From: Oscillospiraceae bacterium
GTDB lineage: Bacteria; Bacillota; Clostridia; Oscillospirales; Acutalibacteraceae
DNA: 38,677 bases
Assembly: GCA_902792985.1 (NCBI GenBank)
Contig: CADBBT010000041.1
Span: 1-38,677, forward strand
Reading direction: 5' to 3'
Numbering within the stretch: the stretch's first letter is position 1; the number at the start of each line of letters is the position of its first letter. The translations under genes were made by a program, and so were the position numbers. This document shows, one piece after another, positions 1-38,677 of the stretch. The notes beneath the pieces were generated by a model. That model was given only the letters and a program-made list of their open reading frames with translations. It searched no databases and had not been told where the DNA came from.

Positions 1-1090
1 CGCCGCCGCCCTTTGCGCCGAACGCACTGCGCAGCCTGCCGCACACTGCGCCGACATCCGTGCCTGTTTTGGAGATGATCACAAACTGCCGCGGCTGCGC
101 CAAACTGAACACAGCGGCAAACGTTTCGGCCTTTTCGGCCAGAGCGTCCGCATAAAAACGCAGGGTGTCCATGTCCGCGTCAAGAAACTCTGTAAAGCAC
201 CGCTGCGGCGCCGCGGCGTTGACGCGTGCTGCCAGCATTTCGCGCTGCAAACCGACCAGACGGAACGCAAGCGCTTCTTTTTCGGTTTTCATTTTTTGCG
301 CGAAGTGCAGCGTCTCGCTCTGCCTGCACGAAAGCAAACGGCTGACGCCGGCGTTCTCCTGCAGCTTCTTTCGGCTGTCGCGCAGCGCACGCGCGCCGCA
401 AAGGATCGAAAGGCGGGTACCGGCGCGATGCTTTTCTGCCGAAATGATCCGGAATTGTCCGATCTCGCCGGTGCGTTTGACATGCGGCGCGCAGCACGCG
501 CACACATCCACGCCGGGGATCTCCACGATGCGCAAGGGGCCGTCGATCTCCTTTTTGCTGCGGTACTGCAGTGTGAGAAGCGCCGTCTCATCCGGGTAAA
601 ACACATGGATCTCGATGTTCTTCCAGATTGCTTCGTTGACAAGGTCTTCAACTTTACATAGCTCGTTTTCCGTAAAACAACCGTCAAAATCCACAGTCAC
701 ACCGCTTTCGGAAAGGTGAAAACCGACATTGTTATAGCCGTAGCGGTTGTGGACGATGCCGGACAGCAAATGCTCGCCGGAATGCTGCTGCATATCGGAA
801 AACCGCTTCTCCCAGTCCACTTTTCCATAAATTGCGACCCCTTTTTGGAACTTTTGCACATTTTCCTCGGAGTTTTCAACAAAATGCAGGATGCGACCCT
901 CCTGTATTTCCACGTTTTCCACATAGGCTTCTCCAAGCATTCCCCGGTCAGAGGTCTGTCCGCCGCCCTCCGGGAAGAACGCAGTGCGGTCCAGCTCCAC
1001 CGCAAGCTTGCCGTCAGCACTGTAAAGTTCAAATACTTTACAGTCGAACTCGATCACGCTGCTGTCAAGATCATACAGCCTCTCTGTCAT
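1..1090 (-). CDS. Alanyl-tRNA editing protein (AlaX-L/AlaRS-C-like), 3' end outside window
   Basis: The reading frame is open from ATG at 1090 to the window edge (about 363 codons), so the C-terminus is missing. It resembles the free-standing editing proteins related to the AlaRS C-terminal half, which hydrolyse Ser- or Gly-tRNA(Ala) in the cytoplasm. Visible motifs are the FFPEGGGQ signature (about residues 38-45), the zinc pair HxxxH (H103, H107) and CxxxH (C199, H203), and then a region that fits a DHHA1 domain running into a GAKGGG sequence at the edge. The length and the absence of a class II synthetase core before FFPEGGGQ argue against full AlaRS. An AAAAGGAGC ribosome binding site lies 6-7 nt upstream of the ATG. 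A hairpin (1106-1125) and the terminator of the next gene upstream (1128-1153) separate it from the neighbouring operon, so it is probably transcribed on its own. Confidence 0.85.
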   Translation of the reverse strand, partial: MTERLYDLDSSVIEFDCKVFELYSADGKLAVELDRTAFFPEGGGQTSDRGMLGEAYVENVEIQEGRILHFVENSEENVQKFQKGVAIYGKVDWEKRFSDMQQHSGEHLLSGIVHNRYGYNNVGFHLSESGVTVDFDGCFTENELCKVEDLVNEAIWKNIEIHVFYPDETALLTLQYRSKKEIDGPLRIVEIPGVDVCACCAPHVKRTGEIGQFRIISAEKHRAGTRLSILCGARALRDSRKKLQENAGVSRLLSCRQSETLHFAQKMKTEKEALAFRLVGLQREMLAARVNAAAPQRCFTEFLDADMDTLRFYADALAEKAETFAAVFSLAQPRQFVIISKTGTDVGAVCGRLRSAFGAKGGG

Positions 1091-1127
1091 ATCTGCTCCT
1101 TTTCCGGAACACGTTCTTGTGTTCCAT

Positions 1128-1153
1128 AAAAAACGGGGCCGCAAAGCCCCGTT
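1128..1153 (-). terminator. Intrinsic terminator after the GDPD-fold gene
   Basis: On the minus strand an AACGGGGC / GCCCCGTT stem with a short TTTGCG loop is followed by a T-run. It lies 15 nt after the stop of the 1168-2151 gene. Confidence 0.85.
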
Positions 1154-1167
1154 CAGATTGTTTGTTG

Positions 1168-2151
1168 TTACGCCTGGATGCCGAGCTGCGAGAACAGCGC
1201 GTCCATTGCGAGGGATTTGAAGATGTTCTGGAAGAAGGCAACGATCTTATTCCAGATGTTGCGGAAGGTAACGCTCGCCTTGGTGTAGATGCTCGCGATC
1301 ACGTTCTCCTTTTCCGGCGCATGGCGGACGATCGAAGAAGAAACGATGGTGCGTGCGCCAAGACCGTAGATAAGGTCGGCGCCGAAGATCGTTGTGGTAT
1401 CGTTGCCGTAAACCTCCAGATTATGCGACGCGGCATTGGAGATCGTCAGCGGGTCGGACAGCACGGCGGAAAAACCGACATAGCCGTTATCGATGCATTC
1501 GCCGACCGCCAGCAACGGCACAAGGGTGTTCAGCGCGGCGCGTCCGCCGGCAGCCTGCACGGCAGAGAGCACGCTCTTTTCAGCGGAGACCACGGTCGCG
1601 GTCTTGGCAACGCCCATGAGCTTGAGCGTGTTGACGAGGTTGTTGATGTTTTTGATGATGATCTGCTGGCTTTCGTCGCTGCCGCCGTTGATCGTGAGCA
1701 CGAGCTTCAGATTATAGAGGTTCGCCACGGTGATCGCCTGACGCAGCGTCGGGATCTTTTCGTTCGGATAGTTGGCAACACCGTTGCCGCCGGTGATGGT
1801 CAGTTCGTTGAGGTCGGCCACCGTCGTGGTGTAGACCGTGCCGCTCGCGCCGGTCATCGGACGCAGGGACACGCCGGAGATGCAGACCCATTCACCGTCA
1901 AGGGTGGGCTGGATGTCAAGCTCTACACCGTCACAGCCGCAGCGTCCGGCCAGAGAGATCGCGGCAAGGGTATTTGCCGGTGCGCAGGCGGAAAGGCCGC
2001 GATAGGCGATCAGCTTGACCGCGTTCGGGTCTATTTTTTTGGAATCGGAAAGCAGCACGGCGCCGGCGGGCAGATCCGCAGCAAAGGCTGTCGTTGCGAA
2101 AAGCATCAGCAGTGCGAGCAGTAAAGCGAGGATTCTTGTGGTTTTTTTCAT
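1168..2151 (-). CDS. Secreted GDPD-fold protein lacking catalytic residues (pseudo-glycerophosphodiesterase)
   Basis: 327 aa. Residues 1-25 are a clear signal peptide (MKK then a Leu-rich core ending AFAA). Residues 46-110 align by eye with glycerophosphodiester phosphodiesterases: IAYRG for IAHRG, APANT for APENT, ELDIQ for ELDVQ, and a degraded VxxHD region reading VCISG. The first catalytic His is Tyr50, the PENT Glu is Ala59, the HD pair is Ser92-Gly93, and the usual ExK strand reads LTIN. Only the Glu77/Asp79 pair is kept, so hydrolysis is unlikely. The C-terminus (from about residue 285) is a Phe/Trp-rich amphipathic segment like those of other exported proteins here. An in-frame ATG at 2169 exists, but AAAGGAAG sits 8 nt before the ATG at 2151 and the signal peptide begins there. 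The gene starts 14 nt after the DUF1015 gene ends, so the two are co-transcribed. The role is unknown; ligand binding without catalysis is an inference. Confidence 0.8.
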   Translation of the reverse strand: MKKTTRILALLLALLMLFATTAFAADLPAGAVLLSDSKKIDPNAVKLIAYRGLSACAPANTLAAISLAGRCGCDGVELDIQPTLDGEWVCISGVSLRPMTGASGTVYTTTVADLNELTITGGNGVANYPNEKIPTLRQAITVANLYNLKLVLTINGGSDESQQIIIKNINNLVNTLKLMGVAKTATVVSAEKSVLSAVQAAGGRAALNTLVPLLAVGECIDNGYVGFSAVLSDPLTISNAASHNLEVYGNDTTTIFGADLIYGLGARTIVSSSIVRHAPEKENVIASIYTKASVTFRNIWNKIVAFFQNIFKSLAMDALFSQLGIQA

Positions 2152-2165
2152 ATGAATTCTTCCTT

Positions 2166-3410
2166 TCATTTCAGTTTGTGGATAAACAAGCCGCTGAGCA
2201 GCTTGGGTTCAAACCAGGTGGATTTCGGCGGCATCACGCGCCCGGCGTCGGCGATGGCCATCAATTCATCGAGCGACGTGGGATACATTGCAAACGCGGC
2301 GCGCATATCTTCGCTGCAGCGTTTTTCCAGCTCGCCCAGTCCGCGGATCCCGCCGACAAAGTCGATGCGCTGATCGGTGCGCGGATCGTCGATGCCGAAG
2401 ATCGGCGCGATACAGTTTGTCTGCAAGATGGAAACATCCAGCGACGCAACAGGATCCTGTTCGTCAAACGTGCCGTCCTTCGCGGTCAAAACGTACCATG
2501 CCCCGTCGAGCAGCAGACCAAACTCATGCCTTCTTTGCGGCCGATACGGCGCAGTCGGCGCAGGAGCGACGTTGAACGACTGCCGCAGCTTTTCAAAAAA
2601 CGCCTCTGTGGTCAGTCCGTTCAGATCGCGCAGCACGCGATTGTAATCCATGATGGCAAGCTCGTCCTTGGGGAACACAACGGCGAGGAAGAAGTTGAAC
2701 TCCTCCGTGCCGTCAAAATCGGGCTTTTCCTTCCGGCGCTTTTGACCCACGCGCACCGCCGAAGCACAGCGGTGGTGACCGTCGGCGATGTAAAGGCTTT
2801 CCACACGCGCAAACGCCGCCTGCAGCGTTTCGCAGACCGAAGGATCGTCCACAACCCAGACGGTGTTGCCGATGCCGTCGTCCGTCACAAAATCATAAAC
2901 GGGCGCGTGCTTGTTTTGCCAGTCGGCAATCGCAGTCTTGACCGTGTCGCTCTCACGGTAGGCCAAAAAGATCGGCCCGGTGTTCGCGTCGCAGTAGTCC
3001 ACATGGTTCACGCGGTCCTCCTCTTTGTCGGCGCGGGTAAACTCATGCTTTTTGATAACGTTTCCCAAATAATCGTCGATGCTCGCGCAGCCGACCAATC
3101 CGGTTTGGCTGCGGCCGTCCATGATCTGGCGATAGATGTAAAAGCAGGGCGCAGCGTCCTGCACACAGACGCCGTTTCGCTCCAATGCGTCCAGATTTTC
3201 GCGCGCCTTCAAATAGACCGCCCTGTCATAGGGGTCGATGTCCGGCGAAAGGTCAATCTCGGCTTTGTCCACATGCAAAAACGAAAACGGCTTGCCCTGT
3301 ACTGCCCGACGCGCCTCGTCGCTGTTCATCACATCATAAGGCAGCGCGGCGACCGCAGCAGCGTGCTCCGGCGTGGGACGCAGGGCGCAAAACGGTCGAA
3401 AAACAGCCAT
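2166..3410 (-). CDS. DUF1015 family protein
   Basis: 414 aa, soluble, with no signal peptide. It matches DUF1015 by its N-terminal RPFxALRP segment, LPYDVM, and the hallmark ADGHHR block at residues 209-214 (GHHR 211-214) that lies in the ParB/sulfiredoxin-like core. Some DUF1015 or related proteins have been reported to be free L-serine kinases, and the gene is often found beside serine biosynthesis genes, but no such neighbours occur here, so the substrate is uncertain. The start at 3410 is chosen because AGAGGTG lies 6-7 nt upstream. The longer frame to 3437 has no ribosome binding site and would overlap the promoter's downstream region. A strong promoter (3449-3477) drives it. The downstream GDPD-fold gene follows after 14 nt, with its ribosome binding site beside this stop codon. 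Confidence 0.88.
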   Translation of the reverse strand: MAVFRPFCALRPTPEHAAAVAALPYDVMNSDEARRAVQGKPFSFLHVDKAEIDLSPDIDPYDRAVYLKARENLDALERNGVCVQDAAPCFYIYRQIMDGRSQTGLVGCASIDDYLGNVIKKHEFTRADKEEDRVNHVDYCDANTGPIFLAYRESDTVKTAIADWQNKHAPVYDFVTDDGIGNTVWVVDDPSVCETLQAAFARVESLYIADGHHRCASAVRVGQKRRKEKPDFDGTEEFNFFLAVVFPKDELAIMDYNRVLRDLNGLTTEAFFEKLRQSFNVAPAPTAPYRPQRRHEFGLLLDGAWYVLTAKDGTFDEQDPVASLDVSILQTNCIAPIFGIDDPRTDQRIDFVGGIRGLGELEKRCSEDMRAAFAMYPTSLDELMAIADAGRVMPPKSTWFEPKLLSGLFIHKLK

Positions 3411-3448
3411 TGAAAACACCTCTTTCCAAAAAGTCATATATATTCTTT

Positions 3449-3477
3449 ATTGTAATCGCAACCCCGCAGTTTGTCAA
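3449..3477 (-). promoter_or_regulatory. Sigma-A promoter for the DUF1015/GDPD operon
   Basis: TTGACA (3472-3477), 17 nt, TACAAT (3449-3454) on the minus strand. The -10 ends about 40 nt before the ATG at 3410. Confidence 0.85.
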
Positions 3478-3490
3478 CCGGCAAGGCGAT

Positions 3491-3519
3491 GCATAAACAA
3501 AAACTTTTTGTAAATAATA
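3491..3519 (+). promoter_or_regulatory. Possible forespore sigma-G/F promoter of spoVA
   Basis: GCATA at 3491-3495, 17 nt, AATAATA at 3513-3519, compared with the known sigma-G pattern GHATR - 17/18 - CATxxTA (one mismatch, C to A). The spoVA operon is a sigma-G target in Bacillus. The caveat is that the start point would fall about 10 nt before the start codon, leaving almost no leader and touching the ribosome binding site. Confidence 0.4.
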
Positions 3520-3536
3520 GCGCTGAGGTGAAAATG

Positions 3537-3983
3537 ATGTCTGTTTCCAATGAAGATTACGCGGCCATGACCAACCGCGCCGCGCCGCCCTCACCGTTGG
3601 CGCTCGATTGCCTGAAAGCGTTTCTGGTCGGCGGCGGTGTGTGCTGCTTTGCCCAAGCAATCACCGAGGCGCTTGTGCTGCTGCGCCTTTCCCGCGAGGA
3701 CGCAAAGCTGCTTGCGATGATGACGCTCATCGTGCTCACGGCCATTCTCACGGCTGCCGGTGTGTTTGACCGGCTGGCAAAGCACGCGGGCGCAGGGCTG
3801 GCGGTGCCCATCACGGGCTTTGCAAATTCCGTGGTCTCCCCCGCTCTGGAATTCAAGAGCGAGGGCTATATCCTCGGCACGGCAGCGCAGATGTTTTCGA
3901 TTGCAGGGCCGGTGATCGTTTTCGGCTGCTCAAGCGCGTCGCTGTACGGGCTGATCTATTTCTTTTTGGCAGGGAGGCGCTGA
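3537..3983 (+). CDS. spoVAC: Stage V sporulation protein AC (DPA channel component)
   Basis: 148 aa. SpoVAC is an integral inner-membrane protein needed for uptake of dipicolinic acid into the forespore and its release at germination; in Bacillus it behaves as a mechanosensitive channel. Several hydrophobic segments are visible, with the family blocks KAFLVGGGVCCFAQ (about residues 25-38) and AGAGLAVPITGFANSV, closely echoed in the downstream SpoVAE. Tandem ATGs occur at 3534 and 3537. The second is better spaced from the GAGGTG at 3525-3530, so it is used here. The frame is open further upstream to 3471 but without a ribosome binding site. It is followed after 1 nt by spoVAD. The set VAC-VAD-VAE is the minimal spoVA operon of Clostridia. 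Confidence 0.95.
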   Translation: MSVSNEDYAAMTNRAAPPSPLALDCLKAFLVGGGVCCFAQAITEALVLLRLSREDAKLLAMMTLIVLTAILTAAGVFDRLAKHAGAGLAVPITGFANSVVSPALEFKSEGYILGTAAQMFSIAGPVIVFGCSSASLYGLIYFFLAGRR

Positions 3984-3984
3984 G

Positions 3985-5013
3985 ATGGCAACACGACTTG
4001 GCAAGCGCACGCTGCAACTGGAAACGCGCCCGCGCATTCTTGCTTCTGCCGGCGTTGCGGGAAAACGTGAAGCCCAGGGGCCGCTCGGCAGCAGATTCGA
4101 CCGCATTTTTGACGACACGACCCTCGGCGAAGCGTCTTGGGAAAAAGCGGAAAGTAAGCTCCTGCTCTCGGCGGCGCAGTGTGCGCTGGACAAAGCAAAG
4201 CTGCAGCCGTCCGATGTTCAAGCGGCCTTCGCCGGCGATCTGCAAAGCCAGTGCACGTCGGCGGTGTTCGGTCTGCGCTCTCTGGGCATCCCCTACTGCG
4301 GGATTTTCGGCGCTTGCTCCACCATGGCCGAAGGGCTGCTTCTGGCGGCGCTGGCCATTGAAAGCGGCGGCTTTTCCGTGACGATGGCCGCAACGAGCTC
4401 GCATTTTTGCACAGCGGAACGGCAGTTCCGGCATCCGCTGGAATACGGCGGTCAGCGCACCCCCACGGCACAATGGACAGTCACCGGCGCAGGCGCCGCC
4501 CTGCTTGCACGTCAAGCGGACGCAGGCGCGCCCTATATCGACAAGGTGCAGCTCGGCACGATGGTCGATCTCGGTGTGAAAGACGCGGGGAACATGGGCG
4601 CGGCGATGGCGCCGGCAGCAAAAAAGACGATTGCCGATTTTTTGCACGACACCGGAACGACCCCGGCGGATTACGATCTGATTCTCACGGGCGACCTCGG
4701 CGAAGTCGGCAGCACACTGCTGTGCGAGCTGATGCAGCGCGAGGAAGGGATCGATCTTTCGCAAAAGCAGCGCGACTGCGGACTGTTGATCTTTGACCGC
4801 GAAAAGCAGGACGTCCACGCCGGCGGCTCCGGCTGCGGCTGCAGCGCAAGCGTGCTTTGCGCCGATATCTGTCGCGCGCTGCGGGAAGACACGCTGCAAT
4901 CGGTGCTGTTTGTTGCCACAGGCGCGCTGATGAGCGCGGTCTCCTCCAAGCAGGGCGAAAGCATTCCCGGCATTGCGCACGCGGTACTTTTGAAGAAAGG
5001 AGAACCCCAATGA
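3985..5013 (+). CDS. spoVAD: Stage V sporulation protein AD (DPA-binding)
   Basis: 342 aa, close to the usual length of about 338. SpoVAD has a thiolase-like fold and binds dipicolinate on the cytosolic face of the SpoVA channel. Recognisable blocks include the N-terminal FDRIFDDTTLGEASWEKAES region, the thiolase-like GACSTMAEGL segment (about residues 108-117), the SHFCTAERQFRHPLEYGGQR region, and the C-terminal SGCGCSASVL. GGGAGG lies 7 nt before the ATG. The gene overlaps the next ORF by 4 nt (ATGA), which implies translational coupling. Confidence 0.96.
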   Translation: MATRLGKRTLQLETRPRILASAGVAGKREAQGPLGSRFDRIFDDTTLGEASWEKAESKLLLSAAQCALDKAKLQPSDVQAAFAGDLQSQCTSAVFGLRSLGIPYCGIFGACSTMAEGLLLAALAIESGGFSVTMAATSSHFCTAERQFRHPLEYGGQRTPTAQWTVTGAGAALLARQADAGAPYIDKVQLGTMVDLGVKDAGNMGAAMAPAAKKTIADFLHDTGTTPADYDLILTGDLGEVGSTLLCELMQREEGIDLSQKQRDCGLLIFDREKQDVHAGGSGCGCSASVLCADICRALREDTLQSVLFVATGALMSAVSSKQGESIPGIAHAVLLKKGEPQ

Positions 5014-5189
5014 AACTGATGAAATGTTTGATGTATGTGCTCGAATGCAAAAAAATTCTCGGCATCGCAAAGGTGCTGACCACAAGCGTGACGATCCTCG
5101 TTTTGGCCTGCACGGCGGCAAAGATGTTTTTGCTCAAGGGCGTTGACGCAAAAAAGATCGGCAAGGCGCTGAAAAAGGTGATCAAATGA
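5010..5189 (+). CDS. 59-aa single-pass membrane protein inside the spoVA operon
   Basis: 59 aa with a basic, Cys-containing N-terminus, one hydrophobic segment at about residues 18-42 and a Lys-rich C-terminal tail. An AAGGAG lies 7 nt before the ATG, and the gene overlaps both spoVAD (upstream) and spoVAE (downstream) by ATGA junctions, so it is almost certainly translated. It is not SpoVAEa, which in Bacillus is about 200 aa and soluble. I do not recognise a family. Its position suggests an accessory subunit or assembly factor of the SpoVA channel, which is inference from context only. Confidence 0.75.
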   Translation: MKLMKCLMYVLECKKILGIAKVLTTSVTILVLACTAAKMFLLKGVDAKKIGKALKKVIK

Positions 5190-5551
5190 GCGTGGTACTG
5201 ACCCTTTGCAAGGCCTTTCTCGTCGGCGGTCTGCTGTGTGTGATCGGGCAGGTGCTGATTGACAAAACGAACCTCACCCCGGCGAAGATTCTCGTGCTCT
5301 ATGTGCTCGCGGGCGTTGTGCTCGGCGCAGTCGGCGTCTATGCGCCCTTGGCGGAGTTTGCCGGTGCGGGCGCAACCGTGCCGCTGACGGGCTTCGGGTT
5401 CAATCTTGCAAAATCGACCGCCGAAGCAGTAAACGAGCGCGGACTTTGGGGCGCGTTGGAGGGACCGCTTTCCGCGGCGAGCGTGGGCGTCATGACGGCG
5501 GTGCTCAGCGCGCTGGTCGTGAGTGTGTTTGCGCGTTCGAAAGATAAATAG
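5186..5551 (+). CDS. spoVAE: Stage V sporulation protein AE (SpoVAEb type)
   Basis: 121 aa integral membrane protein, paralogous to SpoVAC: KAFLVGGLLCVIGQ near the N-terminus and AGAGATVPLTGFGFNL in the middle match the corresponding SpoVAC blocks. It works with SpoVAC and SpoVAD in dipicolinate transport. Its ATG overlaps the stop of the 59-aa ORF, and an AAAAAGGTG serves as ribosome binding site. Its TAG stop codon is the first triplet of a four-unit heptamer repeat (5549-5580), followed by a strong hairpin at 5592-5620. Confidence 0.93.
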   Translation: MSVVLTLCKAFLVGGLLCVIGQVLIDKTNLTPAKILVLYVLAGVVLGAVGVYAPLAEFAGAGATVPLTGFGFNLAKSTAEAVNERGLWGALEGPLSAASVGVMTAVLSALVVSVFARSKDK

Positions 5552-5580
5552 CTGTTAGCCGTTAGCCGTTAGCTGTCAGC
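5549..5580 (+). repeat. Heptamer array (TAGNNNN)4 at the spoVAE stop
   Basis: TAGCTGT, TAGCCGT, TAGCCGT, TAGCTGT, then CAGC. The first unit contains the spoVAE stop codon. Related arrays occur at three other gene ends in this window (10053, 11047, 16739). Confidence 0.85.
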
Positions 5581-5591
5581 GGACAGAGAAA

Positions 5592-5627
5592 CCCCGCCGT
5601 GGATGTATTCCGCGGCGGGGTGGTGTT
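5592..5627. terminator. Bidirectional terminator between spoVAE and the CHAP gene
   Basis: CCCCGCCG (5592-5599) pairs with CGGCGGGG (5613-5620), with inner GGA/TTCC pairing. It is flanked by TGTTTT on the plus side and TTTC on the minus side, and lies between convergent genes. Confidence 0.7.
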
Positions 5628-5636
5628 TTCTGTTGC

Positions 5637-7649
5637 TTATTTGCGCAGACCGAACAGTGCGAGGATGCTGTGGAAGAAGCCGATCAGGACACCAGGGAAG
5701 CCGGTATGGGTGCCGCCGCAATAACGGCAGGAACCGCTTTGCTGGGGCTGAGGCTGCGGCGCCGGATTTGTCGGTTGAGTCGGGTTGGTGGGATTGATTG
5801 GGTCTGTTGGATTTGTTGGGTCTATCGGTTCCTCTACATCCTTGATGTGCACACCACAACGTGTGCAATTGCCGGCAGCATCCGGAGCAGTATGTTCGAG
5901 GGCAGAGATGATGCTTCCGGTGGAAAGCGTCTTGCCGCAAGAAACGCAAACGGTGTCACCTGTGTAGCCCGCATTCAGACAGTCAGCCGCTTTTGCATTC
6001 TCAATCTTTATTGTGTTGTGGTTACAACTCCATGTTGCGGTAATCATATCGGTGACATTATTGGTTGCACCGAAGGTATATGTAGCCGCTGCTGTCGTAG
6101 AAGACAGTTTGCCGTTAGTTCCGCTCCGTGTCCATCCGGTAAATGTATAACCACTGCGTGTCGGCACCGGAATCGCTTTGGTGGTGTTATAATTTTGTTT
6201 GAATGTCTGAACCGATGCCGAACTGTTCCATGTGCCACCGTAGGGATCAACTTTGAGCGTGCTGGAATTGGTGGTGAAATTAAGATAAATAGTATTAGAT
6301 CCGTTCATAGTTCCTTTGATTACGCCGGATTTTACACCATTATATGTATGACCTGTAGTTGCTTTAATATCTTTAATTTCAAAAGCTGTTCCACAACTAA
6401 TCAGATTTGCCCAATCAGTTATATCGTTTAAATAAAGTTTTCCATCAAAATAAAGATCAAACGTCCCATAGCTTCCTAAACTGCCACTGTTGCTGCCATC
6501 TAGATATCCATTAACGTCAAAAGCATAATTTCCTAAAAAGATGTCCGGTGCAGACTGATTTGAACTATTACCCATATTATCATACGCATAAACATGAGTG
6601 ATATACTGTCCATCTTCATTATTGTGATCAGACTTCTTGATCGTACAGCTAACCGAATTTCCGGAAGGAGTTACCCACTGCCAAAGCAAATCGTCTTGTC
6701 CGTTTTTAGGTGTCCATGTAGCAAATCCAACACTTGAAACACCTATATTGTCACTGACATTGCAAGTTACAATGTAGCCACCGGAAACGTGCTTGAAACT
6801 GATGTTCGAAATCGTTGGTGAAATTTCATCGACATCATAAACAATTCGATCTGTAGTAATTTTTCCATTCGTTCCATATACATAAAAGTCACAAACAAAA
6901 CTTTTTGCTCCGCTGTCGTGGTTGCTGTGAGGGACATCATAGTAGTATATTGTTCCATGTGGTCCTCCTACAGAGCAATCATACCACCTCAAATCAGACT
7001 GGCTTCCAACAGACCAAACTGCTAAACTCACGTGATCAATTGCAACTACGCTCGGGTCGACAACACAATTTGGACGAAATGAAGTGCGATCAGATAGCGT
7101 ATAATCTAAATATGTATACTCAATTCTAGGCATGTTTGGATTTGGATTGTCAAATCTTGGACTTGACAGCAAATAAGAAAAATTGTATTTTCCAAACATA
7201 CTTGCGCTTTTGGAAATTGTATTGTCCCATTTAATTCCACAAGAACGCACTTTCGTTCCACCGGAATAATTGCCGTTGCCATTACAGTCAACAAACGTAA
7301 TCGTATTACCGGATACACTTTGTACGAAAATAGTATGTCCTGAACCACTGGTATTACCGTATTGCACAATATCACCAGCTTTGACATTGGAAATAGAGTT
7401 CACCTGAGGCCAGTTTTTCCAGCTTCCTCCAAACACACTATCCGCAATTAGGCGAGCAAAGCCCCAGCACTGGTGTCCGCCGTCATAATAAGCTGTCCAT
7501 GTGCTATAGTTTGGGTATTGACTTCTCAATGTGCTTAATCTAGAATTGAAATCACTTTCTGTAATTGCTTCTGCTTCCATCACCGGCACGGCGCACACCA
7601 GCATCATTAAAGCGAGAATAATAGACAAGATTTGTTTGACTTTTTTCAT
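5637..7649 (-). CDS. Secreted CHAP/NlpC-P60-like amidase with GBS-Bsp-like and Listeria-Bacteroides repeats
   Basis: 670 aa. Signal peptide at residues 1-28. A CHAP-like domain spans about 30-165: HQCWGFA supplies Cys61, GHTIFV supplies His105, and Asp121 follows in FVDCN. Two GBS-Bsp-like repeats follow (about 202-275 and 280-370, each with a DDL/SDLRW-Y core), then a Listeria-Bacteroides-type repeat (about 465-540, PTRSGYTFTGW), a CxxC pair region (557-598), a Pro/Thr/Asn linker (605-637) and a short C-terminal CRYCGGTHTG plus hydrophobic tail (641-670). Predicted role: peptidoglycan amidase or endopeptidase acting outside the cell. The start at 7649 is fixed by AAAGGGGAAG and the signal peptide; the frame to 7736 is open but lies inside the leader RNA's terminator. 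The body is distinctly more AT-rich than its neighbours, which suggests acquisition. It is preceded by the structured RNA at 7694-7883. Confidence 0.85.
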   Translation of the reverse strand: MKKVKQILSIILALMMLVCAVPVMEAEAITESDFNSRLSTLRSQYPNYSTWTAYYDGGHQCWGFARLIADSVFGGSWKNWPQVNSISNVKAGDIVQYGNTSGSGHTIFVQSVSGNTITFVDCNGNGNYSGGTKVRSCGIKWDNTISKSASMFGKYNFSYLLSSPRFDNPNPNMPRIEYTYLDYTLSDRTSFRPNCVVDPSVVAIDHVSLAVWSVGSQSDLRWYDCSVGGPHGTIYYYDVPHSNHDSGAKSFVCDFYVYGTNGKITTDRIVYDVDEISPTISNISFKHVSGGYIVTCNVSDNIGVSSVGFATWTPKNGQDDLLWQWVTPSGNSVSCTIKKSDHNNEDGQYITHVYAYDNMGNSSNQSAPDIFLGNYAFDVNGYLDGSNSGSLGSYGTFDLYFDGKLYLNDITDWANLISCGTAFEIKDIKATTGHTYNGVKSGVIKGTMNGSNTIYLNFTTNSSTLKVDPYGGTWNSSASVQTFKQNYNTTKAIPVPTRSGYTFTGWTRSGTNGKLSSTTAAATYTFGATNNVTDMITATWSCNHNTIKIENAKAADCLNAGYTGDTVCVSCGKTLSTGSIISALEHTAPDAAGNCTRCGVHIKDVEEPIDPTNPTDPINPTNPTQPTNPAPQPQPQQSGSCRYCGGTHTGFPGVLIGFFHSILALFGLRK

Positions 7650-7693
7650 GTTTGACTTCCCCTTTCGGAAATAGAATAGATTTTTCAGACAAC

Positions 7694-7718
7694 AAAAAAT
7701 GCGTCCAAGAAGGACGCA
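7694..7718 (-). terminator. Terminator closing structured RNA copy 1
   Basis: TGCGTCC (7718-7712) and GGACGCA (7706-7700) with a 5-nt loop, followed by six T on the minus strand. The GTGC that begins this stem could instead pair with the upstream GCAC of the pseudoknot strand. Confidence 0.85.
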
Positions 7719-7883
7719 CAAAAAGTGCAATCCCACTTGTCGCCAAACAAAAGTAGTCTATCAGCCATACACACAGGAAGGTCACGCATAGACAGATTGC
7801 ACTTTTTTACAAACTGCGCGTGAAGCCCTGTGTGTTCGCAGGGTAAAAAAATATGTATGGATAATTTCCACTTTTGTTTGGCA
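7694..7883 (-). ncRNA. Structured leader RNA or sRNA, copy 1, with pseudoknot and terminator
   Basis: Minus-strand RNA of about 190 nt. Outer stem: GCCAAACAAAAGT (from 7882-7870) pairs with ACTTTTGTTTGGC (7754-7742), 13 perfect pairs. Inside are P2 CCATACA/TGTATGG (7860-7854 with 7771-7765), hairpin P3 CCCTG/CAGGG (7843-7839 with 7830-7826) and hairpin P4 TCACGC/GCGTGA (7823-7818 with 7787-7782). The P4 loop carries AAAAAGTGCAATC (7807-7795), which pairs with GATTGCACTTTTT (7732-7720) beyond the outer stem and so makes a pseudoknot. An intrinsic terminator follows (TGCGTCC/GGACGCA, T-run). A second copy at 10774-10973 has the same fold with different helix sequences. The CHAP gene ATG is 45 nt beyond the terminator with no other promoter seen. 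I do not recognise the family. Confidence 0.75.
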
Positions 7884-7888
7884 CCTTC

Positions 7889-7917
7889 ACTCTATCACAT
7901 TTCCTGCAAATAGTCAA
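7889..7917 (-). promoter_or_regulatory. Promoter of structured RNA copy 1
   Basis: TTGACT (7912-7917), 17 nt, TAGAGT (7889-7894) on the minus strand, followed by GAAGGTGC. The block ATGTGRTAGAGTRAAGGTGC is shared with copy 2. Confidence 0.75.
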
Positions 7918-7928
7918 GCGCCTGCGTC

Positions 7929-7956
7929 AAAAAAAGGGCGGCCACCGGCCGCCCTT
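7929..7956 (-). terminator. Terminator of the efp/CD1247 operon
   Basis: Perfect GGGCGGCC/GGCCGCCC stem (7936-7954) with a 3-nt loop, followed by a run of seven T on the minus strand. Confidence 0.9.
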
Positions 7957-8030
7957 ACAAATTCTGATGTTGATTGCGCGGCTGCGGTTTCACATCCCGC
8001 CCACCGGCAAATTTCATTGCGAATTGCGAA

Positions 8031-8474
8031 TTATTCCTCGTCTTCCGCTTCGTCTTCGTCCTCGTCGTCTTCCATCTCGATCTCGAACTCAAGCGTTTCG
8101 CCGCAGCACGGGCATTCCACCTGACCGTCGTCGTCGATGTCGTCAAGGTCGATGCAAATGTTTTCGCCGCAGGCTGGGCAGGTCACTTCGATGCAGTCGT
8201 CGTCATCGCAGCAATCGCAGTCGTCGTCGCAGCAATCGCATTCATCGTCGTCGATGTCATACACAAAGTCTTCCACATCGCCGAGATCCTCGTCGATCTC
8301 TTCAATGTAGTCGTTCAGCGTGTCCACATCGTCTTCCAGACCGCTGATCTCGTCGGCGATCACTTCCAGCGTGTCAAGCACAGCGGCAAGAAGTTTGCCT
8401 TCTTTTTTATCGGTATCGATGTCAAGGCCTTCCATGAGACCCTTCAGATAAGCAACTTTTTCACTCACAGACAT
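8031..8474 (-). CDS. CD1247-family acidic zinc-ribbon protein
   Basis: 147 aa. The N-terminal 70 residues (SVSEKVAYLKGLMEGL, then a predicted helical region) match the CD1247 N-terminal domain conserved in Clostridia, usually near efp. Residues about 74-94 form an Asp/Cys-rich stretch (repeats of CDCCDDD), followed by a zinc-ribbon-like CPAC...CPCC pair and a final Asp/Glu-rich tail. Soluble; function unknown. AAAGGAAC is the ribosome binding site. The gene starts 20 nt after the efp stop and shares its promoter. Downstream of the TAA is a short AATTCGC heptamer duplication and then the operon terminator. Confidence 0.85.
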   Translation of the reverse strand: MSVSEKVAYLKGLMEGLDIDTDKKEGKLLAAVLDTLEVIADEISGLEDDVDTLNDYIEEIDEDLGDVEDFVYDIDDDECDCCDDDCDCCDDDDCIEVTCPACGENICIDLDDIDDDGQVECPCCGETLEFEIEMEDDEDEDEAEDEE

Positions 8475-8494
8475 GGTTATGTTCCTTTCTGCGC

Positions 8495-9052
8495 TTATGC
8501 GCGGCCAAGATATTCGCCGGTTCTGGTGTCGACCTGGATCATTTCGCCCTCATCGATGAAGAGCGGCACTTTGATCTCTGCGCCGGTTTCCAGGGTGGCG
8601 GGTTTGGTGGTGTTGGTTGCGGTGTCGCCCTTGAAGCCGGGATCGGTCTTGGTGACCTGAAGCTCCACAAAGTTGGGCGGTTCCACACCGAAGACCTTGC
8701 CCTTATAGGACAAAATCTTGCAGGTCATGTTCTCTTTCACAAACTTGAAACTGTCCGGCAGATCCGCCTGATTGATGGGGATCATGTCATAAGTCTCGTT
8801 GTCCATGAAATAATACAGATCGCCGTCGCTGTAGGAATAATCCATATCCTTGCGCTCAATGTAAGCCGTGGGGAACTTCGCTGTGGGGTTGTAGCTCTTT
8901 TCCACCACTGCGCCGGTGATGACGTTCTTGGTCTTGGTTCTGACAAACGCAGCGCCTTTGCCGGGCTTCACATGCTGAAATTCCACAACCTGCAGCACGT
9001 TGCCTTCTTCTTCAAAGGTGACGCCGTTTCTGAAATCGCCTGCTGAAATCAT
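8495..9052 (-). CDS. efp: Elongation factor P
   Basis: 185 aa, the standard length. EF-P enters the ribosomal E site and rescues stalling at polyproline stretches; this window encodes several Pro-rich linkers. Three beta-barrel domains are visible by alignment: the N-terminal KOW-like domain with the [10 protein letters not shown] loop, whose tip Lys32 is the position modified in Bacillus, then domain II (from about residue 65, [21 protein letters not shown]) and domain III (ending [12 protein letters not shown]). GGAGG lies 8 nt before the ATG. It is the first gene of a two-gene operon with the CD1247-type gene. Confidence 0.98.
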
Positions 9053-9086
9053 AGTAGTATCCTCCGTGTTCTAAGTTTACTTTAAT

Positions 9087-9115
9087 AATGTATCATAAAA
9101 CCGGCCTTTTTGCAA
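9087..9115 (-). promoter_or_regulatory. Promoter of efp
   Basis: TTGCAA (9110-9115), 17 nt, TACATT (9087-9092) on the minus strand. Confidence 0.7.
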
Positions 9116-9206
9116 GTGTTTTTTTCAACTTCCTGCAGGAAAACCGACCCAAAGATGACTTTTTTCTTAAAAATGCGGCGCGGTTCTTCTTTTTTTGCGC
9201 AATTTA

Positions 9207-9215
9207 TGCTATGAT
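9207..9215 (+). promoter_or_regulatory. Extended -10 promoter of the MltG-like gene
   Basis: TGCTATGAT at 9207-9215 (TGn plus TATGAT). The -35 position (9187-9192) reads TTCTTT, which is weak. Confidence 0.55.
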
Positions 9216-9246
9216 AAGAGCATCAAGACGAAAAGGACGATGCTTC

Positions 9247-10047
9247 ATGAAGAAATGCTTTGTGTTTGCCGGGCTGATTCTGGCTTTGCTGGGTCTGCTC
9301 TGCGCATGCGGCAGCCAGCCGCTGGAAGAGGTTTCCGAGATTTCTACCACGGAAACGACCACCGAGGCCGACCCCATTGTGCGTGTGATGTTTCCCGAAG
9401 GCTACACCGCTGTTGAAATTGCGGAAAAGCTTGAAAACAGCGGCGTTTGTGCGGCGGCGGATTTCATGGCGGCGGTCAAGGACGCCGACACAGTAAAAAA
9501 CAGCTATTCCTTCCTGTCCGACGTTGACTTTTCCGAGCGCGCCTTTGCGCTGGAAGGGTATGTGTTTCCCGACACCTATGACTTTTACCGCGGAGAGAGC
9601 GCCCAAAAGGCCCTTTCGCGCTTTTTGAACAACATGAACGCCAAGCTCACCGAAGAGCGCAAAGCCCGCGCAAAAGAACTGGGCTACACGATGGATGAGA
9701 TCCTCACCCTTGCGTCGATCATTCAGGAGGAATGCGGTGATCCGAGCGAGATGGCAAACGTCTCCTCTGTGATGCACAACCGGCTGGAAAGCCCGGATTA
9801 CGGGATGCTGCAGTGCGACGTGACGATCCATTACGTCAACGACCGCATCACCGATTCGCCCTATCTTTCCGGCGACACGTCGGTCTTTGCAGCGCGCTAC
9901 AACACCTATAAGGTGCGCGGTCTGCCTGTGGGCGCGATCTGCTGCCCCGGCATCGACGCCATTGACGCAGCCCTGTATCCGGCGGAATCGAATAACTTCT
10001 TCTTTGTCACCGCCGCGGACATGAACTATTATTATGCCGAGACGTAA
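9247..10047 (+). CDS. MltG/YceG-like endolytic transglycosylase lipoprotein
   Basis: 266 aa. MltG cleaves nascent peptidoglycan strands at the outer membrane-surface face. Here the usual N-terminal membrane helix is replaced by a lipoprotein signal (lipobox LCAC, Cys21), followed by a Ser/Thr/Glu linker. The YceG domain runs from about residue 45: a LysM-like FPEGYTAVEIAEKL segment, EGYVFPDTYDF, the catalytic motif LASIIQEECG (E after IIQ, as in ASIVEKE of E. coli), MHNRL, and LPVGAICCPG. It stops at YYYAET, about a dozen residues before where the family normally ends, so the C-terminal tail is short. AAAAGGACG is the ribosome binding site. The frame is open upstream to 9088 but lacks a ribosome binding site. 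A heptamer array follows the stop. Confidence 0.88.
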   Translation: MKKCFVFAGLILALLGLLCACGSQPLEEVSEISTTETTTEADPIVRVMFPEGYTAVEIAEKLENSGVCAAADFMAAVKDADTVKNSYSFLSDVDFSERAFALEGYVFPDTYDFYRGESAQKALSRFLNNMNAKLTEERKARAKELGYTMDEILTLASIIQEECGDPSEMANVSSVMHNRLESPDYGMLQCDVTIHYVNDRITDSPYLSGDTSVFAARYNTYKVRGLPVGAICCPGIDAIDAALYPAESNNFFFVTAADMNYYYAET

Positions 10048-10052
10048 GTCGG

Positions 10053-10097
10053 TAGCTGTTAGCTGTTAGCTGTTAGTCGGTAGTCGATAGAAAATAG
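10053..10097 (+). repeat. Heptamer array (TAGNNNN)6 after the MltG-like gene
   Basis: TAGCTGT three times, then TAGTCGG, TAGTCGA, TAGAAAA and a final TAG, beginning 5 nt after the stop codon. Confidence 0.85.
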
Positions 10098-10128
10098 AAA
10101 AACCGCAGGGGCGGACATTTGCCCCTGC
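10096..10128 (-). terminator. Terminator of the small lipoprotein operon
   Basis: GCAGGGGC (10105-10112) with GCCCCTGC (10121-10128). On the minus strand it is followed by GGTTTTTC, so it mainly serves the 10739-10210 transcript. Confidence 0.65.
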
Positions 10129-10148
10129 TTGGTCAAACATAATTTGAA

Positions 10149-10178
10149 CCCCGCCGCGGAAACGATTCCGCGGCGGGG
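10149..10178. repeat. 13-bp perfect GC palindrome
   Basis: CCCCGCCGCGGAA (10149-10161), 4-nt loop, TTCCGCGGCGGGG (10166-10178). No T-run on either side. Related hairpins lie at 5592 and 26454. Confidence 0.75.
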
Positions 10179-10209
10179 CTGTTCATTGATACTGAACATA
10201 TTAACATAT

Positions 10210-10416
10210 TTAGCGCAGTGCATCTGCAGCAGCATTGATTCTGCTGATAGAATCCCGGAGATCATTGGATTCCTGTACTGCCCTGTTGTAGTTATCTTCT
10301 GCAATCTGCACCATCTTATTGGTACGTTCTGACTCTTTTTTATATGGGTCTTCTCCGCAAGCACAAAGAACAAAAGCCAAAATCAATAAGAGCATAAAGA
10401 TAACACCTTTTTTCAT
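10210..10416 (-). CDS. Small lipoprotein
   Basis: 68 aa. Lipoprotein signal MKKGVIF... ending LCAC (lipobox, Cys about residue 20), then a charged helical remainder with heptad-like spacing. No family recognised. The start at 10416 is chosen because GGGGTGG lies 5-6 nt upstream; in-frame ATGs at 10434 have no ribosome binding site. It follows the 10431-10739 gene almost without a gap, so the two form a two-gene operon downstream of structured RNA copy 2. Confidence 0.7.
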   Translation of the reverse strand: MKKGVIFMLLLILAFVLCACGEDPYKKESERTNKMVQIAEDNYNRAVQESNDLRDSISRINAAADALR

Positions 10417-10430
10417 CAAAGACCACCCCA

Positions 10431-10739
10431 TCATACTTTGATTTCATTACTGATTCCAAGGCATATGTCATTCTCATCAAATAGTAATGCAATATGATAA
10501 CCCGTTGATTGCCATTGACGCAATGTTTTTCCGTCACCCATAGCAGATATAGCACTCGGTTGTCCACAGGCTTTCACAATTTCGTCAAGTGTTTTTCCTG
10601 CAATCACACCGTTTGTGTCTTTTGTAAGCATAGAAAACCGTGTCTGAAGCATTGTTCCCGGAGCTTTAACCAATGCGTGTATAATGAGATACAGTATGAG
10701 TCCACCAATCAACGGTCCAACAAAATACAAAAACTCCAT
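10431..10739 (-). CDS. Membrane-anchored small protein with BamE/SmpA-like fold pattern
   Basis: 102 aa. One N-terminal hydrophobic segment (about residues 4-24). The following region GKTLDEIVKACGQPSA...QWQSTGYHIALLFDENDICLGI has the turn and beta pattern seen in small SmpA/OmlA-like domains (G-x-T-x-x-E-V then G-x-P, then a W-x-x-x-x-Y strand), but similarity is too weak to name it firmly. GAAGGGAGGG is a strong ribosome binding site 7-8 nt before the ATG. The only visible promoter lies upstream of the structured RNA, so this gene is probably expressed by readthrough of that RNA's terminator. Confidence 0.7.
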   Translation of the reverse strand: MEFLYFVGPLIGGLILYLIIHALVKAPGTMLQTRFSMLTKDTNGVIAGKTLDEIVKACGQPSAISAMGDGKTLRQWQSTGYHIALLFDENDICLGISNEIKV

Positions 10740-10772
10740 TCTTTTTTCCCTCCCTTCTTCTTGAAATAGGGC

Positions 10773-10806
10773 GAAAAAAAATGCGCCCCTGCAAGAACAG
10801 AGGCGC
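10773..10806 (-). terminator. Terminator closing structured RNA copy 2
   Basis: GCGCC (10806-10802) with GGCGC (10787-10783) plus inner CTG/CAG pairing, followed by eight or more T on the minus strand. Confidence 0.8.
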
Positions 10807-10973
10807 TAAAAAATGCTTTTCTCTGTTTTTGCTGCGACACAAAAAATCTAAGATTTCAGTTTATCAAATCAAACGGAAATACGAGAAAGCACTTTTTTAA
10901 AGTCACTTTCCCTTTGATATGACAAACCTGATATGATTCTTTACGAAAAACTCGCTTAGATTTTTTATGTCGC
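10774..10973 (-). ncRNA. Structured leader RNA or sRNA, copy 2
   Basis: Minus-strand RNA of about 200 nt with the same architecture as copy 1. Outer stem of 19 pairs: 10973-10955 with 10852-10834, one G-U. P2: ATCATATCA (10937-10929) with TGATTTGAT (10871-10863), one mismatch. Hairpin P3: TTTG/CAAA (10926-10923 with 10916-10913). Hairpin P4: GGAAA/TTTCC (10911-10907 with 10879-10875). The P4 loop holds the pseudoknot strand AAAAAAGTGCTTTCTC (10898-10883), which pairs with GAGAAAAGCATTTTTT (10823-10808) beyond the outer stem, with one bulge on each side. The terminator follows. AAAAAAGTGC is identical in both copies, while the stems have diverged but still pair. The next gene's ATG (10739) is about 34 nt beyond the terminator. 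Confidence 0.75.
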
Positions 10974-10979
10974 ACCTTT

Positions 10980-11008
10980 ACTCTACCACATCTCCCCTGA
11001 AAAATCAA
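10980..11008 (-). promoter_or_regulatory. Promoter of structured RNA copy 2
   Basis: TTGATT (11003-11008), 17 nt, TAGAGT (10980-10985) on the minus strand, then AAAGGTGC, as in copy 1. Confidence 0.75.
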
Positions 11009-11020
11009 GCACTTACACAT

Positions 11021-11046
11021 AAAAAACAGGCGGCCAGCGGCCGCCC
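11021..11046 (-). terminator. Terminator of metY-ychF
   Basis: GGCGGCC/GGCCGCC stem (11029-11045) followed by six T on the minus strand. Confidence 0.88.
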
Positions 11047-11082
11047 AACTATTGACTAATGACTATTGACTAACGACTATTT
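11047..11082 (-). repeat. Heptamer array (TAGNNNN)5 after ychF
   Basis: Read on the minus strand just after the ychF stop: TAGTCGT, TAGTCAA, TAGTCAT, TAGTCAA, TAGTTGG. It ends at the terminator stem. Confidence 0.85.
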
Positions 11083-12176
11083 TACACATTAAACAGGAAA
11101 TGTACAATGTCGCCGTCCTTCATCACATACTCCTTGCCCTCGGAGCGGACAAGGCCTTTTTCACGCGCGGCGGCGAGAGAGCCGCATTCCATCAGGTGGT
11201 CAAACGTGACGACCTCGGCGCGGATGAAGCCACGTTCAAAGTCGGAATGGATCTTGCCGGCGGCCTGTGGCGCTTTTGTGCCGTTTTTGATCGTCCAGGC
11301 ACGCACCTCCGGCTGACCGGCGGTGAGATAGGAGATCAGGCCGAGCAAGTGATAGGAGCGCTGAATGAGCAGATCCAAACCGCCCTGCTCGATGCCGAGA
11401 TCGGCAAGGAACATTTCGCGGTCCTCCTTGGAAAGCGAAGAGATCTCCGCTTCCAGCTCCGCACAGATGGGCAGCACCTCGCTGCCTTCGGATTCGGCGA
11501 TCTTGCAGACCGCCTGATAGTTTTCGTTGGTCTCGATGCCGTTGGTGAAATCCTCTTCGCTCAGATTGCAGGCATAGATCACGGGCTTTGCCGTCAGAAG
11601 GCAGGCCTCATCCAGGATCGCCTGTTCGTTTTCGTCGCAATCAAGCGTGCGCGCCGGCTGCTCGTTTTCCAGCGCGGCTTTCACACGCTTCAAAAATTCC
11701 AGCGTGGCGGCAAGCGATTTGTCGCCCTTGAGCGCCTTGCTCGTGCGGTCGATGCGGCGGTCGATCATTTCAAGATCGGAGAGGATCAGCTCAAGGTTGA
11801 TGGTTTCAATGTCGCGTTTGGCGTTCACACTGCCGTCCACATGGATGATGTCGTCATTCTCAAAGCAGCGCACCACATGAACGATGGCGTCCACCTCGCG
11901 GATGTGCGAGAGGAATTTGTTGCCAAGCCCCTCACCCTTGGATGCACCCTTGACCAGACCGGCAATGTCCACAAATTCCACCGTGGCCGGGGTGATCTTC
12001 ACAGGATGGTACATCTCTGCGAGCGCGTCGATGCGCTTGTCGGGCACAGCGACCACACCGACGTTCGGCTCAATGGTGCAAAAAGCATAGTTCGCAGACT
12101 GGGCGCCCGCGTTAGTGATGGCGTTGAACAGGGTGCTTTTGCCGACATTCGGCAGCCCCACGATTCCGAGTTTCAT
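11082..12176 (-). CDS. ychF: Obg-family ribosome-associated ATPase YchF
   Basis: 364 aa, the normal length. YchF/OLA1 is a P-loop NTPase that prefers ATP and binds ribosomes. Walker [10 protein letters not shown] at about residues 7-15, the [20 protein letters not shown] switch II region, the coiled-coil insert in the middle, and the C-terminal TGS-type domain ([28 protein letters not shown] ... [12 protein letters not shown]). AAAGGATATAGACT precedes the ATG. It starts 33 nt after metY ends and has no promoter of its own, so it is the second gene of the metY transcript. Confidence 0.97.
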
Positions 12177-12208
12177 AGTCTATATCCTTTCTTTTGCGTC
12201 GTCTTTGC

Positions 12209-13492
12209 TTACGCGGTCGCCACAGTGAGCGCCTGCTCCAGATCGGCGAGTATATCCTCCACATCCTCAAGACCGACGGAAAGACGGATCAGATCGGGCT
12301 TGACGCCGCACTCCTCAAGCTGGGTGTCGGTGAGCTGGCGGTGTGTTGTGGACGCCGGATGCAACACACAGGTGCGCGCGTCTGCCACATGGGTCACGAT
12401 GTTGCAAAGACGCAGCGCATCCATGAATTTGGTTGCCGCTGCACGGCCACCCTTCACACCGAAAGAGATCACGCCGGAGGTGCCGTGCGGCATATATTTT
12501 TGCGCTTTTGCGTATTCCGGATCAGCGGGCAGACCGGGGAAAGAGACCCAGGAGACTTTTTCGTTCTTTTGCAGATATTCAGCGACCGCCTGCGCGTTTT
12601 CGCAGTGCTTTTTCACCCGCAGCGGCAGCGTTTCCAAACCGAGGTTCAGCAAAAACGCATTGTGCGGCGAGGGGATGGAACCGAGATCGCGCATAAGCTG
12701 TGCCACGCATTTGGTGATAAACGCCGCCTTGCCGAAGCGTTCGGTGTAGGTCACGCCGTGATAGGATTCGTCCGGCGTTGTCAGCCCGGGAAACTTGTCG
12801 TTTTGCGTCCAGTCAAAATTGCCGGAATCGACGATGACGCCGCCGACCTGGGTCGCGTGGCCGTCCATGTATTTGGTGGTAGAATGGGTCACGATGTCAG
12901 CGCCGAATTCAAACGGGCGGCAGTTGACGGGCGTCGGGAACGTGTTATCCACGATCAGCGGCACGCCGTGACGGTGCGCCGCGACGGCAAAGCGTTCAAT
13001 GTCAAACACGTTCAGCGACGGGTTGGAAAGCGTTTCGCCGAACACAGCTTTGGTGTTTGCGCAAAAGGCGGCTTCCAGCGTTTCTTCGTCGCAATCGGGC
13101 GAAACGAAGGTAAAATCGATGCCAAAGCGGCGCAGCGTAACATTGAACAGATTGAACGTGCCGCCGTAGATCGCTGTGGAAGCAACAACGTGATCGCCCG
13201 CCGAGCAAAGATTCAGCACGGCGAACAGATTCGCCGCCTGACCGGAAGAGGTCAAAACGCCGGCCACGCCGCCCTCGAGCGCTGCGATCTTTGCTGCAAC
13301 GGCGTCGTTTGTCGGGTTGGCAAGGCGGGTATAAAAGTAGCCGTCCGCCTCCAGATCGAACAGTGCGCCCATCGCGTCGCTGCTCTCATATTTATAGGTC
13401 GTACTTTGCACAATCGGCAGCGCGATGGGTTCGCCGTTTTTCGGTGTATAGCCTGCGCGCAGGCATTTTGTTGCAAGTCCCAAGTCCTGCAT
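12209..13492 (-). CDS. metY: O-acetylhomoserine sulfhydrylase (PLP-dependent)
   Basis: 427 aa. It belongs to the Cys/Met-metabolism PLP enzyme family; the length and the TxRxxNPTND, SSGQAANLF and IVDNTFPTP blocks match O-acetyl-L-homoserine aminocarboxypropyltransferase, which makes homocysteine from O-acetylhomoserine and sulfide. The PLP lysine is Lys207 in HSTTKYMDGHA; Asp182 in VDNT binds the pyridine nitrogen; the C-terminal LxxxxxRLSVGLEDVEDIL is typical. A GAGG element lies upstream of the ATG. A good promoter at 13534-13563 drives it together with ychF. No S-box or T-box is visible in the short leader of about 35 nt. Confidence 0.93.
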   Translation of the reverse strand: MQDLGLATKCLRAGYTPKNGEPIALPIVQSTTYKYESSDAMGALFDLEADGYFYTRLANPTNDAVAAKIAALEGGVAGVLTSSGQAANLFAVLNLCSAGDHVVASTAIYGGTFNLFNVTLRRFGIDFTFVSPDCDEETLEAAFCANTKAVFGETLSNPSLNVFDIERFAVAAHRHGVPLIVDNTFPTPVNCRPFEFGADIVTHSTTKYMDGHATQVGGVIVDSGNFDWTQNDKFPGLTTPDESYHGVTYTERFGKAAFITKCVAQLMRDLGSIPSPHNAFLLNLGLETLPLRVKKHCENAQAVAEYLQKNEKVSWVSFPGLPADPEYAKAQKYMPHGTSGVISFGVKGGRAAATKFMDALRLCNIVTHVADARTCVLHPASTTHRQLTDTQLEECGVKPDLIRLSVGLEDVEDILADLEQALTVATA

Positions 13493-13533
13493 AAAGATCG
13501 CCTCATTTCATCAAAAATCAAATAAGTATTTGT

Positions 13534-13563
13534 ATTATAGCACGCTTTGCGGAGAATGTCCAA
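13534..13563 (-). promoter_or_regulatory. Promoter of metY-ychF
   Basis: TTGGAC (13558-13563), 18 nt, TATAAT (13534-13539) with TGC directly before the -10. Confidence 0.85.
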
Positions 13564-13592
13564 TCTTTTTTTCATCAAACGGCAAAAAGCGC

Positions 13593-13624
13593 AAAAAAAG
13601 GCCGCGGAAGAATCCACGGCCTTT
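13593..13624 (-). terminator. Terminator of the 13651-15201 gene
   Basis: AAAGGCCGTGGA/TCCGCGGCCTTT stem on the minus strand with a 4-nt loop, followed by seven T. Confidence 0.88.
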
Positions 13625-13650
13625 GTATAATTGTTGTTTGTGCTTTGCTG

Positions 13651-15201
13651 TTATGCTGCTGTGATCCAGCGGGTGAACATCTCAAACAGCTCGGTCAGCC
13701 ACGCGAACAGCTTCGACAGGAAGTCGCCGGCAATCTTTTTGCCGCCATCAGACGGAGTGTCGGGCGTTTCCGGAGTTTCCGGAGTAACCGGGGTTTCTTC
13801 GGGTTCCAGCGCGGGAATCGGGAAGGTCTTGGTCGCGGTGATCGCCACGCCGTTGTAATCGGCAGTCGCAGTCGCGGTCTTTACGCCTTCAACGCCGACC
13901 TGCGGTGCAGTTGTTTCTTCAGCGGTCACAGTCGCGTCAAGATAGACAACGCCAACGCCCTTCACGGGAGCAATTGCAACAGAAGCGGTGTTTTCATCGG
14001 TCCAGGTCCAGTTCAGCGTGCTGATGCACGGCCAGATCACCTCTGCGGAAACAGGCGTTGAATTGCTGGTTTTTTCAGCGAAAGGCAACACATTCGTCAT
14101 TTCATAGGTCATTCCGTGTTCTGAAACGGTTTGCGTCATTTTGATCTGGAACAAACTCTCTTCATCGGGATTGACAAACAAGGTTGCGCCGTCGAAGTAG
14201 TGGGCATAATAATCCGTCGTCTCCGCCTTATAGTCCTCGATCATCTGGTCGACCTGTGCATTCACATAGGCCCAGACTTGCTCATCGTTCTCAAAAACGA
14301 TCGTTTCGTTGTCTCTGGTCGTGTACGTAATGGGGTATGATTTCAAGGTTGCCGGGAAAGAGCTGGAATCCCTCGTGATTTGATCGAACACCCAATCGCG
14401 CTGCGCATCCATGAATTCCAACTGTTCTTCATCGATTTTGGGAGCGGGCGTTGTACCATTCAGGAAATAGCCGCCGTCAGCAGCCGCAGCGGCAGACACA
14501 GCCACCGGCTGCCATTCAATGCCGTATTCAGAGAAGGTTTCTTCGATCTCTTTGGGAATGCCTGTCAACTCATCGCCATCGATCTCCGCTTTCAGCCAGC
14601 TCCAGGTAGAACTGAAGTTCGCGTCATAATACCAAGTGGCATTCTCATACGTTGCAAACTCCGCTGCAGCATCTGCTGCGGCCTGCGCATAAGACTCGGG
14701 ATATTCTTCCTGAATATAGGCAATACCATAGGACGAAAGATCATACCAATCGGTAAAACCGAGTTCGGGATGCGCAGCCATCACCTTTCTGAAGAGAATG
14801 CTCCATGCATCCTGAATCGTGTAAAAACCGGTCATGCCCCAACTCGGATCTGCCTCATAGGCCTCCTGAAGGGCTTCCGACCAAAGCTCGGGATACAACG
14901 CCGCCAGCTTTTCGCAGGCAACGACCGAAAGATTGTTGAACCTCGGCGGGTCAGACGGAGACCAGTTGGGATCCTTCGGCGTAACATAGTTGCACAGGTT
15001 CTGATAAAGGAACATCTCAATGGAGGCTTCTTTGAAGGAATCAAGGTCAACGTACAGGTCACCCTTAGCCAGTTCATCACCGCTGGTCTTGATCTGCACC
15101 CAGTTGGGTTCGCCGTCTTCCGCGTTTGCCGCAACCGCAAACGCGGACAACAGCATCAGCACAGACAGCAAAACGGATAAGATTCTTTTTGCGCTTTTCA
15201 T
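13651..15201 (-). CDS. Large secreted protein of unknown function
   Basis: 516 aa. Signal peptide at residues 1-26 (MKSAKRILSVLLSVLMLLSAFAVAANA). The mature part is acidic and rich in Trp/Tyr with Ala-Glu helices. A stretch near residues 120-165 (ELGFTDWYDLSSYGIAYI) and a beta-rich C-terminal half (NTASVAIAPVKGVGVVYLDATVTAEETT...) are visible, then a Glu-Pro-Thr linker and a final amphipathic Phe/Trp-rich helix (KLFAWLTELFEMFTRW). No domain recognised. The start at 15201 is fixed by AAAGGAGTG and the signal peptide. It is transcribed from a promoter divergent from that of the acyltransferase gene. Probable surface or extracellular location. Confidence 0.85.
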   Translation of the reverse strand: MKSAKRILSVLLSVLMLLSAFAVAANAEDGEPNWVQIKTSGDELAKGDLYVDLDSFKEASIEMFLYQNLCNYVTPKDPNWSPSDPPRFNNLSVVACEKLAALYPELWSEALQEAYEADPSWGMTGFYTIQDAWSILFRKVMAAHPELGFTDWYDLSSYGIAYIQEEYPESYAQAAADAAAEFATYENATWYYDANFSSTWSWLKAEIDGDELTGIPKEIEETFSEYGIEWQPVAVSAAAAADGGYFLNGTTPAPKIDEEQLEFMDAQRDWVFDQITRDSSSFPATLKSYPITYTTRDNETIVFENDEQVWAYVNAQVDQMIEDYKAETTDYYAHYFDGATLFVNPDEESLFQIKMTQTVSEHGMTYEMTNVLPFAEKTSNSTPVSAEVIWPCISTLNWTWTDENTASVAIAPVKGVGVVYLDATVTAEETTAPQVGVEGVKTATATADYNGVAITATKTFPIPALEPEETPVTPETPETPDTPSDGGKKIAGDFLSKLFAWLTELFEMFTRWITAA

Positions 15202-15232
15202 AAATATGCACTCCTTTGCATAAATTTTCTTT

Positions 15233-15261
15233 ATTATAGCATATCCACTGCGGGAAAACAA
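15233..15261 (-). promoter_or_regulatory. Promoter of the 13651-15201 gene
   Basis: TTGTTT (15256-15261), 17 nt, TATAAT (15233-15238) with TGC before the -10. Confidence 0.8.
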
Positions 15262-15326
15262 GCTTTTTTTAATTGCGTTTATTTAATATTTGTTTATTTT
15301 TTGTTCATCTTTTTTTAACTTTTCTA

Positions 15327-15355
15327 TTGTCTTTTTTAGGTTTCTCTGCTATAAT
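15327..15355 (+). promoter_or_regulatory. Promoter of the HXXXD acyltransferase gene
   Basis: TTGTCT (15327-15332), 17 nt, TATAAT (15350-15355) with TGC before the -10. Confidence 0.85.
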
Positions 15356-15382
15356 GGGGAAAACAGAGAGGAGTTGAACGCT

Positions 15383-16741
15383 ATGACCACTCAGAACCGC
15401 AGCCAATTCTATTTGACGAACAGTCTGCGCCGCTGTGCCCGCTATGATACGATATTTTACGGTGCTTACGCCGGCGCGGGGGCAACCTTTGATATGCGCG
15501 TGCGTTTTGACCTCAAACAAAAGATCAACACCGCAAAGCTGCAAAAAGCCGCCGATAAAGCGCTGCGCGCCTATCCGGAGTTTGCCGTGCGCCCCGTGTT
15601 GCATGAAGGCCGCGTCTGCTACGAGAAAAATGACGCGCATGTTAAACTTGCGCCCGACGACGGAAAACGTCTGTATTTCGGCACAGAGGACACCAACGGC
15701 TATCTGTTCGTGTTCCTTTACGGCGAGCGCCATCTGTCGTTTTCGATCTTTCACAGCCAGACCGACGCCCACGGGATGATCGCTTTTCTTGTCACTGTAA
15801 TGTGGAACTATCTTATCGCCATGTTCCCGCCCGCGCGTCTGATCGGCACAAAGATGTTCACCCGGCACGGCATCCGCGCCGACGACAGCCTGTTTTTCAC
15901 CATGGACGACACAGAGCGCTTTGATCCGCTGACGGAATTCGCCCGTCCCGGCAACATGGTGCAGCCGGTCGATGTGGAGCGGTTGTTCCGCTTTCCGCCG
16001 GAGGACGCGCCCAAGGACTGTCCGACCTGTCATCTGGTCAACCTTGAAATCTCCAACGAAGCGTTTCTCGCAAAAGTGAAAGAGCTCGGCACCACCTTTG
16101 CGCCGTTACTTGCGGCGCTGACCGCCGAAGCGATCCGCGGCTGCTATGATGTGGGCGACCGCGATGTCGTTGTCATCACCACTGCCGACGGACGCCGTGT
16201 GGTTCCCTCCAACACGCTGGGAAACCTCGCGTATAATGTCTATCTTCCCGTTACGCCCAAAACTGCCGAACTCCCTCTGAAGGCGCAGTGTGAGGAGCTC
16301 GCCGAACACATGGCCAGGCAGCGCACGGAAGAGCATGTGCGCGCCATGTTCCAGGACATTTTGCGCCAGTGCGACGAGATCGACGCCATGGGCGACATTG
16401 ACAAGGTCAACGCCTTTTTGACCGGCCCCGAGGGGCTCGCCAACTCGATGACCGGCATCGGCACCGTCTTTTTGACCTACCCCGGCCGCATCACGAACAA
16501 CCCCATCTCCGGCATTTTGCTGGACGGACTCAGCCCGGGCATCCTCGCCGCCGAGCGCGCCATTGACGTTTATGCGCACCGGGATTCCCTCATCATTCAA
16601 TTTTCGCAAAAGGGCGACGACCCGTCGCTGATCGAATCCATGCGCCGCACACTGGAAAAGCACGGCCTTGCCGTCAAAATGCAAGACCTCGGCCGCACGA
16701 CGCAAAACGTGTTTGACTTTGCAAAGATCAAGCGGGTTTAG
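15383..16741 (+). CDS. HXXXD-type acyltransferase/condensation-domain-like protein
   Basis: 452 aa, cytoplasmic, with no signal peptide. The layout fits the CoA-dependent acyltransferase superfamily (chloramphenicol acetyltransferase, PapA, NRPS condensation domains): two related halves with the catalytic H-x-x-x-D motif at His124-Asp128 followed by Gly131 (HSQTDAHG), and a C-terminal half beginning near residue 230 with a region (NPISGILLDGLSPG) where such proteins have the DFGxG-like loop. It is free-standing, with no adenylation or carrier domains nearby, so a small-molecule O- or N-acyltransferase (an alcohol-acetyltransferase-like role) is more likely than an NRPS module. The substrate is unknown. 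GGAG lies 9 nt before the ATG; the frame is open to 15290 but the promoter lies inside that extension. The TAG stop begins a heptamer array. Confidence 0.75.
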   Translation: MTTQNRSQFYLTNSLRRCARYDTIFYGAYAGAGATFDMRVRFDLKQKINTAKLQKAADKALRAYPEFAVRPVLHEGRVCYEKNDAHVKLAPDDGKRLYFGTEDTNGYLFVFLYGERHLSFSIFHSQTDAHGMIAFLVTVMWNYLIAMFPPARLIGTKMFTRHGIRADDSLFFTMDDTERFDPLTEFARPGNMVQPVDVERLFRFPPEDAPKDCPTCHLVNLEISNEAFLAKVKELGTTFAPLLAALTAEAIRGCYDVGDRDVVVITTADGRRVVPSNTLGNLAYNVYLPVTPKTAELPLKAQCEELAEHMARQRTEEHVRAMFQDILRQCDEIDAMGDIDKVNAFLTGPEGLANSMTGIGTVFLTYPGRITNNPISGILLDGLSPGILAAERAIDVYAHRDSLIIQFSQKGDDPSLIESMRRTLEKHGLAVKMQDLGRTTQNVFDFAKIKRV

Positions 16742-16766
16742 TCGAAAGTCGTTAGTCGTTAGCTCA
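16739..16766 (+). repeat. Heptamer array at the acyltransferase stop
   Basis: TAGTCGA, AAGTCGT, TAGTCGT, TAGCTCA. The first TAG is the stop codon. Confidence 0.8.
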
Positions 16767-16768
16767 AA

Positions 16769-16804
16769 GAAAAAACGCCCGTCGTGGAAGTTCACGGCGG
16801 GCGT
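16769..16804 (-). terminator. Terminator of the APH-MATE-PNPOx transcript
   Basis: ACGCCCG-CGTG with CACG-CGGGCGT (16775-16804), T-run on the minus strand side. Confidence 0.85.
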
Positions 16805-16852
16805 TGGCATATTCGGTGATTCTTTTTGCGATCGAGCAGAGCAAGGACGGTG

Positions 16853-17266
16853 TTACAGATCAATCCAGACAGTTTTCAGATCTTTATATAATCTGCATTT
16901 TATCGCTGTAAACTTTAAGACACAAAAATCAGGATCGGTTTTGCCTTTCTTATAGAACATTGTATCTCCGGTACGCCAGATCTCGTCTTTGATGCTTTGC
17001 TGCGTCAACACTTCCATTGTTCCAATAAGCATAACGCCGGTATAACTGAAGCGTCCCCGTTTATAAAAATACACGCTCGCTTTCCCATTTGCGCTATATT
17101 GTGCGACCCGCAAAGATGAAGTATTTGTTGTAAAATAAAAATCATTGCCGTCAATTTTTCGCGGCGCAAGCATCGCTTTTGTGTTGGGAAAACCGTCTTC
17201 GTCAACAGATGAGATCATCGCAGTTTTTTGCTCCTTGATGAAATCAAATACTTGTTCCTTCGTCAT
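16853..17266 (-). CDS. Pyridoxamine 5'-phosphate oxidase family (general stress protein 26-like)
   Basis: 137 aa. A split-barrel flavin-binding fold is suggested by MISSVDEDGFPNTKAMLAPRKIDGNDFYFTTNTSS, then an AQYSANGKASVYFYKRGRFSYTGVMLIGTMEV strand pattern. Small members usually bind FMN, F420 or heme rather than make PLP, so the activity is unassigned. CGGAGG lies 8 nt upstream of the ATG at 17266, which fixes the start over the longer open frame to 17521 inside the MATE gene. It is the last gene of a three-gene transcript. Confidence 0.85.
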   Translation of the reverse strand: MTKEQVFDFIKEQKTAMISSVDEDGFPNTKAMLAPRKIDGNDFYFTTNTSSLRVAQYSANGKASVYFYKRGRFSYTGVMLIGTMEVLTQQSIKDEIWRTGDTMFYKKGKTDPDFCVLKFTAIKCRLYKDLKTVWIDL

Positions 17267-17343
17267 AACAAAGCCTCCGTAAACACTGATTTTTGTCTTG
17301 TTCATTATAAGCGAAAGGAATGTTAACCGTCTTGTCGGCTGTA

Positions 17344-18729
17344 TCAGCCGATGCTGCGGTCCTCTTTTACCTCTTCCGTCCGCGGGAAAACAGCATAATC
17401 GGCTCGTGTCAGATACCAGAACAAACCGGCAGCGATCAGAAACGTGATCCCCCATGAAAGCGGATAGGAAACATATAAAAACGGCAGTGTTCTTCGCATC
17501 GGCAAGAAAAAGAACACCCAAATCAAACGCAGTCCGCAGGCGCCGAACAGGGAAACGAGCATAATCTGAAAAGATCGTCCCAAGCCGCGCACGGCGCCGC
17601 AGGTCACATCAAGCAAGCAGCAAAAAACGAAAAACGGCATGATCAGTGCCATCCGCTGTGAACCGACAGCTATGACAGCCGGATCCGTTGAAAACAGCGA
17701 AACGATCCCGGCGCGGAAAATCCATCCGAGCGTTTGAAGTGTAATGGCCGCAACAGCAGCGCTTGCAGCCGAAATGAGCCAGATCCGCCGCAGATGCGCT
17801 TTCTTTTTTGCGCCGACATTTTGTGAAATGAACGTCATTGCAGCCTGGGCAAAGCCGTTTGTTGCCGTGTAGATATAGGAATCATAATTGGATCCGGCGG
17901 ATATTCCGGCCATCGCATCCGATCCGAAGGCATTGACATTTGATTGAATGATGACGTTGGATATGGAAAACAGCGCGTTCTGCAGCCCGGCCGGAACACC
18001 GATTCTAAGGATCTCTCGCAATTCATATTTTGAAAGACGGAAAGATCCGAGTTCCAGCCGCACGTCAAGCTTCGTTTTCAGTAAATAGCGAACAGCCAAC
18101 ACCGCCGTGAGATACTGCGAAGAGATCGTTGCGATTGCAACGCCCGCAACACCCCAGCGCAGCACAACAACAGAAAAAAGATTCAGCGCGATATTGACAA
18201 ACCCCGATGCGGCAAGATAGCGCAGCGGCCGCCTTGTGTCGCCCGTTGCACGGATCACGGCAGCGCCGAAATTAAAAATCATCGATCCGGGCGCACCCAT
18301 AAAGTAAATGCGCACATAAAGCGTAGAGAGATCGATGGTATCTGTCGGCGCCTGCATCCAGCGCAGCAGAAGCGGCGAAAGCGGAATGCCGATGCCCGCG
18401 ATCAAAAAACCGCAAAGCACACTCAGGCACATAGCGGTCTTTACGGAACGCCGCGTACCTTCTTTGTCTTTTGCTCCGATCATTCGCGCAGTAAGTACGC
18501 CTGCGCCCATTGACAGACCGGTAAACAGATTCACGATCAAGCCGATCATCGACCCGGTGGAACCGACAGCAGCCAGTGCCGTTTTCCCCGCAAAGCGGCC
18601 GACAACCGCAGTGTCTGCCGTGTTATAAACGATTTGCAGCAGGCCGGTCAGCGTGACAGGCACAGCAAACATAAGGATCTTTTTAAAAAACGGTCTTTCT
18701 GTCATATTGACCGCCGGTTTACGATTCAT
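17344..18729 (-). CDS. MATE family multidrug/Na+ antiporter
   Basis: 461 aa with about 12 hydrophobic segments. MATE proteins exchange cationic drugs or metabolites for Na+ or H+. Family features: the N-terminal PVTLTGLLQIVYNTADTAVVGRFAG block (TM1-2), LSMGAGVLTARMIGAKD, the second-half repeat IGVPAGLQNALFSISNVIIQSNVNAFG, and NGFAQAAMTFISQNVGA. An AAGGGGATG lies about 13 nt upstream. It starts 36 nt after the phosphotransferase gene ends, so the two are probably co-expressed. Confidence 0.95.
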   Translation of the reverse strand: MNRKPAVNMTERPFFKKILMFAVPVTLTGLLQIVYNTADTAVVGRFAGKTALAAVGSTGSMIGLIVNLFTGLSMGAGVLTARMIGAKDKEGTRRSVKTAMCLSVLCGFLIAGIGIPLSPLLLRWMQAPTDTIDLSTLYVRIYFMGAPGSMIFNFGAAVIRATGDTRRPLRYLAASGFVNIALNLFSVVVLRWGVAGVAIATISSQYLTAVLAVRYLLKTKLDVRLELGSFRLSKYELREILRIGVPAGLQNALFSISNVIIQSNVNAFGSDAMAGISAGSNYDSYIYTATNGFAQAAMTFISQNVGAKKKAHLRRIWLISAASAAVAAITLQTLGWIFRAGIVSLFSTDPAVIAVGSQRMALIMPFFVFCCLLDVTCGAVRGLGRSFQIMLVSLFGACGLRLIWVFFFLPMRRTLPFLYVSYPLSWGITFLIAAGLFWYLTRADYAVFPRTEEVKEDRSIG

Positions 18730-18764
18730 TGTTTCCGATCATCCCCTTTTTCCTTTTCTGTAGG

Positions 18765-19721
18765 TTACATTCCCGCGCGGCGCATATCTTGATGAAACCG
18801 GCGAACCATCTGCGGCAGGTACCAATGAATGCGGCTGCCGGTGATGATATAGGTATAAACCTCATGGTAGAGGGCATAGAATGCGGTTTTTAAGTCGCAG
18901 TTCTTTGAAACGGGGTATTTTCGCTTATATGTCTCATAAAGCCCGAACCGGTTTCCGGTCAGGTTGCGCATCTGGAACAGTTCATATTCCGGATCCGCCC
19001 ACTTGCTCTCAAGCGGGTCGATGATTGCCGTCACGTTCAGTTTTTTGTCAGACATGATATTCATCACATTCAGATCCCCGTGGATCAGGCATGCATGTTC
19101 CACCGGTTCTTCAAAGATGGCATCAAAGCTTTTCATGCCGCGCTCCATCGCCCTCAGCGCATAGCCCTCAAGCGCGCCCGCCTTGTTCATCCTACGGGCT
19201 TCCTCCAGCACTTCAAGAGCAAAGGGTCTGTAAAAATCAAGCCAGTTGTCATAAACGGCGTCACCGATCAGTCCGAAATTGTCGTTTGTCTGCGTGTGCC
19301 AACGGTGAACAGCGGTCGTCACCTCGTCGGCAAAGCGCGCCTTTGCCCGCTTTGAGCAAAGGAGCTTGCTGAAATCCGTAAAGCAATTGGTGCCTTCCAC
19401 CTTTTCCATGCAAAGAAAGTCCATTGGGATTTCTTTTGTTTCGAAAAAAGTGAAATACACCTTCGGCACCTTTATCACGCTGTTCCGCGCCAGCATTTGC
19501 AGTTCGGACGCCTCACGTCCGCACAGTTCTCCGCAGCGAAAGCCCTTCATGATGACCGTAGTCGGTGATCGATCGATCGTTGCCGCATACACGAAACCGA
19601 AGGAACCGCCGCCGATGAAACGAAGCTCCTTCACCGCGCAGGACCATTCCCGTTCCAACACGGTTTTTGCATAATATTGCGCTTCTTTTACAGAAACAGG
19701 GCGCTTGTTTTTTTGCTCCAT
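18765..19721 (-). CDS. Aminoglycoside-phosphotransferase-like kinase (APH/choline kinase fold)
   Basis: 318 aa. A protein-kinase-like phosphotransferase: GGGSFGFVYAA (37-47) as nucleotide loop, Lys59 in VIMKG, the Brenner catalytic motif HGDLNVMNIM (His214, Asp216, Asn221), and the metal Asp235 in IIDPLESKWADPEYE. The acceptor could be an aminoglycoside, a sugar, choline or another hydroxyl compound. Nothing here shows which, although the downstream MATE exporter makes a detoxification pair possible. AGAGGTG lies 7-8 nt upstream of the ATG. Transcribed from the promoter at 19771-19799. Confidence 0.85.
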   Translation of the reverse strand: MEQKNKRPVSVKEAQYYAKTVLEREWSCAVKELRFIGGGSFGFVYAATIDRSPTTVIMKGFRCGELCGREASELQMLARNSVIKVPKVYFTFFETKEIPMDFLCMEKVEGTNCFTDFSKLLCSKRAKARFADEVTTAVHRWHTQTNDNFGLIGDAVYDNWLDFYRPFALEVLEEARRMNKAGALEGYALRAMERGMKSFDAIFEEPVEHACLIHGDLNVMNIMSDKKLNVTAIIDPLESKWADPEYELFQMRNLTGNRFGLYETYKRKYPVSKNCDLKTAFYALYHEVYTYIITGSRIHWYLPQMVRRFHQDMRRAGM

Positions 19722-19770
19722 CCCAAGACACCTCTTCGTTCCGATTTCTCGTTTGCTTTATCCTTTTTCT

Positions 19771-19799
19771 ATTATATTCAGAACGCGTGGATTTTTCAA
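19771..19799 (-). promoter_or_regulatory. Promoter of the APH-MATE-PNPOx genes
   Basis: TTGAAA (19794-19799), 17 nt, TATAAT (19771-19776) on the minus strand. Confidence 0.85.
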
Positions 19800-19870
19800 T
19801 CCTCAAATGCGAAAAAGTGCAGGCGTCTGCGCTGCCCGAAGAGGCGTGCAGATTTTTTATTCTTTAGACA

Positions 19871-19926
19871 AAAACGCTCACCGCATCGATTGTGCAGTAA
19901 GCGCTTTTATGGAGCGGATGACGGGG
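19871..19926. repeat. Duplicate of the tRNA-Gly 3' end plus terminator (outer copy)
   Basis: 56 bp matching 20021-20076 at 54 positions, offset exactly 150 bp. On the minus strand it holds the last 17-18 nt of tRNA-Gly from the T-loop to CCA, then a terminator hairpin and T-run. It is the outer end of a unit of about 150 bp. Confidence 0.9.
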
Positions 19927-20020
19927 CGCGGGTGTCCGGTGGACACCTCTGCGCAGCAGAAGCGCCGACCGAGGCGGCAGCCGAGAACTCGAACCCGCAG
20001 ACTGAGATTCTTCCAAACGA
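19927..20020. other. Spacer between the tRNA-Gly 3'-end duplicates
   Basis: About 94 bp with a perfect GGTGTCC/GGACACC hairpin (19931-19947) and a T-arm-like GCGGGTTCGAG on the minus strand. No ORF or complete tRNA. It looks like the interior of a very small insertion or an abortive tRNA duplication. Confidence 0.6.
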
Positions 20021-20076
20021 AAAACACTCACCGCATCGAATGTGCAGTAAGCGCTTTTATGGAGCGGATGACGGGG
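20021..20076. repeat. tRNA-Gly 3' end plus terminator (inner copy)
   Basis: The functional copy: it overlaps the tRNA-Gly 3' end (20060-20076) and continues into the first terminator hairpin of the tRNA operon. A G-to-A change relative to the outer copy weakens the base of this hairpin. Confidence 0.9.
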
Positions 20077-20135
20077 CTCGAACCCGCTACCTCCACCTTG
20101 GCAAGGTGGCGCTCTACCAGATGAGCTACATCCGC
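20060..20135 (-). tRNA. tRNA-Gly (GCC)
   Basis: 76 nt including encoded CCA. 7-bp acceptor stem GCGGATG/CATCCGC, D-arm TAGCTC...GAGC, anticodon GCC inside the CTTGCCAAG loop region, T-arm GCGGG-TTCGAGC-CCCGT. Last gene of a four-tRNA operon. Confidence 0.97.
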
Positions 20136-20139
20136 AAAA

Positions 20140-20215
20140 TGGTGCTTCCGGTCGGAATCGAACCAACGACACGTGGATTTTCAGTCCACTGCTCTACCAA
20201 CTGAGCTACAGAAGC
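20140..20215 (-). tRNA. tRNA-Phe (GAA)
   Basis: 76 nt with encoded CCA. Acceptor GCTTCTG/CGGAAGC, anticodon loop CTGAAAA with GAA, T-loop TTCGATT. Separated from tRNA-Gly by 4 nt. Confidence 0.97.
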
Positions 20216-20221
20216 ATAAAA

Positions 20222-20298
20222 TGGCGACCCGGAACGGGCTCGAACCGTCGACCTCTAGCGTGACAGGCTAGCGTTCTAACCAACTGAACTACCGGGCC
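20222..20298 (-). tRNA. tRNA-Asp (GTC)
   Basis: 77 nt with encoded CCA. Acceptor GGCCCGG/CCGGGTC with discriminator G, anticodon GTC in CTGTCAC, T-loop TTCGAGC. Confidence 0.97.
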
Positions 20299-20304
20299 AT
20301 TTCG

Positions 20305-20380
20305 TGGTGGGAACAACAGGGCTCGAACCTGTGACCCTCTGCTTGTAAGGCAGATGCTCTCCCAGCTGAGCTATGCTCCC
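20305..20380 (-). tRNA. tRNA-Val (TAC)
   Basis: 76 nt with encoded CCA. Acceptor GGGAGCA/TGTTCCC, anticodon TAC in CTTACAA, T-loop TTCGAGC. First gene of the operon. Confidence 0.97.
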
Positions 20381-20412
20381 ACATCCTGCCGCTCTCTCGC
20401 GGCGACTCATAT

Positions 20413-20441
20413 ACTATATACGAAAAATATGCGTTTGTCAA
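20413..20441 (-). promoter_or_regulatory. Promoter of the tRNA operon
   Basis: Consensus TTGACA (20436-20441), 17 nt, TATAGT (20413-20418), about 32 nt before tRNA-Val; a CGCCGCGAGAGAGCGGC hairpin lies in the leader. Confidence 0.92.
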
Positions 20442-20499
20442 GCATTTTTCAAAACTTTTTTCAAGTTTTTTTGCAATGCGGCGACAGGACGAAAAACGG

Positions 20500-20712
20500 T
20501 CAGTTTTGCAAAAGATCCTCCGGCACGGCAGCAATATCCGCGTCGATGCAGATCGACCGCTCCCGCAGCACCTCGGGCGTATACGCTTCGCCGCGATTGA
20601 TGCACGCAGAAGTCGCGTCCTCTGCGCGCAGGATATTGACAAAGACTATTCGATCCGCTAAAATAAAAGCAGAATTTACAAAACGGCACCCCGGTGTGCT
20701 TTGGAGGTTGTT
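20500..20712 (-). pseudogene. Open 70-codon fragment without start codon, possible gene remnant
   Basis: The minus frame ending at TGA 20500-20502 is open for about 70 codons and reads as protein-like sequence (for example INRGEAYTPEVLRERSICID), but it has no ATG/GTG/TTG start and no ribosome binding site, and it begins beside the VanY start codon on the other strand. I do not recognise a family. It may be the tail of a decayed gene or chance. The rest of 20381-20714 holds only the tRNA promoter and the VanY promoter. Confidence 0.25.
20636..20664 (+). promoter_or_regulatory. Promoter of the VanY-like gene
   Basis: TTGACA (20636-20641), 17 nt, TAAAAT (20659-20664). Confidence 0.88.
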
Positions 20713-20714
20713 TC

Positions 20715-22319
20715 ATGAAAGCAAACAAAGGACTGCTTTTTCTCATCGCAGCAATGCTCGTGCTGCTGCTCATTCCCGCGCTCGGCGCAGACGCCGACCC
20801 GAGCGAAGAATCCCCGACCGGCACGTCTGAGGTAATTGTGCAGACGCCGCAGGACGAAGAAACGCACAACTGGATTCTTACCGAAAACGACGGCGCCTCC
20901 TGCTCTGTTCGGGGAACACTGACTTACACCTGCACCGATTGCGGAAAAACGCGTGTGGTACAGGATGTGACGGAGCCCGGCACACATCTGCACACCGAAA
21001 CCGTTACCGCCGTGCCCGCAAGCTGCGGAAAGCGCGGTGTTTCCGAAGGTGTGCGGTGCAGCGATTGCGGCGCGATCCTTTCCGGCTTTGACCCGCTGCC
21101 CGCGCTGCGGCACAGTTGGGTGTGCACCGTTCGGCCGGCCACGCTGAAGCGCGACGGCAAGCGCAGCTATGTCTGTGAAAACTGCGGTGCAAAAACGCAA
21201 AAGCCGATCACCCGCATTGCGTCCGTGACGCTTTCCGAAACGGCGATCGCGAAGGACGGCAGCAAACATACGCCCGCTGTGACAGTCAAAGACGCAAACG
21301 GAAAAACGCTGAAAAAAGGCGTGGCATTCACCGTTGCCTATGACCCGGGACGCAAGCATTTCGGCACCTATGCGGTCACAGTCACATTTCAGGGCAACTA
21401 CGCCGGCAGCAAAACGCTGCGCTTCACCATCGGGCTGGATGTGCCGCAAAGCATTGAAAAGACGAACGTCGGCGCAACGATTGCCACGCTTTCGTGGAAC
21501 CGCGTCCGCTACGCGACCGGCTACCTGCTGTATTACGCAGCGGAAAAAGGAGGCCCCTACACACGCTTTGCCGAAACTGCCGCGCGCAGCTACAACATCA
21601 GCAATCTGCAGCAGTGCACCCGCTATTATTTCAAGATCAAGGCCATCCGCCGTGAAACGGACCGTCTGATCAGCGGTCCGGCATCCGCTCCCTGTGCGCT
21701 GCGAACCGCAAAGCAGCAGCTTTCGTCCGCCGGGCGCATTCTTGTGGAGATCACGCCGGAAAACCGTCTGCTCGCCGTTGTGAACCACAGCCGCGAAATT
21801 CCGGCAAGCTATCAGCCGAAGCTGGCGGCGCTCAGCGAAAAGGGCAAATACATGGACTGGGAGGCCGCGGCCGCATTTGAAACCATGCGCGCAGACGCAA
21901 AACAGGAGGGCATCACACTGAACGCGTATTCGCCCTACCGTTCCTACGCGCACCAGAAAGCCAGTATGGAATCCATCATCCGTGACCGCCAGTCGTGGGG
22001 CAACAGCCGCAGCCGCGCCGAGGAGCTTGCGCTGCAGGTGGTTTTGCCGCCCGGCACGAGCGAACACAACCTCGGCCTTGCGGTGGATATCTCTTCGACC
22101 GCACAGACGTTCAAAACCACGCGTGCCTATCGGTGGCTGCTGAAAAACGGGCAAAACTACGGCTTTATCCTGCGCTATCCCGATGGCAAACAGGATGTGA
22201 CCGGCATCTCGTTTGAACCGTGGCACTGGCGTTTTGTCGGCGTTGACAACGCGAAAAAAATCAAAAAAAGCGGCCTGACGCTGGAGGAATACACCGCAAC
22301 GCTGACCGCACCGTATTAA
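20715..22319 (+). CDS. Secreted D-Ala-D-Ala carboxypeptidase (VanY/M15B) with Cys-ribbon and fibronectin-III domains
   Basis: 534 aa. Signal peptide 1-25. Three CxxC ribbon-like units follow (CTDCGK at about 72, CSDCGA at about 115, CENCGA at about 153), then a beta-rich domain (about 165-245) and a fibronectin type III-like domain (about 250-335, IATLSWNRVRYATGYLLYY...YYFKIKAI). The C-terminal M15B peptidase has the zinc ligands of the family in SEHNLGLAVDI (His about 452, Asp seven residues later) and EPWHW (about 500), plus YRSY. It trims the terminal D-Ala of peptidoglycan stem peptides outside the membrane. No van regulators or ligases are nearby, so a housekeeping envelope role is likelier than glycopeptide resistance. 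GGAGG lies 7 nt before the ATG. Promoter at 20636-20664. Confidence 0.9.
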   Translation: MKANKGLLFLIAAMLVLLLIPALGADADPSEESPTGTSEVIVQTPQDEETHNWILTENDGASCSVRGTLTYTCTDCGKTRVVQDVTEPGTHLHTETVTAVPASCGKRGVSEGVRCSDCGAILSGFDPLPALRHSWVCTVRPATLKRDGKRSYVCENCGAKTQKPITRIASVTLSETAIAKDGSKHTPAVTVKDANGKTLKKGVAFTVAYDPGRKHFGTYAVTVTFQGNYAGSKTLRFTIGLDVPQSIEKTNVGATIATLSWNRVRYATGYLLYYAAEKGGPYTRFAETAARSYNISNLQQCTRYYFKIKAIRRETDRLISGPASAPCALRTAKQQLSSAGRILVEITPENRLLAVVNHSREIPASYQPKLAALSEKGKYMDWEAAAAFETMRADAKQEGITLNAYSPYRSYAHQKASMESIIRDRQSWGNSRSRAEELALQVVLPPGTSEHNLGLAVDISSTAQTFKTTRAYRWLLKNGQNYGFILRYPDGKQDVTGISFEPWHWRFVGVDNAKKIKKSGLTLEEYTATLTAPY

Positions 22320-22328
22320 GCATCCCAC

Positions 22329-22378
22329 AAAAGAGCGCTTTCTTCAGAAACATCTGAAGGAAAAGCGCTCTTTTTGTT
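22329..22378. terminator. Bidirectional terminator between VanY and PhoU genes
   Basis: AAAGAGCGCTTT-CTTCAGA with TCTGAAG-AAAGCGCTCTTT, 4-nt loop, A-run on the left and T-run on the right. It serves the convergent genes. Confidence 0.93.
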
Positions 22379-22753
22379 TTATTCATGCAGCGCATACTGC
22401 TGCGCAAAAGACTCATACGCCGCGCAAAAGTCCTTGTCGTCCCCCATATGCAGCGCGCGTGTGTAATCATGCGCCTGCACGCTGCTGTCATGCAGCTCGA
22501 TGGTGGCCAGCGCGATGTTTGAACAGTGGTCGGAGATGCGCTCAAAATTCGTCAGCAGATCGTTGAACACAAAGCCCTGCTCCACCGTACACTCGCCGCG
22601 CTGCAGCCGCTCGACATGGCGGCGCTTCATCTCGCCGATCAGCTCGTCGATCCGTTCCTCAAGCGGCTCCACAAGCTTTGTGGCATCCAGATCATCTGTT
22701 TCAAACGCGTGCACCGTGATATGCAAAATCTCGTTCACGGCGTTCGTGAGCAC
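22379..22753 (-). CDS. PhoU-like C-terminal part of the Na/Pi transporter (separate frame)
   Basis: 124 codons from GTG at 22753. It encodes the second half of a PhoU-like helical domain (NAVNEILHITVHAF...VEQGFVFNDLLTNFERISDHCSNIA, with the E-R-I-S-D-H motif that mirrors LERLSDHALNLAE in the upstream ORF). In relatives the two ORFs are one protein of about 560 aa; here the upstream frame ends 3 nt before this GTG. One extra A in the GGAAAG run at about 22777 would join DHALNLAE to K-R-E-D-L-T-V-L-T-N. However, a GGAGG sits 8 nt before the GTG, so separate coupled translation is possible. Confidence 0.7.
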   Translation of the reverse strand: MLTNAVNEILHITVHAFETDDLDATKLVEPLEERIDELIGEMKRRHVERLQRGECTVEQGFVFNDLLTNFERISDHCSNIALATIELHDSSVQAHDYTRALHMGDDKDFCAAYESFAQQYALHE

Positions 22754-22755
22754 GG

Positions 22756-24090
22756 TCAGGTCCTCCCGCTTTCCGCAAGGTTCAGCGCATGGTCTGACAA
22801 ACGTTCCAGATCGGTCAGCGCGCGCAGGTTCTTTGCCACAGCGGCATTCTGCACTTTTGTCAGTTCGGTGCGCGTGAGCTTCATCAGATAGGCGCTCAGC
22901 TTGTCCTCATACAGATCCACTGTGTCCTCCATTGTTGCCACAGCGGCAAACCCGTCCTCGGAATATGCGTCGAGCAGCTTGATCGCTTTGCTCACGGAGT
23001 TGCGCGAAAGCTTCGCCATATCGCCGATCGCCAAACGCACCTGTTCCACAGCAAGGGTGGGGTGGCTCAAAAAGCGCTCTTCCAACCGCAGCGCAGGTTC
23101 ATTTTGCGGCCGGGCTTTTTCTTTCACCAGCAGCGTGACCAGCGCTTCGATCGCGCGGTAAAACGGCATCAGAAGCACCGTCATCGCCACACGCAGCGCG
23201 CTGTTGACCGCCGCAACGGAAAACGGCGACACCGTAAGATCGAGAAACGAAAACGAAACCGCGGCATTTAGTGCATAAAACACCGCCGCAAGCACACCGA
23301 CGCCCAGCGTGCTCGCCACCGGATACACCAGCGCAGCGCGTTTGCCTTCCACCCCCGCGCCCAGCGCCGAAAGCAGCACCGGTGCCGAAGCGCCGATCGC
23401 GATGCCCATCAGCAGCGGCAGCGCCTCGCGCACGCTCATGACACCTGTGACGGCCAACGCCTGCACGATGCCCACAGCGGCGCTTGCGCTTTGCAGCACG
23501 GCCGTAAAGACTGTGCCGACAAGGATGCCGAGCAGCGGATTCGAAAGCCTCGAGAGCATCCCCGTGAACCAGGGCGCGCTGCCCAGCGGGCTGACAGCCG
23601 CGCTCATGGCGCTCATGCCGAACATCAGCACGGAAAAGCCCATCAAAATGTCGCCGACGTGACGCTTGGTCATGGATTTTGTGAACATGCGCAAAAAGAT
23701 GCCGACCACGGCGACCATTCCGGTCAACGTCGCCGTGGAAAGCAGACTTTTCCATCCGTCCGCGCCATCGAGATATCCCAGGCAGATGACCCAGCCGGTC
23801 ACGCTTGTGCCGAGGATGGCGCCGAGGATCACGCCGATGCTCTGACGCACCTTCATCATACCGGAATTGACAAAGCCGACCACCATGACCGAAGTCGCAC
23901 AGGAGGACTGGATCACGGCTGTGACGCCCGTACCCAGCAGCAGTCCGCGCAAAGGCGTGCCGGAAAGCCGATACAAAATCAGCTCCAGCCGGTTGCCCGC
24001 CACGCGCTTGAGCCCGTCCCCCATTGTGGTCATGCCGAATAAAAACAGTGCCACGCCGCCCAGCAGCGAGATCACCTGTGGAATCGTCAT
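22756..24090 (-). CDS. Na/Pi cotransporter family protein, frameshifted before the PhoU C-terminal half
   Basis: 444 aa. NptA/PNaS-type sodium-phosphate symporter: two inverted membrane repeats with the QSSCATSVMVVGFVNSG and QSASAAVGIVQALAVTG signatures (QSS/QSA motifs), N-terminal LLGGVALFLFGMTTMGDGLK, then a cytoplasmic PhoU-like half (from about 345) ending LSDHALNLAESGRT and a TGA. The usual second PhoU half lies in the next frame (22379-22753). AAGGAGCG precedes the ATG at 24090; the frame is open to 24426 but the promoter lies inside that part. Role: phosphate uptake or efflux at the membrane. Whether the frameshift is real needs resequencing. Confidence 0.88.
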   Translation of the reverse strand: MTIPQVISLLGGVALFLFGMTTMGDGLKRVAGNRLELILYRLSGTPLRGLLLGTGVTAVIQSSCATSVMVVGFVNSGMMKVRQSIGVILGAILGTSVTGWVICLGYLDGADGWKSLLSTATLTGMVAVVGIFLRMFTKSMTKRHVGDILMGFSVLMFGMSAMSAAVSPLGSAPWFTGMLSRLSNPLLGILVGTVFTAVLQSASAAVGIVQALAVTGVMSVREALPLLMGIAIGASAPVLLSALGAGVEGKRAALVYPVASTLGVGVLAAVFYALNAAVSFSFLDLTVSPFSVAAVNSALRVAMTVLLMPFYRAIEALVTLLVKEKARPQNEPALRLEERFLSHPTLAVEQVRLAIGDMAKLSRNSVSKAIKLLDAYSEDGFAAVATMEDTVDLYEDKLSAYLMKLTRTELTKVQNAAVAKNLRALTDLERLSDHALNLAESGRT

Positions 24091-24144
24091 AAAATCCGCT
24101 CCTTCATGCCCGGCACACCGCCGAAACAAAACGATCTCGCTCAT

Positions 24145-24173
24145 AGTGTACCACAAAACAAACGGACAATCAA
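24145..24173 (-). promoter_or_regulatory. Promoter of the Na/Pi gene
   Basis: TTGATT (24168-24173), 17 nt, TACACT (24145-24150) on the minus strand. No Pho box recognised. Confidence 0.65.
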
Positions 24174-24256
24174 GGGAAAGGAAAAAGAGGAAACGCTGCC
24201 CCATATCAAAACCGGCGACGTGGATTACTTTTTTTGCTGCAAAACACTGAAACAGT

Positions 24257-24285
24257 TTGTTTTTTTCTCCCGAAAATGATATAAT
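24257..24285 (+). promoter_or_regulatory. Promoter of the alpha/beta hydrolase gene
   Basis: TTGTTT (24257-24262), 17 nt, TATAAT (24280-24285) with TGA before the -10. Confidence 0.85.
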
Positions 24286-24331
24286 ACATATACAAAAGTT
24301 TTTGATCAGATTTACAAAGGAGATAATAGAG

Positions 24332-25318
24332 ATGTCTGCCGTAAAAACGATACTCAAAGCCGGCGTCGGCGCTGCAGCCGCAGTGATGGGTGCAGGGGCG
24401 CTGGTGTATGAATGCGCGCTGAACACAAAGCTGAACAGCTTTTTCGTTGATTTGTTTGATCACCGCAGCGATGTAAAACAGGAGACTCAATCCGAGGACT
24501 GTGCCTGTCCGCGTGAACCAGGCTGGTTTGACCGCCACAAAGGTGACGATCATGTAATCACCACAGAAGCAACCGGTCGGATCCACGCATACATCATCCC
24601 GGCGGAGAAACCTTCACACAAATGGGCGATCCTCTGCCACGGCTACAACTCCGATCCGGCGTCCGTCGGCGTCTTTGCGGAACATTACCGTCCGCTGGGC
24701 TATCACTGCATCTGTCCCTCGCTGCGCGGCTGGGGCAACGATGAAAAACGATATTGCACGATGGGCTTTCACGACAAGGATATTCTGCGCGCATGGATAG
24801 ACTACGTTGTGAAAGAGGATAGTGACGCCGAGATCCTTTTGCACGGGTATTCTATGGGTGCCGTGACCGTAATGCTTGCCACCGGCGAAAAGCTGCCGCC
24901 GCAGGTGAAGGCGGCTGTTTGCGACTGCGGTTTTACAAGCTGCTGGGAACAGTATGCGAATGTGATAAAGCTTTATACAAAGCTCCCGGCGTTTCCGCTG
25001 CTTTATGCCGTGAATGCGACGTCCATACTGCGCGGAAACTTTGACATCCGCAAAAACGTGCCGATCGACGCCGTTCGGCGAAGCGTTACCCCCACGGTGT
25101 TTTTGCATGGAACGGCGGATAACTTTGTGCCGTTTTCCATGATGGACCGGCTCTATGAAGCCTGTGCCGCACCGAAGGCGAAACAGGCGATCGAAGGCGC
25201 GGATCACGCGCAGTCGGTCTATGTCGACCCGGCGCTGTACTGGAAAACGGTAGACAATTTTTTGAAGGATAAGATAGGAAGCAAAACAACGGAGAACGCT
25301 CTGGCAGGAAGCACCTGA
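24332..25318 (+). CDS. Membrane-anchored alpha/beta hydrolase
   Basis: 328 aa. A short hydrophobic N-terminal segment (about 10-28) probably anchors it or acts as a signal. The hydrolase core follows: oxyanion-region LCHGYNSDP (101-109), nucleophile elbow HGYSMGAV with Ser174, acid Asp263 in HGTADNFVP, and His292 in GADHAQS. These form a complete Ser-Asp-His triad. Substrate unknown (serine esterase or peptidase-like, related to the YqkD type). AAAGGAG lies 9 nt before the ATG; the open frame upstream to 24257 overlaps the promoter. It is followed by the DUF362 gene after 68 nt, possibly on the same transcript. Confidence 0.9.
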   Translation: MSAVKTILKAGVGAAAAVMGAGALVYECALNTKLNSFFVDLFDHRSDVKQETQSEDCACPREPGWFDRHKGDDHVITTEATGRIHAYIIPAEKPSHKWAILCHGYNSDPASVGVFAEHYRPLGYHCICPSLRGWGNDEKRYCTMGFHDKDILRAWIDYVVKEDSDAEILLHGYSMGAVTVMLATGEKLPPQVKAAVCDCGFTSCWEQYANVIKLYTKLPAFPLLYAVNATSILRGNFDIRKNVPIDAVRRSVTPTVFLHGTADNFVPFSMMDRLYEACAAPKAKQAIEGADHAQSVYVDPALYWKTVDNFLKDKIGSKTTENALAGST

Positions 25319-25386
25319 CGGTATTCCTAACAGCGAAGCAGAAAAAAACGCACTGACCCGAACACCGAGAAACAGGAGGTATCTGA

Positions 25387-26430
25387 ATGAAAGTGAATCA
25401 ACCCTTGCCCGGCAAAGGCGGGAACCGCTATGTGCCCTATGAAAAGCGTACCGGCGAGAGCTCCCCGGTTTTCTTTACCCGCGACCTTTCGGAAGAGGGG
25501 CTGAAAAAGATTTTTGACAAAGTGAGCTCCGTGCTCTGCGGAAAAGTTGCCGTAAAACTGCACACCGGCGAGGCCGAAGGACCGAACATCATCCCACGCC
25601 CCTGGGTAAAGGAGCTCTTTGCTTCCCGTTTGCCCAATGCAGCGATCATTGAGACAAACACCTATTACAAAGGCAGCCGCTACACCACAGAGGACCACCG
25701 CAAAACACTGGAGATCAACGGCTGGACTTTTTGTCCGGTGGATATCACAGACAGCGAGGGCGTGGCCGCCCTTCCCGTCAAGGGCGGCAAATGGTTTGAA
25801 GAAATGCATGTCGGCAAAAGCATGCTCGGCTATGACTCTATGCTGGTGCTGACACATTTCAAAGGTCACACGATGGGCGGCTTCGGCGGCAGCAACAAGA
25901 ACATCGGCATCGGCTGTGCCGACGGACGGATCGGAAAAGCAGAGATCCACACGGCTGCGGGCTCTGATAATATGTGGAGCATTGCCGAGGAGGAGTTGAT
26001 GGAGCGCATCAGCGAAAGCACCAAGGCGACCGTTGATTATTTTGCGCCGCACATCTGCTTTATCAATGTCATGCGCAACATGTCTGTTTCCTGCGATTGC
26101 GAAGGCACCGAAGCGGAACCTGTTGTCACGCCCGATGTCGGCATTCTGGCGTCGCTGGATGTTCTGGCCGTTGACAACGCCTGCGTGGACCTGATCTATC
26201 ATTTGCCCAACGGCGGCGGTGAAGCCCTCATTTCGCGCGTTGAAACACGCCACGGCCTGCGCCAGCTCAGTTATATGAAAGAGCTCGGCATGGGCAACGA
26301 CCGCTATACGCTGATCGACATTGACAACGAAGACACCGTCATCACCGCCGCGCAGGCGGTCAAAGATGTGGATCCGGAATGGACGCCGGACCGCTACAAC
26401 ACGTTTTGGGGCCGCAACAAACATTGCTGA
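25387..26430 (+). CDS. DUF362 domain protein without iron-sulfur cluster motif
   Basis: 347 aa, soluble. It matches DUF362 by KVAVKLHTGEAEGPNIIPRPWVKEL (about 52-76), LTHFKGHTMGGFGGSNKNIGIGCADGRIGKAEIH (about 156-190) and VDYFAPHICFINVMRN. Many family members carry a C-terminal 2x[4Fe-4S] ferredoxin domain; none of the CxxCxxC spacing is present here. Function unknown. AGGAGG lies 8-9 nt upstream of the ATG. Confidence 0.85.
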   Translation: MKVNQPLPGKGGNRYVPYEKRTGESSPVFFTRDLSEEGLKKIFDKVSSVLCGKVAVKLHTGEAEGPNIIPRPWVKELFASRLPNAAIIETNTYYKGSRYTTEDHRKTLEINGWTFCPVDITDSEGVAALPVKGGKWFEEMHVGKSMLGYDSMLVLTHFKGHTMGGFGGSNKNIGIGCADGRIGKAEIHTAAGSDNMWSIAEEELMERISESTKATVDYFAPHICFINVMRNMSVSCDCEGTEAEPVVTPDVGILASLDVLAVDNACVDLIYHLPNGGGEALISRVETRHGLRQLSYMKELGMGNDRYTLIDIDNEDTVITAAQAVKDVDPEWTPDRYNTFWGRNKHC

Positions 26431-26453
26431 CCACAGCCTGAACAAAAACAACC

Positions 26454-26489
26454 GTTGCCCCGCTGCGGATTTTTCCGCGGCGGGGCAAC
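26454..26489 (-). terminator. Terminator of the glycoside hydrolase operon
   Basis: GTTGCCCCGCTGCGGA with TCCGCGGCGGGGCAAC, 4-nt loop. A T-rich tail (GGTTGTTTTTG) exists only on the minus strand. Confidence 0.8.
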
Positions 26490-26517
26490 GCAGTGTTCAA
26501 TGACTTCGATGATGTTT

Positions 26518-27495
26518 TCAAACACGTCGGCTTTGCACGCAAGGCTCGATCCTTGCCTCAGCAAATCCGATGCACTCCCGTCCGAGCAGCGGGTTGGCAG
26601 TGTTGCGGGCGTTGAAATAAAGGCGCAGAACGTCACCGGAGCGGACGAGATGGCTTGCATAGACAAACTGGCTCATCCAGCTTTTGTCGTAGCGCGGCTC
26701 GATGAGCGTTTTTTCAAACCGAAAGCATAGCCCGTCATCCGACGAAAGCAGCAGGATCGCGGATGCGCTTTTTCCGTCTTTTTCAAAGATCCCGTTCTGG
26801 ATCCCGATGAAGCAGTCGCGGAGCCTGTAAACCTTCAGGCAGCCGGAGCAGAGGTTGAGAAAGGGGTCGTTTCTGTCAGGCGAAAGGATCGGGTCGGGTG
26901 CGGCACGATAGCCCGAAAGCAGATCGTCGCTTTCGGCGTAACTGACGTAGGTCGGCTCGCAGAAGCCGCAGTCCCGGATGAACGTCAGACCGCAGGAATA
27001 ATAAAGGCGGTTGACGTTTCCGACCCTCAGCAGATAGGGGTTGGAAAGAGAAATACCGCGCGCGCTTTCCTCAAAGTGCCTTGTGTGGCGGAGCACAGGC
27101 TTCGGCGCCGACCATTCTTTGAGGTCGCGGCTTTCGACCGCAAAAATTTCACTGTTCCATTTCGCCGCGCCGATGAGGTTCAGCGCGTTGAAACCAAGCG
27201 GCCTCGTCCGCTCAAAAAACAGCACATAACGGCCGTCGATAAAGTTGATGTTCGGGCGCATTGCCCGCGAAAGGAGCTTTTTCCCTTTTGTAAAGGCAAC
27301 GCCGTCGTCGGAAACGGCTTCCCGAATGCCGAAGGTTGTATGGAAGAAGAGATGCCACTTGCCGTCCGGAGTTTCCGCAGGGAGAAGCAGTGATGGGTCG
27401 GCAACGACAAACGAGCCGCCGAACGGCCGCAGAACAGGCATAGGGCGAAGATTGAACGATGCGCTTTTGAGTTGCGACAGCGAGAGTGACTGCAT
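26518..27495 (-). CDS. Five-bladed beta-propeller glycosidase-like protein (GH43/GH130 type)
   Basis: 325 aa, no signal peptide. Blade-like repeats with W-H-L-F-F, YVLFFERT, IFAVESRDLKEWSAP, RLYYSCG, YVSYAESDDLLSGY and RLYFNARN match the GH32/43/68/130 propeller group. An early Asp (VVADPSLLLP) and a central Glu in the EESARGISLSNPYLL region are candidate catalytic acids, but I cannot assign the family firmly. It could act on cytoplasmic oligosaccharides. Start at 27495 (MQSLSLSQ) because GGAG lies 9 nt upstream; the ATG nine bases earlier abuts the GGAG. The preceding 134 nt (27496-27629) hold no gene; an 18-codon open frame there overlaps this start. Probably co-transcribed with the TIM-barrel gene. 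Confidence 0.75.
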   Translation of the reverse strand: MQSLSLSQLKSASFNLRPMPVLRPFGGSFVVADPSLLLPAETPDGKWHLFFHTTFGIREAVSDDGVAFTKGKKLLSRAMRPNINFIDGRYVLFFERTRPLGFNALNLIGAAKWNSEIFAVESRDLKEWSAPKPVLRHTRHFEESARGISLSNPYLLRVGNVNRLYYSCGLTFIRDCGFCEPTYVSYAESDDLLSGYRAAPDPILSPDRNDPFLNLCSGCLKVYRLRDCFIGIQNGIFEKDGKSASAILLLSSDDGLCFRFEKTLIEPRYDKSWMSQFVYASHLVRSGDVLRLYFNARNTANPLLGRECIGFAEARIEPCVQSRRV

Positions 27496-27629
27496 ATTAT
27501 CCATCTCCAAGAATGATATCCGGCACAGCGGCTTCATCGACCCACGACGGGTCTTACATTTTCTCGGCAGTGTCGTGCCGGCTTTTTCTGCGCAGGGCCG
27601 GTTTCCTTTTGCAATTTTGGGAACAGCTT

Positions 27630-28853
27630 TTATGTCGGGGTACGCTTCACCGCGTCCCTTACAGCGTAATAGGCGGCCTTCGGCTCGCCGTTTGCGTCGG
27701 TAATTCCCCGAACGGATTTATAAGGACAATCCAACCGCCCGCAGTACGGGCATTGCCCGTAGTCCTTCCAACTGAATATAAAGAATCCGGCGAGGCAATC
27801 CGTTTCCTTCAGGAGCGGCAGAAGCTGCCGAAAGAATTCCGCCTGCCCCTCCTGCGTGTGCGGAATACCGGGGACAGAGCAGTCGAGATGTCCGTAGAAA
27901 TGCTTTGCGATTTCGTGGAATATGGCGTTGCTCTGCGCTGCAGGATCGGGATATTTTGTCAGGATATATGATCTCAGCGCGTTCGGAAGCTTTGCAATGA
28001 AATTCACAATGTCCGCGCGAACCGCCGCCTCCGAGCTGTAGCCGTAGCTTGCCAAAATCGCCGCGCGCTCCTGTGCGGTCGTTTGCCTGCCCGCGCTCGC
28101 ATAACCGAATTCCGTCAACATGACCGGCTTGCCTGTCAGCTCGTTGACCTTCCGGATGTCTGAAACGTAATCCTGAAGACTTCCGTTGCTCAATGTGCCG
28201 TAGTAAAGATCAATACCCACATAATCCATATAGGGCAAATACGGCTGCATGAGCCGGTGCAGCTCTTCGTAGACTCCCGCGGAATTGTAACCGACGAGCA
28301 GATCGCCCTTGATTTCGCTGATTGCCTGCGCCTGTATGCCAACGAATTTTGCCGCCTGTTCCAGCGTCAGAGGCATTGTGAAAGAGGCAACGCCCATTTC
28401 ATTGGAAATTTGCAGGCCGCCGATCACGCTGCGCAGGTCATTGAGAAGAAACACTGCGATCTCTTTTGTTCGCTCGGCGTTTTCTTCTGCCGAGGGGTCA
28501 AACCCGCCGATGTTGAAATAATACTTCGGATACGGCGTGATCGCCAAGACCTTGATACCCTGTTCGGCAAAGCCCTGCGCCCTGTTTTTGAACGCTGTGT
28601 ACGCGGCGCTTATGCTGCCGTCCTTGTTGTAGGGGTAGGGTATATCAAAGCGCACCCAGTCGAGACCGGCGTCCTTTAACATCGCATAATCATCGTTCGG
28701 GTGGCAAACGCCGCAGATACACGCGCGTGCAGGCTCTTGCGGCTCGACGACAGGCGGCTGCTTGTTTCCCCCTGCGCCGAAAAAACCGAAAATGGATGAA
28801 AAAAACATGGAAATTGCCATAAACACTGATGTGAGCCAATTCCAAATAGCCAT
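27630..28853 (-). CDS. Exported TIM-barrel glycoside hydrolase (clan GH-A-like)
   Basis: 407 aa. An N-terminal Phe/Trp-rich hydrophobic segment (residues 1-26, anchor or uncleaved signal), a Pro/Glu linker, then a (beta/alpha)8 barrel: WVRFDIPYPY (about 66-75), acid/base Asn151-Glu152 in GLQISNEMG, YVGIDLYYG (211-219), nucleophile Glu248 in VMLTEFGYAS, and a barrel end FFIFSWKDYGQCPYCGRLDCPYK containing four Cys. The NE and E pairing is typical of clan GH-A (GH5/GH39/GH53-like); substrate unknown. AAGGAGC lies 7 nt before the ATG at 28853. The frame stays open to 29000, but that part has no ribosome binding site. The 28854-29033 gap holds its leader; the promoter is at 29033-29061. Confidence 0.85.
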   Translation of the reverse strand: MAIWNWLTSVFMAISMFFSSIFGFFGAGGNKQPPVVEPQEPARACICGVCHPNDDYAMLKDAGLDWVRFDIPYPYNKDGSISAAYTAFKNRAQGFAEQGIKVLAITPYPKYYFNIGGFDPSAEENAERTKEIAVFLLNDLRSVIGGLQISNEMGVASFTMPLTLEQAAKFVGIQAQAISEIKGDLLVGYNSAGVYEELHRLMQPYLPYMDYVGIDLYYGTLSNGSLQDYVSDIRKVNELTGKPVMLTEFGYASAGRQTTAQERAAILASYGYSSEAAVRADIVNFIAKLPNALRSYILTKYPDPAAQSNAIFHEIAKHFYGHLDCSVPGIPHTQEGQAEFFRQLLPLLKETDCLAGFFIFSWKDYGQCPYCGRLDCPYKSVRGITDANGEPKAAYYAVRDAVKRTPT

Positions 28854-29032
28854 CTTTGCTCCTTCTTTCTGCAAAATGCTTTCATAAAACGGATTTTCCA
28901 TACCTCTGTTCCCGAAGAGCGTTTTTTCGCAACTCATTTCGAGCCGGAACGCCTCATCCGGACGCTGCAAAGGCGCCTCAGCACAGGCAAACCTTTTCAC
29001 AAAAGGCTACACTTTTCAGAAAAACTGTTTTT

Positions 29033-29061
29033 ATTATAATATAATCATGTTGGGATTGCAA
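29033..29061 (-). promoter_or_regulatory. Promoter of the GH genes
   Basis: TTGCAA (29056-29061), 17 nt, TATAAT (29033-29038). It lies inside the end of the 29034-29315 ORF. Confidence 0.75.
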
Positions 29062-29315
29062 GATTCTGCGGCGAAAACGGCACGCAGATCGCCAAACGCG
29101 CCGCACAGCGTGAGCTGCTCAATGTCATCGTTCAAAAACCGGCGATCTGTGACAAGCGTCTTTTCGGGCGCGGCGGCAACAAGCCGGCCGTCGATCTCCA
29201 GCTTCGGCCACGCGATCGGGATCCGCGTCTGCGGGTCGGACAAACAGTAGATCAGCGCGGCGTTTTCGCCGGTATAAAGGGTGTAACGGTCGGATCGAAA
29301 CAATAACGCCTGCAT
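29034..29315 (-). CDS. Short ORF, probably the 5' remnant of a longer gene
   Basis: 93 aa with a good ribosome binding site (AAGGAGAAG, 8 nt before the ATG). The sequence (YTLYTGENAALIYCLSD..., AWPKLEIDGRLVAAAPEKTLVTDRRF) reads like the beta-sandwich start of a larger carbohydrate-active or surface protein and then ends in AT-rich DNA that forms the promoter of the next gene. No known family of this length is recognised. Truncation is inferred. Confidence 0.45.
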   Translation of the reverse strand: MQALLFRSDRYTLYTGENAALIYCLSDPQTRIPIAWPKLEIDGRLVAAAPEKTLVTDRRFLNDDIEQLTLCGAFGDLRAVFAAESCNPNMIIL

Positions 29316-29456
29316 GGTGCTTCTCCTTGCACTGCAATGTCTTGGAGATCTGCGGACGTTTTATTGTAACATCCTCGACCGCTTTTAGGAAAAGCTGAAT
29401 CTTTGATCAAACTTAACAGTTTTTTTCGTATCTGAACAGAAACAAAGCTTGAAAAC

Positions 29457-29485
29457 TTGCATTTTCGGCGCCTTCTATGTATAAT
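29457..29485 (+). promoter_or_regulatory. Promoter of the MBL-fold gene
   Basis: TTGCAT (29457-29462), 17 nt, TATAAT (29480-29485). Confidence 0.75.
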
Positions 29486-29559
29486 CAATTCGTCGGCTGC
29501 GTTTCAATGCAGAAATATCAGCCGATGAAAACGATCCTGCGCTTCACGGAGGAAGAAAG

Positions 29560-30981
29560 ATGCGTTCTTTGTATGAAAAAATCGTGGCGTTTATTCTGTC
29601 CGTCCTTGCCTTTTTCGGGCTGTTCAGGCCTTCCGCTGCCGAACCTCCTGCGACTGAGCCTGACGTGCAAATCATAACCCATCACCATATGTCGGTCGAC
29701 ATTTCCTCGAAAGGCGTAATCGAGCGGGCCTATTGCACAGACGAAAACTGCACGGAGTCTGTTGAGGTGGGCATCACTCTGCCGATGAAACATACGTTGC
29801 GCGGTTCGTTCGACTGCTCCGACGAAAACTACAGAATGATCGATAATTCAACGGTTTTTGTCTACAACACAACCGACTTTGACGGCTATATGGACGAGAT
29901 GAAAAACCTCGGCTGCGAATTGGTTCGCACATATTCGCTGGGGAATAATCGTTATGCCTTGATGAAACATCCGTATTTTACCGTCTACGTCTCTCTGCTG
30001 TGTGCCGAAGGTCAGCTTCGCGTGAACATCGGCAGAAGCGACGAACTCGCTCCCCCGCAAATGACCGGCGCCGCGTCAGGTGAAACAGCCCCGAAGCTGT
30101 GGCAGCTCAGCATTGACAATGAAGCTGCAAAACAGAACGGCGGAATGGGGTACATCCTTCAGCTTTCCGACGGTAGTTACATCATTGTTGACGGCGGATA
30201 TGAAACAGACGCCGACGCAGAAGCCATTTTTGACGTTCTTACCCAAAACAATCCATCCGACTGTGAAAAGCCGGTGATTGCCGCATGGTTTATTACGCAT
30301 CAGCACAGTGACCGCTACGGTGCATTTTACCGATTTACAAGGAATTATAAGGATGCCGTTGAGGTGAAAGCGTTTTACTGCAATTTGCCATATCGGGATT
30401 TCGATGATATCCATCCGCAGAACTGCAAAAATTTAGAAGGTGTGATGGCGTCATGGCCAGGCGCTGTGTTATACAGAAAACTGCACAGCGGCATGCGCTT
30501 TCGCATCTGCAATGCTGATGTTGCGGTCATTTGCACTTTTGAAGATATTTATCCGTTTGACCTGAGTGACGGAAACGACACGTCTCTTGTCTTTCAGGTC
30601 TCGCTTGGCGGGCAGCGCATCCTGTTTACCGGTGATGCGGAATACGGCGAGAGCGATCGCATGAAGTATCTTGACGCTTCTGTTTTGCAATCGGATTTTC
30701 TCCAGTATCCCCACCACGGGTTCGACAAACAATGCAAAGAGGATTTTTATGAGAAAGTGAATCCTGCCGTTGTTCTCTGGCCGATGCCTTTTGTCAATCA
30801 TATCACCTCAGGGACGGTTTTCGATTGGAGATATGAAACGCGAGCCGAAAATGCGTGGGTGAAGAACGCGGAATGCGTGAAGAAAATCGTGGTCAACGAC
30901 GAAGGGCTGACTTGCTTTGATCTTCCCTACACGCCTGAAGGCGAAAGAATCTGTGACTATGCGAGCTTGACCGGGACTTGA
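29560..30981 (+). CDS. Exported metallo-beta-lactamase-fold protein with altered metal motif
   Basis: 473 aa. Residues 1-24 form a Phe-rich hydrophobic signal or anchor. A beta-rich N-terminal region (40-165) is followed by an MBL domain of the ComEC/Rec2-related type (about 180-430): VDGGYETDAD, the metal motif THQHSDRYG (His247, His249, Asp251, but Arg252 where HxHxDH has its last His), ILFTGDAEYGE, and LQYPHHGFD. Loss of one metal-2 ligand suggests a single metal or altered chemistry. Substrate unknown; nuclease or hydrolase activity at the cell surface is possible. GGAGG lies 8 nt before the ATG; the promoter is at 29457-29485. It is followed by about 425 nt without a gene (see 31091-31278). 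Confidence 0.82.
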   Translation: MRSLYEKIVAFILSVLAFFGLFRPSAAEPPATEPDVQIITHHHMSVDISSKGVIERAYCTDENCTESVEVGITLPMKHTLRGSFDCSDENYRMIDNSTVFVYNTTDFDGYMDEMKNLGCELVRTYSLGNNRYALMKHPYFTVYVSLLCAEGQLRVNIGRSDELAPPQMTGAASGETAPKLWQLSIDNEAAKQNGGMGYILQLSDGSYIIVDGGYETDADAEAIFDVLTQNNPSDCEKPVIAAWFITHQHSDRYGAFYRFTRNYKDAVEVKAFYCNLPYRDFDDIHPQNCKNLEGVMASWPGAVLYRKLHSGMRFRICNADVAVICTFEDIYPFDLSDGNDTSLVFQVSLGGQRILFTGDAEYGESDRMKYLDASVLQSDFLQYPHHGFDKQCKEDFYEKVNPAVVLWPMPFVNHITSGTVFDWRYETRAENAWVKNAECVKKIVVNDEGLTCFDLPYTPEGERICDYASLTGT

Positions 30982-31090
30982 CGGTATTGCAAACAGCCTG
31001 TTCAATGCAAACAGCGTTGCTCAAAAGGCGCAAATCAGGAATGTAAGAAAACGATCCTGTTCTCACGGCATTTTCAAGCAGATCACATAA

Positions 31091-31135
31091 GAAAAAGCGG
31101 CGATATCGAGCATCATGTCCGATGTCGGCGTTTTT
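31091..31135. terminator. Imperfect terminator hairpin
   Basis: CGATATCG-x-CAT with ATG-x-CGATGTCG, A-run on the left and T-run on the right. It ends the 29560 gene and could also end a leftward transcript. Confidence 0.55.
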
Positions 31136-31150
31136 CTTTGCCTTTAGGTT

Positions 31151-31278
31151 CCCGCTGATTAACTCGGTGTGTGAAGATTGGGGAAGAAGCTTTCCGTCAA
31201 GGCTTGCATGTCCGAGTTGATCAGCGGGTACTTAGGTTTCGTTCGATGTCTTTGCGGCCGCTTTTTGTTTCTTCCCCA
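31151..31278. repeat. Two interleaved inverted repeats (pseudoknot-capable)
   Basis: Arm A (31151-31167) is complementary to 31211-31227 at 16 of 17 positions. Arm B, TTGGGGAAGAA (about 31178-31188), is perfectly complementary to TTCTTCCCCAA (about 31268-31278). The order A-B-A'-B' cannot form as two nested hairpins but can form a pseudoknot or two alternative folds. A leftward transcript would reach the 31091-31135 hairpin right after. Confidence 0.65.
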
Positions 31279-31349
31279 AAAGCATCCCGCGAAAGAACTG
31301 CCTGAACAGACAGGGAGCTGCAAAAAGCAGGCGCGCCGGGCGTTGGGAC

Positions 31350-31377
31350 TTGCAATCATTAGCGTTTTGTGTATAAT
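31350..31377 (+). promoter_or_regulatory. Promoter of the YczE-like gene
   Basis: TTGCAA (31350-31355), 16 nt, TATAAT (31372-31377). Confidence 0.75.
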
Positions 31378-31405
31378 AAAATCAATTGATAAATGGAACT
31401 TTGGG

Positions 31406-32068
31406 ATGAATGCTATGAACAGGAAAAGCGTCATACTTGGCTGGCCGAAAATCGTTTTCGGGCTGCTTGTGTTTTCATTGGGCGTTCACTTGACCATCCG
31501 CGCAAATCTCGGGCTTGCTCCGTGGGACTGTCTGGGCATGGGGATCTCCTATCACACGCCTTTGAATTATGGGCTTGCCATGACGTCAATGAGCGTGATC
31601 ATCCTGCTCATTGACGTGTTGCTGAAGGAAAAAATCGGGTTCGGAACGATCATTGACGCCCTTCTCACCGGCAATTTCGTGCAGATGTTCAACGATATCG
31701 ACCCGTTCCCGGAAACGAAAAACATTTTCATCGGCATCCTGATCATTGTCGGCGGCCTTGCGCTCATGGCGATCGGGCAGTTCTTTTATATGTCGTCTGC
31801 ACAGTGCTGCGGACCGAGAGACGCTCTGCTTGTCGGACTGGGCAAGCGGCTGCGGCGTCTGCCGATCGGAATGGTCCAGATCCTTCTTTGGGGGACAGTG
31901 CTGCTGATCGGCTGGCTGCTGGGAGGTCCGATCGGGATCGGAACGCTTGTCAGCACCTTCGGTTCGGGAATCGTCATGCAGCTCATCTATACGATCATTC
32001 GCTTCGAACCGCGAAATGTTGCCCATAAGAGCGTTGCCGAAACCGTGAAGCTGCTGCGCTCAAGATGA
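31406..32068 (+). CDS. YczE/YyaS/YitT-like integral membrane protein
   Basis: 220 aa with about five hydrophobic segments. Family features: FGLLVFSLGVHLTIRANLGLAPWDCLGMGIS near the N-terminus, GTIIDALLTG, and LGKRLRRLPIGMVQ. YczE-type proteins are found in Firmicutes; their transport or signalling role is not settled. In-frame ATGs occur at 31406 and 31415, and neither has a strong ribosome binding site (GGAAC about 8 nt before the first). Longer open sequence to 31178 runs through the promoter and is not coding. Confidence 0.85.
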   Translation: MNAMNRKSVILGWPKIVFGLLVFSLGVHLTIRANLGLAPWDCLGMGISYHTPLNYGLAMTSMSVIILLIDVLLKEKIGFGTIIDALLTGNFVQMFNDIDPFPETKNIFIGILIIVGGLALMAIGQFFYMSSAQCCGPRDALLVGLGKRLRRLPIGMVQILLWGTVLLIGWLLGGPIGIGTLVSTFGSGIVMQLIYTIIRFEPRNVAHKSVAETVKLLRSR

Positions 32069-32221
32069 TGCCGGCCGTTCGGCAGCGTTTGCGGATCACA
32101 TAAAGTAAAACAATCGTGGCTGTTGCATTTAGTGTATCAAACCTGTTCCACCGTGAAACAAGAGTTGCGTCAAAACAATGACAAATAATGACCCAAAACA
32201 ATGACACAAAACTTTTGGAAT

Positions 32222-32331
32222 AAAAAAAGAATCTCGAAAGTCCTTATAAATAAAGGATTTTCGAGATTTCTGCTGGTGCGAGTGTTCATAACGGACTTCA
32301 CAAAAACAAAAAGCGCCTGTGCAATCAGTAC
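32222..32331 (-). ncRNA. Candidate small RNA with its own promoter and terminator
   Basis: A consensus promoter (TTGACA-17-TAGAAT, 32338-32366) is followed about 110 nt later by a 17-bp terminator hairpin (32229-32245 with 32253-32269) and seven T. Between them there is only a short ATG-started frame (from about 32288) without a ribosome binding site that runs through the terminator, so a non-coding product is more likely. No family recognised. Confidence 0.6.
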
Positions 32332-32337
32332 TTATTC

Positions 32338-32366
32338 ATTCTATTTCACACAATTGGAATTGTCAA
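32338..32366 (-). promoter_or_regulatory. Promoter of the candidate small RNA
   Basis: TTGACA (32361-32366), 17 nt, TAGAAT (32338-32343) on the minus strand. Confidence 0.85.
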
Positions 32367-32481
32367 GAGATTCATATAATAACCCGCACATTCGACAAAA
32401 CTCCTTGCACTTGGTAGAATAAGGCTAAGAAATGCAATCAAAGAGTATGTTCACTATTACAATTCTAAAAGGCCGCACTCC

Positions 32482-32705
32482 ATCATAAGTTATCGAACAC
32501 CTGACGCTTTCGAATCGGAATATTTCAAGCGTCATGCGACTTTTTAAATTTATAAACCGAACAATGATGGTTCGAATTACAAATAATTTTTATTTCCTGC
32601 ACATATTTTGAGCTGTTTCGTAAACTGTGTTCGATTAGCGATGTTTACGAGAAGCCGCGTAAACACAGGGATTGCAAGAAAAAACCACCCCTCAATCGAA
32701 CACGA
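32482..32705. other. AT-rich region with inverted repeats, no gene
   Basis: TGACGCTT/AAGCGTCA (about 32502-32534), GTGTTCGATT/AATCGAACAC (about 32628-32637 with 32694-32703) enclosing TGTTTACG/CGTAAACA (about 32643-32666). No coding frame of note. It looks like a mobile-element scar or recombination site. Confidence 0.45.
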
Positions 32706-32761
32706 ATGGTTCTATTTTTGAAGAGTGATCAATGGATACAATGCAACCATTTTCCGTGAAA

Positions 32762-32833
32762 CTTTGCGCTATATGGTAAACCTTTGCACGATGAATCCAA
32801 ATCCTTTGCACGACAGCCTTTTCGCATTTGCAC
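32762..32833 (+). repeat. Four direct repeats of [CA]TTTGC[AG]C at 20-22 bp spacing
   Basis: CTTTGCGC (32762), CTTTGCAC (32782), CTTTGCAC (32804), ATTTGCAC (32826). Spacings of 20, 22 and 22 bp put all copies on one face of the helix, just upstream of the clostripain promoter. Confidence 0.75.
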
Positions 32834-32862
32834 TATATAAATTATAAAATAAGGTCAAAAAA

Positions 32863-32891
32863 AAGACATTACTTTGATGTTGTGATATAAT
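32863..32891 (+). promoter_or_regulatory. Promoter of the clostripain gene
   Basis: TATAAT (32886-32891) with TGA before it (extended -10). The -35 is weak: AAGACA at 32863-32868, 17 nt away. Confidence 0.7.
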
Positions 32892-32920
32892 ATTCTCATA
32901 TCCTTTTGGGAGGTTACATG

Positions 32921-34870
32921 ATGAAAAAGCTAATTTCAATTATATTAGCCTGTATTTTGCTCGTTACAGTTTTCAGCGGGTGCAATAAAATCGGAGGCAG
33001 CCAAAAAACAATATTCATCTATATGTGCGGCTCAAATCTGGAAACAAAGCAGGGGCTTGCGGGAAAGAATATCGATGAGATCCTGCAGGCGGACATCGGA
33101 AGAGACATGAACGTCGTGATTGAAACGGGCGGCGCTCAGACCTGGCGTTCTCACGGTATTGATAACAGCGCGATCCAACGCTATGAGGTGAAGGACGGCA
33201 AGCTGAAGCTCCTTGACACCCTTCCGCAGGCGAATATGGGGGAGCCGGAAACGCTGACCGATTTTCTTGCCTGGGGACAGAAGGAATATAAGAGCGAAAA
33301 GAATATGTTGGTCCTTTGGGACCACGGCGGCGGCTCGGCAAAGGGCGTTTGCTTTGATGAAAATTATTCCTTTGATTCCTTATCGCTGACGGAATTGAAG
33401 AGTGCGCTTGACGCAGCCAAGCTGAATGGTAAGTTTGATTTTATCTCCTTTGACGCCTGCCTGATGGCAACCATCGAAGTCGTTTCGGTCATGAAGGATT
33501 ACGCTGACTATATGATTGCTTCCGAAGAGATTATTCCCGGCGGCGGTATGGACTACAAAGCGGTTTGCGAATCCTTTGCTTCTGACGGTGAGAGTGAAGC
33601 TATCGGCAAAAAAATCTGCGACGCGTTTATGGATAAATGCAAAAAAACAGGCAAGGATATCTATTCCACACTGTCGCTCATCAATTTAGCCAACGCCGAG
33701 AGCTTGGTGGAGCACTTTGACAATTGCGCCGCCTATATGAACAGAATGTCGAAAACGAAAAATTATTTTTCCCGCATTATGGCCGCCGCAAAAAGATGTG
33801 AAAAATTCGGCATTGAAAATACCTTTGACGGCAGCGCCAATATGGTCGATTTGGGCGATTTCTTCGGTGAAGCGTGGGATAATCATATCATCGAGGGAGA
33901 AGACGATATTTATTTATCGCTTTTGGATGCAATTGACAAAGCGGTGCCGTATACCGTAAACAGCGGTGAACGCAGTAACAGGGGCGTATCCTTCTACTAT
34001 CCCATTACCTACGACAAAGCGGAGGTGGAGGATTACGTGGCGCTCAGCGTCAGCGAGGAGTACAGTGAATTTCTAAAGAATCATTATTGCGACGTGCCTG
34101 AAGTTCCGATTGAATTTACGGATAAGGGAAGCATCAGCGAAAACGGAGCATTTTCCATTTCGCTTACCAAGGAGAGCTACGCCTACCTTGCCGCCATTGA
34201 TTTTATGCTCTTTACAACCGACAGCGACGGCACGCGTCATATTCTTTGCACCAATAATGATATTGACAAGGATTATGACAATATGAATTTCAAGAGCAAT
34301 TTCAGAGGCGTTACGCTTGCGCTTTGCGGTCACAGGATGTACTGCTCCCCGCTCAGCAACACAACTGACTTTCTCACCTTTGAAACTCCCGTAATTATCA
34401 ATTCCAACGCGGAACAGTTTAAGGATACCGATAAAGCCACACTGCAATATAACTTCTTCTGGGACGAAAACGAATTCAACAACGGTCACTATATGATGGC
34501 GGGAATTCATAAATATCCGGACGAAAACGGTATTCCCGATAATTTTATTTATCAGCTTGAATCGGACGTAACGCTGAAGGTGCTCACTGAAAGAGTTGTT
34601 AAGGACGGTAAAACGGAAGATATTTACAGCGAGGAATTTGAGGTCGGCGAGCTGTATGACGAGGAGAACCCGGCGGTAACCGAAATGCCGCTTGACGGAG
34701 AGGATTACCAATACGTATTCCTTGCGACGGATATTTTCGGCAACGTTTATTATTCGGATACGGCGACGATGAAAATGAAGTATACCTATGACGAGCTTCT
34801 TGAAAATCCCCTGCCGGACAGAACGCCTGCGGCGGAGATCACGAACATCGAGCCGTATATCGACGACTGA
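32921..34870 (+). CDS. Clostripain-family (C11) cysteine peptidase lipoprotein
   Basis: 649 aa. Lipoprotein signal with lipobox FSGC (Cys21). The caspase-fold C11 domain follows: IFIYMCGSNLE (31-41), catalytic His135 in LWDHGGGS and Cys180 in SFDACLMA, with the SEEIIPGGGMDY substrate-pocket region. A beta-rich C-terminal half (from about 375) carries no motif I recognise. Clostripains cleave after Arg or Lys and often self-process; this one would act at the cell surface. Of tandem ATGs at 32918 and 32921, the second is 7 nt from GGGAGG. The gene is somewhat more AT-rich than the 10-30 kb region. Confidence 0.93.
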   Translation: MKKLISIILACILLVTVFSGCNKIGGSQKTIFIYMCGSNLETKQGLAGKNIDEILQADIGRDMNVVIETGGAQTWRSHGIDNSAIQRYEVKDGKLKLLDTLPQANMGEPETLTDFLAWGQKEYKSEKNMLVLWDHGGGSAKGVCFDENYSFDSLSLTELKSALDAAKLNGKFDFISFDACLMATIEVVSVMKDYADYMIASEEIIPGGGMDYKAVCESFASDGESEAIGKKICDAFMDKCKKTGKDIYSTLSLINLANAESLVEHFDNCAAYMNRMSKTKNYFSRIMAAAKRCEKFGIENTFDGSANMVDLGDFFGEAWDNHIIEGEDDIYLSLLDAIDKAVPYTVNSGERSNRGVSFYYPITYDKAEVEDYVALSVSEEYSEFLKNHYCDVPEVPIEFTDKGSISENGAFSISLTKESYAYLAAIDFMLFTTDSDGTRHILCTNNDIDKDYDNMNFKSNFRGVTLALCGHRMYCSPLSNTTDFLTFETPVIINSNAEQFKDTDKATLQYNFFWDENEFNNGHYMMAGIHKYPDENGIPDNFIYQLESDVTLKVLTERVVKDGKTEDIYSEEFEVGELYDEENPAVTEMPLDGEDYQYVFLATDIFGNVYYSDTATMKMKYTYDELLENPLPDRTPAAEITNIEPYIDD

Positions 34871-34890
34871 TCTTTTTGACGCCGGAACAG

Positions 34891-34939
34891 AAAAACGCGC
34901 CCGCCGAAGGAAGCATTCCAACGGCGGACGCTGTTTTTA
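34891..34939. terminator. Bidirectional terminator
   Basis: GCG-CCGCCG-GGAA with TTCC-CGGCGG-CGC around a short loop, A-run left and T-run right, between convergent genes. Confidence 0.85.
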
Positions 34940-35003
34940 AATCGGATTTCCCGGTCTGCGGTACGGATCGGAACCGCGTCGGGATCTCATGCGGCGGGAG
35001 AGA

Positions 35004-38000
35004 TCAGTAAAGCTCAAAAAAGCTGTAATCAATATACTGTTGTTCGCTGTTATTGATCATTCTGCCGTTGTTGATCCCCACCATATATATTTTTTGATCT
35101 GTGCTGACAGAGGAGTCCTGGGGGCGGATATAGTTGCCCCACAGAAGGACGATCCCGAAATTGGCAGATCTCTCCATGCACGTAACAAGGCTGTCTACGC
35201 TCGGGATGCCGGCGCTCCTGAGTTCGTCCTGCAGCGACCTGCCGTTCATCCTGGAGAGGAACGCGTTTACCTCTTCGCTCGTCCAGTTTCTGTAATATCC
35301 GGGGGTAGAGCTCCTGTCGCGCAGCGCGTACGGCCAATCTACCTTCTCCATAAAGCTATGCTCCTTACTGTTCCAGACGCGGACTCTCTTGCCGAGCACA
35401 TAGCTGAAGGGATAATACGACGGATCCTCCCCTACGCGCACATGGACGCCTTTGTCCGCCTCGTCGCAGTGCATATAGAGCTTTCGGGAATCATACACAT
35501 ACGTGCCCTGATTCAGATCGCCGTTCGCGCCGCCGTCAAGGGAGATCGTGTTTTCGCCTTTCGAATCGAAATAGAGACCGGTAACCGCTTTTTCGGCGTT
35601 TTGGTCCTTATAATAATACAGGAAAAGCGATTTGGTTTTGTTTGTCCCGTTCGTATTCAGATCGCCGTGTTTCCCCGTAAAGTCGCTGTAGCCCATGCAT
35701 GGAACGATCGCGGCGCCGTTATAGCTGTCGCCTTTGTATTCGTCCGTCAGAAGGAAGCCGGTAATGGCATTGTCGGCGTCCGTGGTCGTTTTATACCCGA
35801 GGAAGATCTTCATGCCGCCGTTTCCTTCATTCAGATTCTGGTTCACCATCGTGTAACCCTTGCCGGTGATCTCTCTCTGAATTTTGGAGGTGTTGTTGTT
35901 CGAGCCGATCAGCATCACATCGCTGATAAACGTTCCCTCGGCCTTCACAAATTCTTCGCCCGGAACAACCTTGATCTCGCTGGCCTGATGTCCGATATCC
36001 TCGAGTGATTGCAGCGTCTCCATCGCGTTGCTATAGTCCTGTATGATCGTTTTGGCGTTCGGGTTTTCCGGATCTACGCCTGCATCGTAACGAATGGCAA
36101 GCGTAGCGTACGCCTTGATAAGCGTCGTTTCCGCGTATACTCTCTGCGCAAGTCTGAAAGCAAAGGCCTGAGAGTCGAAATTATACTTATAGCTGCACGC
36201 TTCATTATAAAGGCAGATCGGATTGCTGTCGTTCGCCCTTTCAAGCATTCCGGTAACGGATTCGTATTTGGTCTTTAATGTGTTGCAATCATCAAGAAAG
36301 CTGGAATAAACCAGGTTATCAGGTTTTGCATTGCTGAGAATATATTCGATAAGAACATGATTATATGCACTCGCTTCCTCATCCGTCATATTCTCCCAAT
36401 CGATATTTGCGTATTTTTCGTCCGTCTTCGCTAAATCCTTTCTGGCACGGTCATAGACATAGCTGACATCTCTGATTTTTTTGTTCAACAGCTCCATGTC
36501 GCTGTTATAAGTACTGAGCTTGTTCTGGATATCTCTTTCAACCAGACCTTTGATATCTTCTCTCAGTGTTTCGATCTGCTGCGAGATCTGGTCAAGCTTT
36601 GCGTTGATCCCTGCAAGTTCTCTCAGCAGCCTTGCTTGATCGCTTTCGAGAACGCCGGCAGCTTCGAGTATGGATTTGCCGATGGAGTAAACCTGTCCGG
36701 CAACGCCGCCCCAGTATTTAATGCATCCGAACGTGGTATTCTTGCCCCGCGTGTATTTCTGTATCTCAAGCAGGGTATCCGCATTCAAGGTGACCGCTTT
36801 CCCAAGCGTTTCGCCGGAATAGTCGCGGGTACAGGAAGCCTCCTTCGAGGTCTTATCGCCCCAGGCGTTTATGAGCGCGCCTGCGGCAAGCGTAACGGTG
36901 CCGTTCATTTTGAAGGTTTCCGTTGTCTGCCCGTTTGCGGGGACGGAGAGGATCAGGGTGGCAAGCGTATCGCTGTCAACCGTAACGGATTCCGCCTTGG
37001 CGTCTTTAAAATCATCGGCAAAGCTGACGGCGTCGGCCTTGAGATCCTTATCAAAAGTACCGTTGTCGGCATAGATTTTCAGCGTGATTTTAAGATCGTC
37101 GCCGTCCGCATCAACATAATCAAATACGGGATAGAAGCTTGCTTGCGTAACCGCCACGGTGGTTTCATAATCGCCGAGCTTCATTGCTTTTCCGCCCACA
37201 GTATCGGCAAAATCATTCACGCTGTTAACGCCGTCTGCTGAAACTGTGAGTTTAACGGTACTGTCGTCTGCCTTTTCCGCAGCCTCAACGGTAGCGCCGT
37301 CAATTTTAATATTATCCTTTGTTAAGGCGTTAATGTCAACAACGCCGTAAACCTTAAGGTCAGCATTGATTTTGCCGTTTTCAAATTTCAGCGTTGAAAC
37401 GTCAATATTGACGGTGGCAAGCTGAATATCAACCTTAGAAGTTACGTCGGCGTAGCCATCCTTAATGCCGCTGGGTTTTACATTGACAGAGCCCCACTGA
37501 TATGCGCCCGCTTCATTTCTGACAGGTGAGCCTTTCAGCTGAACGGTAAGGTTTTTCTCAGAAGAGGAAACGCTTTCAATCTTCATATCCGAGAAGGCGT
37601 TATCAAGATAAATATCCTTTTCGCTGATACCGTCCTCAAAGGTGCTGCCGTCAATGGCAAGCGTTACCTTTGCCTGCGTTGCGTCGGAAACAACGTTTTC
37701 AACATCAGGAGTTAAGGTGATTTCAGGAAATTCCACTTCAACACTTGCTGTGTTGTCATCGCCTTCTACGCCCTTAAACAGAACGATATAGCTGCCGGTT
37801 GCGCGTTCATCCGCTTTGTCGTCCGTAAAGGTGATTTCACAGCTTTTCCGACCCGCCGCTTCCACGCGATCTACCTTCGCGGAAAGCGGATAAGCGTCTT
37901 CAATTTTGATTTCTTCCGTCGTTTCTGTTGCTGCGTCGGCGGCGGCTTCTTCTGTTGCGGCCTCCGTGCTTTCCGCCTCTGCGGCTTCGGGATCGACAGT

Positions 38001-38225
38001 CAGGTCGAGATACCTGACCTCAACATTATCCGCGGCAACGCCCGAAAGGTCAACCTTTTTGGAGCTTACCGTCGTGGTATACTGACCGCTTTTGGAGTAT
38101 TTGACTGCGGTAGCGGTAATCGCAGCCGTTTCTTCCTTGTCTGATTTTCCGCAGCCTGCAAATGTACCTACTACCAGTACCACTGCAAGAAGCAGAGAAA
38201 TCACTCGTTTCATTGTTTTTGCCAT
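35004..38225 (-). CDS. Giant surface lipoprotein: Ig-like repeats, helical/coiled-coil domain, twin lectin-like repeats
   Basis: 1073 aa. Lipoprotein signal with lipobox FAGC (Cys25). An Ala/Glu/Thr-rich linker (about 80-105) is followed by three or four beta-sandwich repeats of Ig-like (SbsA-like) character up to about 470. A helical region (about 490-740) includes a coiled coil (LRELAGINAKLDQISQQIE and onward, about 530-590) that resembles the helical part of insecticidal or haemolysin-type toxins. At about 760-920 two tandem beta units each contain a G-Y/D-x-D/N-L-N core with a YK/YY and A-(I/V)-T-G motif, recalling MABP-like membrane-binding repeats. A C-terminal W-rich domain follows, with no sortase signal. 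Attachment is therefore by lipid at the N-terminus. GAGGAAC lies 4-9 nt before the ATG. Function unknown; adhesin or contact effector is inference. Confidence 0.8.
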   Translation of the reverse strand: MAKTMKRVISLLLAVVLVVGTFAGCGKSDKEETAAITATAVKYSKSGQYTTTVSSKKVDLSGVAADNVEVRYLDLTVDPEAAEAESTEAATEEAAADAATETTEEIKIEDAYPLSAKVDRVEAAGRKSCEITFTDDKADERATGSYIVLFKGVEGDDNTASVEVEFPEITLTPDVENVVSDATQAKVTLAIDGSTFEDGISEKDIYLDNAFSDMKIESVSSSEKNLTVQLKGSPVRNEAGAYQWGSVNVKPSGIKDGYADVTSKVDIQLATVNIDVSTLKFENGKINADLKVYGVVDINALTKDNIKIDGATVEAAEKADDSTVKLTVSADGVNSVNDFADTVGGKAMKLGDYETTVAVTQASFYPVFDYVDADGDDLKITLKIYADNGTFDKDLKADAVSFADDFKDAKAESVTVDSDTLATLILSVPANGQTTETFKMNGTVTLAAGALINAWGDKTSKEASCTRDYSGETLGKAVTLNADTLLEIQKYTRGKNTTFGCIKYWGGVAGQVYSIGKSILEAAGVLESDQARLLRELAGINAKLDQISQQIETLREDIKGLVERDIQNKLSTYNSDMELLNKKIRDVSYVYDRARKDLAKTDEKYANIDWENMTDEEASAYNHVLIEYILSNAKPDNLVYSSFLDDCNTLKTKYESVTGMLERANDSNPICLYNEACSYKYNFDSQAFAFRLAQRVYAETTLIKAYATLAIRYDAGVDPENPNAKTIIQDYSNAMETLQSLEDIGHQASEIKVVPGEEFVKAEGTFISDVMLIGSNNNTSKIQREITGKGYTMVNQNLNEGNGGMKIFLGYKTTTDADNAITGFLLTDEYKGDSYNGAAIVPCMGYSDFTGKHGDLNTNGTNKTKSLFLYYYKDQNAEKAVTGLYFDSKGENTISLDGGANGDLNQGTYVYDSRKLYMHCDEADKGVHVRVGEDPSYYPFSYVLGKRVRVWNSKEHSFMEKVDWPYALRDRSSTPGYYRNWTSEEVNAFLSRMNGRSLQDELRSAGIPSVDSLVTCMERSANFGIVLLWGNYIRPQDSSVSTDQKIYMVGINNGRMINNSEQQYIDYSFFELY

Positions 38226-38267
38226 ATGTGTTCCTCGCTTTCTTTATGACAAATATTTTTCGTTAAT

Positions 38268-38297
38268 AATATAACATATCGTACAATAAATGTCCAA
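38268..38297 (-). promoter_or_regulatory. Promoter of the giant lipoprotein gene
   Basis: TTGGAC (38292-38297), 18 nt, TATATT (38268-38273) on the minus strand. Confidence 0.7.
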
Positions 38298-38331
38298 CAA
38301 AATGAAGGAAACAAGTTGTAAACATTTTATG

Positions 38332-38522
38332 TTATATATTCCTATATGTAGCACAAGCGTCTTTATCGATATCATTTGCCCAGATGATTTCATGTCCAGC
38401 TTGGGAAAGACCCAAGTCTAATCCACCGGCACCACTAAAGAGAGATACTGTTCGCCTTGATTCTTGCAGGGCTTTCTTTTTTGTTGCTTTTTTATCTGTG
38501 CGGGACCGGTACCAACTTTCAC
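38332..38522 (-). pseudogene. Truncated cytosine-5 DNA methyltransferase remnant
   Basis: On the minus strand a frame ending at TAA 38332-38334 encodes motif I of C5-methyltransferases (SLFSGAGGLDLGLSQAG, then IIWANDIDKDACATYRNI) and stops about 45 residues later; catalytic PCQ motif IV and everything beyond are absent. The probable start (GTG at 38522, with AGGAGG at 38534-38539) is in a different frame, so there is also a frameshift in the poly-A region near 38480. A promoter remains upstream. This is a relic of a restriction-modification or phage methylase cut off where the lipoprotein gene's promoter begins. Confidence 0.85.
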
Positions 38523-38555
38523 ACTAACATGAACCTCCTGAAAATAAGTCAAATT

Positions 38556-38584
38556 ATTTTAACACATCAGATCGCATTCTTCAA
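38556..38584 (-). promoter_or_regulatory. Residual promoter of the methyltransferase remnant
   Basis: TTGAAG (38579-38584), 17 nt, TAAAAT (38556-38561) on the minus strand. Confidence 0.65.
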
Positions 38585-38623
38585 GTGTGTTTTTATCTGT
38601 TTTTATCTGCGCCTGTACAGTCG

Positions 38624-38677
38624 TCAATGATGGATGTTGCCGCCGTTGATGGTGATATTGCCCTCGGCGTCCACGTA
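38624..38677 (-). CDS. C-terminal end of an unidentified CDS
   Basis: The last 17 codons before a TGA at 38624-38626 read VDAEGNITINGGNIHH, a pattern common in the parallel beta-helix, carbohydrate-binding-domain proteins of Clostridia (D-x-x-G-N-I-T-I-N-G-G). The rest lies outside the window, so identity is tentative. Confidence 0.45.
   Translation of the reverse strand, partial: YVDAEGNITINGGNIHH

Follow-up and report, generated by a model that had tools for sequence, protein, structure and literature searches.

The fluoride (crcB) and ZTP (pfl) riboswitches are transcription-terminating riboswitches with a pseudoknot beside the expression platform. T-box leaders are long, decide between an antiterminator and a terminator and occur several times per genome, and the c-di-GMP riboswitches of Clostridia regulate surface and secreted proteins; in ToxI-type RNAs, short repeats, a pseudoknot and a terminator precede the gene. 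A part of the discovery paper PMC8040213 describes type III toxin-antitoxin RNAs such as ToxI as structured RNAs directly upstream of a gene, and a passage of PMC11706538 describes the raiA motif (ModT RNA) as a structured RNA that is common in Bacillota. The element described here, of which two copies lie in the analysed stretch of 38,677 nucleotides (the window), is a genuine, widespread leader RNA family that is absent from the copy of Rfam searched and is built like a transcription-terminating riboswitch.

Like the fluoride and ZTP riboswitches, the element lies in a 5' leader and combines an aptamer-like pseudoknotted fold with a mutually exclusive antiterminator and terminator; unlike these, it has no Rfam match, it has a long P1/P2 arm and a promoter locked to P1, its pseudoknot strand doubles as one half of an apical hairpin and its tandem units carry their own promoter and terminator. 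With T-box leaders it shares the length, the choice between antiterminator and terminator and the presence of several copies per genome, but it does not match the T-box covariance model of Rfam, which led us to reject a T-box leader, and the commonest downstream protein families (25 of 63 were listed) are not those of amino-acid genes. The raiA motif is likewise a structured RNA common in Bacillota, whereas the element lacks an Rfam match and is a multi-copy leader with an antiterminator, found before many different genes. As in ToxI, a structured RNA with a pseudoknot and a terminator lies directly 5' of a gene; the unit of the element is however about 146-233 nt long, in contrast to the short repeats of ToxI, the downstream proteins are mainly of the envelope type, and no ToxN-like family (ToxN/CptN/TenpN-type) is among the 25 of 63 downstream Pfam families listed.

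Both copies of the window are encoded on the minus strand. The promoter of copy 1 consists of a -35 element TTGACT (7912-7917), read from the sequence at a place that is fixed across the family, and a -10 element TAGAGT (7889-7894), separated by a spacer of 17 nt; the start-site block ATGTGATAGAGTGAAGGTGC is present in this copy. The RNA extends from P1 to the U run of the terminator (7694-7886; 136.4 bits with the covariance model R1, which had this copy in its training set). The outer stem P1 has 13 bp (7870-7882 with 7742-7754) and is the helix for which covariation is described below; it is followed by P2 (7854-7860/7765-7771), the hairpin P3 (7826-7843, strands 7839-7843/7826-7830) and the apical hairpin P4 (7782-7823, strands 7818-7823/7782-7787), the loop of which holds the pseudoknot strand, segment 2 (AAAAAGTGCAATC, 7795-7807). 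This strand can form 13 bp with segment 3 (GATTGCACTTTTT, 7720-7732). The 5' arm of the antiterminator (7731-7740) overlaps segment 3 and its 3' arm (7706-7714) overlaps the 5' arm and loop of the intrinsic terminator (hairpin 7700-7718, U run 7694-7699). The gene under copy 1 starts with an ATG at 7649 and encodes a CHAP / GBS_Bsp-like repeat protein with a signal-peptide-like start (5637-7649, minus strand). Copy 2 has its -35 element TTGATT at 11003-11008 and its -10 element TAGAGT at 10980-10985, and its RNA (10776-10977; 98.7 bits with R1, also a training sequence) has an outer stem P1 of 19 bp (10955-10973 with 10834-10852), a pseudoknot between segment 2 (10883-10897) and segment 3 (10809-10823), antiterminator arms at 10821-10832 (5') and 10791-10802 (3') and a terminator hairpin at 10783-10807. 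The gene that follows on the same strand (10431-10739) encodes a protein of 102 amino acids with a hydrophobic start and no Pfam match.

A preliminary description of the window had compared these two copies, and its observations held on re-reading the sequence: the promoter TTGAYT-17-TAGAGT is common to both (7889-7917 and 10980-11008), an identical 10-mer occurs in both, the outer stems of 13 and 19 bp differ in sequence and both pair, and the order of outer stem, P2, P3, P4, pseudoknot strands and terminator is the same. Both copies are also structured well beyond expectation, with z-scores of -6.69 for copy 1 and -8.09 for copy 2 and none of 200 shuffles as good in either case. Two copies by themselves could not prove a conserved family; a failure to find further homologues with compensatory changes had been named as a result that would speak against it, but many were found, and the architecture recurs with such changes in 97 distinct copies. 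The proposal of a pseudoknotted RNA family outside the known classes is thus supported. It is incomplete in that the antiterminator, the position in cis before genes, the other copies of the genome and the spread across the class were all missed.

No Rfam family matches the element in the window, in either copy or in the 20 relatives that were scanned; a match to a known family was among the results that the preliminary description had named as refuting it. At gathering scores, the scan of the whole window returned only four tRNAs (the four tRNA genes are clustered on the minus strand at 20063-20380). A permissive scan around both copies (E<=10) gave 14 matches, all below the gathering scores of their families; the lowest E-values over copy 2 belong to RsaF (0.04), Spot_42 (0.06) and ncS54 (0.035), are far below gathering scores and come from matches that take in the terminator hairpin and its U run. 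The 20 relatives (E<=0.1) yielded six tRNAs and one sub-threshold match antisense to a tRNA. Membership in any family of Rfam 15 was therefore rejected, as there is no match at a curated gathering score. In 6 of the 20 loci scanned (L057, L059, L060, L063, L074 and L096), the element has a tRNA gene at a distance of no more than about 0.5 kb. No motif of this kind turned up in full-text literature searches or in passages of the discovery papers PMC8040213, PMC11109978 and PMC8632094; the first of these is stated to hold 3161 candidates, and the element may be among its anonymous ones.

Searches with blastn within the window's own genome identified further copies of the element, and this genome has ten matches to R1, nine of which were listed and read as sequence. 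Two places in the same genome, on C51 and C5, were rejected as copies by eye, and a third (C4:69177) proved to be a look-alike promoter without the RNA. This look-alike promoter (L015:1150-1360, identical to C4:69150-69360) precedes a small ORF, and the TTGATT..TAGAGT style of promoter may be general in the genus. For wider searches, two covariance models were used: R1, built from 22 copies of this genus, and R2, built from 98 R1 matches. Matches to R1 are present in 29 of 34 genomes of the genus (E<=0.01), with up to 22 matches in one genome, and, at the family level (E<=0.001), in 103 of 300 genomes (53 of 135 genera). With R2 (E<=1e-6), the order has matches in 100 of 295 genomes (60 of 149 genera) and the class in 76 of 291 genomes (48 of 181 genera), while in a sample of 299 genomes of the phylum (E<=1e-5) the window's own genome was the sole match (10 of the 21 genomes listed are this genome itself or belong to its order or class). 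The samples share some genomes and the E-values of the models are rough; true copies also give antisense matches of up to 47.7 bits with R1, and the genus and family counts, taken at weak E-values, may therefore include a few of these. The 39 R1 matches that were inspected by eye all have a visible P1, A-rich strand, linker, linker partner and terminator, and a pattern scan for the long subtype identified at least 119 stretches in named records.

Of the 80 matches listed, 79 are from metagenome-assembled genomes and one is from an isolate, Pumilibacter intestinalis; the labels of the listed records are mostly Clostridia, Clostridiales, Oscillospiraceae or Ruminococcus, and many are from animal gut samples. 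The almost exclusive origin from metagenome-assembled genomes among these matches may explain why the element was missed: a regulatory RNA that is present in about a quarter of the sampled genomes of a class, and many times over in some, is not in the copy of Rfam searched.

The element also occurs in tandem arrays of two or three units, each with its own promoter and terminator where the upstream part could be seen; such arrays are at the loci L108, L109, L110, L112, L113 and L114, and L065 has two matches too. Tandem arrays and high copy numbers would also fit a repeated or mobile DNA element, or a part of a phage, that has no function as RNA. This reading is exceedingly improbable and is largely refuted by the compensatory changes: copies within one genome differ in sequence yet keep their pairing, the pattern of the long subtype's 3' part found only three stretches in the viral collection, near-identical by eye, a phage search with copy 1 gave no match and a plasmid search with one copy of the long subtype gave a single match of 41 bases. 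The three viral stretches (L126, L127 and L128, on contigs classed as viral) have the element before the gene of a probable zinc-ribbon protein.

In an alignment of the 97 distinct copies (A4), P1 is 99.4% paired and has double-sided changes at all ten of its pairs; over the entire modelled structure pairing reaches 88.9%, compared with 76.0% in shuffled alignments and 32.5-50.4% when partners were slid against each other, and the apical hairpin 1:2 is 71.1% paired. As A4 was fitted to the structure of R1, these pairing counts lean towards R1. A pseudoknot cannot enter a model of the R1 type and was therefore tested by swapping strands between copies, using the first 30 nt after P1, a stretch that can reach into the terminator: in 94 of 97 copies the copy's own strands bind more strongly than the average over swapped partners, and the own strand ranks within the top tenth of partners in 53 and within the top quarter in 79 of the 97. 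A third helix, the antiterminator, pairs the linker after P1 with the 5' arm and loop of the terminator. It has at least eight pairs in all of 96 copies, and in all 96 the own strands beat the mean of the swapped ones (one of the 97 copies, L118, was left out here and in the overlap and permutation tests described below, since no terminator was parsed). The antiterminator has a mean energy of -15.9 kcal/mol, similar to the -14.3 kcal/mol of the terminator.

Swap tests are inflated by related copies, and they were therefore repeated with 13 representatives whose linkers are at least six edits apart, with the stretch cut before the terminator. For pseudoknot and antiterminator alike, none of 20000 permutations reached the observed mean. 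The own strand beats the mean in 12 of the 13 for the pseudoknot and in all 13 for the antiterminator, and ranks first among all partners in 3 and 8 of the 13, respectively; for the pseudoknot it is among the top three partners in 10 of the 13. Within the 22 copies of the short subtype, the pseudoknot is 89.5% paired with covariation not above that of shuffles, indicating that its support comes from the comparison between subtypes. In the same 22 copies the antiterminator is 85.0% paired (1 of 500 shuffles as high) and the apical hairpin 70.0% paired (9 of 500 shuffles as high), which is moderate support for these two helices.

Five strands of alternating sense can be distinguished, and in 5' to 3' order they pair as apical hairpin (1:2), pseudoknot (2:3), antiterminator (3:4) and terminator (4:5). 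Neighbouring pairings compete for the same nucleotides: the antiterminator has at least 4 nt in common with the pseudoknot in 96 of 96 copies and at least 4 nt in common with the terminator, again in 96 of 96, and strand 2 is common to apical hairpin and pseudoknot in 94 of 96. Comparison of the copies shows that the alternative pairings are possible in nearly every copy examined and that the partners change together from copy to copy. Because the pairings overlap, a read-through state (1:2 with 3:4) and a termination state (2:3 with 4:5) exclude each other, and these overlaps assign the pseudoknot to the OFF state. The summed energies of the two states are -24.7 and -31.1, respectively, before the cost of the pseudoknot loop, and with that cost still to be paid neither state is clearly dominant. 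When the 3' arm of the terminator is removed from copy 1, the antiterminator forms (-16.6 kcal/mol); the full stretch folds into the terminator and a small upstream hairpin (-17.8).

The element is probably a new cis-acting, riboswitch-like transcription attenuator, in the order promoter, structured leader, terminator and regulated gene. The transcript would start at the foot of P1, and P1 and P2 would hold the apical hairpin, in which segments 1 and 2 pair. Segment 2 could re-pair with segment 3, just 3' of P1, to form the pseudoknot, segment 3 could instead re-pair with segment 4 (the 5' arm and loop of the terminator) to form the antiterminator, and segment 4 could re-pair with segment 5 to form the terminator. 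A signal, which may be a small molecule, an ion or a protein, is proposed to stabilise the fold of P1, P2 and pseudoknot, freeing segment 4 so that transcription stops; with no signal the antiterminator would form and the gene would be read, the direction of control being part of the proposal. The five-strand layout makes this a testable model of transcription attenuation. Two points tell against the proposal: no obvious ligand pocket was located in the structure, and the genes that follow the element are diverse. The leader has a conserved structured domain at the 5' side of the gene and, as far as sequence can tell, an expression platform with mutually exclusive structures, as riboswitches do; membership among the riboswitches is provisional and awaits a ligand.

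The same structural evidence would fit control of the attenuator by a protein rather than a metabolite, with an RNA-binding protein specific to the class holding the pseudoknot or the antiterminator. The helix sequences turn over freely and few unpaired bases look invariant by eye, which is compatible with such a protein. Leaders that bind proteins are for the most part small and belong to a single gene family, whereas the element is large, contains a pseudoknot and has 63 Pfam families among 106 downstream proteins; we regard control by a protein as unlikely, if the most serious of the alternatives. Alternating strands also recall the attenuators of amino-acid operons, where a ribosome on a leader peptide makes the choice, and ORFs of at least eight codons with a Shine-Dalgarno sequence and a start are present in 39 of the 97 copies, compared with 24.2 expected from mononucleotide shuffles. 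However, of the 63 ORFs in these 39 copies, 59 have their start in the terminator or else at or beyond the P1 3' strand region (52 start with TTG or GTG), and the only four that begin earlier do so at four different places and encode differing peptides. A conserved leader peptide ahead of the switching strands was therefore rejected, as no common peptide is encoded there, and ribosome-mediated attenuation is very improbable.

The best-scoring -10 element ends 6-7 nt before the first pair of P1 in 92 of 97 copies, which places the expected start of the RNA at the foot of P1, and the promoter spacer is 17 nt in 85 of 97 copies (the scoring slightly favours 17). In copy 1, the transcript start near 7883 that the preliminary description predicted agrees with this conserved promoter position. 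On the same strand, an ORF starts within 300 nt in 128 of 131 copies, the median distance from the terminator being 37.5 nt. Of the remaining three copies, two have no more than 116 nt of downstream sequence and one is the upstream member of a tandem pair. The presence of some ORF start within 300 nt says little, as it is found at 346 of 393 random places in the same loci, but the quality of the starts differs: an ORF start with a ribosome-binding match follows 101 of 131 copies and 102 of 393 random places, and in 115 of 131 copies the downstream ORF exceeds every opposing frame in length, compared with 132 of 393 random places. The strictest test asks for an ORF of 60 codons or more that has a ribosome-binding match and starts with ATG no further than 60 nt from the terminator; it is passed by 63 of 131 copies, by 8 of 393 random places and by 3 of 125 stretches leading away from the promoter.

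These numbers bear directly on whether the element might be a stand-alone, trans-acting small RNA that lies before genes by chance. Its own promoter at a fixed distance, its own terminator, the several copies per genome and the tandem arrays would all suit such an RNA. A stand-alone RNA should however have no tie to the gene downstream, and the excess of strong gene starts just 3' of the terminator is such a tie; moreover, a conserved antiterminator has no evident purpose in an RNA that is simply terminated, and homologous genes keep an element of unrelated sequence. The gene under copy 2 is an example of the latter: it has no match in 149 other sampled genomes of its family (E<=1e-6), but a homologue with 57% identity in another family of the order is also directly behind an element, and the two RNAs have no significant blastn similarity (best E 0.18). 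A trans-acting RNA is thus quite improbable, and the attenuator in cis is preferred.

If the attenuator acts in cis, a common element allows the regulon to be read from sequence alone. An N-terminal hydrophobic segment is present in 70% of 149 downstream proteins of at least 150 amino acids but in only 20% of 244 other ORFs of that length from 80 named loci, and any membrane-like segment in 83% and 31%, respectively, as determined by a hydropathy rule, not by a signal-peptide predictor. The Pfam comparison took in 106 of 109 downstream proteins, and the 63 families that it found, 25 of which were listed, include BspA-type leucine-rich repeats (13 proteins), Zn_Ribbon_1 (5), DUF6273 (4) and CHAP (3). 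The regulon is mainly made up of envelope and secreted proteins.

In these surface and secreted targets, the element resembles the c-di-GMP riboswitches of Clostridia, and a c-di-GMP riboswitch too divergent for the Rfam models would account for the likeness. The element has no match to the Rfam c-di-GMP models, though, and GGDEF domains are scarce where the element is common: they were found in 6 of 34 genomes of the genus (E<=0.001) and above the cut-off in only 3 of 34, in contrast to 29 of 34 for the element, and none was found in the window's own draft genome, which is about 89% complete (as these are drafts, absence is not absolute). This scarcity makes a c-di-GMP riboswitch so unlikely that we give it hardly any credence. 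We consider it conceivable, with some reserve, that the attenuator represents a riboswitch class that is new. With between one and some twenty copies per genome in roughly one quarter of the genomes sampled from this bacterial class, it would respond to a signal inside the cell and coordinate the surface and secreted proteins of gut Clostridia that are largely uncultured. The identity of the signal would reveal what these bacteria sense when they choose their surface and secreted proteins, and a new riboswitch class would, if true, serve as signature RNA for a so far undescribed signalling system.

The short protein L107:681-1043 behind an element has a sub-cut-off match to the YspA SLOG family. 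Another short protein behind an element, L110:677-1003, resembles SLOG proteins by eye, and two homologues of it likewise follow other elements. On C37 of the window's own genome, the gene downstream of the copy (L106:1488-1892) encodes a sigma-70-like factor.
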